NCBI GenBank assembly: GCA_015659035.1
Contig: DQNS01000004.1
Location: 36,440-100,439 of the forward strand
Reading direction: 5' to 3'
From: Acidobacteriota bacterium
GTDB taxonomy: Bacteria > Acidobacteriota > Vicinamibacteria > Vicinamibacterales > UBA8438
Length of the DNA: 64,000 bases
In this document: positions 1 through 64,000 of the stretch, piece by piece
How positions within the stretch are numbered: the first letter of the stretch is position 1
Layout: every line of letters starts with the position of its first letter
Notes under the pieces: generated by a model
What the model was told of the DNA's origin: nothing
What the model saw: the letters and a program-made list of their open reading frames with translations, nothing else
Databases searched by the model: none
Translations under genes and position numbers: made by a program

Positions 1-1517
1 TCCCGGTCGCGCTCTGGGCGCTGCTGGTAGTCGGGCCGCTCCTGCTGCTCGGGCTGCATGACAGCCTGCAGCGCGAGCACACCGTCCTGCGCAACTTCCC
101 TCTTCTCGGCCATGTGCGCTATCTGTTCGAGATGGTGCGGCCGGAGATCCAGCAGTACTTCATCGAGTCGAACACCGACGCCTTTCCGATCGAACGCGAG
201 TTCCGCAACATCGTCTATCAGCGGGCCAAAGGCGAGCTCGAGACGCAGCCGTTCGGCACCCAGCGCGACGTCTATCGCATCGGGTACGAGTGGGCGGCGC
301 ATTCGCTGGCGCCGGTCCCGCCGCTGGAGGAGCCGCCCCGCATCCCGGTCGGCGGCCCGGACTGCCGCCAACCTTACTCATGCTCGATGCTGAACATCTC
401 GGCGATGAGCTTCGGCGCCCTGTCCAGCCACGCCGTGCTGGCCCTGAACGCCGGCGCAAAGGCGGGCGGCTTCGCGCACAACACCGGCGAGGGCGGCCTC
501 TCGCCGTATCACCTCGGGCCGGGCGGTGACCTCATCTGGCAGATCGGCACCGGCTACTTCGGCTGCCGCACACCCGATGGCCGGTTCGACCCCGACCGGT
601 TCCGAGACCAGGCGGCGCACGACGCGGTGCGGATGATCGAGCTCAAGCTCTCGCAGGGCGCGAAACCGGGGCACGGGGGCGTGCTGCCGGGCCCGAAGGT
701 GTCGGAGGAGATCGCCGCGATTCGCGGGGTCACGCCGTGGCAAACGGTCATCTCGCCCCCGGCGCACTCGACGTTCTCGACGCCTGCGGGGCTCCTGGAA
801 TTCGTGGCCCGGCTCCGCGACCTGTCCGGCGGCAAACCGGTGGGGTTCAAGCTGTGCGTTGGGTACCGGGTCGAGTTCCTGGCCGTCTGCAAGGCGATGC
901 TCGACACCGGCATCACCCCGGACTTCATCACCGTGGACGGAGGCGAAGGCGGCACGGGCGCGGCGCCACTCGAGTTCGCGAACTCGTTAGGTATGCCCGC
1001 GCGCGACGGCTGGATGCTGGTCCACAACGCGTTGACGGGGCTGGGGCTGCGGGACCGCGTGACCGTGATCGCGTCCGGCAAGATCCTAACCGGCTTCCAC
1101 ATGGCCCGCGCGCTCGCCCTTGGCGCCGACCTGTGCCTCTCGGCGCGCGGGATGATGCTGGCCCTGGGCTGCATCCAGGCGTTACGCTGCAACTCGGGGC
1201 ACTGTCCCACCGGCATCACGACGCAGAACCCGGCACTCGTGTATGGTCTCGACGTCGGGGACAAGACGCCGCGGGTGACCCGGTTTCAGGCCGCCACGGT
1301 CGGAGGCCTGCTGGAGCTGCTGGGCGCGATGGGGCTGTCCCACCCACGAGAACTCGGCCCGCACCACGTCTTCCGGCGGGTCAGCGACTCTCACGTGCGC
1401 ACCTTCGCGCAGATCCACGAGTTCCTGCCCGAGGGAGCGCTGCTCGCCGACGGCGAGGGTGCCGAGTCGTGGCGTGACGACTGGCGGGCGGCTAGACTCC
1501 TTATTCAAGGAGTCTAG
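1..1517 (+). CDS. FMN-binding glutamate synthase family protein (5'-truncated by window edge)
   Basis: The frame is open from base 3 and has no start inside the window, so the gene begins upstream. The visible N-terminus is a hydrophobic stretch (LLVVGPLLLLGL) that looks like a membrane segment. It is followed by the FPLLGHVRYLFEMVRPEIQQ region typical of stand-alone GltB-like proteins. The flavin-barrel signature NISAMSFGALSSHA and glycine-rich loops follow. Near the C-terminus CIQALRCNSGHCPTGI gives the Cys-x5-Cys-x4-Cys pattern of the 3Fe-4S cluster in glutamate synthases. The family shares the synthase domain of GOGAT but lacks the glutaminase domain, and its true substrate is mostly unknown. 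A GTG at 114 is in frame but lies inside the conserved region, so it is not the start. Confidence 0.9.
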   Translation, partial: PVALWALLVVGPLLLLGLHDSLQREHTVLRNFPLLGHVRYLFEMVRPEIQQYFIESNTDAFPIEREFRNIVYQRAKGELETQPFGTQRDVYRIGYEWAAHSLAPVPPLEEPPRIPVGGPDCRQPYSCSMLNISAMSFGALSSHAVLALNAGAKAGGFAHNTGEGGLSPYHLGPGGDLIWQIGTGYFGCRTPDGRFDPDRFRDQAAHDAVRMIELKLSQGAKPGHGGVLPGPKVSEEIAAIRGVTPWQTVISPPAHSTFSTPAGLLEFVARLRDLSGGKPVGFKLCVGYRVEFLAVCKAMLDTGITPDFITVDGGEGGTGAAPLEFANSLGMPARDGWMLVHNALTGLGLRDRVTVIASGKILTGFHMARALALGADLCLSARGMMLALGCIQALRCNSGHCPTGITTQNPALVYGLDVGDKTPRVTRFQAATVGGLLELLGAMGLSHPRELGPHHVFRRVSDSHVRTFAQIHEFLPEGALLADGEGAESWRDDWRAARLLIQGV

Positions 1518-1539
1518 CGGCCCGTACGTGGAACGGGCC
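1491..1539 (+). terminator. Two tandem hairpins at the 3' end of the GltB-like gene
   Basis: The first hairpin is a perfect 12-bp stem, GCTAGACTCCTT / AAGGAGTCTAGC, with loop ATTC (1491-1518). The stop codon TAG lies in its right arm. The second, GGCCCGT / ACGGGCC, occupies 1519-1539. There is no T-tract, so these may be RNA-stabilising or Rho-linked ends and not classical intrinsic terminators. Confidence 0.6.
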
Positions 1540-1581
1540 CCACCCGTCCGAGGGCAGGGCCCACTAGATTGACGCCGAGTG

Positions 1582-2673
1582 CTATCTCGCCTCGCGCGCG
1601 TCCGCCTCCAGCAGCCGCGCGCCGCGGAGAATGCCGCCGAACGAGTAGTTCGCCTCGTGACAGGCGTACTCGTAGACCTTGTTCTCGCTCGCCGGCCAGA
1701 CATATTCGCCGCTCCAGGGCGCCGTCCAGACCGTCGGGTCGTCCACCGTGAACTGATACAGGAGGGTCTCGACGTCGATGCGGGTGAAGCGCTCCACGAC
1801 GTGCAGGTTCCGCGACGCCTGGCCGAGCGCCGGCATGTCCCGGAAGTTGGTGGTGTCGACCACCAGCGTGTCGCCTTCCCAGTGGCCCACCGAGTCGCCC
1901 AGCCAGCTCCGGATCTCGGGCGAGGCGTGCTCCTGGTTCATCCGGATGATGCGGGCCTCGTGGACCATCTCCACCTGGACCATCACCGTCTCTTCGGTCT
2001 GCACGATCCGCTTCAGGTTGTTGTAAAGGACCGGCAGCATCGGCGGTCCGGCGGTCGAGCCGAACCCCAGCAGACAGCGCTCGGAATGCGGACGCCGCTC
2101 GGGATTGTCATACGGACCGGGCGCGTTCAGATCGTCCTCGAGCCACCAGGCGGTGCCGGTGTTCGGGCGATAGAACGCCAGGAGCGAGGCACGTTGCGCC
2201 TGCGCTTCGGGTGTCGACGGCGGCTGCCGGCCGTTCGGCGGATCGGTGATGATCGACGTGCGCCACTGCCCGTCGATCTGGAACCCCGCGCTCCCGCGGT
2301 CCATCCAGAACGAGTTGTAGCCGCCGACGTTGCCGGCGGCGCCGCTCGACCCGTCTCCACCGACCGGCGGGGCTTCACGGGGCGGGCCGCTCTCCACGTT
2401 CCGCTCGTCGGGGATGTTGAAGATCCGCTCGAGCGAGCCCGCGCCGGCGGCCAGCGCCGCTGCTTCCTCTTCGGTCAAGACCAGCTTGTCGCCGAGGTCG
2501 ACGGGTCGCTGCAACGGGGTCAGGGTCGCGATGTCGTAGGTGCCCGACAGATCCGGACGGCCGTCGGCCGTGCGAGGGATGTCGGTGCCACCCTGCTGCG
2601 CCACCGCGGCCGGGGCCAGCATCGCGAGCGCGATCGAGAGAACACCGAGCATCACCGGAACTCGACTACTCAT
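1582..2673 (-). CDS. Secreted protein of unknown function
   Basis: This 363-residue protein has a clear signal peptide (MSSRVPVMLGVLSIALAML, then APAAVAQ). After cleavage comes a conserved-looking segment, PRTADGRPDLSGTYDIATLTPLQRP, of the sort found in large secreted paralogue families of Acidobacteriota. The GRPDLSG motif, a central AGPPMLPVLYNN and a C-terminal WEGDTLVVDTTNF block are the most family-like parts. I do not know a biochemical role. The start at 2673 is chosen because GGAGGT lies just ahead of it; a longer start four codons upstream would put that ribosome site inside the gene. It is convergent with the preceding gene and monocistronic as far as can be seen. Confidence 0.8.
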   Translation of the reverse strand: MSSRVPVMLGVLSIALAMLAPAAVAQQGGTDIPRTADGRPDLSGTYDIATLTPLQRPVDLGDKLVLTEEEAAALAAGAGSLERIFNIPDERNVESGPPREAPPVGGDGSSGAAGNVGGYNSFWMDRGSAGFQIDGQWRTSIITDPPNGRQPPSTPEAQAQRASLLAFYRPNTGTAWWLEDDLNAPGPYDNPERRPHSERCLLGFGSTAGPPMLPVLYNNLKRIVQTEETVMVQVEMVHEARIIRMNQEHASPEIRSWLGDSVGHWEGDTLVVDTTNFRDMPALGQASRNLHVVERFTRIDVETLLYQFTVDDPTVWTAPWSGEYVWPASENKVYEYACHEANYSFGGILRGARLLEADAREAR

Positions 2674-2835
2674 GAGTACCTCCATCAGGCACCTTCCACA
2701 GACGCGGGCCGGTCAAGTGGCCCACCTGCGCTGCCCAGAACATCGCGAATGCGCGGGGCGAGTGTACCCCGGATGCACGTCGCACGTCACGGTGGGAATG
2801 TTCGGACCACCGAGCACCGCGTCGGTGAGCGGCCC

Positions 2836-2928
2836 GTGTCCAAGGTGTTCTCCGTGGCGGAAGCAAAGGCGCACTTTTCCGATTGCCTTCGCGCGGCCGA
2901 GCAGGTTTCCGTCCACGGTGGAAGCTGA
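2836..2928 (+). pseudogene. Truncated Phd/YefM antitoxin
   Basis: From a GTG at 2836 the frame reads VSKVFSVAEAKAHFSDCLRA and stops after 30 codons. This is the N-terminal DNA-binding end of a Phd/YefM-type antitoxin, whose usual length is about 80 residues. The frame ends shortly after the first helix region, and no toxin gene follows. It is best read as a relic of a lost toxin-antitoxin pair. The match is to a short, recognisable motif only, so confidence is moderate. Confidence 0.6.
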
Positions 2929-3029
2929 CGCGTCACCGACCGCTGTTTTTCGACAGACTCGGCAACCCTGACTTCAGGAACCCGGACGAGCGACTCCTGG
3001 ACCGCGAGGCCGTTCTGCAGAGGGACGAA

Positions 3030-3182
3030 ATGGCCGGCAAGATCGCTCGTGCGGGAGCCATCTACATGTTCGTGTTCGCGGTCCTAGCGGGGATCGACGC
3101 CCTGTTGAACTATCGATACTTCGTGCCCGGGTGGGCGATGCTGACCTGGCTCGCAGCCCTGTTCTCGTGGCGACAGTGGTAG
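3030..3182 (+). CDS. Small putative membrane protein
   Basis: This short frame encodes about 50 residues with two hydrophobic stretches (AIYMFVFAVLAGIDALL and VPGWAMLTWLAALF). The open frame extends upstream to about 2883 and could add FRNPDERLLDREAVLQ, a plausible soluble lead. That extension overlaps the antitoxin relic and lacks a good start. AGAGGG lies five bases before the ATG at 3030. I do not recognise a family. It could be the end of a decayed gene. Confidence 0.35.
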   Translation: MAGKIARAGAIYMFVFAVLAGIDALLNYRYFVPGWAMLTWLAALFSWRQW

Positions 3183-3211
3183 CTGCTGAGGAACACCGAA
3201 TACTCGGGTAA

Positions 3212-4843
3212 TCATCGTTCCTGCATGTAGGGATAGCGATAGTCGCGCGCCGGGGTAAACGTTTCCTTGGTGGTGCGGGTACTGACCCAGCGAATCAGGT
3301 TCAGGAAGCTGCCCGCCTTGTCGTTGGTGCCCGACGCACGGGAGCCGCCGAACGGCTGCTGCCCGACAACGGCGCCGGTCGGCTTGTCGTTGATGTAGAA
3401 GTTCCCCGCCGCGTGCTGCAGCGTGTTGTGGGCCAGGTTGATCGCCTTCCGGTCCCGCCCGAAGATCGCCCCGGTCAAGGCATACGGCGACGTGGTGTCG
3501 CACAGCTCGAGTGTCTGCGCGTAGTCGCTGTCCTTGTAGACATGGACGGTCAGCACCGGACCGAACAGCTCCGTCTCCATCGTCGTATACCGGGGGTCGT
3601 GCGCCTGGATAATGGTCGGCGCGATGAAATACCCGGTGCGGTCGTCACAGGTGCCGCCACAGATAACATCCGCGCCGCTGTCGGTCCGCGCCGCCGCGAT
3701 GTAACCCTTGAGCTTGTCGAACGTCGCCTTGTCGATGACCGCGCCCATGAAGTTGGTGAAGTCGGCGATGTCCCCGTAGCGAATCGCCTCCACCTCGCTG
3801 CACAGCCGGTCGCGCAGACGGCTCCACAGACTCTCGGGGATGTAGGCGCGGCTCGCCGCGCTGCACTTCTGCCCCTGATACTCGAACGCGCCGCGGATCA
3901 GGTTGGCCGCCAGTTCGTCGGGGTCGGCCGAGGCATGGGCGAACACGAAGTCCTTGCCGCCGGTCTCACCGACGATCCGGGGATAGCTCTTGTAGCCGGC
4001 GATGTTGGCGCCGACGGTGCGCCACATGCCCTGGAACACCGCCGTGCTGCCGGTGAAGTGCACGCCCCCAAGGTCGGGATGCGCCATCGCCGGGTCGCCG
4101 ATCTCGCCACCGCTACCGGGCACCAGATTGATGACGCCGGCCGGCAGCCCAGCCTCCTCGAATAGCTGCATCAGGTAGTAGGCGGCGAAGACGGCGGTAG
4201 ACGCTGGTTTCCAGACCACGGTGTTCCCCATCAGCGCGGGACTGGTCGGGAGGTTTCCGGCGATCGACGTGAAGTTGAACGGCGTGGCCGCGAAGATGAA
4301 CCCTTCCAGCGCCCGGTACTCGACGTAGTTCCACATGCCGGGCGCGCTGGCAGGCTGCTGCGCGTAGATCTCCGGCAGATACGACGCATTGAACCGCCAG
4401 AAGTCGATCAGCTCGCAGGCGGCGTCGATCTCGGCCTGGAACGCCGTCTTGCTCTGGTTCAGCATCGTGGCGGCGTTCAGCACCTGACGATACCTGCCGG
4501 CCAGGAGCTCGGCCGCCTTCAGCCAGATCGCGGCGCGCGACTCCCACGGCATCGCGCTCCACTCGGCCCGGGCGTCGGCCGCGGCGGCGATCGCCTGGTT
4601 GACGGTCTCGGCGTTGCCCTTGTGATAGGTGGCCAGGCTCCGTCGGTGGTCGTGCGGAAGGATGCACGTGCCCAGGTCGCCGGTCGTCACATTCCGGCCA
4701 CCGATGATCAACGGGATCTCGATCGAGTCGGCGACGAACGTGTCGAGCTGCGCCCTGAGCGCGGCCTTCTCCGGGGACCCGGGCGCGTAATTCAGGACCG
4801 GTTCGTTGCGGGGCGCGGGGACCGTGACACGAGCGTTGTTCAT
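3212..4843 (-). CDS. pruA: L-glutamate gamma-semialdehyde (delta-1-pyrroline-5-carboxylate) dehydrogenase
   Basis: This aldehyde dehydrogenase oxidises glutamate semialdehyde, formed from P5C, to glutamate with NAD+, the second step of proline catabolism. The 543-residue length and the stand-alone form match the ALDH4-type single-domain enzyme and not the bifunctional PutA. The general-base Glu is in VGETGGKD (about residue 293) and the nucleophilic Cys is in YQGQKCSAASR (about residue 327). ATPFNFTSI and HFTGSTAVF are family motifs. AAAGGAG sits about eight bases before the ATG at 4843, so a start eight codons further upstream is less likely. No proline dehydrogenase gene is visible in the window. 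Confidence 0.93.
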   Translation of the reverse strand: MNNARVTVPAPRNEPVLNYAPGSPEKAALRAQLDTFVADSIEIPLIIGGRNVTTGDLGTCILPHDHRRSLATYHKGNAETVNQAIAAAADARAEWSAMPWESRAAIWLKAAELLAGRYRQVLNAATMLNQSKTAFQAEIDAACELIDFWRFNASYLPEIYAQQPASAPGMWNYVEYRALEGFIFAATPFNFTSIAGNLPTSPALMGNTVVWKPASTAVFAAYYLMQLFEEAGLPAGVINLVPGSGGEIGDPAMAHPDLGGVHFTGSTAVFQGMWRTVGANIAGYKSYPRIVGETGGKDFVFAHASADPDELAANLIRGAFEYQGQKCSAASRAYIPESLWSRLRDRLCSEVEAIRYGDIADFTNFMGAVIDKATFDKLKGYIAAARTDSGADVICGGTCDDRTGYFIAPTIIQAHDPRYTTMETELFGPVLTVHVYKDSDYAQTLELCDTTSPYALTGAIFGRDRKAINLAHNTLQHAAGNFYINDKPTGAVVGQQPFGGSRASGTNDKAGSFLNLIRWVSTRTTKETFTPARDYRYPYMQER

Positions 4844-4957
4844 CGAGAAGACTCCTTTACCGGACATGGATAGCCAATGGACCGCGAAAGATCTATTCTC
4901 CCACAGGGGCGAGAATCACGCCGACCCCTGCCCGCATGGCATCTTCTGGAGGTTCTC

Positions 4958-5656
4958 ATGACACGTCTGTCTGGTGCGGCGCTCGTCGGTCTACTCCTCG
5001 CCGGCGCGGGACTCGCGTCCGCGCAGGACTACCCGCATGCGTATCCGCGGGACGGCGCGGAGCAACTCTTCGAGAACCACCGCGTCATCGTGTGGGAGGT
5101 CGTCTGGCACGACGGCGTGCCGCAGCCCTACCATCGTCATCGATACGACATGACCGGTGTGTTCCTGCGATGGGGGCCACTTCGGGTGACGCGGCTCGAC
5201 GGAACGTTCACCGACAGCGAAGTACCGTTCGAGCTCCCCAACGTATTTCTGCTGCAGAAGGGTGTGACCCACAAAGAGGAAAGCATCGGGTCACCCGACC
5301 GTCACGCCATCATGATCGACATGAAGGACACGTCCGACGTCCCGACCGATACGAGAACTGACATTCCGCCCGCGTTTCCCCACGCTGGCGCCGAGGAAGC
5401 ACTGGACCATGAGCGGGTCCGGGTCTGGGACGTCAGCTGGCCATCGGGACACTCTCTGCCGGTCCACGTACACCCCACCGACACCGTGCTCGTGTTTCTC
5501 GAGGGCGGTACGATCAGCACAACACGCGAAAACGGCGCCGAGAACACCACCACCTACAGCGAGAAAGATATCGCGTTCCTGCCGGCGGGCACGGCGCACA
5601 CCACACGTGTGGTGAACGGGTCGCCCCGGGTGATGTTCTACGAGCTGCAGGACTAG
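4958..5656 (+). CDS. Secreted tandem-cupin protein
   Basis: The 232-residue product has a signal peptide ending near GLASA-QDY. Two cupin repeats follow: the first around YHRHRYDMTGVFL (about residues 60-75) and the second around PVHVHPTDTVLVFLEGG and FLPAGTAHTTR. The paired His residues suggest metal binding in each barrel. Bicupins include oxalate decarboxylases and dioxygenases, but the motifs here are too sparse to assign a substrate. GGAGG stands seven bases before the ATG, which favours this start over an upstream in-frame one at 4877. The gene is divergent from the P5C dehydrogenase gene. Confidence 0.75.
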   Translation: MTRLSGAALVGLLLAGAGLASAQDYPHAYPRDGAEQLFENHRVIVWEVVWHDGVPQPYHRHRYDMTGVFLRWGPLRVTRLDGTFTDSEVPFELPNVFLLQKGVTHKEESIGSPDRHAIMIDMKDTSDVPTDTRTDIPPAFPHAGAEEALDHERVRVWDVSWPSGHSLPVHVHPTDTVLVFLEGGTISTTRENGAENTTTYSEKDIAFLPAGTAHTTRVVNGSPRVMFYELQD

Positions 5657-5722
5657 ACATCTCCTATGGGCGAGATCGTCACGCTTGAAGCACGTTTTTC
5701 GTCGCTCACCGGAGATGTCTAG
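5653..5722. repeat. Long-range inverted repeat after the bicupin gene
   Basis: CTAGACATCTCC (5653-5664) and GGAGATGTCTAG (5711-5722) are exact 12-base inverse complements separated by 46 bases. The left arm contains the bicupin stop codon. A short GCTTGAAGC hairpin followed by TTTTT lies inside the loop and could act as a weak terminator. Confidence 0.6.
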
Positions 5723-5743
5723 CCCCGCGTAGCTGGGCCAAGC

Positions 5744-5804
5744 CTGGCAGCGAGGCGGGAGCCGACCCTCGTCTGGACGGTTTGAGGCGGAGCTTCGCTG
5801 CCAG
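5744..5804. repeat. Inverted repeat upstream of the feo locus
   Basis: CTGGCAGCGA (5744-5753) pairs with TCGCTGCCAG (5795-5804). The loop holds GGACGGTTTGAGGCGG, and a near copy of this loop sequence (gggcggtttgaggcgg) occurs at the far end of the window around 63907-63923. Its function is unknown. Confidence 0.5.
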
Positions 5805-5864
5805 CCCGATGTAAAAGCCCCTTGACCGACCGATTTGGTCCGAGATAGACTGAGAATTCGAAAC

Positions 5865-5879
5865 TGAGACTCAGTCTCA
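5865..5879. promoter_or_regulatory. Fur-like operator ahead of feoAB
   Basis: TGAGACTCAGTCTCA is a perfect 7-1-7 palindrome about 58 bases before the feo start. It fits the Fur pattern TGAnAATnATTnTCA at the outer triplets and the inner A/T positions. A further half site, TGAGAAT, lies at 5851-5857. The setting before a ferrous-iron transporter supports iron-dependent repression, which is inferred. Confidence 0.55.
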
Positions 5880-5937
5880 CTTTTCACGACCACGCCATGG
5901 ATTCCCACTCCAATGGCGTCGAGGAGTTCTCCCCTCC

Positions 5938-8469
5938 GTGCACCAGGGCCTCCGCACCCTTGACCAGCTGCCGATCGGCACCAGCGCCGTCGTCCATCAT
6001 GTCGGCTGTGACCGGCCGATGGCACGCCGCCTCATGGAAATGGGACTGCTGCCCGGCACCCGGCTTGAAACGGTGCGCCGGGCGCCGCTCGGTGACCCGC
6101 TGAAGATCCGGCTGCGCGGCTACCTGCTGTCGCTCCGACTCGCCGACGCGGCGCATATCCAGCTGGTGCCGGAGGGCCGGACCGACATCGTGGAGGAGGC
6201 CGGCAACGGCGCCACCCCGTATCGCTTCGCAGCCCGCGAAGCCCGCGAAGCAAATGACGCGACCGACGCGGCACACACCACCCACGTACCACAGGTGCTG
6301 GTGGCCGGCAACGCCAACTCCGGAAAGACCACGGTGTTCAACGCACTGACCGGCGCCCGCGCGCAGGTCAGCAACTATCCCGGTGTCACGGTGACGCGGT
6401 CATCGCGGCGAGTCACGCTTCCCGACGGGTCAGGGGTCGAGATCGTCGATCTGCCTGGCACCTACAGCCTCAGCGCGCACTCGCCGGACGAGCAGGTCGC
6501 GGTCGACGAGGTGCTCGGCCGGCGCGGCGATCCGCCCGACGCGGTCATCGTCGTGGTTGACTCCGGCGCGCTCGAGCGGGGGCTCTACCTCGTGCTGCAG
6601 ATCGCCGAGACCGGTGTCCCGGTCATCGTGGCGCTCAACATGATTGACGAGGCGAGCGCCGGCGGCACCGACCTCGACGCGGCGCGGCTGGGCGTGTGGC
6701 TCGGCGCCACGGTGGTGCCGACCGTCGCCTCGAAAGGCATCGGACTCGATGAGCTCCGGGGCGCGATCGGCACGACGCTCGCCCTTGCGCCGCGCGCCGA
6801 CTCCGCCTGGGCCGGTCTGCCCACACAGGTCGAGCGCGAGGTCACCACGGTCACCCAAGCGCTGAGGGATGCCGGCTTCGGGAAGACCCCGGCGGCGCGC
6901 CGGTCCTGGGCGCTCTGGTCGCTGCTGTCGCTCGAAACCGATGACGGCGCGACCACCGGGCTCCCAGCCTCGGTCCGGCAGACGGTGCACACGATCCAAC
7001 AGGACGCCGTCGCGGCACAGCGCAGTCTCGACCACGAAATCATCGCCTCGCGGTATCGCTGGATCGAGACGGTGGTGGCCGACATCCGGACGGTGTCCCG
7101 CGAAGACACGCGCAAGTGGACCAGCCGGATCGACGGCATCCTGACGCAGCGTGTCTACGGGCTTGTGGCGTTCGCGGTGGTGATGGCGGTCCTCTTCGAG
7201 GCGTTGTTCACCTGGTCCGCGCCGTTGATCACCGGGATCGAAACCGCGACCGGGTGGTTGCAGAGCGGCGTGACCGCCGCACTGCCGCCCGGCATCCTGA
7301 GCGACCTGATGGTCGACGGGGTCATCGCCGGCGTCGGCAACGTCGTGGTCTTCGTGCCGCAGATCGGGATGCTCTTCTTCTTCATCGCGCTGCTCGAGGA
7401 CGTCGGATATCTCGCCCGGGTGGCGTTCGTCATCGACCGGTTGATGGGACGAGTGGGGCTGCATGGCAAGGCGTTCGTCCCGATGCTGTCAGGATTCGCG
7501 TGCGCTATTCCGGCGGTCATGGCAACCCGTACCATCGAGAGCCCGCGGGACCGGCTGATCACGATGCTGACGCTGCCCATGGTCTCCTGCAGCGCCCGGC
7601 TGCCGGTCTACGCGCTGGTCACGGCCGTGGTCTTCGCCGCCGACCAGCGGGTGTTCGGCATTCTCAGCGTGGGCGCCGTCGTCCTGTTCTCTATGTACGC
7701 TCTCTCGGTCGCTGCCACCCTCGGGGCTGCCGCAGTGCTGCGACGCACGGTGCTGCGCGGCCCGCGGGTGCCGCTGCTGCTGGAGCTGCCCCCGTACCGG
7801 GTACCGGTCTTAGGCAATGTGGTGACGGTGACCTGGCGGCGTGTGCGGAGGTTCCTCGAGGACGCCGGGACGATCATCCTCACCATGACCGTCATCCTGT
7901 GGGCGCTCCTGTCGTTCCCGCACAGCGCCGAGATCGACGCCCGGTTTGACACGTCGCGCACCCAGCTCTTTGCCACGACGACCGATGCCGGTGCGCGGGA
8001 GGTGGGGCTGGCCGAGCTGGACGGGCAGCAGGCGGGCGAGCAGCTCCGCTACAGCGTCGGTGGCCGGTTGGGCCGGGTCATCGAACCGGTCATCGAGCCG
8101 CTCGGCTTTGACTGGCGAATCGGGGTCGGCATCCTCGGCGCCTTCGCCGCGCGCGAGGTATTCGTGTCGACGCTGGGCATCGTCTTCGGCATCGAGGGGG
8201 CGGACGAGGAGAGCGTCAGCCTCCGCTCGTCGCTGCAGAATGCGCGGCAGGCCGACGGCTCGCCGCTGATGACCCCGCTCACCGGAGTCTCGTTGATGGT
8301 GTTCTTCGTACTGGCGTGCCAGTGCATGAGCACCCTCGTGGTCGTGCGCAAGGAATCGGGCACCTGGCGCTGGCCGGTGTTCATGTTCGCGTATATGTCG
8401 GTTCTGGCCTACGTCGCGTCGCTGACGGTCTATCAGGTCGGGTCCGTGCTCGGCTGGGGGGTCTCGTGA
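5938..8469 (+). CDS. feoB: Fused FeoA-FeoB ferrous iron transporter
   Basis: The product imports Fe2+ across the inner membrane. Residues about 1-82 form an FeoA SH3-like domain (MARRLMEMGLLPGTRLE). A short linker leads to the FeoB G domain, with the P-loop GNANSGKTTVFN at about 124-135, the VSNYPGVTV switch I and DLPGTYSLS G3. The helical bundle and the membrane core follow; Gate regions include GYLARVAFVIDR, CAIPAVMATRTI and SCSARLPVY. The 843-residue length equals a FeoB plus one FeoA domain. The start is GTG with GAGGAG eleven bases upstream. A small Cys-rich gene overlaps the stop, so both are one operon, and the Fur-like palindrome lies upstream. Confidence 0.95.
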   Translation: MHQGLRTLDQLPIGTSAVVHHVGCDRPMARRLMEMGLLPGTRLETVRRAPLGDPLKIRLRGYLLSLRLADAAHIQLVPEGRTDIVEEAGNGATPYRFAAREAREANDATDAAHTTHVPQVLVAGNANSGKTTVFNALTGARAQVSNYPGVTVTRSSRRVTLPDGSGVEIVDLPGTYSLSAHSPDEQVAVDEVLGRRGDPPDAVIVVVDSGALERGLYLVLQIAETGVPVIVALNMIDEASAGGTDLDAARLGVWLGATVVPTVASKGIGLDELRGAIGTTLALAPRADSAWAGLPTQVEREVTTVTQALRDAGFGKTPAARRSWALWSLLSLETDDGATTGLPASVRQTVHTIQQDAVAAQRSLDHEIIASRYRWIETVVADIRTVSREDTRKWTSRIDGILTQRVYGLVAFAVVMAVLFEALFTWSAPLITGIETATGWLQSGVTAALPPGILSDLMVDGVIAGVGNVVVFVPQIGMLFFFIALLEDVGYLARVAFVIDRLMGRVGLHGKAFVPMLSGFACAIPAVMATRTIESPRDRLITMLTLPMVSCSARLPVYALVTAVVFAADQRVFGILSVGAVVLFSMYALSVAATLGAAAVLRRTVLRGPRVPLLLELPPYRVPVLGNVVTVTWRRVRRFLEDAGTIILTMTVILWALLSFPHSAEIDARFDTSRTQLFATTTDAGAREVGLAELDGQQAGEQLRYSVGGRLGRVIEPVIEPLGFDWRIGVGILGAFAAREVFVSTLGIVFGIEGADEESVSLRSSLQNARQADGSPLMTPLTGVSLMVFFVLACQCMSTLVVVRKESGTWRWPVFMFAYMSVLAYVASLTVYQVGSVLGWGVS

Positions 8470-8684
8470 TCTGGTTGAGTTGGCAGGAAGTCATCGTCGC
8501 GATCATCGTCGGGTGGGCCGTGGTGTCCCTGTATCGGCATCTGCGTGAGCTGGTCGGCAGCGCCGCGCCGGACGCGCAGGCCTCGTGTCACGGATGTGAT
8601 GACTGCGCCACCGAGACCGACACGGCACCTCCGCACCCGCCCGCGACTACTCCGCTCCATCCCCAGAGCACGCGCATTCACTGA
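8466..8684 (+). CDS. FeoB-associated Cys-rich membrane protein
   Basis: This 72-residue protein has one N-terminal membrane segment (VIVAIIVGWAVVSLY) followed by a Cys-rich tail, SCHGCDDC, which could bind iron or another metal. Small proteins of this form directly follow feoB in many bacteria and are thought to help the transporter. The GTG start lies in the sequence GTGA and overlaps the feoB stop, so translation is probably coupled. The C-terminal tail is Pro/Thr/His-rich and less conserved in appearance. Confidence 0.8.
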   Translation: MIWLSWQEVIVAIIVGWAVVSLYRHLRELVGSAAPDAQASCHGCDDCATETDTAPPHPPATTPLHPQSTRIH

Positions 8685-8692
8685 CACGCCAC

Positions 8693-9445
8693 TCACCGCC
8701 GGCTCTGCAGCTTGGCCAGCAGGCGCAGGATCTCCAGATAGAGCCAGACCAGGGTCACCAGCAGCCCGAACGCGCCGTACCACTCCATATACTTCGGCGC
8801 GCCGCGCTCGGCACCCTCCTCGATGAAGTCGAAGTCGAGCACGAGGTTGAGCGCCGCGATCACCACCACGAACAGGCTGAACAGGATGCCGAAGGTGCCG
8901 CTCGAATGGATGAGCGGCACGTTGATACCGACGAAGCCGAGGACGAAGCTCAGCAGATAGACGATGCCGATGCCGCCGGTGGCGGCGAACACGCCGAGCT
9001 TGAAATTCTCGGTCGCCCGAATGATCCCGCTGCGATAGGCGAACAGCAGCGCACCAAGCGTACCGAAGGTCAGGAAGACCGCTTGCGCGACGATGCCCGG
9101 GTAGCGCTGCTCGAACAGATACGAGATGCCACCCAGCGCCAGCCCTTCAAGCGCGGCGTAGAGCGGCGTCGTGTAGGGCGCCCACGTCTGCTTGAACACC
9201 GTCACGAGCGCCACGACGAACCCGCCGATGAAGCCGCCGACGACCAACCCCATCGGCAGGCCCTCGGCCGTGCCCCGGCCCCAGACATACATGGCGGCCA
9301 CGAACAAGATCGCCAGCGACATCGCCGTCTTGTTGACGGTGCCCCCGATGGTCATCGTCTCGTGACCGACGACCGACGGCACACGGGTGAAGGTGTCGGC
9401 GCGGAGCGCCGGGTTACCGGAACGCAACGCCAGATGGGCGGACAT
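8693..9445 (-). CDS. Bax inhibitor-1/YccA family membrane protein
   Basis: The 250-residue product has about seven hydrophobic segments and a hydrophilic N-terminus of about 35 residues. The pattern GGISYLFEQRYPGIVAQAVFLTFG and the C-terminal FDFIEEGAERGAPKYMEWYGAF belong to the larger bacterial BI-1 subgroup. Members are membrane proteins linked to calcium leak or protease control, but a role in this organism is unknown. GGGGGAG lies just before the ATG. The gene ends convergently against the feo operon and is divergent from the antiporter gene. Confidence 0.88.
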   Translation of the reverse strand: MSAHLALRSGNPALRADTFTRVPSVVGHETMTIGGTVNKTAMSLAILFVAAMYVWGRGTAEGLPMGLVVGGFIGGFVVALVTVFKQTWAPYTTPLYAALEGLALGGISYLFEQRYPGIVAQAVFLTFGTLGALLFAYRSGIIRATENFKLGVFAATGGIGIVYLLSFVLGFVGINVPLIHSSGTFGILFSLFVVVIAALNLVLDFDFIEEGAERGAPKYMEWYGAFGLLVTLVWLYLEILRLLAKLQSRR

Positions 9446-9497
9446 CGCTTTTCTCCCCCAGTGTCAGTGCACCCGGTCTCGAGACCCCGTCCCCGTC

Positions 9498-9503
9498 ATA
9501 ATA
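9498..9503 (-). promoter_or_regulatory. Putative -10 box for the BI-1 gene
   Basis: Read on the minus strand this is TATTAT, about 50 bases before the BI-1 start in the divergent intergenic region. No convincing -35 box is present at the expected spacing, so this is tentative. Confidence 0.3.
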
Positions 9504-9597
9504 GGTGCCGAAATCGAACCACTGTGCCGGGACACGACCCCACTGTAGCGAACGACCGTCGGGGCCGCAAACGACCGACCACGGACCCGCCACCATC

Positions 9598-11514
<1,917 letters not shown>

Positions 11515-11569
11515 GCCGGCGCACGCTCGCGGCCGACGGCAGGTACCCGGAGCCGTGGTCAGGCAACGC

Positions 11570-11575
11570 TATAAT
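11570..11575 (+). promoter_or_regulatory. Putative -10 box (TATAAT)
   Basis: A perfect TATAAT lies 19 bases before the ATG of the following secreted protein. It stands out in this GC-rich DNA. No good -35 hexamer is seen at 17 bases. Confidence 0.4.
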
Positions 11576-11594
11576 CAGGGCTGCGACGAGCAAC

Positions 11595-12353
11595 ATGACG
11601 CACAGGATGGTCCGCACGCTGGCGGCCGGGATGATGGCGGGGGCACTCGCCTCGCCGGCCATCCTGCACACCGGGCTCGAGGCCAGACAAACCAGCACCT
11701 CGGTGTTCCCGGTCTACGAGGGCTTCCTGAAGAATGACGACGGGACGCTGCTGCTGGCATTTGCCTACTTCAACCACAACCGCACCACCATCACGATCCC
11801 GCCGGGCCCGGACAACAGATTCGTGACCGGTGAGCCGGACCGTGGTCAGACCACCACATTCCTGCCGGGACACCACCGGTGGCAGTGCATCATGGTGGTC
11901 GACGGCGACTTCGACGGAATCCTCCGATGGCATCTCTCACACGGCGATGAGACCCATCTGACCAGTGAGTCGATGCTCCAATACAGCTGGGAGTTCGATG
12001 CCGGCGGCGCGCGACGAGCCTTGCGGGATATCGACCTGGCCACGGCACCGCGCGATGTCTGTCTGAACCGGTCGCCAATCGTACGGGTGCTCGGGCCCTC
12101 GGCGTTGACCGGCGCCGTAGGACACGGGGTCAAGCTGTTTGGCAGCGTGCGTGACGAGGGACTACCCCGCGGCGCCGCGGTGACCGCATCGTGGCGCCAG
12201 ACCAGCGGGCCGGGCTCGGTCACCTTCGACGTGTCGGACCAGACGAGAACGCTGGCGTTCTTCGATACGCCGGGCACCTACGCAGTCGAGTTAACTGGCA
12301 GCGACACCGTTTTTGAGCGGAGCGCGCAGGTCACGGTCGTCGTCGCACCCTAG
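11595..12353 (+). CDS. Secreted protein of unknown function with C-terminal PKD-like domain
   Basis: The 252-residue product has a signal peptide (ending near LEARQ). The central part contains FPVYEGFLKNDDGTLLLAFAYFNHN and PGPDNRF, a segment seen in secreted Acidobacteriota proteins. Residues about 185-250 (GVKLFGSVRDEGLP, SWRQTSGPGSVTFD, FDTPGTYAVEL) look like a PKD/immunoglobulin-like fold. Role unknown. It is tail-to-tail with the next minus-strand gene, the two stops being only two bases apart. Confidence 0.75.
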   Translation: MTHRMVRTLAAGMMAGALASPAILHTGLEARQTSTSVFPVYEGFLKNDDGTLLLAFAYFNHNRTTITIPPGPDNRFVTGEPDRGQTTTFLPGHHRWQCIMVVDGDFDGILRWHLSHGDETHLTSESMLQYSWEFDAGGARRALRDIDLATAPRDVCLNRSPIVRVLGPSALTGAVGHGVKLFGSVRDEGLPRGAAVTASWRQTSGPGSVTFDVSDQTRTLAFFDTPGTYAVELTGSDTVFERSAQVTVVVAP

Positions 12354-12355
12354 CT

Positions 12356-13789
12356 CTACTGGCCTTCGTTCGTCTTGGCCCGCTCGGGGTTCGCCAGCCG
12401 GGCCAGTTTGTCCTTCAACCGTACCTGATACTGCTCTTCGGTCATGAACGCGATGTCGGTCCAGGCATTGCCCATGTCATCCATGGTGCGGCTGCCCCAC
12501 CCGATCCACGCCGACGGGTCCGGGTTGTGTTTGTTCGCCACGGTGTTGTCGTGCCAGGCGACCGAGTGGAGGATGGTGCCGGCCGGGAACAAGTGCGGCT
12601 CCTCGTAGGTGTAGGTGAGTTGCCAGACCTGCTCGTAGCGCGGCACGTCGGTCAGCACCTGGCGCCGACCGTCGGCATGAATCGCCTCGAGCAGCATCCG
12701 GCTGCCGCGGAAGTGCATGTGCGGCTGGAAGTTGATGATGATCGCCGGGCGCTCCAGCCGGAAGAAGCGCTCGGAGCGGGCGACGGTGTGCGGTGGAATG
12801 CTCAGCTGCGCCAGGCTGTTGACCGAGCCCTCGTTCAGGAACGGCCCGAGCGGGGTCTCGCTGTCGAGCGGCAGGTCGACGCCCTGCCGGAGCAGCAGGT
12901 CTTCGACCTTCTCGCGGTTCAGCGTCCAGTCGTCGCCGATGCCGGTCCGGATCCGATGGGAGGTCACCTCGAGATCCGGTACCACCCCGCGGGGATAGAA
13001 CTTGATCCCGACACTGGAGATGTCGTGGACCGCCTCGCCCCATGGGTGATAGTGCGGCGCAAACCTGAACCTCGACCCTGCGTGCAACAGCTTGCCGGTG
13101 CCCTCCGGGAAGTAGTCGCCGTTGTTGCCCATCACGTACTCGGTGACGTGCACGGTGTCGACGTCGTCATCTTCCTCCGGGTTCTCGGCCTGGCTGAACG
13201 CATACACGTGCTCGTGGTGCACGCAGCAGGCCGCGGTCGTCAGCACCTGCACCCACTTCATGTAGCGGTCCTCGGTCAGCCCAGACTCGACGATCTCCGA
13301 CGGGAACATATCGGCACCCTCGGCCGGAATGTCGAACCCCTCTTTCATCGCCACGATCAGGTCCGGCTCGCCGTACACCCATTCGTCCAACGCTGCCAAA
13401 TCGAGCGGCGGTGGCGCATCCTCCGGGTTGCCCCGCGGCGCGCCGGTGTCCACCCAGCTGGCGATGACGCCGATCTCCTCGTCGCTCAGGGAAGGGTCGT
13501 CCCGATACACTCCGATTGAGCGGTCGAGATGCCAGGGCGGCATTTGCCGCGTGGTCACGCGGTCCTTGATCGCGCGTGCCCACGGCCGAACCTGCTCGTA
13601 GCTCAGCAGTGCCATCGGCGCGGCGGTGCCCGGACGGTGGCAGTTCTGACACGAGCGCTGCAGAATCGGCAGCACGTCCTTCGTGAACGTAGGCGTGTCG
13701 GCTTCGGCCCCGGCACCGATGGCCGGCCCGGCGCCCCCGACGACGATCGCCAGCGCCAGCAGGACGACGGCTGTGTAGGCTCGCTTCAC
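12356..13789 (-). CDS. Secreted haem c / copper type II monooxygenase-like protein
   Basis: This exported protein of about 477 residues begins with a signal peptide. A cytochrome-like domain follows, with the haem site CQNCHRPGTAAPM and the distal QMPPWH. The second half resembles the peptidylglycine-hydroxylase type II copper fold: VHHEHVY, PHYHPWGEAVH, QPHMHFRGSRM and DDMGNAW supply His and Met residues of the kind that hold two copper ions. Relatives are described only as ascorbate-dependent monooxygenase-like, so the substrate is open. The GTG at 13789 is preferred because GGGAGG lies six bases before it; an upstream ATG at 13819 is also in frame. Confidence 0.75.
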   Translation of the reverse strand: MKRAYTAVVLLALAIVVGGAGPAIGAGAEADTPTFTKDVLPILQRSCQNCHRPGTAAPMALLSYEQVRPWARAIKDRVTTRQMPPWHLDRSIGVYRDDPSLSDEEIGVIASWVDTGAPRGNPEDAPPPLDLAALDEWVYGEPDLIVAMKEGFDIPAEGADMFPSEIVESGLTEDRYMKWVQVLTTAACCVHHEHVYAFSQAENPEEDDDVDTVHVTEYVMGNNGDYFPEGTGKLLHAGSRFRFAPHYHPWGEAVHDISSVGIKFYPRGVVPDLEVTSHRIRTGIGDDWTLNREKVEDLLLRQGVDLPLDSETPLGPFLNEGSVNSLAQLSIPPHTVARSERFFRLERPAIIINFQPHMHFRGSRMLLEAIHADGRRQVLTDVPRYEQVWQLTYTYEEPHLFPAGTILHSVAWHDNTVANKHNPDPSAWIGWGSRTMDDMGNAWTDIAFMTEEQYQVRLKDKLARLANPERAKTNEGQ

Positions 13790-13819
13790 GACGACCTCCC
13801 TCAATCCCGGACGGGGCAT

Positions 13820-13940
13820 CCCACAAAGGGACCGCGTTGGGCTTCAGCTCAGTGGGGTCACAAACCTCCAGTTTGCTCCCTCGTCGCGCCTTGCCAGCCG
13901 GGCGCCGCGCTCCGGGACTGATGCAGCGCCCTCTACTACA
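13820..13940 (-). repeat. Possible divergent copy of the palindromic element
   Basis: Read on the minus strand, the stretch CCGGCTGGCAAGGCGCGA at about 13883-13900 and a following GAGGGAG match the core of the repeat copies at 26598 and 30914, and a GGGATG box follows. Terminal complementary arms are not evident, so this may be a decayed copy. Confidence 0.4.
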
Positions 13941-14075
13941 GGACAGTAGCACCTCTGGTCCGGTTGATCCAGAAGGTCCACGGCCCCATCGGGCTGCACG
14001 TACGCACCCGACTCGGCGGGAGTTGATCTATCCTGACGGGGCGGAATCAGTGGACGTGACCAGAAGAGAGAAGAC

Positions 14076-15743
14076 ATGACGACACGCGACCACGGTTGGC
14101 CGACACCTGGTGTCTCGCATCGCTGGAGCCGCCGAACCTTCATGCATCGGGTGTCCGGACTCGCGGCGGCGGGGGTCGCCGGACGCCTGCTCCACGGACT
14201 ACCTCCACTGAGCGGCCCGGTGCTAGCCCAGGAGACCAGCCCGGGCGCGGTCATCGAGACCACAGCCGGTCGGGTGCGTGGCGCAACGCGCGCCGGGATC
14301 CACATCTTCAAGGGTGTCCGCTACGGCGCCTCCACCGCCGGACGGAACCGATTCATGCCACCGGTCGCGCCGGCACCGTGGTCCGGCGTGCGCGACGCGC
14401 TGGAATACGGCGCCTCGGCGCCGCAGAGCCGCGCACACCCGGCGAAGAGCGAGGACTGTCTGTTCCTGAACGTCTGGACCCCGGGGCTCGGTGACGGCGG
14501 GCGTCGTCCGGTGATGGTCTGGCTGCACGGCGGCGGGTTCAGTGCCGGATCAGGGTCGTCACGAACCTACGACGGCGTGAACATGTGCACGGCGGGTGAC
14601 GTGGTACTGGTCACCATCAACCATCGCCTGAACATCTTCGGCTCCGCCTATCTGGCCCAGCTGGGCGGGAGCGACTTCGCGGCATCGGGCTGCACCGGGA
14701 TGCTCGATATCATCGCCTCGCTCGAGTGGGTGCGCGACAACATCGAGGCGTTCGGGGGCGACCCCAACACCGTCACCATCTTCGGTGAATCGGGCGGCGG
14801 GCGAAAAGTGTCCACGCTCCTCGCGATGCCGGGGGCCACGGGGCTGTTCCACCGGGCGATCATCCAGAGCGGGGCTATCCTGCGGGTCCGCAATCCACGT
14901 GACGCGACCCGCGAGGCGGAGCTGGTCCTGGCCAAGGTGGGGCTGCGATCGAACCAAGGCCACGAGTTGCAGATGGTCCCGACCGACACGCTGTTCGAGG
15001 CCGCCCTCGAGGCCGCGGGCGGGTTCGAGCCTGAAGAGCGGGTGGTCGGCATGACGGGGAACACCCCGGTGCTCGACGGCGACGCGATCCCGGTGCACCC
15101 ATTCGACCCGACAGCGCCGGCGGTCTCGGCCGACGTCCCGGTACTCGTCGGATACAACCGGACCGAAGAGACCCTGTGGTGGCAGAACCGCGAGATGCCG
15201 CTCGACATGCAGGAGGGCGAACTGCTTGAACGGATCGCGGCGCTGTTGCGCATCGACGTCGACGCCACACGTGTCATCGAGGCGTATCGCGACGCCTACC
15301 CGGACGCCCGGCCCTGGGACCACTACATCCTGATCTGCACTGATTACCCTCGCGGCATCTACGCGCGAGAGCTGGCCACGCGCAAGACTGCCCTGGGCGG
15401 CGCGGCCGCCTGGCTCTACCGATTCGACTGGGACCTGGGCGGCGAGATGCACACGCCACACGCGCTCGAGATCCGCTTCGTGTTCGACAACGTCGACCAC
15501 TTCGAGACACGGCTGTTCGACCGGCCCGGCTCGGCGGACTCGCGCGCGCTGGCGGCGAAGATGAGCGCCGCCTGGATGGCGTTCGCCCGCACCGGGAACC
15601 CAGACACCCCGGACCTCCCCCACTGGCCGGTCTACTCCGCCGACAGCCGGGACGCGATGCTCTTCAACAGCGAGAGCCGGATCGTGCGCGACCACGACCG
15701 TGGGGCGCGGCTGGTGATGGAAGAGGTGCTGAAGCTGGACTAA
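14076..15743 (+). CDS. Type B carboxylesterase/lipase with Tat signal
   Basis: This 555-residue esterase is probably exported folded: SRRTFMHRVSGLAAAG is a twin-arginine signal. The alpha/beta-hydrolase fold shows the oxyanion loop HGGGF (about 151-155), the nucleophile Ser239 in GESGGGR (normally GESAGG) and family blocks SEDCLFLNVW, GFGGDPNTVTIFG-like (here AFGGDPNTVTIFG) and TPHALEIRFVFDNVDH, where the active-site His is expected. It hydrolyses carboxyl esters, with unknown specificity. The gene is divergent from the haem/copper protein and no partner gene is linked. Confidence 0.9.
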   Translation: MTTRDHGWPTPGVSHRWSRRTFMHRVSGLAAAGVAGRLLHGLPPLSGPVLAQETSPGAVIETTAGRVRGATRAGIHIFKGVRYGASTAGRNRFMPPVAPAPWSGVRDALEYGASAPQSRAHPAKSEDCLFLNVWTPGLGDGGRRPVMVWLHGGGFSAGSGSSRTYDGVNMCTAGDVVLVTINHRLNIFGSAYLAQLGGSDFAASGCTGMLDIIASLEWVRDNIEAFGGDPNTVTIFGESGGGRKVSTLLAMPGATGLFHRAIIQSGAILRVRNPRDATREAELVLAKVGLRSNQGHELQMVPTDTLFEAALEAAGGFEPEERVVGMTGNTPVLDGDAIPVHPFDPTAPAVSADVPVLVGYNRTEETLWWQNREMPLDMQEGELLERIAALLRIDVDATRVIEAYRDAYPDARPWDHYILICTDYPRGIYARELATRKTALGGAAAWLYRFDWDLGGEMHTPHALEIRFVFDNVDHFETRLFDRPGSADSRALAAKMSAAWMAFARTGNPDTPDLPHWPVYSADSRDAMLFNSESRIVRDHDRGARLVMEEVLKLD

Positions 15744-15753
15744 GTGGCCCCGG

Positions 15754-15918
15754 TCACCAGATCGTCTCGACCGCCGAGTAACGTCTGATCCGGGCGTCCT
15801 TGGTCACGAGCGCGGCCGACTCCAGCATGGCCGTGGCTACGATCAGCCGGTCGGCCGGGTCGTCCGGAAACTCGTGGCCGATCTGCGTCACGTCGCCGTG
15901 ACGCAGATCGCCGGACCC
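15754..15918 (-). pseudogene. C-terminal fragment of a VapC-type PIN-domain toxin
   Basis: The minus-strand frame reads FPDDPADRLIVATAMLE, LVTKDARIRRYSAVETIW and then stops. This is the last third of a PIN ribonuclease, including the conserved DPADR and TKD acidic positions. Only 54 codons remain open, and a stop is in frame immediately upstream at 15919-15921, so the N-terminal catalytic Asp region is missing. No antitoxin gene is present. It is a relic of a type II toxin-antitoxin locus. Confidence 0.8.
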
Positions 15919-16004
15919 TTAGGAGAGATGTGACGGAGACGGAACCGGTGTTCCGTCCCCATCATGCGGTCTTCTGGCGCCCGAGCGAACACCCTGGGCG
16001 CCAG
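15879..16004. repeat. Cluster of three perfect hairpins
   Basis: Three inverted repeats follow each other: CGATCTGCGTCACG / CGTGACGCAGATCG (14 bp, 15879-15910, loop TCGC), GACGGAAC / GTTCCGTC (15938-15957) and CTGGCGCCC / GGGCGCCAG (15974-16004). The first lies within the VapC relic. They lie between the esterase gene and a convergent gene and could end transcription or mark a mobile-element scar. Confidence 0.6.
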
Positions 16005-16037
16005 TCATCTGCAGCGTTCGCGCTGGCTGGCTGGCAG

Positions 16038-16649
16038 CTAGTCGACCATGAAGTCGCCGACGTGCACATCGAGCTGGTGGCTGAAACGAACACCGGCGAT
16101 GCCGTCGACGTCCATCCCCGCCTTTGGCAGGCTCACCACCTCCGTGCCGTTCGACAGGAACCGCACGTTGCTCGCACCCACCTCGACCGAGATGGTGTTG
16201 CTCATCCGCCCGTTCTCGAGGGCGTTGACGGCGCTGTGCTCGGCCCAGCCGCTGGTCAGGTTCTCAGTGTCGCCGCCCATCCGCTTCTTGATCAGGAACT
16301 GGCCATCTTCCCGGATCAGGAAGTAAGTGTAGCGCTGCCCGTCACCGTCGAGATCCTGGCCGCCAAAGAACAGCCCGAAGGAGTTCAGGTGCGACGACGC
16401 CGTGGTCTGGGTGAAGCTCGCACTGAGGGTGTAGGTGCCCGACCCCGAGTTGCTGGGGTTCCAGAAGACGGCGGCGGGCCCGGTGGTAACGTGGAAGCCG
16501 CCGCCCATCGACCGGAAGTGGAGGTCGTTGACATCGGCGCGGCCGCTGTCGAGCCGGGCCTGCCAGCCGTCCATCATCACGCCGCCGCCCTGCCCGAGAA
16601 CCGGAAGTGTCAACAAAAGTAACGCCACTGCTACAAGACTGGTTCGCAT
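16038..16649 (-). CDS. Secreted protein, probably lectin/glucanase-like beta-sandwich
   Basis: The 203-residue product has a signal peptide (MRTSLVAVALLLLTLPVLGQ). The body contains YTLSASFTQTTASSHLNSFGLFFGG, RYTYFLIREDGQFLIKKR and ENGRMSNTISVEV, the alternating strand pattern seen in laminin-G or DUF1080-like secreted sandwich domains. There are no clear catalytic residues, so carbohydrate binding is only a suggestion. AAGGAGGT precedes the ATG at 16649, and a longer upstream start is less likely. Confidence 0.7.
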   Translation of the reverse strand: MRTSLVAVALLLLTLPVLGQGGGVMMDGWQARLDSGRADVNDLHFRSMGGGFHVTTGPAAVFWNPSNSGSGTYTLSASFTQTTASSHLNSFGLFFGGQDLDGDGQRYTYFLIREDGQFLIKKRMGGDTENLTSGWAEHSAVNALENGRMSNTISVEVGASNVRFLSNGTEVVSLPKAGMDVDGIAGVRFSHQLDVHVGDFMVD

Positions 16650-16736
16650 GGTACCTCCTTGCATGCTGTCAAGGCCTTCGCGGCCAATGCAGTTCAAACT
16701 GCTATCGTACCCTGAGGAACGACCCTCGTCCAGTGA

Positions 16737-18188
16737 TCACACCAATTCTGTCAATGTGGCGGCAAAGAGCTTGTAGAACCGGCCGACCGACGCCACGTGC
16801 ACCCGCTCGTCCGGCGAATGCGGGTACTCGATCTGCGGCCCGAACGAAATCATGTCGATGCCCGGGATTTTCTTCCCCAGGATCCCGCATTCGAGTCCAG
16901 CGTGAATCGCCTTGACCTCCGGCTCCGTCCCCAGCTCCCGCCGGTGCACCGCTTTCACGACCTCGAGCAGCCTGGACTCCAGATCCGGCTTCCACCCCGG
17001 ATACGCCATGTCCTCCTCGACCGCCGCCCCGGCGAGCAGCCCGACGGCGCGCACCTGACCGCGCAACGCCACCAATGCGGAGTCGATCGAGGACCGGCTG
17101 CTCAACCCGACGCGGAGCGACCCGTTGACCCGCTTGACGGTCGCCAGGTTCACGCTGGTCTCGACCAGATCGGGAATGTCGTAGCTCATCGCCTCGACGC
17201 CGTGCGGGAGGGCGTTGACCAGCTGGAGGACCCGCTCGGTCGTCGCCTGGTCCCAAACCGCCTCGGGCGCATTCGTGTCATCCACCGCCAGCTGCATCCT
17301 GGACTCGGCCGGCCCGTACTCGGCGCGAATCGTCTCGATCTCCCGCTCGATAGCCGCCATCAGCGCGGTCCGGCCCTCCGCCGCCACGACCACCGTCGCG
17401 AACGCCTCGCGCGGGATCGCGTTGTGGGCGCTGCCGCCGGCGAACCGAACCAGACGGAACCCGCCGCCGAGATACGCCGCCCCGAGGGCCCGGCCGAGCA
17501 ACTTCACCGCATTGCCACGCTGGAGATGAATGTCGCACCCCGAGTGCCCGCCCTTGAGGCCGGTCAGCGCGATCGACAACGCCACCCCGTCGGCCGGCGC
17601 CGGCTCGGTGCCCAGCTCGACGGTGAGCTGCGTGTCGCCCCCGCCCGCGCATCCCACGTAGACGATGCCATCCTCTTCCGAGTCCAGGTTGATGAGCTGG
17701 CGCCCGTACAGCATGCGGGCGTCGAGCTGCGCCGCGCCGGTCAACCCGGTCTCCTCGTCGATGGTGAACAACAGCTCCAGCGGCCCATGGGCGAAGTCGG
17801 TCTCCCCCATCACGGCCAGCATCGTCGCCACGCCGATACCGTTGTCCGACCCCAGGGTCGTGCCGGTGGCATTAAGGTATTCACCGTCCCTCCGCGGGAT
17901 GATCGCGTCGGTGGCGAAGTCGAAGTTGACGTCGGCGTTCTTCTCCTGCACCATGTCGAGATGCGACTGCAGGATGGTGACCGCGGCGCCCTCGTGCCCA
18001 GGTGTGGCCGGTTTGCGCACCACCAGATTGCCGGCGGGGTCGCCCTGATGCGCCAGCCCGTGGCTCTCGGCCACCGTCACGACATGGCTGCGCATCCGGC
18101 CCTCGTCCTTCGAGGCGCGGGGAATCGTGAGAATCGTGTCGAAATGCCGCCAGAGGGCGACCGGTTCCAGCTCGGCAACGAACGTCAT
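16737..18188 (-). CDS. pepD: Aminoacyl-histidine dipeptidase (Xaa-His dipeptidase, M20 family)
   Basis: This cytosolic zinc peptidase of 483 residues hydrolyses dipeptides, classically with C-terminal His. Metal and catalytic motifs are visible: QSHLDMV (first His ligand and catalytic Asp), TTLGSDNGIG (bridging Asp), FTIDEETGLTGA (catalytic and ligand Glu), LINLDSEED (Asp ligand) and an Ala-Gly-Leu-Glu-Cys-Gly block (HAGLECGILG) near the end. The length is typical of PepD. AGGAGG stands four bases before the ATG at 18188, chosen over an upstream ATG at 18230. Confidence 0.93.
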   Translation of the reverse strand: MTFVAELEPVALWRHFDTILTIPRASKDEGRMRSHVVTVAESHGLAHQGDPAGNLVVRKPATPGHEGAAVTILQSHLDMVQEKNADVNFDFATDAIIPRRDGEYLNATGTTLGSDNGIGVATMLAVMGETDFAHGPLELLFTIDEETGLTGAAQLDARMLYGRQLINLDSEEDGIVYVGCAGGGDTQLTVELGTEPAPADGVALSIALTGLKGGHSGCDIHLQRGNAVKLLGRALGAAYLGGGFRLVRFAGGSAHNAIPREAFATVVVAAEGRTALMAAIEREIETIRAEYGPAESRMQLAVDDTNAPEAVWDQATTERVLQLVNALPHGVEAMSYDIPDLVETSVNLATVKRVNGSLRVGLSSRSSIDSALVALRGQVRAVGLLAGAAVEEDMAYPGWKPDLESRLLEVVKAVHRRELGTEPEVKAIHAGLECGILGKKIPGIDMISFGPQIEYPHSPDERVHVASVGRFYKLFAATLTELV

Positions 18189-18311
18189 GGGGCCTCCTGG
18201 GGATTGCCAGAGGAGTCGGTCCGCCGCCAAAGCTTCGGCGGACCCGCCGAAGCTCGTCGTCCAATCATGACAGACGAGCGAAGGCGGGGGATATTATCGA
18301 GCCTACAGTAC

Positions 18312-19205
18312 ATGTCTCTGCTATCGGGCGTCACGCGAGCGTCCGTAGCCGATACGCGGCGCAGCCCCTCGCGTCGAAGCCTCTGCGCCCTCGTCATCCT
18401 GATCGCGATCGCCGGGTCCGGGCCCACCTCGGCCCAGACCCGACCACCGGACGAAGCCCTCGAGGCGCCACGACAGGAACCGAGCATCGCTGCGGCACCG
18501 TCGGCGGCGTCCCTCGCACGGATCCGGCGTGGACTGACGCTGCAGCAACCGACCGAGCTTCCCGCCCTCGAGATCGTTGACGACGAGGCGCTCGTGGACC
18601 GGCGACCGACCATCCAGCTCGTGCCCGGGCTCGATTTCGTCGGCGGGCTCGATCTGTTCGGTGTCTTCGACAGCACCGGTAGACAGCTCGGACCACCCAC
18701 CCATCGAGACATGATGAACTTCATGACAGCGCGTGACATGAACGAGGCGGTGGGGAGCGGCGGCAGCGTTCGAGGCATCGCGAGCGTCTCGGCGGTCGCG
18801 CTGGCGCTGCCCTATGCCATCAAGGCGATCGGGGCGATCGGGGGCTGGCTCTTCGGTCACGACGACGACGACGCGCCGGCACATCCGATCTTGACCGAGA
18901 GCGAGGAAGCGCGCGCGCTCGCCGGCGTGACAGCAGACCGCCAGGTGCTCGCCGCCGGTGTCCACCAGCGTGGGCGAACCGTCGCCTTGTCGCTGGTCGT
19001 GCCGGCCGACACGCCGGCCGACACCGCACGCGCGCTCGGGGAGCGGTTCGTGATGCTGATCAAGACATTGGCATTGACGGAGACGGCCCCTGACGACGAG
19101 ATCGGCGTCGGGGACTACGACTACATCGTGCAGGTCAGCTCACCCTCCGACAGCGTGATTGCCCGGGGTGGCAAGGCCACCGCCGACACCAAGATCCACT
19201 GGTAG
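18312..19205 (+). CDS. Secreted protein of unknown function
   Basis: This 297-residue protein starts with a basic leader and a hydrophobic signal (LCALVILIAIAGSGPTSAQ). A hydrophobic central stretch (SVSAVALALPYAIKAIGAIGGWLF) is followed by an acidic GHDDDDAPAH loop. The C-terminus has a mixed alpha/beta pattern (TVALSLVVPADTP, FVMLIKTLALTE). I do not recognise a family. It is divergent from pepD, with 123 bases between the starts. Confidence 0.7.
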   Translation: MSLLSGVTRASVADTRRSPSRRSLCALVILIAIAGSGPTSAQTRPPDEALEAPRQEPSIAAAPSAASLARIRRGLTLQQPTELPALEIVDDEALVDRRPTIQLVPGLDFVGGLDLFGVFDSTGRQLGPPTHRDMMNFMTARDMNEAVGSGGSVRGIASVSAVALALPYAIKAIGAIGGWLFGHDDDDAPAHPILTESEEARALAGVTADRQVLAAGVHQRGRTVALSLVVPADTPADTARALGERFVMLIKTLALTETAPDDEIGVGDYDYIVQVSSPSDSVIARGGKATADTKIHW

Positions 19206-19231
19206 GCTTGACACAGGATCTGTCTCACCGC

Positions 19232-19259
19232 CTGCTGACTTCCGACTTCTGACTCCTCA
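19232..19259 (-). repeat. Polypurine intergenic block (short)
   Basis: On the minus strand the sequence is a run of GAGTCAGAAGTCGGAAGTCA type, the signature of a short repeat that recurs between genes across this window. It lies between two convergent genes. Confidence 0.55.
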
Positions 19260-19270
19260 CGCGTGCTCCC

Positions 19271-20023
19271 TCACCACGCGGTCCAGCCACCATCGACCGG
19301 GAGCGTCGCGCAGTTGACCATGCCGGCCTCGTCGCTGGCGAGGTAGACCACCGCGTGGCCGATGTCTTCGGGTGTGGCGAGCTCGCCACGCGGAATCTTC
19401 CCCAGCACGAACGCCCGGAACTCCGGCTGCTCCAAACGCGCCCGGGTGAGGTTCGTCTCGACGAACGTCGGGGCGACCGAGTTGACCGTGATGCCGTAGG
19501 TGGCCCACTCGACACCCAGGGTGCGCACGAGGTTGATGATGGCTCCCTTGCTGGCGCAGTAGACCGGCTGACCCGGAATGCCGATGAGCCCCGACTGGCT
19601 CGAGATGAACACGACGCGGCCGAATCTCCGCTCGATCATCTTCGGCGCCACCGCCTGAGCACAGAAAAAGCCGCCACGAACATTCGTGTTGAAGTGGTCG
19701 TCCCAGTTCTCGACGTCGACCTCCAGCCCCGGCTGCGGACGGTTGATTCCGGCGTTGTTGACGAGGATATCGATGTGACCGAGCCTGGCCTCAACCGCCG
19801 CGACGCCGGCGGCGATCTGAGCCAGATCGCGCACATCGATCGTGAGGGGCATCGGGGTCTCGCCCGCCTCCGCGCAGAGCGTGGCGGTCTCATCGAGCGA
19901 CAGGTCCGACCGGTTCGAGATGGCGACGTGCGCACCGGACCTGGTCAGCGCGACGGCGATCGCCTGCCCCAGACCGGTCGCCGCACCGGTGACCAGCGCC
20001 GTCCGGCCCGTCAGATCAAACAT
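19271..20023 (-). CDS. SDR-family NAD(P)-dependent oxidoreductase
   Basis: The 250-residue enzyme has the short-chain dehydrogenase hallmarks: TGAATGLG cofactor loop near the N-terminus, NNAGI at about 90, active-site Ser in SSQSGL, and YCASK (Tyr-x3-Lys). The C-terminal LPVDGGW is typical of the FabG-like group. Its start overlaps the end of the HisD-like gene by eight bases, so both are translationally coupled. Together with the upstream dehydrogenase and sodium symporter it forms a likely catabolic operon in which it oxidises or reduces a hydroxylated or sulfonated small molecule. Substrate is inferred from context only. Confidence 0.9.
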   Translation of the reverse strand: MFDLTGRTALVTGAATGLGQAIAVALTRSGAHVAISNRSDLSLDETATLCAEAGETPMPLTIDVRDLAQIAAGVAAVEARLGHIDILVNNAGINRPQPGLEVDVENWDDHFNTNVRGGFFCAQAVAPKMIERRFGRVVFISSQSGLIGIPGQPVYCASKGAIINLVRTLGVEWATYGITVNSVAPTFVETNLTRARLEQPEFRAFVLGKIPRGELATPEDIGHAVVYLASDEAGMVNCATLPVDGGWTAW

Positions 20024-21293
20024 CGCCCCCTCCGTAACGCTCGGTCCGCACGTGGGCGGTGATGGCGTGCGCCAGCATCCGCTCCATCTCGCACTGCCTC
20101 GCTGTCACCGTCCCGACCTCGACGCTCGCCGCCGGCGTCATCTTCTGGTAGGTCACCGTCTTGAGGAACTTGCCCACCCAGACCCCGCCGGTGTAGCGCG
20201 CCGACCGGCTGGTCGGCAGGATGTGGTTGGTCCCGATCGCCTTGTCGCCGTAAGCGACCGTCGTCTCCTCGCCGATGAAGAGCGACCCGTAGTTACGCAG
20301 GCGCGCGTGGTAGTAGTCGGTGTCCTCGACATGTATCTCGAGATGCTCGGGTGCCCAGTCGTCACTCAACGCGATCGCCTCATCCCGGCTCTCGGCCACC
20401 AGCACCCGTCCGTTGTCGCGCCACGAGGCGCCCGCGATGTCCTTCGTCGGCAGTACCTCGAGCTGTCGCTCCAACTCGGCGAGCGCACGGCGGGCGAACG
20501 ACGCACTGAGACAGACCAGGAACTGCCCGCTGTTGGGGTCGTGCTCGGCCTGCCCGAGCAGGTCGCAGGCGACCAAGGCCGGGTCGGCGCTATCGTCGGC
20601 GATGATCGCGATCTCGGTGGGGCCGGCGAGCAGGTCGAGACCGCATTGTCCGAACAGCTGTCGCTTCGCCTCGGCGACGAACCGGTTGCCGGCGCCGCAC
20701 AGCATGTCAGCCGGGTCCACCACGCCCATCCCGTAGGCCATCAGCGCAAGCGCCTGCACCCCGCCGAGCACGAAGATGCGGTCGGCCCCCGCCTGCTTCA
20801 TCGCGTTGATCGTGGCCGGAAAGTACCCCTCCCCCTTCACCGGCGGCGTGCACCCGATCACGGTGTCGACGCCGGCGACCTTGGCCGGGATGATGCTCAT
20901 CTGGGCCGAGCCGAACATCGGATACCGACCGCCGGGCACATAGCTGCCGACGCAGCTGACCGGGATGTGCTTGTGCCCGAGCACGACACCCGGCCGGATC
21001 TCGGTTTCGAGCGGAATCAGCGTGGCGAGCTGCGCCTCGGCGAACGCCCGGACGTTCCCCTGACAGAACGCCGTGTCGGCGACCACCTGGTCGCCGCACC
21101 TCCCGATCGCCTCGTCGATCTCTCGGGGGCTGAGCTCGAAGTCGGGCGGGTCCCACTCGTCGAACGTGCGGCTGTACTCACGCACCGCGTCGATGCCACG
21201 GGCCCGCAGTTCCCGCAGCATCCGGGCCACGTAACGAGAGGTTTCCTCGTCCTCCTCGAACAACCGGTGGCCGCCGTCTTTCACGATCCGCAT
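20016..21293 (-). CDS. HisD-family dehydrogenase, HpsN-like (sulfopropanediol 3-dehydrogenase group)
   Basis: This 425-residue protein belongs to the zinc-dependent histidinol dehydrogenase family. It has the SYVPGGRYPMFGSA substrate loop, GQAEHDPNSGQ and APEHLEI catalytic segments, and GTNHILPT. No histidine biosynthesis gene is near, while an SDR gene overlaps its end and a sodium symporter lies upstream. The block GEETTVAYGDKAIGTNHILP and ARYTGGVWVGKFLKTVTYQ fits the HpsN subgroup, which oxidises 2,3-dihydroxypropane-1-sulfonate, better than biosynthetic HisD. The subgroup call is from memory of the motif pattern and needs alignment. Confidence 0.82.
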   Translation of the reverse strand: MRIVKDGGHRLFEEDEETSRYVARMLRELRARGIDAVREYSRTFDEWDPPDFELSPREIDEAIGRCGDQVVADTAFCQGNVRAFAEAQLATLIPLETEIRPGVVLGHKHIPVSCVGSYVPGGRYPMFGSAQMSIIPAKVAGVDTVIGCTPPVKGEGYFPATINAMKQAGADRIFVLGGVQALALMAYGMGVVDPADMLCGAGNRFVAEAKRQLFGQCGLDLLAGPTEIAIIADDSADPALVACDLLGQAEHDPNSGQFLVCLSASFARRALAELERQLEVLPTKDIAGASWRDNGRVLVAESRDEAIALSDDWAPEHLEIHVEDTDYYHARLRNYGSLFIGEETTVAYGDKAIGTNHILPTSRSARYTGGVWVGKFLKTVTYQKMTPAASVEVGTVTARQCEMERMLAHAITAHVRTERYGGGDV

Positions 21294-21320
21294 GGGGTGT
21301 CCTCTCTATGTCGGGTCTCT

Positions 21321-21425
21321 AAAGGAGACAGAAGGCAGGAAAAAACTTAAAGGCTTCGCCAGCATTCACCGGTTCTGCGTGTCGAGGGAGCCATCCGACT
21401 TTCTCCTGTCTCCTGTCTCCTTCGT
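21321..21425. repeat. Polypurine block with inverted pyrimidine partner
   Basis: AGGAGACAGAAGGCAGGA opens the region and is followed by AAAGGCTTCGCC. About 75 bases later TCTCCTGTCTCCTGTCTCC is its inverse. The two can fold into a large hairpin between the HisD-like gene and the symporter gene. Confidence 0.6.
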
Positions 21426-21447
21426 GCTGGCCGCGCTCTACCGCCCG

Positions 21448-22935
21448 CTACAGATCCATTACCTCCTCGATGTCGGGGTCCAGGACGGGCGGGGGTGACG
21501 CCAGCGAGATCCCGAAGAACAGCGTCATCGACAGCAGCAACGCGACGAACCCGCCGGTGATGCCATACGGGATCGCCAGACCAAACAGCTCGATCCCGAA
21601 ATTGACCACCAGGCTGGTCACGATGGCGACGTTGGCGGCACTCGCTGTGGCCCGCTTCCAGTTGAAGCCGATGGCGACGGTCGGGACCAGGGCGGCCGCG
21701 AAGGTGCCCCAGCCGAACGCGCCGAGCAACGCCACCAGATCCTGCCGCGAGTAGAGCACGAACACCGCCGACCCGACCGCAAGGAGCACGGTCGCGACCC
21801 GCGCCCAGAAGAGCTCGTTCGACAGCGATCGGCCGTACAGCGCCTTCGGGATATCGTGCACCAAGGCGGCGGCACCGAGATTCAGGAAGCTGTCGGCGGT
21901 CGACATGATGGCGGCGAAGAGCCCGGCGAACACCACACCGGCCAGCATCGGGCCGGCGTGGAACTGCAGGAACTGGGGCGCCGCATCGTCCGGGATGGCC
22001 AGCTCAGGATGCCCGCCCTGGATGACGAGCGCCCGCATCGCCAGCCCGATACTGAGCCAGAGCAGCGAGCACAGCATGTAACCGCCGGCACTGACCGGCA
22101 GGATGCGCCGGGCATCCTCGACCCGCCGGGTCATCATCAGCTTGGTGATGACGTGCGGCTGCCCGGAGGCGCCAAGCACGAACACGACAAACCAGGACAG
22201 CGAGCCCATCATGCCCAGCGTGCCCCACGGCGTGATCGCCTCGGGGTCGTCCTCCATGATCGTCGTGACGATGCCGGTCAGCCCACCGTCGACGACGCTC
22301 AACGCCGCGAAGAAGACGCACACCGCGGCCACGATCATGACGGCGCCTTGCACCAGGTCGGTATACACCGACGCGAGGATGCCACCAGTCACGCAGTAGA
22401 ACACCAGCACGGCACAGGCGATCGCCATGCAGGTCACCAGCGAGACCTCGGGGATGAACGACACATTGTTGAGCACATCCCGAAGGACGGTCGCCATCGC
22501 CAGAATCTGGGTGCCCAGATAGCCGACGACCCCGAGGAGGATGGCGACCGCCGTGAGCAGCCGCGTGCGCTCGCTCCGATAGCGCGCCGCCACCGCGTCG
22601 GGGAGCGAGATCGTGTCGCGGAGCTCCGCCACCATCCGCAGCCGAGTCCCCAGGAGATAGAACACACAGCAGAAGCCCAGAGGGCTGATGACCGTCATCC
22701 ATGCCGAGCTCAACCCCATCCGGTACACGAGCCCCGGCCCGCCCACGAAGCCGAAGCCGCTCATCGTGCTCGAGAACACCGCGAGACCGGTGACGAGGAT
22801 GCCGAGATCGCGCCCCGCCATGAAGAAATCTCTGGCGGAGGTGGTCCGGCGGAGCGCCCAGACGCCGACACCGACACACATCGCCAGGTAGACGACGACG
22901 AAGACGAGGATCACGAGTGCGCGTGAGTCGTCCAT
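21448..22935 (-). CDS. Sodium:solute symporter family transporter
   Basis: The 495-residue product has about thirteen hydrophobic segments and SSS-family features: FFMAGRDLGILVTGLAVFSSTMSGFGFVGG near the N-terminus and the MSTADSFLNLGAAALVHDI block, with the Ser residues of the sodium site. It imports a small organic solute with Na+. The start overlaps the stop of a small membrane protein gene by one base (TGATG), and a HisD/HpsN-like gene follows 154 bases downstream, so it probably supplies the substrate of that pathway. Confidence 0.9.
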   Translation of the reverse strand: MDDSRALVILVFVVVYLAMCVGVGVWALRRTTSARDFFMAGRDLGILVTGLAVFSSTMSGFGFVGGPGLVYRMGLSSAWMTVISPLGFCCVFYLLGTRLRMVAELRDTISLPDAVAARYRSERTRLLTAVAILLGVVGYLGTQILAMATVLRDVLNNVSFIPEVSLVTCMAIACAVLVFYCVTGGILASVYTDLVQGAVMIVAAVCVFFAALSVVDGGLTGIVTTIMEDDPEAITPWGTLGMMGSLSWFVVFVLGASGQPHVITKLMMTRRVEDARRILPVSAGGYMLCSLLWLSIGLAMRALVIQGGHPELAIPDDAAPQFLQFHAGPMLAGVVFAGLFAAIMSTADSFLNLGAAALVHDIPKALYGRSLSNELFWARVATVLLAVGSAVFVLYSRQDLVALLGAFGWGTFAAALVPTVAIGFNWKRATASAANVAIVTSLVVNFGIELFGLAIPYGITGGFVALLLSMTLFFGISLASPPPVLDPDIEEVMDL

Positions 22936-23522
22936 CAGGGGTCACCGGCCTGGCCACCACGATTGGCCGCCACGATGCCCCTGAATCGCTCCATGTCCTC
23001 GCGGGTCACGATCGAGCGACCGAACACCAGGACATACAGCGTCACGACGAGGAACTGCGCCGGCCAGAAGCCGTAGAGGAACCAGGCGGTCGGTACGGGG
23101 AGCGCGAAGAACAACGGGCTGCCGACATCGTCCAGATAGCCCTGATAGGTGACCACCATCATCGTGAGGATCAGCCCAAGGACCACCCCGCAGACGGCCA
23201 GCAGCGCCCAGACCCGCTCGAGGTGCTTCACGCCGAGCGCCAGACAGCCCACGATGAGCGCCAGCTGTAGCAGGCCGAAACTCCAGGCGAGCCAGAGAAT
23301 CGGCCGGTGTCGCTCGGGACCCGCGCCCCCGTGATTCATCGACGGAAACCTGCTGTGCGTGGTGCCGTGGCCGGTGTAGACGCGCTCCACCCCCCCACCT
23401 GCCGATGACGGCACGTCCTCGAACGGCACTTCCTCGATGACGAAGGCCAGCGCCAGGACGACGCACAGCGCCAGGAGCAGCCCGAACAGGATGAGTGGGA
23501 GCCTCGAGGGTCGTTCCATCAT
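22935..23522 (-). CDS. Small membrane protein, first gene of the symporter operon
   Basis: The 195-residue protein has a first hydrophobic helix (LILFGLLLALCVVLALAFVI), a Gly/His-rich loop, and three more helices (LWLAWSFGLLQLALIVGCLA, LLAVCGVVLGLILTMMVV, WFLYGFWPAQFLVVTLYVLVFG). The tail is soluble (REDMERFRGIVAANRG). I do not recognise a named family. Its one-base overlap with the symporter start suggests it is an accessory subunit. Confidence 0.7.
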   Translation of the reverse strand: MMERPSRLPLILFGLLLALCVVLALAFVIEEVPFEDVPSSAGGGVERVYTGHGTTHSRFPSMNHGGAGPERHRPILWLAWSFGLLQLALIVGCLALGVKHLERVWALLAVCGVVLGLILTMMVVTYQGYLDDVGSPLFFALPVPTAWFLYGFWPAQFLVVTLYVLVFGRSIVTREDMERFRGIVAANRGGQAGDP

Positions 23523-23594
23523 GCAGAGCGGCCTAGTGTAACGCGCGCTCGCCGCAAGCGGTTAGAATCGAGCAGTCATGATTCATGCATCTCG

Positions 23595-24133
23595 ATGCTG
23601 ATGACAAGGCGGGCGGAAAACGCCGGAACGGCCCGGACGACAGGGCCAGCCTCCGTGGTCGCAGTGCTGCTGGCACTGATCGACGAGGGTTTCGACCGGC
23701 GGTCGTGGCACGGCACCAACCTGCGGGGCGCCCTGCGGGGGATGACCCCCGCGCGAGCTCTATGGCGCCCGGGCCGCACCCGTCACAACATCGGGGAGCT
23801 CGTCACGCACGCGGCCTGCTGGAAATACACGGTGCGGCGCCGGTTGACCGGCGAAAAGCGCGGCAGCTTCGCGTTACCCGGCAGCAACTTCTTCCCCGCT
23901 CCGAGGACGGCCACCCAGACGGACCGGCGGGACAACGTGGCGTTGCTGACCCGCGAGCACCGACGGCTGCGCGACGCGGCCGAAAGACTGGAGGACCGCG
24001 ACCTGGCAAGGCCGGTCGGCCGCGGTCAGGACACAATCGGGGGGTGGTTCGGGGCGTCGCCGCCTACGACCTGTATCACGCGGGTCAGATCCAGCTGATC
24101 AAACGGCTGATGCGCCGAGCATCATCCGCGTGA
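23595..24133 (+). pseudogene. DinB-family protein, frameshifted at a G-run
   Basis: The N-terminal part is in the frame of 23595 (VVAVLLALIDEGFDRRSWHG, HNIGELVTHAACWKYTVRR) and the C-terminal part (VVRGVAAYDLYHAGQIQLIK) is in another frame ending at 24133. Together they give the four-helix DinB fold, with the His of HNIGEL, the HAACW His and the DLYHAGQ His as the usual metal triad. The break falls in a run of six G at 24039-24044; seven G would join the frames as DTIGGVVRGVAAYDLYHAG. It may be a sequencing error, a real frameshift or slippage. The family is damage- or thiol-linked. Confidence 0.8.
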
Positions 24134-24147
24134 AAGGAGAGGCACAC

Positions 24148-25383
24148 ATGCGAAGCAGATACCCGGCGTGGTTGACCCTGACGATGCTCGTCGGCGCTGC
24201 AGGTGTCGCCACGGCACAGGGACCACTCGACTACCCGCAGTGGCGGGGCACGAACCGGGACGGCGCGGCGGCGTCGTTCACCGAACCGGACGCCTGGCCG
24301 ACCGCGCTGACGCAGCGGTGGCAGGTCGACACGGGGCTCGGCTACGCCACGCCGATCCTTGTCGGGGAGCGGGTCTACACCTTTGGCCGGCAGGACACCG
24401 ATGAAGTGGTGATGGCGCTCGATGCCGCGACCGGAGCGGTCGTGTGGCGTACCCCCTACGACGCGCCCTATCGCACCAATCCCGGCACAATGCGTCACGG
24501 CCCCGGGCCGAAGTCGACGCCGCTGTTCTACGACGGCAAGCTCTACACCCTCGGCATCAGCGGGGTCGTCTCGGCGTTCGACGCCACCGACGGCGCGCTG
24601 CTCTGGCAGAAGCCGGCGCAGCCGGTCGAGCCGTTGTACGCCACCGCGCTCTCTCCGGTTGCCGACAACGGACGCGTGATCTTCCACGTGGGTGGGCACG
24701 ATGCCGGGGCGCTGACCGCCTTCGACGCCGACAGCGGCGACGTGGTCTGGCGCTGGGACGGCGACGGCCCCGGGTATGCCTCGCCGATGGTCGCCGAGCT
24801 CGACGGCGTGCGGCAGGTCGTGACCGTCACCCAGGAGCATATCGTGGGTGTGGCGGCCGACACCGGCGAGCTGCTCTGGGAGCGGCCGTTCGTCTCGCGG
24901 TCCACGAACAACGCCATCACGCCGATATTGGACGGCGAGAGCGTCATCGTCACCGGTCACAACCTGGGGGTCGCCAAGTTCAGACCGAGACGGCAGAACG
25001 GGCGCTGGACGACCGAGACCGTCTGGGAGACCGACGAGGTCTCGATGTTCATGAGCAACCCGGTCCTCGCCGGTGACACGCTGTTCGGCATGTCGCATCT
25101 GAGCGCCGGACAGTTCTTCGCGCTCGATGCCGGCAGCGGGGCGACACTTTGGCGGACCGAGGGTCGCGAGGCGAACAACTCGGCGGTGATCATGGCGGGC
25201 GACCTGCTGTTCTTGCTGAACAACGACGGTGACCTGATCGTGGCGCGCATGAACCGGACCGGCTTCACCCAGGTGACCCGCTACGAGGTCTCGGACAGCA
25301 CCACCTGGGCGCAACCGACCATCTCGGGAAACCGGCTGTTCATCAAGGACGACTCGACCGTGACGCTCTGGACGGTGGAGTGA
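24148..25383 (+). CDS. Secreted PQQ-like beta-propeller protein
   Basis: The 411-residue product has a signal peptide (LTLTMLVGAAGVATAQ) and repeated propeller blades with the PQQ-like motif, for example VMALDAATGAVVWRTPYD, LTAFDADSGDVVWRWDGDG and VAADTGELLWERPF. It lacks the vicinal Cys-Cys pair of quinoprotein dehydrogenases, so it is more like a BamB or YncE scaffold, or an enzyme of unknown type. A ribosome site AAAGGAGAG lies just before the ATG at 24148; an in-frame GTG at 24130 is less likely. It starts 15 bases after the DinB pseudogene. Confidence 0.8.
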   Translation: MRSRYPAWLTLTMLVGAAGVATAQGPLDYPQWRGTNRDGAAASFTEPDAWPTALTQRWQVDTGLGYATPILVGERVYTFGRQDTDEVVMALDAATGAVVWRTPYDAPYRTNPGTMRHGPGPKSTPLFYDGKLYTLGISGVVSAFDATDGALLWQKPAQPVEPLYATALSPVADNGRVIFHVGGHDAGALTAFDADSGDVVWRWDGDGPGYASPMVAELDGVRQVVTVTQEHIVGVAADTGELLWERPFVSRSTNNAITPILDGESVIVTGHNLGVAKFRPRRQNGRWTTETVWETDEVSMFMSNPVLAGDTLFGMSHLSAGQFFALDAGSGATLWRTEGREANNSAVIMAGDLLFLLNNDGDLIVARMNRTGFTQVTRYEVSDSTTWAQPTISGNRLFIKDDSTVTLWTVE

Positions 25384-25397
25384 GAGGCGGACGCTTT

Positions 25398-25428
25398 CAG
25401 AAGGCAGGAGACAGGAGGTAGGAGTCAG
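25398..25428 (+). repeat. Polypurine intergenic block
   Basis: CAGAAGGCAGGAGACAGGAG followed by GTAGGAGTCAG. It is another member of the polypurine repeat seen between genes in this window. Confidence 0.55.
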
Positions 25429-25502
25429 CATGAGAGGTGCGGCCAGGCTTGGCCTCGCCGAACTTCAGGTTATGGTGCACAGGAGAGCCAGGGAGATCCG
25501 CA

Positions 25503-26594
25503 ATGGAGCGAGATGACCGTACAGGTCGCTACAGCCGTCGCGAAGTGATTCAGTTGCTTGGGGGCGTGGCCGGGCTCGGGGCGGTTGCCGCCTGCGGCGG
25601 CGCCGACCCGCCGCCGGCGCCGCTCACGACACAACCGACACCACCGCCGGTCGCGACGCTGGGCGGTCTGCCGCGCGACGCGATCATCCGCACCGTGCTG
25701 GGGGACATCACCCCGGACGCCATCACCGGAGTCACGCTGTTTCACGAACACCTGTCGATCCGGCTGTCAGCGGAGCGGCCGTCGGCGACCGATGACGTCG
25801 ACAACGTCGTCCGGGAGATCAGGATGGCGGCCCAGGAGGGTGTCGGTTGCATCGTCGACGGCGGACATCCGGACATGGGTCGAGACCTCGACGCCGTCCG
25901 GCGGGTGGCCACAGAGACGGACGTGCACGTCGTCGCCTCCGGCGGGTACTACATGCAGCGGTTCTATCCGCCCGAGATCGCGGCCACCAGCGAGGACCAG
26001 ATTGCCGAGGACCTCTCCGCGGAGGCCGCCCGGGACCGGCTTGGCGCGTTCGGCGAGATCGGCCAGAACTCGGACGCGGCCGAGATGACCCCCGAGGAGC
26101 TGAAGGTGTTTCGCGCCGTCGGCAAGGCGCACCTCGCGACCGGTCTTCCGATCTTCACGCACAACGCCTATGGCACCGGTGAGAACGTGCGGCCGGACGC
26201 CGGGCTCACACAGCTCGACGTGCTCGAATCAGTGGGCGTCAGCGCAGACCACATCGTGATCGGGCATGCCTGCTGTCTCGACGACCCGTCGGCCCGCGTC
26301 CTGATCCGGATCGCCGAGCGTGGCGCGTTCGTCGGCTTCGACCGCGTGACCGGCGGCCGTGTGGACGACCCGCAGAAGGTGTCGACCATCATGGCGTTTC
26401 TCGAGGCTGGGCACGCCGACAAGCTGCTGGTCTCCTCCGACTTCACCGGGCGGCGGTCGGAGGCGCGACCCGGCTACGGCAACTCGATTACGATGTTCGC
26501 GCCGTTAATGCGCGAGGTCGGCGTCGACGCGTCGGTGCTGCAGGCGATCCAGCGAGACAACCCGCGGCGATTCCTCGCGTTTGTGCCGGCATGA
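25503..26594 (+). CDS. Phosphotriesterase-family amidohydrolase (exported lipoprotein)
   Basis: This 363-residue TIM-barrel hydrolase carries both a twin-arginine pattern (YSRREVIQLL) and a lipobox ending AVAAC at Cys31, so it is probably an exported lipoprotein. The metal site is visible: HEH (81-83), FGEIGQ (the Glu that replaces carbamylated Lys in several PTE homologues), THNAY, GHAC and SSDF. Family members hydrolyse phosphotriesters, lactones or related esters; the real substrate is unknown. The ATG at 25503 is supported by GGGAG upstream. The palindromic repeat begins three bases after the stop. Confidence 0.88.
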   Translation: MERDDRTGRYSRREVIQLLGGVAGLGAVAACGGADPPPAPLTTQPTPPPVATLGGLPRDAIIRTVLGDITPDAITGVTLFHEHLSIRLSAERPSATDDVDNVVREIRMAAQEGVGCIVDGGHPDMGRDLDAVRRVATETDVHVVASGGYYMQRFYPPEIAATSEDQIAEDLSAEAARDRLGAFGEIGQNSDAAEMTPEELKVFRAVGKAHLATGLPIFTHNAYGTGENVRPDAGLTQLDVLESVGVSADHIVIGHACCLDDPSARVLIRIAERGAFVGFDRVTGGRVDDPQKVSTIMAFLEAGHADKLLVSSDFTGRRSEARPGYGNSITMFAPLMREVGVDASVLQAIQRDNPRRFLAFVPA

Positions 26595-26597
26595 ATG

Positions 26598-26752
26598 GTC
26601 CGCGCAAGAATAGGTTCCCGTTGTGGGGCGTCGAGACGTCCGGCTGACAAGGCGCGAGGAGGGAGCACACGGGCAGTATTCGACCGACGAGCAACGCCGC
26701 CAGACGGGATGCATCGGCGGCCGAAAATGGGAAGTTATTCTTGCGTGGGCCA
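26598..26752 (+). repeat. Palindromic element, copy A
   Basis: This 155-bp element begins with GGTCCGCGCAAGAATA and ends with TATTCTTGCGTGGGCC, which form a 23-base terminal stem with G-T wobbles and one mismatch. Core boxes GGCGCGAGGAG, GACGAGCAACGCCG and GGGATGCATCGGCG lie inside. It differs from copy B (30914) at 11 of 155 positions by hand alignment. It starts three bases after a stop codon and reads through in frame into the next gene, which can mislead start prediction. Confidence 0.85.
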
Positions 26753-26793
26753 CCAAGAGAGATGATGTTCCCGAACGCGGGAGGAGCGTGCCT

Positions 26794-28086
26794 GTGAAGG
26801 TCTGGCTATGCCTTGGGGCGGTCGTGTTGCTGGCGGCACTGGCCACGACGACGGTGACCGGTCAGCGCGGCGGCGTATTTCGCGAGTCGCGCGACCATCC
26901 CGCCATCCGGTACTCGGACGGACCGCGGCATGACGCGGTCACCGCGCTCGACCGGGCGGTCCAGGCCGGCGAGGTCGCGCTCGTCTTCGAGCCCACCTCC
27001 GGCTATCTGCACTCGGTGCTCGAGGCGCTCGACGTACCGGTCGAGTCGCAGCTGACCGTCTTCTCGAAGACGAGCTTTCAGGCGCATCGGATCAACCCGG
27101 AGAACCCGCGCGCGATCTACTTCAACGACACGGTCGCGGTCGGCTGGGTGCGGGGAGGCGATGTGCTGGAGGTCGCGTCGCTGGATCCCACGCAGGGCGT
27201 CCTGTTCTTCTCGATCGACCAGCAACCGACCGACCGGCCCCAGATCCGGCGCAACGACCAGTGTCTGGCCTGCCACCTGTCCTGGGACACCCTTGGGGTG
27301 CCGGGGCTTCTCACCTTCAGCACACTGCCGATGCCGGACGACCCGAACGCCTATGCGGTCGGGTGGGTCACCGACCACCGGAGTCCTCTGCAGGAACGCT
27401 GGGGCAGCTGGTATGTGACCGGCGCGCCGCCGTCGGTGCGGCACCTGGGCAACACGACCGAACCGATCGAGTACGTGCCGGGCGCCAGCACAGACCCCAC
27501 CCCGGCACTCGACACGCTTGAGGGGCTGTTCGATCTGAGGGGCTACCCCACGCCCTACAGCGACCTCGTGGCGTTGCTGGTGCTGGAGCATCGGACCCAC
27601 ATGACCAACCTGCTGATCCGCATGGGGTGGGAAACCCGCGTGGCCGACTACGAGGCCGCACGCGCCGGCCGACCGCCCGCCGACCAGGCGGCGGCAATCC
27701 GGGACACGGCGGTCGAGCTCGTCGACTATCTCCTGTTCGTGGACGAGGCGCCGCTCCCGCCGGGCATCCGCAGCACCTCGGGATTCGGAGACCAATTCTC
27801 GGCCCAGGGCCCGTTCGACAGCCGGGACCGATCACTGCACCAGCTCGACCTCGACGGCCGGCTGTTGCGCTACCCGTGCAGTTTCCTCATCTACACCGAT
27901 GCGTTCGACGCCCTGCCTGAGCGGGCGAAGGATGCGGTGTATCGGCGCATGTGGGACGTGCTCTCCGGGCAGGCCACCGACGATCGCTACACGCGCCTCA
28001 CACTGGACGACCGGCGCGCCGTGGTGGAGATTCTGCGCGACACCAAGCCGGATCTTCCCGCCTACTTCCAGGCCGCACCGGACTAA
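26794..28086 (+). CDS. Exported protein with one c-type haem site
   Basis: The 430-residue product starts with a signal peptide (VKVWLCLGAVVLLAALATT). A single haem-binding CLACH follows at about residue 160 (QIRRNDQCLACHLSWDT), so it is probably a periplasmic monohaem protein. The rest has no motif I recognise beyond GPFDSRDRSLHQLDLDGRL and LLRYPCSFLIYTDAFDAL. The start is GTG at 26794, eight bases after GGGAGGAG. The open frame continues upstream through repeat copy A, but that is repeat-encoded and not likely protein. Repeat copy C starts directly at its stop. Confidence 0.7.
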   Translation: MKVWLCLGAVVLLAALATTTVTGQRGGVFRESRDHPAIRYSDGPRHDAVTALDRAVQAGEVALVFEPTSGYLHSVLEALDVPVESQLTVFSKTSFQAHRINPENPRAIYFNDTVAVGWVRGGDVLEVASLDPTQGVLFFSIDQQPTDRPQIRRNDQCLACHLSWDTLGVPGLLTFSTLPMPDDPNAYAVGWVTDHRSPLQERWGSWYVTGAPPSVRHLGNTTEPIEYVPGASTDPTPALDTLEGLFDLRGYPTPYSDLVALLVLEHRTHMTNLLIRMGWETRVADYEAARAGRPPADQAAAIRDTAVELVDYLLFVDEAPLPPGIRSTSGFGDQFSAQGPFDSRDRSLHQLDLDGRLLRYPCSFLIYTDAFDALPERAKDAVYRRMWDVLSGQATDDRYTRLTLDDRRAVVEILRDTKPDLPAYFQAAPD

Positions 28087-28251
28087 GGACCCTGACCAGA
28101 ATAAGTGTGCCACCGTGTGGGCCCAGATCGACGCCGCGTACAGCACGCCTCCGGCGCGAGGAGTGCGCATACCGGGAGTATGCAAGCGACGAGCAACGCC
28201 GCGGGGCGGGATGCATCGGCGGGCCAGAATGGCACAGTATTTCGGGGTCTT
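28087..28251 (+). repeat. Palindromic element, copy C
   Basis: This copy begins directly after the stop of the preceding gene. Its outer arms differ from copies A and B but still pair: AATAAGTGTGCCA near the left end matches TGGCACAGTATT near the right end, and GACCC pairs with GGGTC outside them. The core boxes GGCGCGAGGAG, GACGAGCAACGCCG and GGGATGCATCGGCG are retained. An internal hairpin GCATAC-CGGGA-GTATGC lies at 28167-28183. Confidence 0.8.
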
Positions 28252-28339
28252 CACCCCGGCTCTCTCCCAGAGGGAGAAACCGGAGCGCCCGAAGTCTGAA
28301 GTCTGTAGCCAGAGGAGCCGGCATCTCGGTGAACGGCTC
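28252..28339. other. Intergenic remnant with CTCTCCC/GGGAGA hairpin
   Basis: CTCTCTCCCAGAGGGAGA is a short hairpin followed by AACCGGAGCGCCCGAAG, similar to the sequence after the hairpin at 45213. A polypurine GAAGTCTGAAGTCTG tract follows. No gene is visible. Confidence 0.45.
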
Positions 28340-29017
28340 CTACAATCCCGTGAGATCGATTTCGTTCCGGCCGGCGACGATCTCGACTTCGCGTTCGCGG
28401 CGGGTCTCGCCGTTCAGCATCGTCACGGTGTAGGTGCCGGGGATCACGTCCGGCACGGTGAAGGCACCGTCGTTGTCGGCCAGCACGGCGTAGGGGCTGG
28501 AGACGACCAGAATGTCGGCGTGCATCTCGGTGTGGGTGTTGCACACCACGTCGTACGAGTCCTCGCGGTCGAAGGTGAACTCGTAGCTGCTACCGAACAG
28601 CGTGGCGATGTTGAACACCGACTCGCCGGCGGTGTCTTTCACGTGCACGGTGTGCAGGTCGTCCTCGCTGTTGGTGAACTTCACGGTCTGCCCTTGTCGC
28701 ACGAGGAGAAAGAGCGGATTGAACATACGGCCATACTGGTCCATCACCGGGGTCTCATCCGGCAGCGGCACGTCGATCTCCGCGTGCGCGTCGAGCAGGA
28801 TAATCGACACGATCACGCCGTTCGCGGGCGGCGCCATGCCGACGAGTTGGGCACGGCCGCTCTCGGTCGGCTCGGCCGGGGCCGGTGGTGCGGGCATGGA
28901 CTCGACCGGCGCCTCAGTCCCGCACGCCGCGGTGACCAGCAGGATGACGCCAGCAGCCAGCGTGCCGGTCAGGCAGTGCCCGTAGACGCCGAAGACACGT
29001 CGCAACAGGGCCAGCAT
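28340..29017 (-). CDS. Lipoprotein with cupredoxin and regulatory-like domains
   Basis: This 225-residue protein has a lipobox ending VTAAC (Cys32). Its middle part is a plastocyanin-like fold, with a likely type 1 copper site formed by the His of LHTVHV and the cluster CNTHTEM (Cys-x2-His-x2-Met). Its last part (GAFTVPDVIPGTYTVTMLNG) resembles a carboxypeptidase regulatory-like (CarboxypepD_reg) domain. It could be a periplasmic electron carrier. The start at 29017 is the first Met of the signal; an upstream in-frame ATG at 29110 would add a hydrophilic leader. It is divergent from a broken cyclase gene. Confidence 0.75.
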   Translation of the reverse strand: MLALLRRVFGVYGHCLTGTLAAGVILLVTAACGTEAPVESMPAPPAPAEPTESGRAQLVGMAPPANGVIVSIILLDAHAEIDVPLPDETPVMDQYGRMFNPLFLLVRQGQTVKFTNSEDDLHTVHVKDTAGESVFNIATLFGSSYEFTFDREDSYDVVCNTHTEMHADILVVSSPYAVLADNDGAFTVPDVIPGTYTVTMLNGETRREREVEIVAGRNEIDLTGL

Positions 29018-29119
29018 CAGCTGCCTATCGTACCAAAGTTCTTGTCGAGGCCCTTCAGGGCCGTTCGCCGGGCGGTATGTCGGCGCCTTTCGATGTGCCT
29101 CGCTGGGCAAGGAGCCACG

Positions 29120-29499
29120 ATGACGACACGGCTACGTACCTTCAGCGGCGTATCGGTTGCCGCCGTGCTGGTCGCCGCGCTGACGGCGGCGTGACGATGG
29201 AAGCGATCGAGGTGGCGGTCGGCTGTCCACAGAGCAGCATCCATGCGCTGCGAGACGGCAGCATCACACGCGGCATCCTGTTCGACGCGACCCTCCTCCC
29301 CGGCAAGGCGACGGCGGACGGGTGGCTCAAGCCGGACACCCCGGTCACGTGGGCCGACCTCGAGGCGCTGGAAGAGTATCGAGGGCGTGCGGGTGAGGAA
29401 ACGCGGCGATTGCACCGCTACGAGTTCCTGTTCACCGCCGCGCCGCTCCGGATCGAACAGGGCATGGGTTCGCCGATCAACCCGATTACAACGTTTTGA
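29120..29499 (+). pseudogene. Broken cyclase-family hydrolase
   Basis: A normal start (AAGGAG before ATG 29120) opens a signal peptide MTTRLRTFSGVSVAAVLVA that stops at 29194. In a second frame, DGSITRGILFDATLLPGK, LKPDTPVTWADLEALEE and PLRIEQGMGSPINPITTF are conserved pieces of a cyclase-family (kynurenine-formamidase-like) enzyme. The N-terminal half, with the HxGTHxD metal site, is missing, and a second frame change occurs near GRAGEE. The C-terminal SPINPI is the normal family end. It is therefore a recently degraded gene, with start signals intact. Confidence 0.75.
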
Positions 29500-29500
29500 T

Positions 29501-29540
29501 CCTTCGACAAGGCCACGGCGTACTCTGCTCAGGATGAGCG
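29501..29540 (+). repeat. CTTCGAC/GCTCAGG intergenic motif
   Basis: CCTTCGACAAGGCCACGGCG is followed by TACTCTGCTCAGGATGAGCG. The same pair of half motifs recurs at 37597, 47402 and 52121, and this motif class is common between genes in many bacterial genomes. Confidence 0.6.
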
Positions 29541-29636
29541 GGAGTGTGAGCGGGGAGGCACGTGACGAGCGGGGAGGCATATAATGAGCCACCTGAAGTT
29601 TTCGCGCACAGTTCGGTAAGGATAAGGAGGTCCACG

Positions 29637-30839
29637 ATGTCGATCCTGAAGAAGTACGGTCTGCTGGGGACGATGGCGGTACTGGCGGTCGTCGTGGCGT
29701 GCAGCGGCGGAGCCATGGAGGCGCCGGCCGAAGAACAGGCTGCCGACGCAGCGGGCGACGCGGGTGGCGTGCAGGCGCCGATGTTCGAGGTCGACCCGCT
29801 CTGGCCGAAGCCGCTACCGAACCACTGGCTGCTGGGCTCGACCATCGGCGTGGATGCAGACACCCAGGACCACATCTGGGTCGTGCACCGCGCGTCGACG
29901 CTTGCCGCGAACGAGACGCCAGTTCTGGGAGACCCGCCGACCGCGGAGGAGTGCTGCGCGCCGGCGCCGCCGGTGCTCGAGTTCGACTCGGAGGGCAACC
30001 TCGTTGGACAGTGGGGCGGCCCCGGAGACGGTTACGACTGGCCGTCATCGAACCACGGCATCACCGTCGACCATATGGACAACGTCTGGATCGGGGGCAA
30101 CGGCGCGGGCGACTCCCACGCCCTCAAGTTCACGCGCGGGGGCGAGTTCTTGTTACAGATCGGCGTGGCCGGTCGCGACCCCGACAGCCTCAGCCTCGAC
30201 AGCTTCGGTCGCATCGCCAAGATCTCGGTCGACGGGCCGGAGAACGAGATCTACTTCGCGGACGGCTACGGCAACAAGCGGGTGGCGGTGGTCGACGCCG
30301 ACACCGGCGAGGTCAAGCGGTTCTGGGGCGCCTACGGGAACGAGCCGGACGACAGCGACCGGCAGCGCTACACACCGGGTGGCCCGCCACTGCAGCAGTT
30401 CAGAAGTCCGGTGCACTGCGCCGAGGTGTCTGACAGCGGACTGATCTACGTGTGCGACCGCTCGCACGACCGGATCCAGGTGTTCCAGAAGGACGGCACC
30501 TTCGTCGACGAGATGTTCGTGCTGCCCAACACGACCGGGTCCGGCTCGGCATGGGATATCGATTTCTCGCATGACCCGGACCAGGCCTACATCTATCTGG
30601 CGGACGGCGTGAACCAGCGGGTCCACATCATCGACCGCGAGAACCTGGAGCACTTGACCAGCTTTGGAGACGGCGGCCGGCAGCCGGGCCAGTTCTTCGG
30701 CGCGCACAGCATCACGGTCGACTCGCAGGGGAACATCTACACGACGGAGACCTACGAGGGAAAACGGCTGCAGAAGTTCGTCTACAAGGGGATGGGCCCG
30801 GTGACGACCCAGAACCAGGGCGTGGTCTGGCCGCGGTAG
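29637..30839 (+). CDS. NHL/peptidyl-alpha-hydroxyglycine lyase-like beta-propeller lipoprotein
   Basis: The 400-residue lipoprotein (lipobox VVVACSGG) is an NHL-type six-blade propeller. Repeats such as NHGITVDHMDNVWIGG, LIYVCDRSHDRIQVFQKDGTF and QFFGAHSITVDSQGNIYTTE are visible. The closest functional relatives are the lyase domain of peptide-amidating enzymes and SMP-30/strictosidine-like enzymes, but catalytic residues cannot be assigned here. AAGGAGG is placed correctly before the ATG at 29637. Repeat copy B starts 74 bases past its stop. Confidence 0.8.
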   Translation: MSILKKYGLLGTMAVLAVVVACSGGAMEAPAEEQAADAAGDAGGVQAPMFEVDPLWPKPLPNHWLLGSTIGVDADTQDHIWVVHRASTLAANETPVLGDPPTAEECCAPAPPVLEFDSEGNLVGQWGGPGDGYDWPSSNHGITVDHMDNVWIGGNGAGDSHALKFTRGGEFLLQIGVAGRDPDSLSLDSFGRIAKISVDGPENEIYFADGYGNKRVAVVDADTGEVKRFWGAYGNEPDDSDRQRYTPGGPPLQQFRSPVHCAEVSDSGLIYVCDRSHDRIQVFQKDGTFVDEMFVLPNTTGSGSAWDIDFSHDPDQAYIYLADGVNQRVHIIDRENLEHLTSFGDGGRQPGQFFGAHSITVDSQGNIYTTETYEGKRLQKFVYKGMGPVTTQNQGVVWPR

Positions 30840-30913
30840 GAGCGGGCCACGGCTGGCCGGACACCGCCAGCCATGCTCTGGAGCTTCAGGCTTTGGGCAC
30901 CAGGGCCGCTAAG
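30840..30913. other. Intergenic leader before repeat copy B
   Basis: There is nothing gene-like here. A GC-rich stretch GCCACGGCTGGCC lies shortly after the stop and could fold weakly. The gap to the next gene (30840-31147) is otherwise filled by repeat copy B and about 79 unremarkable bases. Confidence 0.5.
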
Positions 30914-31068
30914 GGTCCGCGCAAGAATAAGTTCCTATTTTGGGGCGTCGAGGCGTCCGGCTGGCAAGGCGCGAGGAGGGAACATACGAGCAGTATTCGA
31001 CCGACGAGCAACGTCGCCAGACGGGATGCATCGACGGCCGAAAATGGGAAGTTATTCTTGCGTGGGCC
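30914..31068 (+). repeat. Palindromic element, copy B
   Basis: Length 155 bp, as copy A. The left arm GCGCAAGAATAAGTTCC and right arm GGGAAGTTATTCTTGCG form a terminal stem. The core boxes GGCGCGAGGAG, GACGAGCAACG and GGGATGCATCG are kept. Between the arms, ATAC-GAGCA-GTAT is a short internal hairpin at the same place as the internal hairpin of copy C. Confidence 0.85.
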
Positions 31069-31147
31069 CTAAGAACCCGGGTGGACACACGTCTGCGACT
31101 TCTGGGCGTCGAGGCGACTCGGGACGATCCAGGGTAAGATCTCGCCC

Positions 31148-31381
31148 ATGCTTAAAGGCACCCGCCCTGGAATTCTGCGGAAAGTCCAGCCGATCAGCGT
31201 GCACGGCCAGATCTCCTGGGACGTGTTCTTCAGCGACCCGGACGATCTCGAGGGACCGGTACAGATGGCGCGGGTGGGGCCGGAGGACGTTGACCCTCAC
31301 CTCGAGCCTGGCGACCGGATCACGCTGGCGTATCTGCTCGGCAGCGTGACCAGCGTCACCCGCGACAAGGGCGACGGGTAG
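31148..31381 (+). CDS. Small conserved-looking protein of unknown function
   Basis: The 77-residue product is compact and has no signal or membrane segment (MLKGTRPGILRKVQPISV, DVFFSDPDDLEGPVQMARVG, PGDRITLAYLLGSVTSVTRD). It looks like a small beta-rich soluble domain. It lies 17 bases before rsgA and may be in the same operon. I do not recognise a family; it is supported mainly by position and protein-like composition. Confidence 0.55.
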   Translation: MLKGTRPGILRKVQPISVHGQISWDVFFSDPDDLEGPVQMARVGPEDVDPHLEPGDRITLAYLLGSVTSVTRDKGDG

Positions 31382-31398
31382 ACCCTGACCCCCTTCTC

Positions 31399-32511
31399 AT
31401 GAGCCCACCCAACAAGGACAGCGCCGATGTGGTGGACCTTGAAACGCTGGGCTGGGGCGACTGGTTCGCCAAGCCGTTCCGTCCGCACGCAGCCGAGGGA
31501 CTGCGACCGGCCCGGGTGGCCATACCCCACAACTACCTGTATCAGCTGTACACGGCGCAGGGCGAGTTGATGGGCGAGGCGGCCGGCCGGCTGCGGCACC
31601 AGACCGAGAGTGCCGACGGCATGCCGATCGTCGGCGACTGGGTCGCCATCCGGCCCAGCGAGACGGAACGCAAAGCGACCATCGAGGCGATACTCCCGCG
31701 ACTGAGCTGCTTCTCTCGCAAAGCCGCCGGCGAACCGACCCGTCGGCAGTTCGTGGCAGCGAACATCGACACGGTGTTCCTGGTGTGCGGCCTCGACGAC
31801 GACTTCAACCTGCGGAGAATCGAGCGCTACCTCGCGGCTATCGGGGACAGCGGCGCCACGGCGGTCATCGTGCTGAACAAGGCAGACGTCTGCCCCGACG
31901 TCGACGCGGCGCGCAGCGCCACCGCTGCGCTGGCGCCAGGCACGCCGATTCATGTCACCAGTTGCCTGGAGGACGGGGGCACCGATGCGCTCGAGGCCCA
32001 TCTGTCCCGAGGCAAGACGGTCGCACTGCTCGGGTCGTCCGGGGTCGGGAAGTCCACCATCATCAACCGGCTGCTGGGCACCGACCGGCAACGAACCTGC
32101 GAGGTGCGAGGCCGGGACAGCCGCGGCCGGCACACCACGACGCAGCGCGAGCTGATCCTGATGCCGAACAGTGGGCTGCTCATCGACACGCCAGGGATGC
32201 GCGAGCTCCAGCTGTGGGACAACACCGACGCGCTCACAGATGCGTTCGAGGACATCGACACGCTGGCGGCCGAGTGCCGTTTCCGGGACTGCGCGCACGA
32301 ACGAGAACCGGTGTGCGCCGTCCGCGCCGCGGTCGATGACGGGCGGCTCGCGGCGTCACGGCTCGACAACTACCACCGGCTGCAACGCGAGGGCGACCTG
32401 CTGCGCCGGCGGCGTGACGAGCTGGCGCGGCTCGAGGAGCAACGCCGCGTCACGATCGCCCACCGCGCGATGCGGGCCCTGCGTCACAACCGGTTGAGGG
32501 ACGAGAAGTAA
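31399..32511 (+). CDS. rsgA: Ribosome small subunit-dependent GTPase A
   Basis: RsgA is a late 30S maturation GTPase. The 370-residue protein has the circularly permuted GTPase order: NKAD (160-163) comes before the P-loop GSSGVGKST (212-220), followed by DTPGMREL (263-270). An OB-like N-terminal domain precedes it. The C-terminal zinc finger has Cys293, Cys298, His300 and Cys306 (CRFRDCAHEREPVC). All these match the family. A small unknown gene is upstream and an amidohydrolase gene begins 29 bases downstream. Confidence 0.95.
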   Translation: MSPPNKDSADVVDLETLGWGDWFAKPFRPHAAEGLRPARVAIPHNYLYQLYTAQGELMGEAAGRLRHQTESADGMPIVGDWVAIRPSETERKATIEAILPRLSCFSRKAAGEPTRRQFVAANIDTVFLVCGLDDDFNLRRIERYLAAIGDSGATAVIVLNKADVCPDVDAARSATAALAPGTPIHVTSCLEDGGTDALEAHLSRGKTVALLGSSGVGKSTIINRLLGTDRQRTCEVRGRDSRGRHTTTQRELILMPNSGLLIDTPGMRELQLWDNTDALTDAFEDIDTLAAECRFRDCAHEREPVCAVRAAVDDGRLAASRLDNYHRLQREGDLLRRRRDELARLEEQRRVTIAHRAMRALRHNRLRDEK

Positions 32512-32540
32512 TGTCCTGCTCAAGCATCCACGGAGAAGCC

Positions 32541-33752
32541 ATGAAGACCCTCTGTGTTTCGGTGCTCATGATGGTCCTGACCGGCGCGAGTGCGACGGCC
32601 CAGAACACGCCGATCACCATCCGGGCCGGCCGGCTCATCGACGGCGCGGGCGGTGTCAGCGAGAACGTCAGAATCACGCTCGACGGGCCCCGGATCGCCA
32701 GGGTGGACCGGCTCCGTGGCGCGGTCACCTACGACCTCTCGGACCTGACGGTGATGCCGGGCTGGATCGACACGCACGTGCATCTGACCAACCACTTCGA
32801 CGCCGACGGGCGCAACCACAGCGATCCCGACGAGACTCCGGAGCAGGCGATCCTGTATGCGGTGGAGAACGCCTACCGCACGCTGATGGCCGGCTTCACC
32901 ACCGTCCAGAGCCTGGGAAGCCCCCGGGACCTGGACCTGCGCGAGGCGATCGCTCGCGGCGGCCTCCCGGGCCCGCGGATCCTGACCTCCCTCCGCGCGG
33001 TCAATAGTCGTACCGGCACACCCGAGGAGATCCGGGCGTTCGTGCGTCAGCTCGACGCCGATGGCGCGGACGTCGTGAAGATCTTCGCGTCCGCAAGCAT
33101 TCGGGAAGGCGGCGCGCAGGTCATGACCGACGAACAACTCCAAGCAGTCTGTGGCGAGGCGAACCAGCTGGGTCTGCGGACGGTGGCCCACGCCTACGGA
33201 ACCGAGAGCCTCACGGCGACCATCGAGGCAGGGTGTGGCGGCATCGAGCACGGCACCCGCTACGACGACGCCGTCATCGCCCTGATGGCCGACCGCGGCA
33301 CCTATCTCGACCCGCAGATCGGGCTGCTCTGGGAGAACTACGCGGAGCACAAGGAGGCGTTTCTCGGGCGGGGCAACTACACCGAGGAAGGCTTCGCGCT
33401 GATGGAACAGGCCCGGGTGACCGGGTACGAGACCTTCCAGCGCACGCTCGCTCACGGCGGCGTCAGGGTGGTCTACGGCACCGACGCCGTGGCCGGCGCC
33501 CACGGGCGCAACGCCGAGGAGTTCGTGGCCCGGGTCCGTTACGGCCTGCAGGATCCGATGGACGCGATCATCTCGGCGACCTCGCGCGCCGCTGAGGCGC
33601 TCGGTCTCGCCGACCAGATCGGCACCCTCGCTCCGGGCTTCGCGGCCGACCTGGTCGCCGTCGCCGGCAACCCACTCGACGACATCACCGCGGTGCGTGG
33701 CGTCATGTTCGTGATGAAGGGCGGGGTCGTCTACAAGAACGTCGCGCCGTAG
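32541..33752 (+). CDS. Exported amidohydrolase (imidazolonepropionase-like)
   Basis: The 403-residue metal-dependent hydrolase has a signal peptide (VSVLMMVLTGASATAQ). The two-metal TIM barrel is complete: HVH at 79-81, VVKIFAS (probably carbamylated Lys), AHAYG, IEHGTR and the Asp of YGTDAV. The C-terminal LGLADQIGTLAPGFAADLVAV is the standard barrel-to-beta-sandwich end. The GGAGAAGCC stretch stands before the ATG at 32541, so it is preferred over an upstream ATG at 32511 that overlaps the rsgA stop. It cleaves an amide or cyclic imide of unknown identity in the periplasm. Confidence 0.88.
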   Translation: MKTLCVSVLMMVLTGASATAQNTPITIRAGRLIDGAGGVSENVRITLDGPRIARVDRLRGAVTYDLSDLTVMPGWIDTHVHLTNHFDADGRNHSDPDETPEQAILYAVENAYRTLMAGFTTVQSLGSPRDLDLREAIARGGLPGPRILTSLRAVNSRTGTPEEIRAFVRQLDADGADVVKIFASASIREGGAQVMTDEQLQAVCGEANQLGLRTVAHAYGTESLTATIEAGCGGIEHGTRYDDAVIALMADRGTYLDPQIGLLWENYAEHKEAFLGRGNYTEEGFALMEQARVTGYETFQRTLAHGGVRVVYGTDAVAGAHGRNAEEFVARVRYGLQDPMDAIISATSRAAEALGLADQIGTLAPGFAADLVAVAGNPLDDITAVRGVMFVMKGGVVYKNVAP

Positions 33753-33881
33753 TGGCCCACCGCGTTCCGCAATCGTCGTGTGCCGCCGAAGATGCGTTTT
33801 TCCGCGGCGCCTCCCCGGCCGGCCCCGGCAGATCACGCGCGACGGCGGCGGAGAGCATCTTGCGCAGGCCCGGCGGCAGGC
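33753..33881. other. Convergent intergenic space without a gene
   Basis: A GC-rich gap between the amidohydrolase stop and the ferritin-like stop. It holds a GCGTTTTTCCGC stretch that could be a weak terminator on either strand. No coding pattern is convincing. Confidence 0.4.
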
Positions 33882-34322
33882 TTAGCGCCCGAGCCGCTCC
33901 AGCTCCTCGGCGTGGTCGGTCTCCTCGGCCAGCATGTCCTCGAGCCGGATGGCGAGCCCCCTGTCGCCGCATTCCTCCGCCTGGGCGATCCGCGTCGCGT
34001 AGTTCGCAATCACGTGCCGCTCGGCCGCAACGTCGATCTTCATCATCTCCCTGGCGGTCCGGACCTTCTTTGGCATCGACGGGTTGATGTCGAGCTCTCC
34101 CCCGAGCGCCGTGATCTTGTCCGCCAGGAACACCGCGTGGTTCATCTCGCCCGCGATGTCCCCCTTCAGCTCTTCCCGCAGCTCGTGCCCGAGCAGCCCG
34201 GTGGCCGACGCGGAGTGATACAGATACCGTAGCACCGCCTCGAGCTCGAGGTTCAGGTCCTCGTTCAGGCCGTCGATCAGCTGCTGCTTCACGTCGTGCT
34301 TCTTCGTCGTTCGCTTCGCCAT
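33882..34322 (-). CDS. Ferritin-like (bacterioferritin-type) four-helix protein
   Basis: The 146-residue protein is a four-helix bundle with di-iron ligands of the ferritin superfamily: Glu and ExxH in NLELEAVLRYLYH, GEMNHAVFLADK in the middle and ETDHAEEL at the end. It is of the short group often annotated bacterioferritin or ferritin-like domain protein and probably handles iron or reactive oxygen. AGGAGG stands five bases before the ATG at 34322; an upstream in-frame ATG at 34346 exists. It is divergent from the alpha/beta hydrolase gene. Confidence 0.88.
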   Translation of the reverse strand: MAKRTTKKHDVKQQLIDGLNEDLNLELEAVLRYLYHSASATGLLGHELREELKGDIAGEMNHAVFLADKITALGGELDINPSMPKKVRTAREMMKIDVAAERHVIANYATRIAQAEECGDRGLAIRLEDMLAEETDHAEELERLGR

Positions 34323-34486
34323 TCCTGCCTCCTGATTGACTGACATGGGCCTCCCCACACTCGAGCGGGTGCCCCAGCTTTCGTTCGGTGCCGGCATCGA
34401 GTACTGTGATGCCTTCACACACGGGGGTCGTCTGATGATAACCGGGGGCGGCGCCGAACGTGGGGTCCGGTGACCAACGTCGCGAG

Positions 34487-35494
34487 ATGGACACGATGAC
34501 ATACCGATTTGTCGCGCGCGACCGGCTCCTGTTCTGGTGCCTCATTGTCGGCCTCCTGGCGACGAGCGAGGCTCGAGCCCAACGCGGGTTCGAGCTCCCG
34601 GACACGGTGACCCGCCGCGCCGTCGACATCTGGAGCGAAGGAACCCGGTTGGCCGGCGACCTCTACGCACCCCGTGACCTGGCGGCCGACGAGACACGAC
34701 CGACCATCGTCATGAGTCACGGCTGGGGCGGCACGAAGGCCCTGCTCACCAATGTCGCGTCGCGACTGGCCGCCGAGGGCTACCTGGTGCTGGCGTTCGA
34801 CTACCGCGGCTGGGGCGAGAGCGCCGGCAAGCTGGTGGTCCAGGGCGACATGCCGGACCGCGACGCCGACGGCATCGTGACGGTCCGGGCCAGAGAGATC
34901 CGGAACGTGGTCGACCCTATCGACCAGACCGTGGACATCCAGCGGGCCTTCGACTTCATCGAAGGCGAGCCGAATGTCGACACCACGCGGCTCGGCTACT
35001 GGGGCTCGAGCTACTCGGGCGCCCACGCCATCTGGGTCGCGGCGCACGAGCCACGCGCCGGATGCGCCGTCGGTCAGGTCGCGGCCGCCGACTCGCGGAG
35101 TCTGGCCGCCGTCTCCTGGGCCGACCAGGACATCGCCGAACATGCCCGCCTCCAGGCGATTCGTCGCGCGCGGGGCGACATCGACCCGCTGCCACAGGGC
35201 ACGGACAAGGCGCCCAACCTCAACGGCTGGGCCCATCTCGACAAGGTGCTCTCCTACAACCCGGTCGATGACGCCGGCCGGATCACGATTCCGCTCCTGG
35301 TCATCGACGCCGGGAACGAGGAGCTGTTCGACCGGCACATCGCCGGCGAGTTGGCGATCCAGCGCGCGCAGGCCAACGGCGCACCGGCCGAGTACACCGT
35401 GATTCCCGGCATCACCCACTACCAGGTCTACGGTGACCACTTCGAGGAAGCCACGCGGATGGCGGTCGACTGGTTCGCCGGCTGCTGGAAGTAG
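34487..35494 (+). CDS. Secreted alpha/beta hydrolase (CocE/DLH-like)
   Basis: The 335-residue hydrolase has a signal peptide (LLFWCLIVGLLATSEARAQ). The fold is shown by PTIVMSHGWGGTK, FDYRGWGES, the nucleophile motif GSSYSG (Ser about 175), the acid in IPLLVIDAGNEELF and the His of PGITHYQVYG. The GxSYSG pattern is close to the X-prolyl/cocaine-esterase family, but no cap domain is obvious at this length. It hydrolyses an ester or amide of unknown identity in the periplasm. Start options at 34487 and 34496 differ by three residues. Confidence 0.85.
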   Translation: MDTMTYRFVARDRLLFWCLIVGLLATSEARAQRGFELPDTVTRRAVDIWSEGTRLAGDLYAPRDLAADETRPTIVMSHGWGGTKALLTNVASRLAAEGYLVLAFDYRGWGESAGKLVVQGDMPDRDADGIVTVRAREIRNVVDPIDQTVDIQRAFDFIEGEPNVDTTRLGYWGSSYSGAHAIWVAAHEPRAGCAVGQVAAADSRSLAAVSWADQDIAEHARLQAIRRARGDIDPLPQGTDKAPNLNGWAHLDKVLSYNPVDDAGRITIPLLVIDAGNEELFDRHIAGELAIQRAQANGAPAEYTVIPGITHYQVYGDHFEEATRMAVDWFAGCWK

Positions 35495-35501
35495 ACAGTG
35501 A

Positions 35502-35560
35502 CACGAAGACGTCAGCAGATAGAAGGCAGAAGGCAGAAGAAACCGGTGGGCTTCGCCGCA
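35502..35560 (+). repeat. Polypurine block ending in GGCTTCGCC
   Basis: ACACGAAGACGTCAGCAGAT, then AGAAGGCAGAAGGCAGAAGA, then CCGGTGGGCTTCGCC. It has the full form of the dispersed polypurine repeat, and shares GACACGAAG...GTCAGCAG with the copy at 59673. Confidence 0.65.
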
Positions 35561-35592
35561 TCGGTTGGTGCCCTGCCAAGGAGACTGTGAAG

Positions 35593-37233
35593 ATGAAGCG
35601 ACTTGCCATGGTCGTCGCGCTGCTCGTATCGGCCCAGTTGGCGGCCGCGCAGGCACAAACCTCGGAGTCTGGCGGTGGTACGACTCCGTCGTTTAGCCCG
35701 GTGACCTGGGAACGGCTGATGAACGCGGCCGACGAGCCGGAGAACTGGCTGATGTACTCGGGCACGCTCGACAGCCAGCGCTTCAGCCGGCTCGACCAGA
35801 TCCACAACCGGAACGTGGGCGAGCTCGAGCTGAAGTGGGCCTACCAGATCCCGCAGCGCGACCGGGCGGAGACCACTCCCCTGGTGGTCGACGGGGTGAT
35901 GTTCATCACCGAGTCACCGAGCAACCTGGTCGCTGTCGACGCGGCCACCGGACGCCAGTACTGGCGTTATAACCATGAACTGCCGGACGACCTGAAGGTC
36001 TGCTGCGGCCGGAACAACCGGGGGGTGGCGATCCTGGGCGACACGCTCTACATGAGCACCCTCGACGCCCATCTGGTCGCGATCGACGCGCGCAGCGGCA
36101 ACCTGGTGTGGAATACCGAGGTGGCCGACCACGCCGCCGGTTACAGCAAGACGGCCGCACCGCTCGTCGTGAAGGACCAGATCGTCACCGGGATCGCGGG
36201 GGGCGAATACGGCATCCGCGGGTTTCTCGACTCCTACAACGCCGCCAGCGGCGAGCTCGAGTGGCGCACCCACACGATTCCGGGCCCCGACCATCCTGAC
36301 AACCAGACCTGGGCAGGCGATTCGTGGCGCACCGGCGGCTCGCCGACCTGGATCACCGGGGCATACGACCCGGATCTGAACCTGGTCTACTGGGGCACCG
36401 GCAACCCGGGGCCGGACTGGAACGGCGACGTTCGGATGGGCGACAACCTGTACGCCGACTCGGCACTGGCGCTCAACGGCGACACGGGCGAGATGGAATG
36501 GTATTTCCAGTTCACACCGCACGACGTGCACGACTGGGACGCCATCCAGGTGCCGATCCTCGCCGACCTCCAGATCGACGGCGGTATCCGCAAGGTGATG
36601 ATGTGGGCGAACCGCAACGCCTTCTACTACACCCTCGACCGGGAAACCGGCGAGTTCCTGGTCGGCGAGCCGTTCGCGCGGCAGACCTGGGCCGAGCGGC
36701 TTGACACGACCGGTCGACCGATCCGGCGTCCAAACACCTCCCCCTCGGTCGAGGGGACCGTCGTGTCGCCCCCGGTGGGTGGCGGCACCAACTGGTTCTC
36801 GCCCAGCTTCAGCCCAAGAACGGAGCTGTTCTACGTGATGGCGTTCGACAGCGAGGCGGAGTACTACATCCGTGACGACACCTACGAGGAGGGGCGGACG
36901 TTCACGGGTGGCGGGTCGCAGTCGACCGGGCCGATGGACCACTCTACGAGCGCCGTCCGCGCCATCGACCCCAAGACCGGCGCGCGGCGATGGGAGTATC
37001 AGGTACAGCCGCGGTCGACGGCCGGTGTGCTCTCGACCGCAGGCGACCTGGTGTTCAGTGGCAGCGTCGACGGCTATTTCTATGCCCTCGACGCCATCAG
37101 CGGCCGGGAGCTGTGGCACATCGCCGTCGGCGGGCGGGTACATGCGGCGCCGATGAGCTTCGCGGTCGACGGCACGCAGTATGTGACGATTGCCGCCGGC
37201 AACGTCGTCTACACGTTCGGGCTGCGGGACTAA
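35593..37233 (+). CDS. PQQ-dependent alcohol dehydrogenase with lanthanide-type Asp pair
   Basis: The 546-residue periplasmic quinoprotein has a signal peptide (MVVALLVSAQLAAAQ) and propeller blades with the tryptophan-docking motif. The vicinal Cys pair characteristic of quinoprotein alcohol dehydrogenases is at residues 137-138 (VCCGRNNRGV). Catalytic Asp314 lies in TPHDVHDWDAIQ, and the second Asp two positions later (Asp316) is where lanthanide-dependent enzymes have Asp and calcium enzymes usually Ala. It oxidises an alcohol and hands electrons to a cytochrome. AAGGAG is placed for the ATG at 35593 and not the GTG at 35587. The next frame starts in TAATG. Confidence 0.9.
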   Translation: MKRLAMVVALLVSAQLAAAQAQTSESGGGTTPSFSPVTWERLMNAADEPENWLMYSGTLDSQRFSRLDQIHNRNVGELELKWAYQIPQRDRAETTPLVVDGVMFITESPSNLVAVDAATGRQYWRYNHELPDDLKVCCGRNNRGVAILGDTLYMSTLDAHLVAIDARSGNLVWNTEVADHAAGYSKTAAPLVVKDQIVTGIAGGEYGIRGFLDSYNAASGELEWRTHTIPGPDHPDNQTWAGDSWRTGGSPTWITGAYDPDLNLVYWGTGNPGPDWNGDVRMGDNLYADSALALNGDTGEMEWYFQFTPHDVHDWDAIQVPILADLQIDGGIRKVMMWANRNAFYYTLDRETGEFLVGEPFARQTWAERLDTTGRPIRRPNTSPSVEGTVVSPPVGGGTNWFSPSFSPRTELFYVMAFDSEAEYYIRDDTYEEGRTFTGGGSQSTGPMDHSTSAVRAIDPKTGARRWEYQVQPRSTAGVLSTAGDLVFSGSVDGYFYALDAISGRELWHIAVGGRVHAAPMSFAVDGTQYVTIAAGNVVYTFGLRD

Positions 37234-37520
37234 TGGCGCTGTTCGAGCCGCTGTTCGGCGCGCTGAACGCAACCGGGCGAGATACGTCGTGGTCGGCGGT
37301 CTGGCCACGGTGCCGCATGGCTATGCGCGTTTCACCGCGGACGCCGATCTGGTCGTGGACCTGGCAGACGTTGTATCGTCGGCGGCCTGGAAGACCGTCA
37401 CGTGGGACGGTAACCGGGACGCGCTGCTGGACTCGACACTCGCCGCCACGCCGGCGCAGTGGCTCGCCTGGCTCGACGACGCGATCGAGATCGCCTGCCG
37501 CGCCGACGTCTTGAGCAACC
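37233..37520 (+). pseudogene. MNT-type nucleotidyltransferase relic
   Basis: MALFEPLFGALNATG in one frame joins to RYVVVGGLATVPHGYARFT then ADADLVVDL in another frame, giving the N-terminus of a minimal nucleotidyltransferase (GG and D-x-D motifs). One missing G in the GGG at 37275-37277 accounts for the frame change. After VVDLAD the middle of the gene is absent, and a piece resembling the small partner protein (TWDGNRDALLDSTLAATPAQ, WLAWLDDAIEIA) is joined directly. It is a decayed toxin-antitoxin-like locus. It starts in TAATG at the stop of the dehydrogenase gene. Confidence 0.7.
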
Positions 37521-37552
37521 GGACCGCAGGCAAGGAAAAGAAACGAGTCGAG

Positions 37553-37635
37553 AAGCCGGTGAAGCCCTCCAACTTCTCCTGACTCCTGTCTTCTGCCTGC
37601 CCTGAGCCCAGTCGAAGGGTCTCCTGACTCCTTCG
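37553..37635 (-). repeat. Polypurine block plus CTTCGAC motif
   Basis: On the minus strand AGGCAGAAGACAGGAGTCAG is followed by GAGAAGTTGGAGGGCTTCACC. Inserted at 37597-37619 is the CTTCGAC/GCTCAGG motif (GCCCTGAGCCCAGTCGAAGG on the plus strand). Two repeat families are thus nested. Confidence 0.6.
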
Positions 37636-37636
37636 T

Positions 37637-38203
37637 TCAGTGCACCCCGTGGCCCATCTGGAGCATCGAGGGCTCGGCACCGAGCCGGCGGATCGCGGTT
37701 TCCCACATCTGGGTCGCCTGGGTCTCGAAGATCAGGTCGAGCTGGACGTCGGCGATGAGCCAGGCCGAGGCCGCGAGCTCGGCATCGAGCTGTCCCGCGC
37801 CCCACCCCGCATAGCCGGTCAGCAGCCGGGTCCGGCCTTGTGAGCGGTTCACGAGCAGTCGCCGGAGCAGGTCCGCCGATGTCGACAGATACAGGCCGTC
37901 GCAGACCCGCACCGCCTCGGCATCCGCCCGCTGGTCCCCCATCAGGATCCAGCCGCGCTCCGGCTCGACGGGACCGCCGATCCAGAGCTGCAGACCGTTG
38001 TCCACCTCGACCGGCGGCGTCAGACTCACGACCGACGACGCCGGCGTGTCGGTCTGCCGGTTCAGCACCAGCCCGAACGCAGCCTCCTCACTGTGCTCGC
38101 ACAGCAGCACGACGGTCTGCTTGAAGTTCGGGTCGTTGAGCTGCGGCATCGAGAGCAGCAGCCTCGGCGCCAGCGAATTGCTGTTTCCCCGTGTGGTCAT
38201 CAT
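37637..38203 (-). CDS. YqgE/AlgH family protein
   Basis: The 188-residue protein has the conserved features of the UPF0301 family: LLLSMPQLNDPNFKQTVVLL at the N-terminus, HSEEAAFGLVLNR, IGGPVEPERGWILM and TGYAGWGAGQLDAELA. The family is widespread in Gram-negative bacteria and its function is unclear; some members affect transcription or stress responses. No linked partner is obvious; the queG gene lies on the same strand 139 bases upstream in the direction of transcription. Confidence 0.92.
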   Translation of the reverse strand: MMTTRGNSNSLAPRLLLSMPQLNDPNFKQTVVLLCEHSEEAAFGLVLNRQTDTPASSVVSLTPPVEVDNGLQLWIGGPVEPERGWILMGDQRADAEAVRVCDGLYLSTSADLLRRLLVNRSQGRTRLLTGYAGWGAGQLDAELAASAWLIADVQLDLIFETQATQMWETAIRRLGAEPSMLQMGHGVH

Positions 38204-38342
38204 CCCTCGCTCGATCCTAGCAGGTTACGCTGACACACGGCGGGCGCCGTGTCCACGACCCAGCACGTCTCACCGGCGCCGGCAGCTCGGGGTAAAGACC
38301 TGGGCCCTCGTCGCGCCGTGTACTGCCCGGGCGCGGCGTTGT

Positions 38343-39434
38343 CTACGGCGGATCTCGGTGCGACGCTGGACTCTCACGACGAGCTGCGAGCCGGTCCCGC
38401 GCCCAGGCGACGTGCTCGGCGACCAGCGGCTCGGCCAGAGACCCGGCGTCGGGACGGTCTCCTGCACGAGGGTCACCCAACGCCGCCGCCGCCTCGATCT
38501 CGCCGCTGTTGCCGATGGCCACTGCCAGGTTCCGGCGCAACCGCTTCACACGCACGCGGGTCATCGGGCCGTTGCGGATGGCGGCGCGCAGATCGGTGTC
38601 CGACCGCGACCACAACTCGCCCAGTCGCGGCCGGTCGAGCGGCGCCCGCGGCTGCCAGACCGGGTCGGTGCTGACTGGCGCGGTGTCGTTGTACGGGCAG
38701 ACCTCCTGGCAGATGTCGCACCCATAGACGTGCGTGCCGAGCCCGGCGCGCTGGGCCGGTGGAATCGGCCCTTTGGTCTCGATCGTCAGGTAGGACAGAC
38801 ACCGCGTCGCATCGAGCACACCCGGCTCGGGCAACGCGCCAGTCGGACAGGCGTCGAGACACAGCGTGCAGGTCCCGCACTGGTCGAGGCCGGGCGGGTC
38901 CGGGTCGAGCGGCAGACTGCAGAGGATCTCCGACAGGAATAGCCACGACCCGAGCTCGGGGTTGATGAGACAGGTGTTCTTGCCGACCCAGCCGAGCCCT
39001 GCCTGCTGCGCGTACACCTTCTCCTGTACCGGTCCGGTGTCGACGTAGACACGGGTCTCAAGCGGCGCCGGATGCTGGCCCCTCATCCAGTCTCGCAGAG
39101 CCCCGGTGCGCGCCCCGAGCACGGCATGGTAGTCGTCGCCCCAGGCATAGCGGGAGATGAGCGCTTCGCCGGGGTCGTCGATCTGGGTCGAGTAGGGCCG
39201 GGCGGTGTTGTAGAGCGTACCCAGGACCACCACGGACCGCGCCGACGGCATGACCGCCCGTACGTCCGCACGGCGATCCGCGGTGCGGGTCAGGTACCCC
39301 ATTTCGCCGGCGTAGCCACGGTCGAGCCACGCACGCAGCACGCGCAGCTCGCGGAACCCGGCCGCCGGCGCGATGCCGCAGAGGTCGAACCCCAGCTCGC
39401 GCGCCTGTTCCTTGATCGACTCGGATGTCAGCAT
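38343..39434 (-). CDS. queG: Epoxyqueuosine reductase
   Basis: QueG reduces epoxyqueuosine to queuosine in tRNA, using cobalamin. The 363-residue protein has the catalytic Asp132 in VDTGPV, the GKNTCLINP block, and two 4Fe-4S clusters in CGTCTLCLDACPTGA (Cys186, 189, 192, 196) and CDICQEVCPYN (Cys239, 242, 246, with Cys212 likely completing a cluster). The length is typical of the short QueG form with a small C-terminal part after the cluster region. Other queuosine genes are not in the window. Confidence 0.95.
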   Translation of the reverse strand: MLTSESIKEQARELGFDLCGIAPAAGFRELRVLRAWLDRGYAGEMGYLTRTADRRADVRAVMPSARSVVVLGTLYNTARPYSTQIDDPGEALISRYAWGDDYHAVLGARTGALRDWMRGQHPAPLETRVYVDTGPVQEKVYAQQAGLGWVGKNTCLINPELGSWLFLSEILCSLPLDPDPPGLDQCGTCTLCLDACPTGALPEPGVLDATRCLSYLTIETKGPIPPAQRAGLGTHVYGCDICQEVCPYNDTAPVSTDPVWQPRAPLDRPRLGELWSRSDTDLRAAIRNGPMTRVRVKRLRRNLAVAIGNSGEIEAAAALGDPRAGDRPDAGSLAEPLVAEHVAWARDRLAARRESPASHRDPP

Positions 39435-39513
39435 TTGGGACGGTGTCCTTCCAACCCCTGCGGGAGGTTCGAATCACACGCTCCGTCGATCCCGCCGGAG
39501 GCGTTCCTGAACC

Positions 39514-39569
39514 TGCAACTGGCGAAGCCCTCCGGCGCCTCCTGCCCCTTATCTTCTTGGAACCTGTCG
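39514..39569 (-). repeat. Polypurine block (degenerate)
   Basis: On the plus strand GGCGAAGCCCTCCGGCGCCT is followed by pyrimidine-rich sequence ending TATCTTCTTGG. This is the inverse form of the GGCTTCGCC polypurine repeat, lying directly next to the stop of the following gene. Confidence 0.5.
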
Positions 39570-40772
39570 CTAGTAGAACTTCCTCGCAATGTTGAACCCG
39601 ATGAACCAGTCGTCCTTGCTCCCACCCTGCGCGATCTGCGCGGGGGTCGACCCCAACGAGTTCGAGACGTTCAACTGGAACGTGTGCCCACCGACCCGCT
39701 TCTCGACGCCGAACGAGACATGGTGCGCACCGTCGTCGAACCCGGCGAGCCGCGGCGCGTACTCCCCGATCAGATAGACGGTCGGCCGCACGCGGAGCCG
39801 TGCCCCGAGCCCCAGCATGAACGTCGAGTCGTCATCGTCGTCATTCTCGTCGTCGACCGACAGGTGCAACCGGCCCGGCTTGTTCACGTTGCCCACCCAG
39901 GTCGGCTCGATATACACCGAGGCGCGCGTTCCGAGGCGCTTCGACAGAATGGCGGCCACCGACCCCGAGTAGTCATTGCGGAGGTTGTCGAGACCCTCGA
40001 TCGACGCCTGCAGGTCGAGCCCGACCCCGCTCGGGCCACGTTGCCACAAGATGTTCCGGCGCCCGAAGATCTGGATGTTCTTGTTGTTGCCGCGATAGAC
40101 CCCGATCTGCGTACCCGGCAGCAAGCCGTAGCGAAACTCGAGCCCGATGAGCGCCGGTGAGTCGAGCCCGAAGAAGTCCTCCAGCAGGTTGCCATACGCC
40201 GGACCGCCGTCGACGGGTCGGGAGAAGCGGTGCGTCAGCCGGAACGCGAACTTGTTCTGCGGCAACCGGAGCGTGGTCGACAGCGCAATCAGGTTGAAGT
40301 CGGGTTCCAGCACGTCGACTTCCAGATCAGCGACGGCATCCGGACCGCCGGTCGGCTGCATGCCGCCGCCCGCCGCGGCCACGACGGCGAGCGTACCGGT
40401 CATACGACCGTGCCCCGCACCGCAGAAGACGGAGCAGGCAAACCGATGCCGCCCGGGCTCTGCGGCCACGAAGTCGATCGCAATGGGGTCGCCGCCCGGT
40501 GGGATCGCCGCACCGATTCCCAGCGTCGGAATCGCGAACCCGTGCTCGACATCGGCTGATCGGATCAGCAGTCGTACGCTCTCGCCGACCGCCACCTCGA
40601 TCTCGGACGGTGTGAACTCGAACCGCGATGCGGTGATCTCGATCACGCGGGGCTGTTGCTCGCCAGGGTCACTGTGCGCGCCGGCCAGCGCCGCCGTCGA
40701 CCACGGTCCACACCCGAGTACCACCATCGCGAGGGTCGTCACCTCGCACCATCGCTTCATCACGTCAGCCAC
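39570..40772 (-). CDS. CuA-type cupredoxin domain fused to an outer-membrane beta-barrel
   Basis: The 400-residue exported protein has an N-terminal signal, then a cupredoxin domain like cytochrome oxidase subunit II. The dinuclear copper site is visible: His77, Cys113, Cys117, His121 and Met124 in CSVFCGAGHGRM. From about residue 157 the sequence changes to amphipathic strands (NLIALSTTLRLPQNKFAFRL, TQIGVYRGNNKNIQIFGRR, ending IGFNIARKFY with a terminal aromatic), the form of a DUF5777-like barrel. The fusion suggests an electron- or copper-handling site on the outer membrane. GGGGAGGAG precedes the GTG at 40772. It lies after a small membrane protein gene in the lpxB operon. Confidence 0.8.
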   Translation of the reverse strand: MADVMKRWCEVTTLAMVVLGCGPWSTAALAGAHSDPGEQQPRVIEITASRFEFTPSEIEVAVGESVRLLIRSADVEHGFAIPTLGIGAAIPPGGDPIAIDFVAAEPGRHRFACSVFCGAGHGRMTGTLAVVAAAGGGMQPTGGPDAVADLEVDVLEPDFNLIALSTTLRLPQNKFAFRLTHRFSRPVDGGPAYGNLLEDFFGLDSPALIGLEFRYGLLPGTQIGVYRGNNKNIQIFGRRNILWQRGPSGVGLDLQASIEGLDNLRNDYSGSVAAILSKRLGTRASVYIEPTWVGNVNKPGRLHLSVDDENDDDDDSTFMLGLGARLRVRPTVYLIGEYAPRLAGFDDGAHHVSFGVEKRVGGHTFQLNVSNSLGSTPAQIAQGGSKDDWFIGFNIARKFY

Positions 40773-40800
40773 CGCCTTGTCTCCTCCCCTGCCCGGGTTC

Positions 40801-41094
40801 CTAGTGGTCCGGCTCGGCGCCTTCCGCCGTGTGCCGTGCGTCATCGCCACTGCGGCGCCACCACGACCGCATCCGTCTGGTCGCCGCCGGCCCGGCGATG
40901 ACCGCACCCACCCAGAACGCCACCTCCGCGATGACGATGAGCGCCGTGGCGACCGCCCCCCGACCCGCCGCGCTCAGCGGCAGGAACGGCACACCCAGCA
41001 AACAGACCCACAGGAGCAACGACAGGCTCATCAGGATGACACCCGCGAAGACCCAGCGGTTCTTGGGACGAGTCCACAGGGGCGCGGACGTCAT
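40801..41094 (-). CDS. Small two-helix membrane protein (transporter-suffix-like)
   Basis: The 97-residue protein has two membrane helices (WVFAGVILMSLSLLLWVCLL and ATALIVIAEVAFWVGAVIA) around a short VPFLPLS turn. This resembles the small domain appended to some transporters and called a transporter suffix domain. Its ATG overlaps the lpxB stop in ATGA, so it is co-translated with lpxB. It is followed by the CuA-barrel gene 28 bases on. Role unknown. Confidence 0.7.
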   Translation of the reverse strand: MTSAPLWTRPKNRWVFAGVILMSLSLLLWVCLLGVPFLPLSAAGRGAVATALIVIAEVAFWVGAVIAGPAATRRMRSWWRRSGDDARHTAEGAEPDH

Positions 41095-42245
41095 GATGCC
41101 CGGTGCGCTCGTACGACGTCGAGCACCTGTTCAGCGGCGCGGCGGCTGGCGCCGGACCCACCCAGCTTCTCGCGTACGGTCCGCAGCTCGGCTCGCGTCG
41201 TCGCCGCGTGGGTCTCGTCGGTCAGAAACCGCACCGCCTCGCCGGCGACCGCCTCCGGGGTGAATGCCTCCTGCAGAAACTCCGGCACGATCGGCTTCTC
41301 CGCGACCAGGTTCACCATGCCGAATGCGTTCACCCGCACGAACCGGCGGCCCATCCAGTAGGTCAGCGGCGACAACCGGTAGACCACGACCATCGGCCGC
41401 TCGTGAATCGCGGTTTGGATGGTGGCGGTACCGGAAGCCGTGAGCACGACGTCGGCGGCGACGAGCACGGCGTCGGTTTGCGACTCGACGATACAGGGGA
41501 CGCGCGACGTCACACGCGTCAGCCGGGCCAGCGGCTCGAACAGCGCGTCAGGCAGGTTCGGTGCCCGAGCGATCACGAACTGGACCGACGGCACCGCTCG
41601 CGCGATCCGCTCGACGGCACCGACCAGATCCGGCAAGATCATGCGGAGCTCGTTCGCCCGGCTTCCTGGCAAGACCGCCACCGTCGGCGCCTCGGGGTCC
41701 AACCGATACGCCCGCCGGAAGGCGTCTCGGCCGAGCGCGGGCGTCGCGAGGTCGAGCAACGGGTGCCCGACGAACGCGACCGGAATGTCCGCCTCCCGAT
41801 AGAGCGCCTCCTCGAACGGGAAGATGACCAGCGCGCGGGTCACGAACCGCTTCATCGTCCGGAGCCGACCGCGTCGCCACGCCCAGACCTGCGGGCTGAT
41901 GTAGTAGACAACCGGAATCCCGAGCTCTGCGACCGAGGCGCCGAGCCGGAAGTTGAAACCGGGATAGTCGATGGCCACGAACACGTCCGGGCGCTCGGCC
42001 CGCGCCGTCGTCACCAGACGGCGGTAGGTCGCCCACAGCCGCGGCAACGCCGGCACCACCTCGGCCAGCCCGGTCACCGCGAGGCCACCGAAGTCCCGCA
42101 CCAGCCGGCCACCGGACGCCGCGAGCTGCTCGCCGCCGAGACCGAACACGTCGGCGGTGGGATCCAGCCGCCGGATCTCGGTGGTCAGGGCGCCGGCATA
42201 CAGGTCGCCCGACGGCTCACCGCACGAAAGCATCACCTTGGTCAT
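41091..42245 (-). CDS. lpxB: Lipid-A-disaccharide synthase
   Basis: LpxB joins UDP-diacylglucosamine and lipid X to make the lipid A disaccharide. The 384-residue protein starts MTKVMLSCGEPSGDLYAGAL and has AIDYPGFNFRLG, YYISPQVWAWRRGR, FEEALYREADIPVAFVGHPLLD and the donor-site VAVLPGSRANELRMIL block of the family. The C-terminal CIVESQTDAVLVAADVVLTASGTATIQ is characteristic. Length is normal. The start at 42245 is set by this N-terminal motif; an open extension upstream is not homologous. The gene shows that the organism makes lipid A. Confidence 0.95.
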   Translation of the reverse strand: MTKVMLSCGEPSGDLYAGALTTEIRRLDPTADVFGLGGEQLAASGGRLVRDFGGLAVTGLAEVVPALPRLWATYRRLVTTARAERPDVFVAIDYPGFNFRLGASVAELGIPVVYYISPQVWAWRRGRLRTMKRFVTRALVIFPFEEALYREADIPVAFVGHPLLDLATPALGRDAFRRAYRLDPEAPTVAVLPGSRANELRMILPDLVGAVERIARAVPSVQFVIARAPNLPDALFEPLARLTRVTSRVPCIVESQTDAVLVAADVVLTASGTATIQTAIHERPMVVVYRLSPLTYWMGRRFVRVNAFGMVNLVAEKPIVPEFLQEAFTPEAVAGEAVRFLTDETHAATTRAELRTVREKLGGSGASRRAAEQVLDVVRAHRAS

Positions 42246-42279
42246 GCCGCCACGCGTCCGGTGATGGGGTGATTCGGTG

Positions 42280-43791
42280 TCAGGGGGCCAGACGGGACCC
42301 ACGGGGCGCGCCGTGGGCGGCGGATGATCGGCGCAGATCGGCGCGTGACAGATCCAGCTCGTCAATCGACAGCACTTCGACGTTGTCGAACCCGACACCG
42401 GGGAGATCGTCGACGAACGCCGAGGCCTCCCCGACGAGCACGATCGACAGGCGTTGCGGCTGCAGATACGTGCGGGTCACACGCCGGATGTCGTTGACCG
42501 TGACGGCGTTGATCCGAGCGGGATAGGTTGGGAGATCGGCGAGGTCGAGTCCGTAGAGCAGCGACTCGAGCACCTGCGCCGCAATGGCATTCGGGGTCTC
42601 GAGGGTGAGAGGGAAGCTGCCGGCCAGATACGCTTGAGCGTTCTGGAGCTCGAAAGCGCTCACCCGCTCGCGCCGGAGCCGGGCCACCTCGTCCACCATC
42701 AGGCGCAACGCCTCGGCGGTCGCGCCCGATCGGGTATCGGTCTTGGCCATGAAGTCGCCGCCGAACCGGCGGCTGGCCATGTCGGCCGACGCAGCATAGG
42801 TAAGCGACCGCTCGGTGCGCAGTACGCTGCCCAACCGGTTCCCACCTTCGCCACCCAGGATCTTGATCGCCACGTCGAAGGCGAGAAAGTCCGGGTCGGC
42901 GCGTGGGAGCCCGACCTGCCCGACGCGGATCGCCGTCTGCACCGAACCCGGCTTGTCGATGATCACCACCCGACTGGTCGGTTCCGGCAAGGCCGCGCGA
43001 AGCGGCGGCGGCAGGGTCTTGCGTTCCCAATCGCCGAACACCCGCTCGGCGGCCGCGAACGCCTCCTCAACGTCGACGTCACCGACGATTCCGAGCAGCG
43101 CGTTGTTGGGCGCGTAGTAGGTTTCGTGAAACGCGCGCAGGTCGTCACGCGTGATCGCCTGCACCGACGCCGGTGTGCCGTTGTGCGGCATACCGTAGGG
43201 GTGAACCCCGTAGACCAGCCGCCCGAACACCATACCCGCCAAGTACGCCGGGTCCTCGTAGCTGACCTGGAGCCCCGAGAGCACCTGCTGCCGCTGCCGC
43301 TCAATCTCGCCAGGCGCGAACGCTGGGTTGCGCGTGATGTCCGCGACGAGGTGGACGCCGAATTCGAAACTGTCCATCATGACCAGGACGTTGACGAAGC
43401 TCAGGTCCGTCCCCGCGCCCACACTGAGGAGGCCGCCGATGGTATCGATGCTCTCGGCGATCTCGGTGGCGTTGCGACTCGTTGTGCCCTGGTCGAGCAG
43501 CTGCGCCGTCAGCGCCGCGACGCCGTTCCTGCCGGCGGGGTCCGAGGCCGCGCCGGAGCCGATCATCAGCCGCAGGTTGACCGCCGGCTGCTCGTCGTGT
43601 GTCACCACCACGACCTGGAGCCCGTTGGCCAGCGTGCGGATCTCATAGGGCGGGAAGGTCACCGCACGCGCCGGCAACGGCGGGGGCGCGCTTTCCCGTG
43701 GCCAGTCGGTCGGCCGCTGCGCCGCCGACGGCGCGGCGCCACCCAGCGCCAGCAAGACGAGGAGGCCGATCCAGCGGGCGGCCAGCCTCAC
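42280..43791 (-). CDS. M16-family peptidase homologue lacking the zinc motif
   Basis: This 503-residue exported protein (signal MRLAARWIGLLVLLALGGAA) has the two-lobe M16 fold (IRTLANGLQVVVVTHDEQPAV, GSGAASDPAGRNGVAALTAQ, and VHPYGMPHNGTPASVQAITR). Where the active enzyme has HxxEH, this protein reads AQLLDQG, so it is not catalytic alone. Its start overlaps the end of an active M16 gene by four bases, the standard layout of the two-subunit proteins. It probably forms the substrate chamber with the active partner in the periplasm. Confidence 0.9.
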   Translation of the reverse strand: MRLAARWIGLLVLLALGGAAPSAAQRPTDWPRESAPPPLPARAVTFPPYEIRTLANGLQVVVVTHDEQPAVNLRLMIGSGAASDPAGRNGVAALTAQLLDQGTTSRNATEIAESIDTIGGLLSVGAGTDLSFVNVLVMMDSFEFGVHLVADITRNPAFAPGEIERQRQQVLSGLQVSYEDPAYLAGMVFGRLVYGVHPYGMPHNGTPASVQAITRDDLRAFHETYYAPNNALLGIVGDVDVEEAFAAAERVFGDWERKTLPPPLRAALPEPTSRVVIIDKPGSVQTAIRVGQVGLPRADPDFLAFDVAIKILGGEGGNRLGSVLRTERSLTYAASADMASRRFGGDFMAKTDTRSGATAEALRLMVDEVARLRRERVSAFELQNAQAYLAGSFPLTLETPNAIAAQVLESLLYGLDLADLPTYPARINAVTVNDIRRVTRTYLQPQRLSIVLVGEASAFVDDLPGVGFDNVEVLSIDELDLSRADLRRSSAAHGAPRGSRLAP

Positions 43792-45173
43792 TGGTCGCCT
43801 CCGGGTCGCAGAAACGACCGGCCGGCCGACGCGGGCGGCAGGATCGTGAGCACCAGCCGATTCTCCTCGTTGAAGTAGGTGCGGGCGACCCGCCGGACGT
43901 CTTCCCTGGTGATGCCCATGAAGATGTCGAACTCGGCGTCGGCGGTGGTGATGTCGCTGTGGATCACCGCGGCGTGCGACAGATGCGACGCCTTCTGCTC
44001 GACGGTGAGGCGGGTGAAGATGTAGTCGCGCGCGAACTGGTTCTTGGCCCGCTGCAGCTCCTGGTCGCTGATCAGCTCGGTCTTCAACCGGTCGAACTCC
44101 CCGATGAGCGCCGCCTCCGACTCCTCGGGGGTCCGCCCGGGCTGCACGATCGACACGGCGTAAAACAGGTTCGGGTCCTCGATGATGTGCCCGGCGCCGA
44201 ACGCCGACACGGCGAGCTGATCCTCATAGACCAGACGCCGGTATATTCGCGAGCTCTGCCCGTCAGACAGCAGCTTCGCCGCGATGTGCAGTGGATAGGC
44301 GTCGGGGTGCCCGTCGTAGGTGATGTGATGCGCCACGACCACCGCCGGCAGCGGCCAGTTCTGGTCCTCGGTGATCGTGACCCGGCGCTCGCCGGTCTGA
44401 GGCGGCTCGCGTGGGATGTCGCGGGGCACGCGGTGCGTCGCCTTCGGCACGCGGTCGAAGTACTGCTTTACGAGCGCGAGCGACTCGGCCGACTCGAAGT
44501 CTCCGACCAGCACGAGGGTGGCGTTCTCCGGAACGTAGTAGGTGTCGAAAAACCCCTGGACATCCTCGACCGAGGCCGCCTCGAGGTCCGCCATACTCCC
44601 GATCGCGGTGTGCTTGTAGGGGTGCACGCCGTAGGCCTGGTCGTACAGGATTTCGGAGAGCAACCCGAACGGCGAGTCCTCGTATCGCCACCGGCGTTCT
44701 TCCTTGACGACCTGCCGCTCCGCCTCGAACGTCGTCTCGTCGATCCGCAGCGTCGCCATCCGGTCCGCCTCGAGCCACAACACCAGCGGCAGATACTGCG
44801 CCGGCACCGTTTCGTGGAAGACGGTCTCGTCCTCGGTCGTGTAGGCGTTGCCTTCGCCCCCCACCCTGGAGATCAGCGTGAGATGCGAGTCGGGCAACAC
44901 GTTGCGCGACCCCTTGAACATCATGTGCTCGAAGAGATGTGCGAACCCGGTCCGCCCGGAGCGTTCGTTCTTCGAGCCGACCCGATACACGAGCTGCAGA
45001 TGGACGATCGGCGTGGAATGATCCTCGGACAGGATCACCGTCAGGCCGTTGTCCAGTGTGTGGAGCTGATACTCAAGCCTTGGCGGCCGCACGGCGGTCT
45101 CGACGGTCGTCGAGGCAACGACCATCCCGACCACCGCCGCGACGAAGGCCAGCCACCGTGTCATGCGACGCAT
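43788..45173 (-). CDS. M16-family zinc metallopeptidase (catalytic subunit)
   Basis: The 461-residue exported peptidase carries the inverted zinc motif HLFEH at about residues 79-83 (GFAHLFEHMMFKG). The third ligand Glu is expected in ETTFEAERQVVKEERR. Blocks such as YGVHPYKHTAIGS and FYDTYYVPENATLVLVGDF-like (here FFDTYYVPENATLVLVGD) complete the fold. The start at 45173 (or 45164) is chosen because it opens the signal segment WLAFVAAVVGMVVAS. Upstream in-frame sequence runs through a hairpin and is unlikely to be translated. It is paired with the inactive homologue downstream. Confidence 0.93.
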   Translation of the reverse strand: MRRMTRWLAFVAAVVGMVVASTTVETAVRPPRLEYQLHTLDNGLTVILSEDHSTPIVHLQLVYRVGSKNERSGRTGFAHLFEHMMFKGSRNVLPDSHLTLISRVGGEGNAYTTEDETVFHETVPAQYLPLVLWLEADRMATLRIDETTFEAERQVVKEERRWRYEDSPFGLLSEILYDQAYGVHPYKHTAIGSMADLEAASVEDVQGFFDTYYVPENATLVLVGDFESAESLALVKQYFDRVPKATHRVPRDIPREPPQTGERRVTITEDQNWPLPAVVVAHHITYDGHPDAYPLHIAAKLLSDGQSSRIYRRLVYEDQLAVSAFGAGHIIEDPNLFYAVSIVQPGRTPEESEAALIGEFDRLKTELISDQELQRAKNQFARDYIFTRLTVEQKASHLSHAAVIHSDITTADAEFDIFMGITREDVRRVARTYFNEENRLVLTILPPASAGRSFLRPGGDQ

Positions 45174-45212
45174 GGTCGAATTATGGCACACACCGGAACG
45201 CCCCGCACCCCG

Positions 45213-45235
45213 CCCTCTCCCCGGAGGGGAGAGGG
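45213..45235. terminator. Strong 10-bp hairpin between two minus-strand genes
   Basis: CCCTCTCCCC and GGGGAGAGGG form a perfect stem with loop GGA. No T-run follows on the minus strand, so termination is not certain. The CCCTCTCCC/GGGAGAGGG type recurs at 28252 with a similar flank (GGGAGAAGCCGGAGCG here). Confidence 0.55.
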
Positions 45236-45267
45236 AGAAGCCGGAGCGCTGCTGTACCCCGACCTGA

Positions 45268-46080
45268 TTAGTGGAGGAACCGAAAACCCAGCATCGTGAA
45301 GGTCGTGGGCTCCAGGTCGAACGGATCCGCATCGATTCGGCGTTCCCGGGAGAGAAACACCTCGCCAACCCCGTCCGCACCAGGAAAACGGGCTCCGATC
45401 TCGACACGCCCGCCGAGTTGATGGTCCCGTCCGCGCTCACTCTTGTCCACGGACACGAGGGTCATCTCCCCCCCGAGGATCAGCGACACCCGTGGGTGAA
45501 CCGCACGGAGCGCCTGGATGCTCCCGCCGATTTCCGCCGTGTAGTCGACAAACGACCGCTGGACGGTCTTGAGCGCCCGATACCCGATGTCTACATCCCA
45601 GGAGCGGATCCGTAACGGCGAGGTGTACTGGAAGCCGAGCATGTTCCACGTGATTGCAGACTCCTTATCGCGATCGGTCAGGTGACGGGAGACATGGTGA
45701 AAGGTGAACCCGAGCTCCGCGTCCGGCATAACGGTCCGCCACCAGGCCGAGGCGTCGATCGTATAGTTGCCCTGGTTCGGGTCGATCGCCCGAATCTCCT
45801 CGCCGATGATGGCCTCGAAATTCACTAGCAGGTTGATCCGGAAATACTGGAGATCGGCAAAGTCAAGGTCGCCTCCGAAATCGGTGTCCCACACGAAGTT
45901 GTCGTCGTTCGAGACCAACCGCAAGGCGTTGAGGTGAAAGTGGTAGTTTGTCAGGAACCCGAGCGTCGCCGGTGTCTGGCGAGCTGTCGATGCGGCGCTG
46001 CTGGTCTGTGCGTGAACGCGCGATGGCCAGGCACCGATGCCGAGCGTGATGATCGCGACGTACGTCACAAGACGAGGCAT
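45268..46080 (-). CDS. Outer-membrane beta-barrel protein of unknown function
   Basis: The 270-residue exported protein (signal VTYVAIITLGIGAWPSRVHAQ) has repeated amphipathic strands and ends with FTMLGFRFLH, close to the aromatic C-terminal signature of barrels. Segments DDNFVWDTDFGGDLDFADLQ and RINLLVNFEAIIGEEIRAID look like turns and strands. I do not know a substrate. Its start at 46080 is chosen as the signal-peptide Met; an upstream GTG at 46113 would add 11 residues. It lies between the M16 pair and lpxD on the same strand. Confidence 0.75.
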   Translation of the reverse strand: MPRLVTYVAIITLGIGAWPSRVHAQTSSAASTARQTPATLGFLTNYHFHLNALRLVSNDDNFVWDTDFGGDLDFADLQYFRINLLVNFEAIIGEEIRAIDPNQGNYTIDASAWWRTVMPDAELGFTFHHVSRHLTDRDKESAITWNMLGFQYTSPLRIRSWDVDIGYRALKTVQRSFVDYTAEIGGSIQALRAVHPRVSLILGGEMTLVSVDKSERGRDHQLGGRVEIGARFPGADGVGEVFLSRERRIDADPFDLEPTTFTMLGFRFLH

Positions 46081-46186
46081 AGGTTTGTAGGGAAAAGATA
46101 CGGCCCTGACCAAGACTCGGTGCTTCGGGCTTCAGGGTTCGGGCTTCAGGCTACAGCACGGGAACAACACGAAAACCGGCGCAGCC
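46081..46186. repeat. Pyrimidine-rich intergenic repeat block
   Basis: CTTCGGGCTTCAGGGTTCGG and GCTTCAGGCTACAG are near-tandem, and lead into TTTCTCCGGTCTCCGGTCTT, which continues inside the lpxD tail. It is a decayed part of the dispersed repeat family. Confidence 0.45.
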
Positions 46187-47305
46187 TCAGGTTTCTCCGG
46201 TCTCCGGTCTTCCACCTCCGCCGAGGCTACGGCGGACGGGCCGGTCTCCGGTCTCTTCGGCGCGCTCTGTGGTCCCTTCGAGCTCGGCGAGACGACGCTC
46301 GAGGGCAGCGACCCGTTTGCGCAGGGCCGGGAGCAACGTGAACGAGGTGGCCGCCTTGCGCCAGGCCCGGTTGTCGATGGCCGGCAGCCCCGAGACGAAC
46401 GACCCGGCCGGCACGGAGTTGGTGATCCCCGTCTGGCCTGTCGCCCGGGTGCCCTGACCGACGGTCACGTGCGCGTTCACCCCAACCTGTCCCGCCAGCA
46501 CCACGTCCGCCTCGATGGTCGTGCTGCCCGCGATGCCAACCTGCGCCGCCAGCAGGACGTTTCGCCCGACCTGGACCGAGTGTCCGATCTGTACCAGGTT
46601 GTCGATCTTCGCGCCGGCCCGGATACGCGTCTCGCCAAATGCCGGTCGATCGATCGCCACCTGCGCGCCGATCTCGACATCGTCCTCGATGACGACGTCG
46701 CCAACCTGCGGAATCTTCTGGTGCGTGCCGTCGGGGCGCCGGGCGAACGCGAATCCGTCGCTGCCGATTACGGCCGCGTTCTGCAACACGACCCGGTCGC
46801 CGATCACCACGCGCTCGCGCACGGCCACGTGGGAGTGGATGACGCAATCGGCGCCGACCGTCGCGCCGGGACCGATGTGTACGCCGGGGTGCACGACCGT
46901 TCGAGGTCCGACGGAGACCCCGGACCCGATCGAGACGAACGCCCCGATCGAGACGCCGTCGCCCAGCCGGGCGTCTGCGGCAATGCTGCTTGCCGAGTCG
47001 ATGCCTGACGCCGGCGCGGTCTCGTCGGCAAACAACGCGACCGCGTGGGCGAACGCCAGATACGGCGTCTGGGTGCGCAGCATTGGACAGGGGGCCGGCT
47101 CGGCGTCGTCGGCCAGAATCACCGCCGCCGCCCGCGTCGAACGTAACGCCGTCGTGTATCGGGGATTGGCGAAGAACGTGAGGTCGCCGGCCTGCGCGGT
47201 GTCGATCCCAGCCACGCGGCGGATCTCGATCTCGCCATCGCCCTCAAGCCGGCACTCGAGGCGCGCCGCCACTTCACGGAGCTTCAAACCGGCGCAGTAT
47301 ATCAC
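46187..47305 (-). CDS. lpxD: UDP-3-O-(3-hydroxymyristoyl)glucosamine N-acyltransferase
   Basis: LpxD adds the N-linked acyl chain of lipid A. The protein begins with a uridine-binding N-terminal domain (LTFFANPRY) and has a long left-handed beta-helix with hexapeptide repeats ([20 protein letters not shown]) including [20 protein letters not shown] and the catalytic His in [12 protein letters not shown] at 47305 is the likely start, with no strong ribosome site. The extreme C-terminus (about 25 residues, [20 protein letters not shown]) is encoded by the repeat block and is probably non-homologous. It and LpxB show an outer membrane. Confidence 0.93.
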
Positions 47306-47365
47306 GCGACGGGGGACCGGCCGGACCAGGTCGCGGCTGACCGCCTCGATGGGTCCGAACAAGAT

Positions 47366-47460
47366 ACCGGCGAAGCCCTCCGGCTTCTTCTGACTTCCGT
47401 CCGCTCATCCTGAGCAGAGCACAGGGGTGTTGTTGTCGAAGGACTGACTTCTGGCTCCTT
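47366..47460. repeat. GGCGAAGCC block plus CTTCGAC motif
   Basis: GGCGAAGCCCTCCGGCTTCT is the inverse of the polypurine repeat end. At 47402-47445, CGCTCATCCTGAGCAGAGC and GTTGTCGAAGGACT form the inverse of the CTTCGAC/GCTCAGG motif. No gene lies in the 164 bases between lpxD and the next minus-strand gene. Confidence 0.6.
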
Positions 47461-47469
47461 AAGCACCCT

Positions 47470-48162
47470 CTACAACCTATCCGGCGCCGTGCGCTCGACG
47501 AAGGTGGCCAACCGCTCGAGGTGTAATTCCTTGGAGAGTGCCCGAAGCCGGGGACGGCGGTCGCCGGGCGGCATCGCACGCGCCCCTCGCACCGCCGCCA
47601 GCGCCTCACTGGCCCGGGTGGACCACTCGACCCCGGAGACCCCACGGCGCGCACCGCGACACGCCAGCCAGTGTCCGGCCATCTTGGCGACGAAATACCA
47701 GGAGATGAGGTTGGGCCCCGGCACGAAGAAGAGCAGCGGTCCGAACACCAGCACCCCGAGACCGTCGATCAGCATCCAGAACCGATGATGGTCGATATCG
47801 CGTTGCAGGGTACTACGCGCCATCGACATCGCTCGGTCGGGGTCGAGGTCGCAGGGATACACCAGGACCGCGGCGTCCTGCTGGCGCAGCCGCCAGAGGA
47901 GACGCTGCTCGGCGACCCACTCCGCCATCCCGCGCACGACCCCCGAGCGCACCCTGGCCATCCAACCGTCCGGCCGGTCGCTCGCGCCAGCGTGTCTGAC
48001 CGCACGCCGGTCGCGCCGTTCTTCCTGCTCGGCCGCCAGGGCTTCCCGGAAGCGGCGAAACATCCGTCCCGCGAACCCGCTGTGCTGCGGCTGGTCTGAC
48101 TCGCCCAGCTCGCAATAGAGCTCGTAGCGAGTCTCCCCCGCCGGGACCAGAAACACCTCCAT
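47470..48162 (-). CDS. Mitochondrial K+-H+ exchange-related (Mit_KHE1-like) protein
   Basis: The 230-residue protein starts MEVFLVPAGETRYELYCELG, the opening seen in the small bacterial group related to the mitochondrial KHE1 family. A hydrophobic segment (MLIDGLGVLVFGPLLFFVPGPNLISWYFV) is near the centre, so it is probably membrane-associated. Other parts are Arg-rich (RRFREALAAEQEERRDRRA). The family link is from memory of the N-terminal motif, so moderate confidence. Its start is well placed before the next divergent gene. Confidence 0.65.
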   Translation of the reverse strand: MEVFLVPAGETRYELYCELGESDQPQHSGFAGRMFRRFREALAAEQEERRDRRAVRHAGASDRPDGWMARVRSGVVRGMAEWVAEQRLLWRLRQQDAAVLVYPCDLDPDRAMSMARSTLQRDIDHHRFWMLIDGLGVLVFGPLLFFVPGPNLISWYFVAKMAGHWLACRGARRGVSGVEWSTRASEALAAVRGARAMPPGDRRPRLRALSKELHLERLATFVERTAPDRL

Positions 48163-48223
48163 CAGTCAGCGTCTCCGTACTCTGGTCACGCCCGCCGTCT
48201 CTCCTGTACCATCAAGACTATCC

Positions 48224-48838
48224 ATGGCCACGGAGCGTGTCGCGCGATTCGTCGTGCTCATCTGTCTGCTCGCGCCGGCGGGCGCCGGCGCCCAGTCCTC
48301 GGCACCCGTCGAGCTGATCGTGCGGGTCTTCGACGAGCTCGACGAAATCACGGCGCACTGCCAGATAGCGGTCTACACGGCTGACACGCGCGACGCGCCC
48401 CTCGTGCCCGACCTGCGCCCCGGCACGGGGCATCACGTCGAGGTCGAGCCCGGGCTGTACGACCTGCAGGTCACGTGGCGCAGGCCTGGCGACACCGTGG
48501 CGATCGAGTGGGCCGAGCACCTGTCAGTGTTGTGGTACCCCGACGAAGGGGGGCACCACGTCGAGATCGTCAATCTGCAGCCGGTCTTCGGAGCCCTGCT
48601 GGTGCGGCCGCCAGTCGCTTGGCTCGAGACCGACCGTGACTGGCATGTCAGCGCGTTTCTGCATGGTGGCGTGGGACGCGCCGGCTTTGAGCCGGTTGAC
48701 GGCACGGACTACAAGCTGTTCATCCTCCCGGCCGGTCGCTACGACCTTGTCGCTGGGCTCGGCTCGACAGAGCTCACGGTGACCGATGTCGAGGTGCCGG
48801 CCCAGCGCACCCGACTGAAGCTGTTGGAAATGCAATAA
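48224..48838 (+). CDS. Secreted protein of unknown function
   Basis: The 204-residue protein has a signal peptide (FVVLICLLAPAGAGAQ) and a beta-rich body (ELIVRVFDELDEITAHCQIAV, GLYDLQVTWRRPGD, HHVEIVNLQPVFGALLVRPP, GTDYKLFILPAGRYDLVAG). The strands and GRYDL/GLYDL repeats look like two tandem small beta-sandwich domains of the CarboxypepD_reg or CNA-B kind. I do not know a function. The stop is followed after 62 bases by palindromic copy E. Confidence 0.7.
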   Translation: MATERVARFVVLICLLAPAGAGAQSSAPVELIVRVFDELDEITAHCQIAVYTADTRDAPLVPDLRPGTGHHVEVEPGLYDLQVTWRRPGDTVAIEWAEHLSVLWYPDEGGHHVEIVNLQPVFGALLVRPPVAWLETDRDWHVSAFLHGGVGRAGFEPVDGTDYKLFILPAGRYDLVAGLGSTELTVTDVEVPAQRTRLKLLEMQ

Positions 48839-48900
48839 GGATCGGGCGCCGGAAACGAGCAAGTCCCTGGCGCCCAGAACGCTGGCGGGTGCTCCAGTTA

Positions 48901-49057
48901 GGACCCGGGCGGGAATGACTATGCCATTCTGGTCGCCGATACATCCCGCCCGGCTGCGTTGCTCGTTGCTTACATACTCCCGGACGCGCGCTCCTCGCGC
49001 CTTACCGAACGGGCGCCTCGACGCCAGAAGTTGGCATACTTATTCCCGCCCGGGTCC
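48901..49057 (-). repeat. Palindromic element, copy E
   Basis: Its arms GGACCCGGGCGGGAAT (left) and ATTCCCGCCCGGGTCC (right) are perfect inverse complements. TATGCCA and TGGCATA continue the stem further inwards. On the minus strand the core reads GGCGCGAGGAG, ACGAGCAACGC and GGGATGTATCGGCG, the same boxes as copies A to C. The right end abuts the stop codon of the next minus-strand gene. Its length is 157 bp. Confidence 0.85.
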
Positions 49058-51274
49058 TTACCTGGCCAATGGGTCGGGGCGGATCTGGAAGTGCACGATC
49101 TTGCTCTTGGTGCCCTTGCCACCTTCGGTGTGCCAGACGTAGTTCGACCCGTAGTTGGCCCAGAGCCCGCGGCCCCTCCAGCCGGCATCCGGATCGTCGA
49201 TGCGCCCATCGAGCCCACGCGAGTAGAACGCCATCGGGTACGGCACGCGCAGGACGACCCACTCGCCGGTCTCCGGATCCAGCGCGAGCAGCGAGTCCGA
49301 CGTCGAGCCGTCCGCGATCGGGATGTTCGCGCCGAGCCCTAGGGTGTTGTACTGGTCGACCCAGCTGTAGTAGTGAAAGTCGGCGCTGCCCGGCGTCTCG
49401 ACGCCCTTCATCTGCGGGCCGGGCACCGGATAGAGCGTCCAGCCTTCGGGGCAGTGCTGGCCGGTCGCCTCGGGACCGTTCGTGACGGCGCATTTCGTCC
49501 GGTCGAAGCTCGCCATGTGGCTGCTGCCGGAGAGCGCCGCCCAGATGACGCCGTTTCGGTCGACATCGATGCCGCGCGGCGCGCTGCCGGTCTTCATCGG
49601 GTCGACGTTGGGATTCTCGATCGACGGCGGTTCGTAGACCTCGGCGATGCAGGTCTCGGGCGGGTTGTCCCCGCGGTCGAGCCGGACCAACCGGCCGGGG
49701 AACGGCCCGGTGCGGGTGATCCAGACCGAATCATCGGTCGGGCTCGCGATGATGCCGTAGCCGAACCCGGCGATCCGTGTATCGAGCGCCGGGTCATTCT
49801 CCTCGGCCCGCGGCTCGTTCCATGGCTTGGAGATCTTGCCGTCGCCGTTGGTGTCGATGACGGTCGGACACCATCCCTGCGAGAAACGCTCGTCGCCGGT
49901 CTCGTCGTAGACCTTGGTGTCGAGCCAGCCGATGGTGTTGCCGTCACCGCTGAACCAGAGGGTGTTGTTCGCGTCCTCGCCGAACTGGAGATGATGGGTC
50001 CCGAAGCAGGTGTCGATCAACACGAACCGTTCGGTCTCCGGGTCGTAGTAGGACGCCTGCCGACCGCTTCTCGACAGCGGGAAGAACTCCGCGTAGTCGT
50101 TGTCCGAGCCTTCCTGGCACCAGTCCGCGTTCGCACGGGCGCGGACAGTCGACGTCATCCAGACGCGACCCTTCTGGTCCATCATCGGGTTATGGGGATC
50201 GGCCGAGTTCTCGTGCCCATCGGGTCCGCCGCGCCCCCAGAGCAGCTGATCGCCCCAGTAGTACGACGGCTGGAGTTGCGTCTGCGGGAAGCGCGACGGG
50301 ACGTTGTCGGGATCGTCCAGCCGCACCGGGATCGTCAACTCGACGGCGCTGTTCGCGATCGGGTCGACCACTGTCAGGCTGCCGTGTCCCGCCGACACAC
50401 CGTAGACCGGCCCGCCGCCGTTGATCGTCGGGTTGCGCTTGTCGGTCGCGATCTCGTCGTGGATGAACGACGAGTCCGTTCCCCAGTCCCACAGCGTAAC
50501 GACCAGGTTCCGCTCGACGCCGCTCGGCCGGGGCGGGCGCGGCGGGGTCTCGCCCGCCGCGATCCGGTCGGTCCAGTCGGCGAACATCTCGAGCGCGCGC
50601 TGCCGGCCGAACCGGTTCATCGCGCCGCTCATCGAGTTGCCGCGCTGGCCGGTCTGGACCCGATGGTCCCACGCCGCGACGGTCGAGTCGAAGTCGTCGA
50701 GGTGCTGCACGACGCGCGTCGCCGTGTTGCCAAGCTGATGGCAGAGCTGACACCCCTGCTTCATGATGTCGACCCACGCCCCCTGGCTCTGGAGGTTCTC
50801 CGCAATACCGTTGCCGTCGGGACCGGTGCCGGGGAACTCATGTGCCGGCGGTGGCTCGATCAGCGAGTACCAGTAGTTGCCGGGGTAGTATTGCGCTGCA
50901 GCTTGCTCGTTCGGCGCCACGACGCCGGTGAGCGTCACGTCCTCCCGGCCCGGGGACAGCTGGACCTTCGCCGAGTCGACCAGCCCATAGCCGCGGACCC
51001 AGACATCGTAGGTCGCCTCGGGCAGTTGGGGCAGCACGAAGCGACCACGATCGTCGGTGACCACGATCTTGGCGAACTTGGTCTCCAGCTCGTTGGTTTC
51101 CGCAATCACCCAGACACCGGCCTCCGGGCCGTTGTCACTGGTGACGGTGCCGGCGAGGACGCCGTCAGCCACACCGCCCTGGCGGGCCAACGCCGTCGCG
51201 CTCCAGGCGGCCACGCCGACCACCAGCAGCAGAACCGGCATGAACACTACACACGGGCGAAATCCGGTGCGCAT
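49058..51274 (-). CDS. Exported propeller protein with regulatory-like domain and one haem site
   Basis: This 738-residue secreted protein (signal VVFMPVLLLVVGVAAWSATA) opens with a carboxypeptidase-regulatory-like sandwich (VLAGTVTSDNGPEAGVWVIAE, FVLPQLPEATYDVWVRGYG). A haem site CQLCH follows (about residue 180). The remainder is a Vgb/SMP-30-like beta-propeller, with ADPHNPMMDQKGRVWMTSTVR, FGYGIIASPTDDSVWITRTG and PRGIDVDRNGVIWAALSG blades. The order is unusual and suggests a redox-active lyase or sensor; activity unknown. GGGAGG precedes the ATG at 51274. Copy E of the palindrome abuts its stop. Confidence 0.8.
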   Translation of the reverse strand: MRTGFRPCVVFMPVLLLVVGVAAWSATALARQGGVADGVLAGTVTSDNGPEAGVWVIAETNELETKFAKIVVTDDRGRFVLPQLPEATYDVWVRGYGLVDSAKVQLSPGREDVTLTGVVAPNEQAAAQYYPGNYWYSLIEPPPAHEFPGTGPDGNGIAENLQSQGAWVDIMKQGCQLCHQLGNTATRVVQHLDDFDSTVAAWDHRVQTGQRGNSMSGAMNRFGRQRALEMFADWTDRIAAGETPPRPPRPSGVERNLVVTLWDWGTDSSFIHDEIATDKRNPTINGGGPVYGVSAGHGSLTVVDPIANSAVELTIPVRLDDPDNVPSRFPQTQLQPSYYWGDQLLWGRGGPDGHENSADPHNPMMDQKGRVWMTSTVRARANADWCQEGSDNDYAEFFPLSRSGRQASYYDPETERFVLIDTCFGTHHLQFGEDANNTLWFSGDGNTIGWLDTKVYDETGDERFSQGWCPTVIDTNGDGKISKPWNEPRAEENDPALDTRIAGFGYGIIASPTDDSVWITRTGPFPGRLVRLDRGDNPPETCIAEVYEPPSIENPNVDPMKTGSAPRGIDVDRNGVIWAALSGSSHMASFDRTKCAVTNGPEATGQHCPEGWTLYPVPGPQMKGVETPGSADFHYYSWVDQYNTLGLGANIPIADGSTSDSLLALDPETGEWVVLRVPYPMAFYSRGLDGRIDDPDAGWRGRGLWANYGSNYVWHTEGGKGTKSKIVHFQIRPDPLAR

Positions 51275-51500
51275 CTCTGTTGTCCTCCCGCCGCACCCGA
51301 GCATCCACGAGAATGGATGCGGCTTCCGTCCACACTGTACCCGAGCGTCGTGGAGTGGTCAACGCCGCCAGGGCTCCTCAGCGGGTAGGTCTTGGCGTGA
51401 GAGGCTCGGCTTCGGTATGATTCAAGGCTTGTCTGCGCGGCAGTGCCCTCCTTATTCGCGGCACAGCGTGTGTTCCGGCCCCGAGGCCCACAAGAACTAG

Positions 51501-52082
51501 ATGAGCGTACACTCGACGCCCCCCCGACTGGTCCGCACTGCGCTGATGTGGGCGCTGGTGGTCTTTCTCGGCACCGGGACGTTCGCGATCTTCGGTGCAC
51601 AAGAACCGGACCCGGACGCACCGGCGACCTCGGCGAGGGGAGACGCGCCGACCGGGATCGGGGCCAACCCTGCGGCGCAGCCAATCGCCTTCAGCCACGC
51701 GCAGCACGTCACTGCGGTCGGTGTAGACTGCCAGTTTTGTCATGCCTACGCGCGCCGTGGACCGGTCGCCGGGATCCCGTCGGTACAGCGCTGTGTCGGC
51801 TGTCATCGGGTGGTGCTGAACGAGCAGCCGGAGATCCTGAAGGTGCTCGAGTACTGGGAGAACGCGGAGCCGATCCCGTGGATACGCGTGCACGACCTGC
51901 CGGACTACGTCCGCTTCGCTCACAAGCCGCACATCCGGGCGGGGGTCGACTGCGCAGACTGTCACGGACAGGTCGAGAAGATGCACGCGGCCGTGCAGGT
52001 CGAATCGCTCAGCATGGGCTGGTGTTTGAGCTGTCACCAGGAGCGTGACGTCACCCGGGACTGTCTGGCGTGCCACTATTGA
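51501..52082 (+). CDS. actA: Alternative complex III pentahaem cytochrome subunit
   Basis: This 193-residue protein has one N-terminal membrane anchor (ALMWALVVFLGTGTFAIFGA) and five haem c sites: CQFCH, CVGCH, CADCH, CLSCH and CLACH. ActA is the periplasmic electron exit of alternative complex III, which oxidises menaquinol or ubiquinol. The gene order actA to actF below confirms the assignment. It starts the operon, about 226 bases after the divergent propeller gene. Confidence 0.93.
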   Translation: MSVHSTPPRLVRTALMWALVVFLGTGTFAIFGAQEPDPDAPATSARGDAPTGIGANPAAQPIAFSHAQHVTAVGVDCQFCHAYARRGPVAGIPSVQRCVGCHRVVLNEQPEILKVLEYWENAEPIPWIRVHDLPDYVRFAHKPHIRAGVDCADCHGQVEKMHAAVQVESLSMGWCLSCHQERDVTRDCLACHY

Positions 52083-52120
52083 GGCGCGCGAACACGAGCG
52101 CGCGGCATCGCCGCGTGACG

Positions 52121-52144
52121 CCTGCCCTGAGCTTGTCGAAGGGG
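52121..52144 (-). repeat. CTTCGAC/GCTCAGG motif in the actA-actB gap
   Basis: The plus strand reads CCTGCCCTGAGCTTGTCGAA. It is inserted in the 140-base gap between actA and actB, otherwise unusual for this operon. On the minus strand it reads CTTCGACAAGCTCAGGG. Confidence 0.6.
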
Positions 52145-52222
52145 CTGCGCTACGTTCACCACGGGGTCTGAAGACCCGCGGCTACGTCAAAACACGGCCT
52201 GACGGCCGTGGGGGAAGGTGGG

Positions 52223-55200
52223 GTGAAGCAGGGCACGTCATCGCTGATCGAGGTGGTCGAGCGCCGCACGTTCCTCAAAGTGCTGGGGAGCGCCGGCCCG
52301 GCGGTGGCGATCGCCGCCTGCTCGCCCGTGCCACCCGAGAAGATCATTCCGTTCGTGATCCCCCCCGAGGACGTCATCCCGGGTGTTGCGACCTGGTATG
52401 CGAGTGTCTGCGGCGAGTGCCCCGCCGGCTGTGGCACCCTGGTGCGTACTCGGGAAGGCCGCGCGGTCAAGGTGGAGGGCAACCCCGAACACCCGGTCAA
52501 CCGGGGCGGGCTGTGTATCCGGGGCCAGTCGTCGCTGCAGGGGCTCTACAACCCGGACCGGATTGCCGGACCGCAGCGCCGCCGTGTCAGCGACGCGGCC
52601 GGGCGGAGCGTGCTCGAGGGGGTGGCCTGGGACGACGCGCAGCAGACGCTGGTCGACCGGCTCCAGACGCTCCGTGACGCCGGCCGTGGCGACCGGGTCG
52701 TCCTCATCACGCCGCCGCTGACCGGCACGATGGCGACGCTGGTCGCCGCCTGGGCCGACGCCGTGGGGGGTGCACACTGGGTGCGCTACGAAGCGTTCGC
52801 CTACGAACCGATCCGCCGCGCCAACGCGCGTGTCTTCGGACGCGCGGAGCTCCCCCACTACGACTTCGCGCGCGCCGACCTGCTGGTGTCGTTCGGCGCC
52901 GATTTCCTCGAGACGTTCGGCTCGCCGGTCGGCTACGCCCGCGACCACGCCGGCCAGCGCCGGGTCCGTAACGGGGAGAAGGCTCGGTTCGTCCAGATCG
53001 AGCCGCGGCTCTCGATGACCGGCGCGAGCGCCGACGTGTGGCATTCGGTGCCCCCGGAGACCGAGGGGCTCGTGGCCGCGGCGATGGTCCACACGATCGT
53101 CGATGAGCGGCGGGCGCAGGGTGTGCCCGAAGAGGTCGTCGCGCAGATCGCTGGGCTCGTCGATGGCGCATCACCGGACCAGGTTGCCAGCACGACGGGG
53201 CTGTCCGCCGACACGATCCGCGAGCTGGCCCGCGCCTTCTCCGACCCGGCACTGGGGTCGGGCCGGACCCTCGCCGTCGGCGGGGGCGTCGGGGTCTCGG
53301 GGTCGAACGCCACCGCGGCACAGGTGGCAATCACGCTGTTGAACTACGTCGCCGGCAATATCGGTGCGACGGTCGACTTCTCGTCCGCCTCGACCCTGAG
53401 CACGGCCGCCACCTACGCCGACATGCGTGGCCTGACCGACCAGATGCGGTCGGGCGACGTCGAGCTGGCGATCATCTACACCGTGAACCCGGTCTTCACG
53501 ATGCCGGCCGCGGCCGACTTCGGTGGCGCGCTGGCCCAGGTGCCCTTCGTCGCCAGCCTGTCGAGCCTGCCGGACGAGACGACCGCGCTGGCCGATCTGC
53601 TGCTGCCCACGCACACCGCGCTCGAGTCGTGGGGCGACAACCACCCGCGTCACGACGTGCGTGGCCTGATGCAGCCGGTGATGCAACCGGTGTTCGACAC
53701 CCGGCACGCCGGCGATGTGCTGCTCGAGGTCGGTCGGTCGCTGGGTGACGAGGCGGCAGCCGGTCTACCACGGCGCGGTTTCTACCGCTTCCTGCGGGAC
53801 GAGTGGGAGCGGATGCAGCCGGCACCGGAAGGGGACCCCGAGACGGCGGAGCCCGCGGCGCCCGATTTCGAGACCTACTGGGCGGATGCCCTGCGGCGCG
53901 GCGGGACGACCGTCCCGGTCGAGACGGTCACCCTCGACCTCATCCCCGAGCTGTTCCAGACCGGCCTGGTGGGCGACCTGGCGCCGACCACCTCGAGACG
54001 GCCCTACACCCTGGTCGCCTATCCGTCGCTACACTTCTTCGACGGGCGTGGCGCCAACCGCCCGTGGCTCCAGGAGATTCCGGACCCGCTGCTCAAGACC
54101 ACCTGGGGCACCGGTGTCGAGATGACCCCGGACACCGCGCACGCCCTCGGCGCCGAAGAAGGCCAGCTGGTGGCGGTCGAGTCCGACCATGGTCAGGTGA
54201 ACGCGAGCGTCATCATCAACCCGCATCTGTCCGAGAACGTGGTCGCGATCGCCATCGGGCAGGGGCACACGAACTTCGGGCGATACGCCGCCGACGCCGT
54301 TGGAGTGAACCCGATCGCCCTGCTCGACGCCGAGCCGGAAACCGCCTCGGGCGGTGTGCGATGGGTCGGCACCGGCGTGACCCTCACCCCGCGCGAGCTG
54401 GCGCGGCCGATTCCCCGGCTGCAGCGCAGCTTCGATCAGGAGGGCCGGGAGCTGGCCCAGTCGGTGTCGCTGGCGGCGCTGGTGGCGGGCGAGGTGCACC
54501 CCGCGGAACATCCCTTCAGTCTGCACGCGGACCACGACCACCCGGTGCACCGCTGGGGTATGGCGATCGACCTGGATGCCTGCAACGGGTGCAACGCGTG
54601 TGTGGCGGCCTGCTACGCCGAGAACAACATACCGGTGATGGGCGCCGAGGGGATGCGACGCGGCCGGACCATGTCGTGGCTCCGGATTGAGCGGTTCGTC
54701 GAGCCGGGTCCAGGGAACGCGGGACCGGACAACCGGTTCCTGCCGATGCTCTGCCAGCACTGCGACCACGCGCCGTGTGAGACCGTCTGTCCCGTGTTCG
54801 CCACCTATCACACCGACGAGGGACTGAATGCGCAGGTCTACAACCGCTGTGTCGGTACCCGTTACTGCTCGAACAACTGTCCCTACAAGGTCCGTCGTTT
54901 CAACTGGTTCACGCCGGAGTTCGACGCGCCACTGCCGCTGCAGCTGAACCCGGATGTCACCGGTCGCAGCAAAGGGGTAATGGAGAAGTGCACGTTCTGT
55001 GTGCAGCGGATCCAGGACGGCAAGGAGACCGCCCGCGACGAGAACCGCCCGGTGCGGGACGGCGACGTGTCCCCGGCGTGCGCCCAGAGCTGTCCGGCGC
55101 AGGCGATCGTCTTCGGTGACATGAACGACCCGGCGAGCCGGGTGTCGCAGCTGTCGGACGACGCGCGCGGGTATCACGTGCTGAACGAGCTAAACACGCG

Positions 55201-55243
55201 GCCTGCGGTGACATACCTGAAGAAGGTGACGCAGGACCGATGA
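52223..55243 (+). CDS. actB: Alternative complex III molybdopterin-like/iron-sulfur subunit
   Basis: The 1006-residue protein is the fused ActB of ACIII. A Tat-type N-terminus (VERRTFLKVLGSAGPAVAIAAC) leads into a molybdopterin oxidoreductase-like domain with CGECPAGCGTLV, known not to hold Mo in this complex. From about residue 770 come four iron-sulfur binding sets: CNGCNACVAAC, CQHCDHAPCETVCPV, CVGTRYCSNNCPY and CTFCVQRI with CAQSCP. It lies on the periplasmic face and conducts electrons to ActA. The GTG at 52223 has GGAAGGTG before it; a GTG at 52208 is also in frame. It overlaps actC by four bases. Confidence 0.93.
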   Translation: MKQGTSSLIEVVERRTFLKVLGSAGPAVAIAACSPVPPEKIIPFVIPPEDVIPGVATWYASVCGECPAGCGTLVRTREGRAVKVEGNPEHPVNRGGLCIRGQSSLQGLYNPDRIAGPQRRRVSDAAGRSVLEGVAWDDAQQTLVDRLQTLRDAGRGDRVVLITPPLTGTMATLVAAWADAVGGAHWVRYEAFAYEPIRRANARVFGRAELPHYDFARADLLVSFGADFLETFGSPVGYARDHAGQRRVRNGEKARFVQIEPRLSMTGASADVWHSVPPETEGLVAAAMVHTIVDERRAQGVPEEVVAQIAGLVDGASPDQVASTTGLSADTIRELARAFSDPALGSGRTLAVGGGVGVSGSNATAAQVAITLLNYVAGNIGATVDFSSASTLSTAATYADMRGLTDQMRSGDVELAIIYTVNPVFTMPAAADFGGALAQVPFVASLSSLPDETTALADLLLPTHTALESWGDNHPRHDVRGLMQPVMQPVFDTRHAGDVLLEVGRSLGDEAAAGLPRRGFYRFLRDEWERMQPAPEGDPETAEPAAPDFETYWADALRRGGTTVPVETVTLDLIPELFQTGLVGDLAPTTSRRPYTLVAYPSLHFFDGRGANRPWLQEIPDPLLKTTWGTGVEMTPDTAHALGAEEGQLVAVESDHGQVNASVIINPHLSENVVAIAIGQGHTNFGRYAADAVGVNPIALLDAEPETASGGVRWVGTGVTLTPRELARPIPRLQRSFDQEGRELAQSVSLAALVAGEVHPAEHPFSLHADHDHPVHRWGMAIDLDACNGCNACVAACYAENNIPVMGAEGMRRGRTMSWLRIERFVEPGPGNAGPDNRFLPMLCQHCDHAPCETVCPVFATYHTDEGLNAQVYNRCVGTRYCSNNCPYKVRRFNWFTPEFDAPLPLQLNPDVTGRSKGVMEKCTFCVQRIQDGKETARDENRPVRDGDVSPACAQSCPAQAIVFGDMNDPASRVSQLSDDARGYHVLNELNTRPAVTYLKKVTQDR

Positions 55244-56574
55244 GCTTCGCGACGATCAACGACGACATCCTGCGCACGCTCCGGCCACCCGGCAGGGTCT
55301 ACTACGCCGGGCTGGCGCTGGCGCTCGCCGCCCTGTCGATCGGCGTGCTGGCGTTTCTGTATCAGGCCCGGACCGGCATGGGTGTCGCCGGCTACGAGCA
55401 CCCGGTCCTCTGGGCCGTCTACATCACCAACTTCGTCTTCTGGGTCGGCATCGCGCACTCCGGTACGCTGATCTCGGCGATCCTGTTTCTGTTCCGGGCC
55501 AAATGGCGGACGGCGGTAGCCCGCGCGGCGGAGGCGATGACCGTGTTCGCCGTCGTGACCGCCGCGCTGTTTCCGATCATCCACCTCGGGCGCCCGTGGT
55601 TCTTCTACTGGCTGATTCCCTACCCGAACGCGCGTGAGCTCTGGGTGAACTTCCGCTCGCCGCTGATCTGGGACGTCTTCGCCATCACCACGTATCTGAC
55701 CGTGAGCGTGATGTTCCTGTATCTCGGGCTGATGCCGGACCTCGCCGCGGCGAGGGACAGGATCACGGACTGGCGCCGGCAGGTCTATCGCGTGCTGTCG
55801 CTGGGCTGGCTCGGCACCAACCGACAGTGGCGCCACTACATGGCGTTGTACGGATTCTTTGCCGCCCTGGCGACCCCGCTCGTCGTGTCGGTCCACAGCG
55901 TGGTGTCCTGGGACTTCGCGGTGTCGATCCTGCCGGGCTGGCACAGCACGATCTTCGCGCCCTACTTCGTGGCCGGAGCCATCTTCTCGGGGCTGGCGAT
56001 GGTGATCACGCTGCTGGTGCCGCTCCGACGGATGCTCAGGCTCGAGAGCTACATCAGGGTGCATCACTTCGAGAACCTCGCGAAGCTGATGCTGATGACG
56101 TCGCTCATCGTGAGCTATGCGTACATGGTGGAATTCTTCATCGCCTGGTACAGCGGCAGCCCGTTCGAACAGGGGACGTTCTACGATCGGATGTTCGGGC
56201 AATACTGGGCATACAGCTGGATGATGTTCACGTGCAACGTGTGCGTCCCGCTGCTGCTGTTCTCGAAGACGGTCCGCACCAATCTGCGGTCGTTGTTCGT
56301 CATCTCGATCCTCGTCAACATCGGGATGTGGCTGGAGCGCTACGTGATCATCGTCAGCTCGCTCTCGCACGACTTCGACCCGGCGAACTGGTCGGGCGTG
56401 TACGAGCCGACCTGGGTAGAGGCGGCCATCACCGTCGGAGCGTTCGGGCTGTTCTTGACGCTGTTCCTGCTGTTCGTGAAGAACTTTCCGGCCGTCTCGA
56501 TCACCGAGATGAAGGAGACGATGGAGCGACCGGCCGAGGGCGACCCGGCCAGCGCCTGGCCGGAGCCCGTGTAG
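55240..56574 (+). CDS. actC: Alternative complex III NrfD-like quinol-binding subunit
   Basis: ActC is the large membrane subunit that binds quinol. The 444-residue protein has about ten helices, with AHSGTLISAILFLFRAKWRT, PIIHLGRPWFFYWLIPYPN and VHSVVSWDFAVSILPGWHST typical of the NrfD/PsrC family. Its start overlaps the actB stop in ATGA. ActF, a paralogue, follows later in the operon. It is thought to take part in proton translocation in this complex. Confidence 0.94.
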   Translation: MSFATINDDILRTLRPPGRVYYAGLALALAALSIGVLAFLYQARTGMGVAGYEHPVLWAVYITNFVFWVGIAHSGTLISAILFLFRAKWRTAVARAAEAMTVFAVVTAALFPIIHLGRPWFFYWLIPYPNARELWVNFRSPLIWDVFAITTYLTVSVMFLYLGLMPDLAAARDRITDWRRQVYRVLSLGWLGTNRQWRHYMALYGFFAALATPLVVSVHSVVSWDFAVSILPGWHSTIFAPYFVAGAIFSGLAMVITLLVPLRRMLRLESYIRVHHFENLAKLMLMTSLIVSYAYMVEFFIAWYSGSPFEQGTFYDRMFGQYWAYSWMMFTCNVCVPLLLFSKTVRTNLRSLFVISILVNIGMWLERYVIIVSSLSHDFDPANWSGVYEPTWVEAAITVGAFGLFLTLFLLFVKNFPAVSITEMKETMERPAEGDPASAWPEPV

Positions 56575-56578
56575 CGCC

Positions 56579-57079
56579 ATGGCAGAGGGAGTGGAGATTC
56601 TCGGCATCTACGACCGCGCCACGACAGCGGCGGTCGGTGTCCGCGCGGTCCTCGAGGAAGGTCTGGGCGAGGTCATCACCTATTCGCCGGTGCCGGACCG
56701 CGCCCTCGACCAGGCGCTGCACGTCACCCTCAGCCCGGTGCGGCTGTTCGTGCTGATCGGGGGGCTACTGGGGTGCGCCACGGGGTTCATCTTTCCGATC
56801 TACACCGTGCTCGACTGGCCGCTGATCACCGGCGGCAAACCGCTCATCTCGATTCCGCCCTTCGTGGTCATCGCATTCGAGCTGACGATCCTGTTCGCGA
56901 GCCTCGGCGGTATGGCCGGGTTCCTGCTGCTGTCGAGGCTGCCGCGCGTCACCGGCCGACCGCCCGACGCGCGGTTCACAGACAACATGACGGGCATCAG
57001 CGTTACGTGCGCCCCCGAGCAGGCGGCCGCCGTGCGGGCCTGTCTCGCACGCACCGGCGCGAGCGAGATCCGGGAGTAG
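56579..57079 (+). CDS. actD: Alternative complex III subunit D (DUF3341)
   Basis: The 166-residue protein has two membrane helices (VRLFVLIGGLLGCATGFIF and FVVIAFELTILFASLGGMA) between a soluble N-terminal domain and a soluble tail. The N-terminal ILGIYDRATTAAVGVRAVLEE and the PDARFTDNMTGISVTC tail match the ActD/DUF3341 pattern. It is a small structural part of the complex. It starts four bases after actC. Confidence 0.92.
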   Translation: MAEGVEILGIYDRATTAAVGVRAVLEEGLGEVITYSPVPDRALDQALHVTLSPVRLFVLIGGLLGCATGFIFPIYTVLDWPLITGGKPLISIPPFVVIAFELTILFASLGGMAGFLLLSRLPRVTGRPPDARFTDNMTGISVTCAPEQAAAVRACLARTGASEIRE

Positions 57080-57081
57080 TC

Positions 57082-57567
57082 ATGCGCAAACCACTCGCGA
57101 CGACGATCATCCTCGTGGCGGCCGGCGCCGCGGCCCTGGCCTTCCCCTGGACCCGCAACATGTACACGGGCCCGGTCGTGCTGCCACAGGTGGCGCCGCG
57201 GGTGCCCGTCGAGGACGCGATCGCGGTCGATGGCCCCCAGATCCTGGACCGGCTGTCGTCGCAAGGACTGCCCAACCCGCGACCCAACACGCCCGAGGTG
57301 CGGGACGAGGGCGCGTGGCTGTATGACGTCTACTGCGCCATCTGCCACGGCGCAACCGGACAGGGCGACGGGCAGATCGCCGAGCACTACCCCCGCATGC
57401 CCAACCTGTCGGCGCCCAACGTCCAGAACTACACCGACGGGTGGATCTACAGCATCATCCGCGAGGGCGGACCCAACATGCCGGCGTCTGCCGCGGTGAT
57501 GAGCGTGGATGAGCGGTGGGCCCTCGTGCACTTCGTGCGGACTTTCAAGACACCGAATCCGAGATGA
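57082..57567 (+). CDS. actE: Alternative complex III monohaem cytochrome c subunit
   Basis: The 161-residue protein has a membrane-anchored leader (TTIILVAAGAAALAF) and a single haem site CAICH with distal Met in a class I cytochrome fold (GAWLYDVYCAICHG, GGPNMPASAAVMS). ActE is the second electron-transfer cytochrome of ACIII. Only two bases separate it from actD, and its stop overlaps the actF start. Confidence 0.92.
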   Translation: MRKPLATTIILVAAGAAALAFPWTRNMYTGPVVLPQVAPRVPVEDAIAVDGPQILDRLSSQGLPNPRPNTPEVRDEGAWLYDVYCAICHGATGQGDGQIAEHYPRMPNLSAPNVQNYTDGWIYSIIREGGPNMPASAAVMSVDERWALVHFVRTFKTPNPR

Positions 57568-58820
57568 TCGCCGTCGGCACCCCGGTCGTCTCGGACGGCA
57601 CGCGTCGCCTCTATCTCGGTGCCGGCCTCGTGGGCACGGCGGCGTTTCTGTACGGCGTGGTCCTGGGTGACGCCATCAGAGCGTGGCAGTCGTTGCTGGT
57701 GAACTTCCTGTTCTTCGGCGGGCTGGCGCAGGCAGGCGTCGTGCTCTCGGCGATGATGCAGGTGACCTCGTCGCGGTGGGGTCGCGCGCTGAAACGCACC
57801 GCGGAAGCGACCTCGGCGTTCCTCCCGGTATCGTTCGTGCTGTTGCTCGTGTTGCTGGCCGGTGTGTCCGCCTGGGCACCGTGGGTGCAGGCGCCGGTCG
57901 AGGCCAAGCAGGCATGGCTCAACATCCCGTTCTTCGTCACGCGGCAGATTCTCGGATGCCTGCTGCTCGGCGGTATCAGCCTGGCCTACGTCTACCGGTC
58001 TGTGCGTCCGGACATCGGGCTGCTCGACCAGTCTGGTGAGCACGCGGCCACGGGGTTCGCCCGCCGCCTGATCGTCGGGTGGCGCGGCATCGACGTCGAG
58101 CGCGAGACCTCTCAGCGGGCGCAGGACCGTCTGGCACCGGCAATGCTGATCGCGTACGCGTGGGTCTTCACCCTGGTCGCGTTCGACTTTTTCATGTCGC
58201 TCGACCCGCACTGGTTCTCGAGCCTGGCGGGCGGCTACTACTTCATCGGCAACCTGTTCGCCGGGCTCGCCTTTCTGGCGGTGGTCGCCGTCTGGTCGCG
58301 CAAGCGGCTGCAGCTGACGGCGTATGTCGGCCCCCACCAACTGCACGACGTCGGCAAACTGCTCTTCGGCTTCTGCATCCTGTGGGCCTACATGTTCTGG
58401 TCGCAGTATCTGGTGATCTGGTACGGCGACCTGCCGGAGGAAACCGAGTTCATTGCGCACCGCATGAGCGGCGCCTGGGCGCCGCTCGCCTGGACCGTGT
58501 TCGCCGTGGTGTTCGTCATCCCGTTCGTCGTGCTGCTGAGTCGCGCCGTGAAGACAAGCCCGCGCGGGCTGAGGGCCATCGCGTGCGTGGCCTTGGTCGG
58601 CATGTGGCTCGAACGCTTCATCCTGGTGTCCCCGTCGTTGTGGCACGGGGACGGGGTCCCGCTGGGTGTCATCGAGCTGCTGGTAACAGCCGGGGTGCTG
58701 GGTCTGTTCGCCTGGTGCTACACGACATTCCTGCAAACCTTGCCAGTGCTGCCGCTGTCCGACCCCCGACTGGAGTCGGCGTCGGCCCATCCACACGCGC
58801 ACCATGGCCACGCGGCGTGA
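57564..58820 (+). CDS. actF: Alternative complex III membrane subunit F
   Basis: ActF is the second NrfD-like membrane protein in the complex. The 418-residue product has about ten helices, with WQSLLVNFLFFGGLAQAGVV, ISLAYVYRSVRPD, FDFFMSLDPHWFSSLAGGYY and LLFGFCILWAYMFWSQYLVI. The ATG lies in ATGA at the actE stop. The C-terminus is His-rich (HPHAHHGHAA), which may bind metal. No cytochrome oxidase genes follow, so the electron acceptor is encoded elsewhere. Confidence 0.93.
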   Translation: MIAVGTPVVSDGTRRLYLGAGLVGTAAFLYGVVLGDAIRAWQSLLVNFLFFGGLAQAGVVLSAMMQVTSSRWGRALKRTAEATSAFLPVSFVLLLVLLAGVSAWAPWVQAPVEAKQAWLNIPFFVTRQILGCLLLGGISLAYVYRSVRPDIGLLDQSGEHAATGFARRLIVGWRGIDVERETSQRAQDRLAPAMLIAYAWVFTLVAFDFFMSLDPHWFSSLAGGYYFIGNLFAGLAFLAVVAVWSRKRLQLTAYVGPHQLHDVGKLLFGFCILWAYMFWSQYLVIWYGDLPEETEFIAHRMSGAWAPLAWTVFAVVFVIPFVVLLSRAVKTSPRGLRAIACVALVGMWLERFILVSPSLWHGDGVPLGVIELLVTAGVLGLFAWCYTTFLQTLPVLPLSDPRLESASAHPHAHHGHAA

Positions 58821-58827
58821 AGCTGAA

Positions 58828-58885
58828 AGAGCACGAAAGAAGACAGAGGGCAGGAGGCAGGAGGAAGCGGGAGGGCTTCGCCGGC
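58828..58885 (+). repeat. Polypurine block ending in GGCTTCGCC
   Basis: AGAAGACAGAGGGCAGGAGG then CAGGAGGAAGCGGGAGGGCT and TCGCCGG. It lies between actF and the methyltransferase gene and has the full form of the repeat. Confidence 0.65.
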
Positions 58886-58973
58886 TTACGTTCACGGTCC
58901 GCCTGGCCACAGCGGCACCTCTGTCCTGCGTGATATCCTCGGCTGTTTGACGTCGCACCGGACAGACCTGCCG

Positions 58974-59672
58974 ATGGCCGCGCGCCCCCATCAGTTCATT
59001 TCGGCACCGGACACCGGCGCCTCGCCGCTGTCGCAGGAATGGCGCGTGCGGCGGCGGTTCGCGCGACGGTTGCGGCTGCTTGGCCTCCCCGCGGACCTGA
59101 GGGGGTGGAGCGTCCTGGACATCGGCGCGTGGCACGGCTACTTCTCGTTCGAGTGCGAGCGCCGCGGCGCCGGTCGGGTGCTGGCGATCGACCGGTTCGC
59201 GTGGGACCGGTTCGGGATGGAGGAGTTCCTTGCGGCCCACACACGGCTCGGGTCACGCGTTGAGTATCAGCATCTCGACGTCCACGACCTCGACGTCGAC
59301 GCCATCGGGCAGTTCGATCTGGTGCTGCTGCTCGGGGTGTTCTACCATCTGCGCAACCCGCTGGCGGCCCTGGAGCGGATCGCCCGCGTGACGAAGCGTC
59401 TGCTGATCTGCGAAACACACGTCCTGCTGCCCTTCATCCACGAACGGTATCCGCTCGTCTCGTTCTTCCCGGGCGACGAGCGGGCAGGGGAGCAGACCCA
59501 CGACCTCTGCGGCATCCCGACCATGACCGCGCTGACCGAGATGCTGCGGTTCGCCGGCTTCAGCGAGGTCGAGATCGCCTACCGGCCATCGTTCCGTTAC
59601 TGGAAGAAGTTCGTGTCCCTGGTAACGACACGCCCCCAGTCGGGACGCGGGATCGTGCATGCGAGGCCCTGA
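58974..59672 (+). CDS. CmoB-like class I SAM-dependent methyltransferase
   Basis: The 232-residue enzyme has the cofactor motif VLDIGAWHGYFSFECERRGA (about residues 46-65) followed by IDRFAWDRFGMEEFL and DLVLLLGVFYHLRNPLAALE, the layout of CmoB and related DUF1698 methyltransferases. It is shorter than true CmoB, which has an N-terminal extension, so the substrate may differ. The ATG at 58974 is the first reasonable start; a TTG at 58947 is upstream. It stands alone after the act operon. Confidence 0.82.
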   Translation: MAARPHQFISAPDTGASPLSQEWRVRRRFARRLRLLGLPADLRGWSVLDIGAWHGYFSFECERRGAGRVLAIDRFAWDRFGMEEFLAAHTRLGSRVEYQHLDVHDLDVDAIGQFDLVLLLGVFYHLRNPLAALERIARVTKRLLICETHVLLPFIHERYPLVSFFPGDERAGEQTHDLCGIPTMTALTEMLRFAGFSEVEIAYRPSFRYWKKFVSLVTTRPQSGRGIVHARP

Positions 59673-59674
59673 GA

Positions 59675-59717
59675 CACGAAGAAGTCAGCAGTCAGAAGGT
59701 AGAAGTCAGAAGGAGGC
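59675..59717 (+). repeat. Polypurine block (no GCTTCGCC end)
   Basis: ACGAAGAAGTCAGCAGTCAG followed by AAGGTAGAAGTCAGAAGG. It overlaps the ribosome site region of the next gene. It shares GACACGAAG and GTCAGCAG with the copy at 35502. Confidence 0.6.
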
Positions 59718-59723
59718 CACGCC

Positions 59724-60620
59724 ATGAACATTGCGGTGATCGGAATGGGAACGATGGGCGCCCCGATGGCGACCAACCTGCTCAAGGCGGGCCACAGCGT
59801 GGTCGTGCACAACCGGACCCGCGAGCGGGAGGAACCCCTCGTAGCGCAGGGCGCGACACGCGCCGAGAGCCCGGCCGCGGCCGCGCGTGACGTCGAGGTG
59901 GTGCTGACGTGTGTGTCGGACACCCCGGACGTCGAGCGAGTGCTGCTGGACCCGGAGATCGGCGCCATCAACGGTCTGCGCGACGGTGGACTGGTGATCG
60001 ATTGCTCGTCGATCGCACCGGCGGCAACGCGCACGATCGCGGCTCACTTCGCCGAGAAGGACATCGGCTACGTCGACGCGCCTGTGTCTGGCGGCTCGGA
60101 AGGCGCCATCAAGGGCACGTTGGCCATCATGTGCGGCGGGAGCCAGGCCGATTTCGAGCGGGCCAAACCTGTCCTCGAGGTCTTGGGAAGCAAGCTGACC
60201 CACATTGGCGACGTCGGGTGCGGTCAGATTGCCAAGGTGGCGAACCAGGTGGTCATTGCCGGCACCTTCCTGGCCCTGGGCGAAGCGCTGACACTCGCCA
60301 ACAAGGCGGGCGCCAACCCCGAAAAGGTGGTCGAGGCAATCGGGGGCGGGGTGGCCGGGTCCTGGATCTTGCAGAACCGGTCGTCCAACATGTTGAACGA
60401 CACCTATCCGCTCGGTTTCCGCACGCGGCTGCACCGCAAGGATCTCGGTATCGCCCTGGACACGGCGCGCACATTCGAAGTACCGGTACCCCTCGCCAGT
60501 CTCGTGGCGACGATCGAGGATGGGCTGATCGCACAAGGCTTCGGCGACGAGGACATGTCGAACCTGGCCCGCTTCGTGCGCAAGGGCGCCAGCGTGCCGG
60601 ACGGCCCGATGAAGGGGTGA
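59724..60620 (+). CDS. NAD(P)-dependent beta-hydroxyacid dehydrogenase (3-hydroxyisobutyrate/tartronate semialdehyde type)
   Basis: The 298-residue enzyme has the nucleotide motif GMGTMGAPMATNLL, the substrate loop DAPVSGG (119-124) and the catalytic Lys171 in GCGQIAKVANQ. This is the 3-hydroxyisobutyrate/2-hydroxy-3-oxopropionate reductase family. Genes for both subunits of a CoA-transferase follow, so it may act in a hydroxyacid or branched-chain acid route. GAAGGAGG lies before the ATG. The precise substrate cannot be read from the sequence. Confidence 0.9.
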   Translation: MNIAVIGMGTMGAPMATNLLKAGHSVVVHNRTREREEPLVAQGATRAESPAAAARDVEVVLTCVSDTPDVERVLLDPEIGAINGLRDGGLVIDCSSIAPAATRTIAAHFAEKDIGYVDAPVSGGSEGAIKGTLAIMCGGSQADFERAKPVLEVLGSKLTHIGDVGCGQIAKVANQVVIAGTFLALGEALTLANKAGANPEKVVEAIGGGVAGSWILQNRSSNMLNDTYPLGFRTRLHRKDLGIALDTARTFEVPVPLASLVATIEDGLIAQGFGDEDMSNLARFVRKGASVPDGPMKG

Positions 60621-60647
60621 CGCCGCGGACAGCAGAGGGATTCACTG

Positions 60648-61352
60648 GTGAGCAAGAAGGTCTACTCCGGCTCGGCGGCCGCGCTCGAGGGGTTGCTCCA
60701 CGACGGCATGACGCTGATGGTGGGCGGTTTCGGGCTGTGCGGCGTGCCACAGAACCTGGTGCGGGCGCTGCGCGACTCCGGGGTGAAAGCGCTGACCTGT
60801 ATCAGCAACAACGCCGGTGTGGACGGCGCCGGGCTCGGGCTGCTGCTCGAGACACGACAGATCGACAAGATGGTCGCCAGCTACGTCGGAGAAAACAAGC
60901 TGTTCGAGCGGCAGTTCCTCGACGGCATCATCGAGGTGGAGCTGAACCCGCAGGGCACCATGGCGGAGCGGATGCGCGCCGGGGGCGCCGGTATCGCCGC
61001 CTTCTTCACGCCGACCGGCTACGGCACGCCGCTGACCGAGGGCAAGGAGACCCGCCAGTTCGATGGCCGCTGGTACGTGCTGGAAACGGCCCTGCACGCC
61101 GACGTGTCGCTGGTCAAGGCCTGGAAAGCGGACGAAGCGGGCAACCTCGTCTACCGGATGACGGCGCGTAACTTCAACCCGCCGATGGCCGAGGCCGGCC
61201 GGGTCACGGTCGCCGAAGTCGAGGAAATCGTTGCACCGGGAGAGATCGACCCGCACCTCGTGCACACGCCCGGCATCTACGTGGACCGGATCGTCGTCGG
61301 GGAAAACCAGGACAAGGCGATCGAGCGCCGGAAGACGCGCCCGACGGTGTAG
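60648..61352 (+). CDS. scoA: 3-oxoacid CoA-transferase subunit A
   Basis: The 234-residue subunit has the N-terminal VGGFGLCGVPQNLV glycine-rich loop and the family features NAGVDGAGLGLLLETRQ, VELNPQGTMAERMRAGGAG and FFTPTGYGTPLTEGKE. With subunit B it moves CoA from succinyl-CoA to acetoacetate or a related oxoacid. GTG at 60648 is the start (AGAGGGATTC before it). It follows the dehydrogenase after 27 bases. Confidence 0.92.
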   Translation: MSKKVYSGSAAALEGLLHDGMTLMVGGFGLCGVPQNLVRALRDSGVKALTCISNNAGVDGAGLGLLLETRQIDKMVASYVGENKLFERQFLDGIIEVELNPQGTMAERMRAGGAGIAAFFTPTGYGTPLTEGKETRQFDGRWYVLETALHADVSLVKAWKADEAGNLVYRMTARNFNPPMAEAGRVTVAEVEEIVAPGEIDPHLVHTPGIYVDRIVVGENQDKAIERRKTRPTV

Positions 61353-61502
61353 GGTGTGTCAGCTAGCAGACGCCCGCGTCGCACCGAAACCCGTGCAGCG
61401 GGACGGTCACCCGGGGGCTGCTGGACATCACCCGAAACTGGCGGGGCGGATCTCCTGCCGATCGCAGCTGCGACACGGCTCGCGCATGCACGTGGCGACT
61501 GG
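61353..61502. other. Gap between scoA and scoB, no gene seen
   Basis: Subunits A and B usually overlap or lie a few bases apart; here 202 bases separate them. No coding pattern or hairpin of note is present apart from CACCCGGGGGCTGC-type GC runs. Confidence 0.5.
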
Positions 61503-61532
61503 TTGACGGCCCGAAAGACCGGTTGGTACCCT
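61503..61532 (+). promoter_or_regulatory. Putative promoter for scoB
   Basis: TTGACG (61503-61508) and TACCCT (61527-61532) are separated by 18 bases, and 22 bases follow before the scoB ATG. It is the best promoter-like pair in the gap and would let subunit B be expressed separately. Confidence 0.4.
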
Positions 61533-61554
61533 GTCCACGCTAAGAAACCAGACA

Positions 61555-62211
61555 ATGGCCCTGACCCGCGACGAGATGGCCGCGCGCGCCGCGCGAGAGA
61601 TCAAGGACGGCTTCTACGTGAACCTCGGGATCGGCATCCCGACGCTGTGCGCCAACTTCATCCCAGCCGAGCTCGACGTCAAGCTGCAGAGCGAGAACGG
61701 CCTGCTCGGGATCGGCCCCTACCCCACCGAGGCGGAGATCGACGCCGACCTGATCAACGCCGGCAAGGAAACCGTCACCGCGGTGCCCGGTGCCAGCTAT
61801 TTCAGCAGCGCGCAGAGCTTCGCGATGATCCGCGGCGGCCACATCGACCTTGCGATCCTCGGCGCCATGCAGGTCTCGAAGAACGGCGACCTCGCCAATT
61901 GGATGATTCCCGGCGCGATGGTCAAGGGACCCGGCGGCGCCATGGACCTGGTGACCGGCGCCAAGCAGGTCCTGATCGTCATGGACCACCTGTCGAAACG
62001 GGGCGACAAGAAGGTCCTCGACCACTGCAGCCTTCCGCTGACAGGCACGCAGGTGGTGAACAAGCTGGTCACGTCGCTGGGCGTCATCGAGGTGACGCCC
62101 GACGGGCTTCAGCTGCTCGAACGCGCCCCGGGGGTGTCGGTGGACGAGATCCGCGACGCGACCGAGCCGGAGCTGCTGACCGACGGCGACGTACCGGAAG
62201 TGGCGGTATGA
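61555..62211 (+). CDS. scoB: 3-oxoacid CoA-transferase subunit B
   Basis: The 218-residue subunit has the catalytic Glu in [13 protein letters not shown] and the family blocks [56 protein letters not shown] and TDLCSLPLTG-like (here [18 protein letters not shown]). It completes the transferase with scoA. The ATG is at 61555. A secreted TPR protein follows 41 bases after its stop. Confidence 0.92.
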
Positions 62212-62252
62212 TCGGGGGGTTCGCGTAATTGACGAGAGAGGCTCAATCGCCG

Positions 62253-63851
62253 ATGACCAGTTTCATGGCCCGCGTGGCCTGGCCTGCCGTGATCGCCGTG
62301 CTGTCGACCGTCGTTCCGGTCGCGGCCCAGGACGGTCCGGAGCTGCCCGAGCAGTATCGCGAGCCCATTTCACTCCTCCCCGAGGTGCTCGGTCCCTACG
62401 CCTTCAAGATCTCCTCGGCGAACGAGGAGGCCCAGCAGTTCTTCGACCAGGGCATACAGCTGATGTTCGCGTTCGCCAAGGTAGACGCTGTCCGGTCGTT
62501 CCGCGAGTCCTGGACACGCGACCCCGACTGCGCCATCTGTTACTGGGGCGAGGCCTGGGCCTGGGGCTCGTATCTGAACGGGCCGATGCGGCCGTCGGAG
62601 GCGCCGTACGCCTACGCAGCCGTGCAGACGGCGCTCGACCTCGCCGACCTGCACGCCAGCGCGCGGGAACGGGCGTATATCGAGGCGCTGTCGGTGCGCT
62701 ACGTCGAGCACTTCGAGGTAGACAAACGGCGGGAACAGGACGAGGCCTACGCCGAGGCGATGCACCTGCTCTCCGAGCGGTATCCGGACGACCTCGATGC
62801 CGCCACGCTGTACGGCGACGCCTTGTTCCTGCTGGAGCCGCGGCGCGGGACCCGCGATCTCAACGACCCCAACGTGCGACGGCTGCACGGCGTGCTCGAG
62901 GGGGTACTGGCGAGGGACATCACCCACCCCGGCGCGTGTCATCTGTATGTCCACGCCACCGAGTCGACGATTGCGCCGGAGAAAGCTGAGGCGTGCGCGG
63001 AGTTCCTCGGCGATGCGATCCCGGGCGCTAGTCACATCAACCACATGCCGTCGCATACCTGGAACGAAGTCGGCCGGTGGGCGGACTCCGTTGTGGCCAA
63101 CACGAAGGCGTGGCACTCGGACCAGAAGGCCGCCTACGACGAAGGGATCGCGATCTACCCGCAACACAACCTGCACATGTTGCTGTTCGCCGCCTCGATG
63201 GACGGACAGGGCGCCGTCGCCATCCAGGCCGGCAAGGACTATCACAAGCTGACCGGAGCCAGCATGTATCACGCGCTCACCCTGTTGCGGTTCGGCCGAT
63301 TCGACGAGGTGCTCGCAGTGGCCGGCCGGCCCGAGGGAGAGGTCCAGGGCGGGCTCTGGGACTTCGCGCAGGGCTACGCCCACCTGCGTGAGGGCGATGC
63401 GGACTTCGCCGAGGTCTATCTGAACCGTGTGCGCACGACCGCCGAGACGTCCGAGGCCCGGCTGCGGTTCCATTCGGCCGAGACGCTGCTCGGGGTGCTG
63501 GTGGGCATCCTCGAGGGCGAGCTGCACCGCCACGCCGGCGAGCTGAACGCCGCGGTCGGCGCGTTCGAGCGGGCCGTCGAGCTCGAGGACTCGCTGGTCT
63601 ACGACGAGCCGGAACCGCTGCCGTTCGCCGCCCGCCACTGGCTCGGCGCGGTGCTGCTCGAGCTCGCGCGCTACGCCGAGGCCGAACAGGTCTATCGTGA
63701 CGAGATCGCCGACCACCCCCACAACGGCTGGTCGCTCTTCGGGTTGAAGACAGCGATCGAGGCGCAGGGTCGCACTGACCCCGCCGTGGACGCCGACCTG
63801 GAAGCCAGCTGGGCCCGGTCGGACACCTGGCTCCGGTCTTCGCGGTTCTAG
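62253..63851 (+). CDS. Secreted tetratricopeptide-repeat protein
   Basis: The 532-residue protein has a signal peptide (MARVAWPAVIAVLSTVVPVAAQ) and repeating helix pairs, with FFDQGIQLMFAFAKVDAVRS, DPDCAICYWGEAWAWGSYLN and AVGAFERAVELEDSLVYDEP clear TPR-like turns. The YWGEAWAWG block and HASAREQ-like (HASARERAYIEALS) segment occur in secreted proteins of soil and marine Acidobacteriota. Role unknown; TPR proteins usually scaffold others. An in-frame TTG at 62229 exists upstream of the chosen ATG. Confidence 0.75.
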   Translation: MTSFMARVAWPAVIAVLSTVVPVAAQDGPELPEQYREPISLLPEVLGPYAFKISSANEEAQQFFDQGIQLMFAFAKVDAVRSFRESWTRDPDCAICYWGEAWAWGSYLNGPMRPSEAPYAYAAVQTALDLADLHASARERAYIEALSVRYVEHFEVDKRREQDEAYAEAMHLLSERYPDDLDAATLYGDALFLLEPRRGTRDLNDPNVRRLHGVLEGVLARDITHPGACHLYVHATESTIAPEKAEACAEFLGDAIPGASHINHMPSHTWNEVGRWADSVVANTKAWHSDQKAAYDEGIAIYPQHNLHMLLFAASMDGQGAVAIQAGKDYHKLTGASMYHALTLLRFGRFDEVLAVAGRPEGEVQGGLWDFAQGYAHLREGDADFAEVYLNRVRTTAETSEARLRFHSAETLLGVLVGILEGELHRHAGELNAAVGAFERAVELEDSLVYDEPEPLPFAARHWLGAVLLELARYAEAEQVYRDEIADHPHNGWSLFGLKTAIEAQGRTDPAVDADLEASWARSDTWLRSSRF

Positions 63852-63925
63852 CCGCCGCAGCGGGGCTGAGAAAGCATCCTGGCGATGTTGCGTCGATGAC
63901 CGTCCGGGCGGTTTGAGGCGGGGCT

Positions 63926-64000
63926 CTAGAACGTACGCCCACTCCAGTTGGAGGTCTTGAGCTCGAGGGCATGGCCGTCGGGGTCGCGGAAGTAGAGGCT
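63926..64000 (-). CDS. VOC-family protein, C-terminal end only
   Basis: The last 24 codons on the minus strand read SLYFRDPDGHALELKTSNW and SGRTF. FRDPDGHALEL is the last strand of a glyoxalase/dioxygenase-fold (VOC) domain and includes the Glu that commonly binds metal. The gene continues beyond the window, so function cannot be stated. Confidence 0.8.
   Translation of the reverse strand, partial: SLYFRDPDGHALELKTSNWSGRTF

Follow-up and report, generated by a model that had tools for sequence, protein, structure and literature searches.

A 157-bp palindrome, copy E, lies between two convergent genes in the window that we analyzed (the whole stretch of 64,000 nucleotides of an Acidobacteriota genome). 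The question raised by this locus is whether the palindrome serves the genes beside it, as a bidirectional transcription end or an mRNA stabilizer, both proposed by the first-pass annotation, or whether it is of another nature. The features at the locus, in window coordinates, are as follows.

48901 to 49057, minus strand: copy E, a putative mobile element of 157 bp; family member by BLAST and covariance model, with an empty site in the related genome G305
49042 to 49057, minus strand: left terminal inverted repeat of copy E, GGACCCGGGCGGGAAT, by direct reading; within a 30-nt arm of 90% complementarity
48901 to 48916, minus strand: right terminal inverted repeat of copy E, ATTCCCGCCCGGGTCC, by direct reading
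49058 to 49060, minus strand: left TAA of the target duplication (3 bp), serving also as stop codon of the 748-aa gene, from the sequence, the gene, and the G305 empty site
48898 to 48900, minus strand: right TAA of the 3-bp target duplication, from the sequence and the G305 empty site
48947 to 49011, minus strand: conserved core hairpin (AAGGCGCGAGGAG ... AACGAGCAACGC) common to several phyla, from pattern scan, alignment, and covariation
49058 to 51304, minus strand: insertion-target gene, 748 aa, with a CarboxypepD_reg-like N-terminal part (under the Pfam cutoff)
48224 to 48838, plus strand: convergent gene of 204 aa without a Pfam match; its G305 counterpart is 86% identical
48844 to 48875, no strand assigned: host hairpin GGGCGCC...GGCGCCC between the convergent genes, kept in element-free relatives

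The position of copy E is as the first-pass annotation had described it. The element directly follows the stop of the minus-strand gene, with the TAA at 49058 to 49060 adjoining its 5′ edge (minus strand), and it lies between convergent genes, 62 bp from the stop of the plus-strand gene that ends at 48838. The 16-bp perfect stem is there as well. Read in plus-strand letters, GGACCCGGGCGGGAAT (48901 to 48916) is the exact reverse complement of ATTCCCGCCCGGGTCC (49042 to 49057), and arm pairing reaches 30 nt at 90% (48897 to 48926 with 49032 to 49061). The predicted fold of the minus strand has a free energy of −101 kcal/mol (z = −9.6), and none of 200 shuffles was equally stable. The plus strand folds more weakly, at −88 kcal/mol (z = −7.8).

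Copy E is a member of a repeat family. At least 40 dispersed copies of the 157-bp element, mostly 150 to 172 bp long, were found in its own genome (3.18 Mb in 150 contigs), where the end sequences of just two subfamilies gave 117 matches versus 3 for a reversed control. When this genome was searched with copy E, the self-match (E = 1.6e-77) was accompanied by a closest copy, on contig C19, with 90% identity along its entire length. The arms that had been called new are indeed of the GGACCCGGGCGGGAAT type, but they are a subfamily trait and not unique to copy E. We aligned 42 near-complete copies from this genome and built from them covariance model R1, which gives copy E, itself in the training set, 154.5 bits. 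Common to the copies are the ends AGGGTCCG...CGGGCCCT and an internal core; the arms vary by subfamily and remain complementary. The window holds further members.

26596 to 26752, plus strand: full element copy, R1 166.8 bits
30913 to 31069, plus strand: full element copy, R1 170.4 bits
28087 to 28250, plus strand: diverged copy with rearranged arms, R1 80.4 bits
13777 to 13945, minus strand: degenerate copy, R1 27.7 bits (E = 1.1e-4), nhmmer 2.7e-14

Two copies (L010, 2039 to 2265, and L038, 2001 to 2227) have some 70 bp extra at core position 99/100. None of 45 copies in the genome lay inside a gene predicted by our codon-bias script.

The arrival of copy E at a stop codon can be read from G305, a genome of the same genus, which keeps both convergent genes in synteny, at 82% and 86% identity, and lacks the element. 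The G305 site is GGCCAGA-TAG-CTGGAGCA, compared to GGCCAGG-TAA-[157 bp]-TAA-CTGGAGCA in the window, so that, single-base changes aside, the junctions differ only by the element and a second copy of the 3-bp stop codon. With an empty site in G305 and a filled one here, we conclude that the element transposed into the stop codon and duplicated that codon. This was the one clean empty site obtained. For the copies at 26596, 28087, and 30913, the relatives point to absence, with intergenic DNA too diverged for a clean junction. Across the copies of the genome, exact 3-bp duplications beside GGG...CCC numbered 13 versus 4.8 expected and included TTA/TTA, TCA/TCA, and TAT/TAT pairs. These pairs favor a three-base target, mostly TNA, in this genome. 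A stop codon abutted 16 of the 31 copies with clear neighbors, compared to 11.8 expected for uniform insertion over the TNA triplets of the intergenic region as reconstructed without the element (P = 0.03). Stop-codon abutment is thus mostly an insertion-site effect, arising from a TNA target together with selection against gene disruption, and the preference for stop codons beyond that target is weak.

Taken together, we believe that copy E is very probably a non-autonomous, MITE-like mobile element of a multicopy family with a folded core, and that any influence it has on neighboring mRNA is a by-product of insertion, not the work of a dedicated terminator. Save for an autonomous partner, it is a MITE by the working definition of the term. 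A DDE-type transposase encoded elsewhere would have cut and pasted the element into a TNA target. Here that target would have been the stop codon TAA, which left the gene intact, and any change in the mRNA of the neighbor would have come with the insertion. Insertion at a stop codon is a way to sit beside a gene with the gene unbroken.

The proposed bidirectional terminator is not favored; that the element was selected by the host to end transcription between convergent genes is highly improbable. The stem is strong and GC rich, it lies between convergent genes, and so do 9 copies in the genome. However, a scan of copy E for intrinsic terminators (a GC stem and then a U-tract) found no U-tract after the stem, and its sole terminator-like match was an internal 5-pair stem. 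Folding is also strongly one-sided, with one strand well folded, and many copies lie between same-direction genes or, in 7 cases, between divergent genes, which have no need of a terminator between them. Furthermore, element-free relatives already have a conserved hairpin between these two genes. This host hairpin (48844 to 48875), GGGCGCCGGAAACGAGCAAGTCCCTGGCGCCC, is conserved in four element-free relatives. Judged by sequence, it is a better terminator candidate than copy E and is likely the real transcription end.

The 748-aa protein itself belongs to an expanded family, with 8 matches in the genome and up to 18 in relatives. In another genus (L242, G084), a homolog of its gene has a core-like sequence right behind the stop, in the opposite orientation.

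We examined the fold of the core hairpin. In 63 diverse cores, 88.8% of cells were paired versus 69.0% in shuffles, and the covariation score was 0.486 versus 0.145 in shuffles and at most 0.119 with the partner slid. This covariation comes from the outer and apical stems, both outside the search pattern; the invariance of the middle helix is largely the search pattern itself, which also includes the GA loops of that helix. Among 2×2 internal loops, GA/GA was the commonest, with 67 occurrences in 32 non-redundant single-hairpin elements. The more stable fold belonged to the forward strand in 31 of the 32 cross-phylum elements (by a mean of 12.5 kcal/mol) and in 37 of 39 copies of the own genome, a bias that stems in part from shared ancestry. 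Two-hairpin elements of Thiodiazotropha had no forward-strand advantage, an outcome to be expected of two opposed hairpins. A conserved core with covariation and a strand preference implies that selection has probably acted on a folded single strand.

The structured strand is also unevenly oriented with respect to genes. In same-direction gene pairs it was the sense strand in 20 cases versus 4 in the own genome and in 33 versus 14 elsewhere, together 53 sense versus 18 antisense insertions downstream of genes (pooled P = 4e-5). Stop codons stood at the left end (sense) in 35 versus the right end (antisense) in 14 (P = 0.004). The strand bias and the sense excess suggest a role as RNA or as single-stranded DNA. 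On the strength of the same counts, the element might be kept as a 3′-UTR hairpin that protects or destabilizes the upstream mRNA, for which ERIC in Yersinia sets an orientation-dependent precedent (PMC2229807). We consider this possible, if somewhat doubtful. Insertion polymorphism and patchy presence look selfish, and the orientation bias, while compatible with a 3′-UTR role, fits an insertion bias too and could reflect how insertion works or only the removal of harmful orientations by selection. An mRNA stabilizer, or some other 3′-UTR role, has mild support in that the well-folded strand is the sense strand of the gene before it, both at copy E and in most same-direction pairs; the abutment on a stop codon is mainly the insertion-site effect. 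For a mobile element, the core would be kept since it folds, either as 3′-UTR RNA or as single-stranded DNA during transposition.

Matches to the core were not confined to one phylum. We scanned 257 Gb for the exact core pattern GCGCGAGGAG-N{14,40}-GACGAGCAACGC, which has 22 fixed bases and an estimated expectation of about 0.8 chance matches, and found it in at least 117 stretches. The hosts were Acidobacteria, alpha-, beta-, gamma-, delta-, and zeta-proteobacteria, Verrucomicrobia, Planctomycetota, Actinobacteria, and Omnitrophota. The core model detects the family patchily: 61 of the 297 Acidobacteriota genomes contain it, as do 51 of the 274 from the Thiodiazotropha class. Most cross-phylum elements with placeable ends have inverted-repeat ends and are TA-flanked, in a CTAG-like context. 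In “Candidatus Thiodiazotropha endolucinida,” element ends gave 192 matches and the control none. All 20 copies fetched from Thiodiazotropha had TA flanks, reading YTA/TAR, and most had two inverted hairpins.

Some of the Thiodiazotropha copies (L164 to L183) have a 27-bp hairpin module (GCGCACCCCAAGGGCACTTCCTTCGGG) at several equivalent positions where others lack it, as if it were self-moving. One acidobacterial element (G087, L208) has ends, GGGCCTGTTAACACT, that are those found in the gammaproteobacterial Thiodiazotropha, by horizontal transfer or assembly contamination.

Plasmid and phage collections gave few or no element matches and no annotated partner. Rfam returned no match in the window at the gathering threshold; for five element-bearing loci at E values up to 5, it returned 4 weak matches, all under the gathering score. 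In the literature searched, to which subscription papers mostly did not belong, there was no report of a cross-phylum family with this core, and a search by the core letters led only to unrelated subjects, as judged by title. The element thus apparently belongs to a widespread, phylum-spanning, and undescribed family.

Which transposase moves these elements was approached through their ends, their flanks, and the protein families of their hosts. No autonomous partner with identical ends was among the matches listed for the own genome and Thiodiazotropha. The own genome had no match to the ISAzo13 transposase (PF07592), a profile also silent in controls, and a search for RAYT (PF01797) found none in three element carriers, namely, the own genome (89% complete), G005, and G006. 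One partial match to the IS630 type (PF13358) in the own genome was without flanking element ends or core, and the IS5 type (PF13586) was found in 2 of 5 other hosts searched.

RAYT (Y1) transposases act on single-stranded hairpins, and elements moved by them as REP/BIME-like repeats would account for a single-strand hairpin with conserved unpaired motifs and for the BIME-like pair of inverted hairpins in each Thiodiazotropha element; TIR-flanked RAYT families are known (PMC3733652). With PF01797 absent from the three carrier genomes, and with target duplications and symmetric ends that better match a staggered DDE cut, we judge this origin very unlikely. IS630-family elements duplicate TA, and IS630 itself prefers CTAG (PMC2170065); the YTA/TAR flanks of Thiodiazotropha correspond to this CTAG/TA target. 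In addition, a genome of the same order as the own genome (G123) has an IS630-type element with TA-flanked ends, GTGTCCCGTCCCAGTAGA, that resemble those of several cross-phylum elements, e.g., AGTGTCCTGTCCCGGAAGT in L055. An IS630-like mobilizer is therefore plausible for the TA-flanked members. It may be that the element is an IS630/Tc1-mariner-derived MITE throughout, with the apparent 3-bp duplication being TA plus a variable end base, and we regard this as conceivable without favoring it. The TTA, TCA, and TAT pairs of the own genome are not given by a TA-only duplication, and the matches listed hold no transposase with identical ends. One mobilizer does not account for everything, as the own genome has a 3-bp duplication, whereas that of Thiodiazotropha reads as 2 bp (TA).

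MITEs are commonly viewed as host-restricted remnants of a single insertion sequence whose interior is not conserved. In this family it is the interior that is conserved, and it is so across phyla. If it is true that a protein recognizes the core or that the core steers mRNA fate, the success of such elements would have an explanation open to testing.

Several known repeats resemble the element in part. REP/BIME sequences are likewise high-copy intergenic palindromes, and hairpin pairs occur in some hosts. However, REP units measure 20 to 40 bp, whereas the element measures 157 bp and makes target duplications. We rejected an identity with REP/BIME on its size and on the lack of a PF01797 match in the own genome. 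Correia/NEMIS repeats are host-restricted, and we know of no cross-phylum core for them. Compared by description, they are like the element in size, TIRs, and TA flanks: these repeats of Neisseria are 100 to 160 bp long, with long TIRs and TA flanks, and their transcripts are long hairpins (PMC2229807). RUP of Streptococcus pneumoniae is short, with a TIR and a TA-containing target, and was proposed to be mobilized in trans by IS630-Spn1 (PMC2229807). Unlike for the element here, the partner IS of RUP is known, and no conserved structured core is reported for RUP.

The closest comparison in layout is with ERIC (IRU) of the Enterobacteriaceae, a TA-flanked, imperfect, intergenic palindrome of about 127 bp with an orientation-dependent effect on mRNA (PMC2229807). 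By eye, ERIC shares with the core the layout CAAG...GAGTGA / TGAGCGA...CAACGC with GA/GA loops. Core model R2 matched 8 ERIC loci weakly (best E = 0.054), with several in the same register. In contrast to the core, ERIC has another central stem and is missing the GGCG/CGCC step. Given the weak match, we do not assign the element to ERIC, and kinship is only a lead. A wider proposal is that of a single ancient, gene-less mobile superfamily across phyla, whose conserved cargo would be a strand-specific, GA/GA-stacked hairpin (as RNA or single-stranded DNA), carried by transposon ends that differ or have diverged, with TA or TNA as targets, and frequently placed at stops, and of which ERIC would be a derived enterobacterial branch. 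We offer it tentatively and think it rather unlikely. ERIC is widely used for typing, yet it is unexplained, and a core that is recognized by a protein or steers mRNA would, if real, give it a possible origin.
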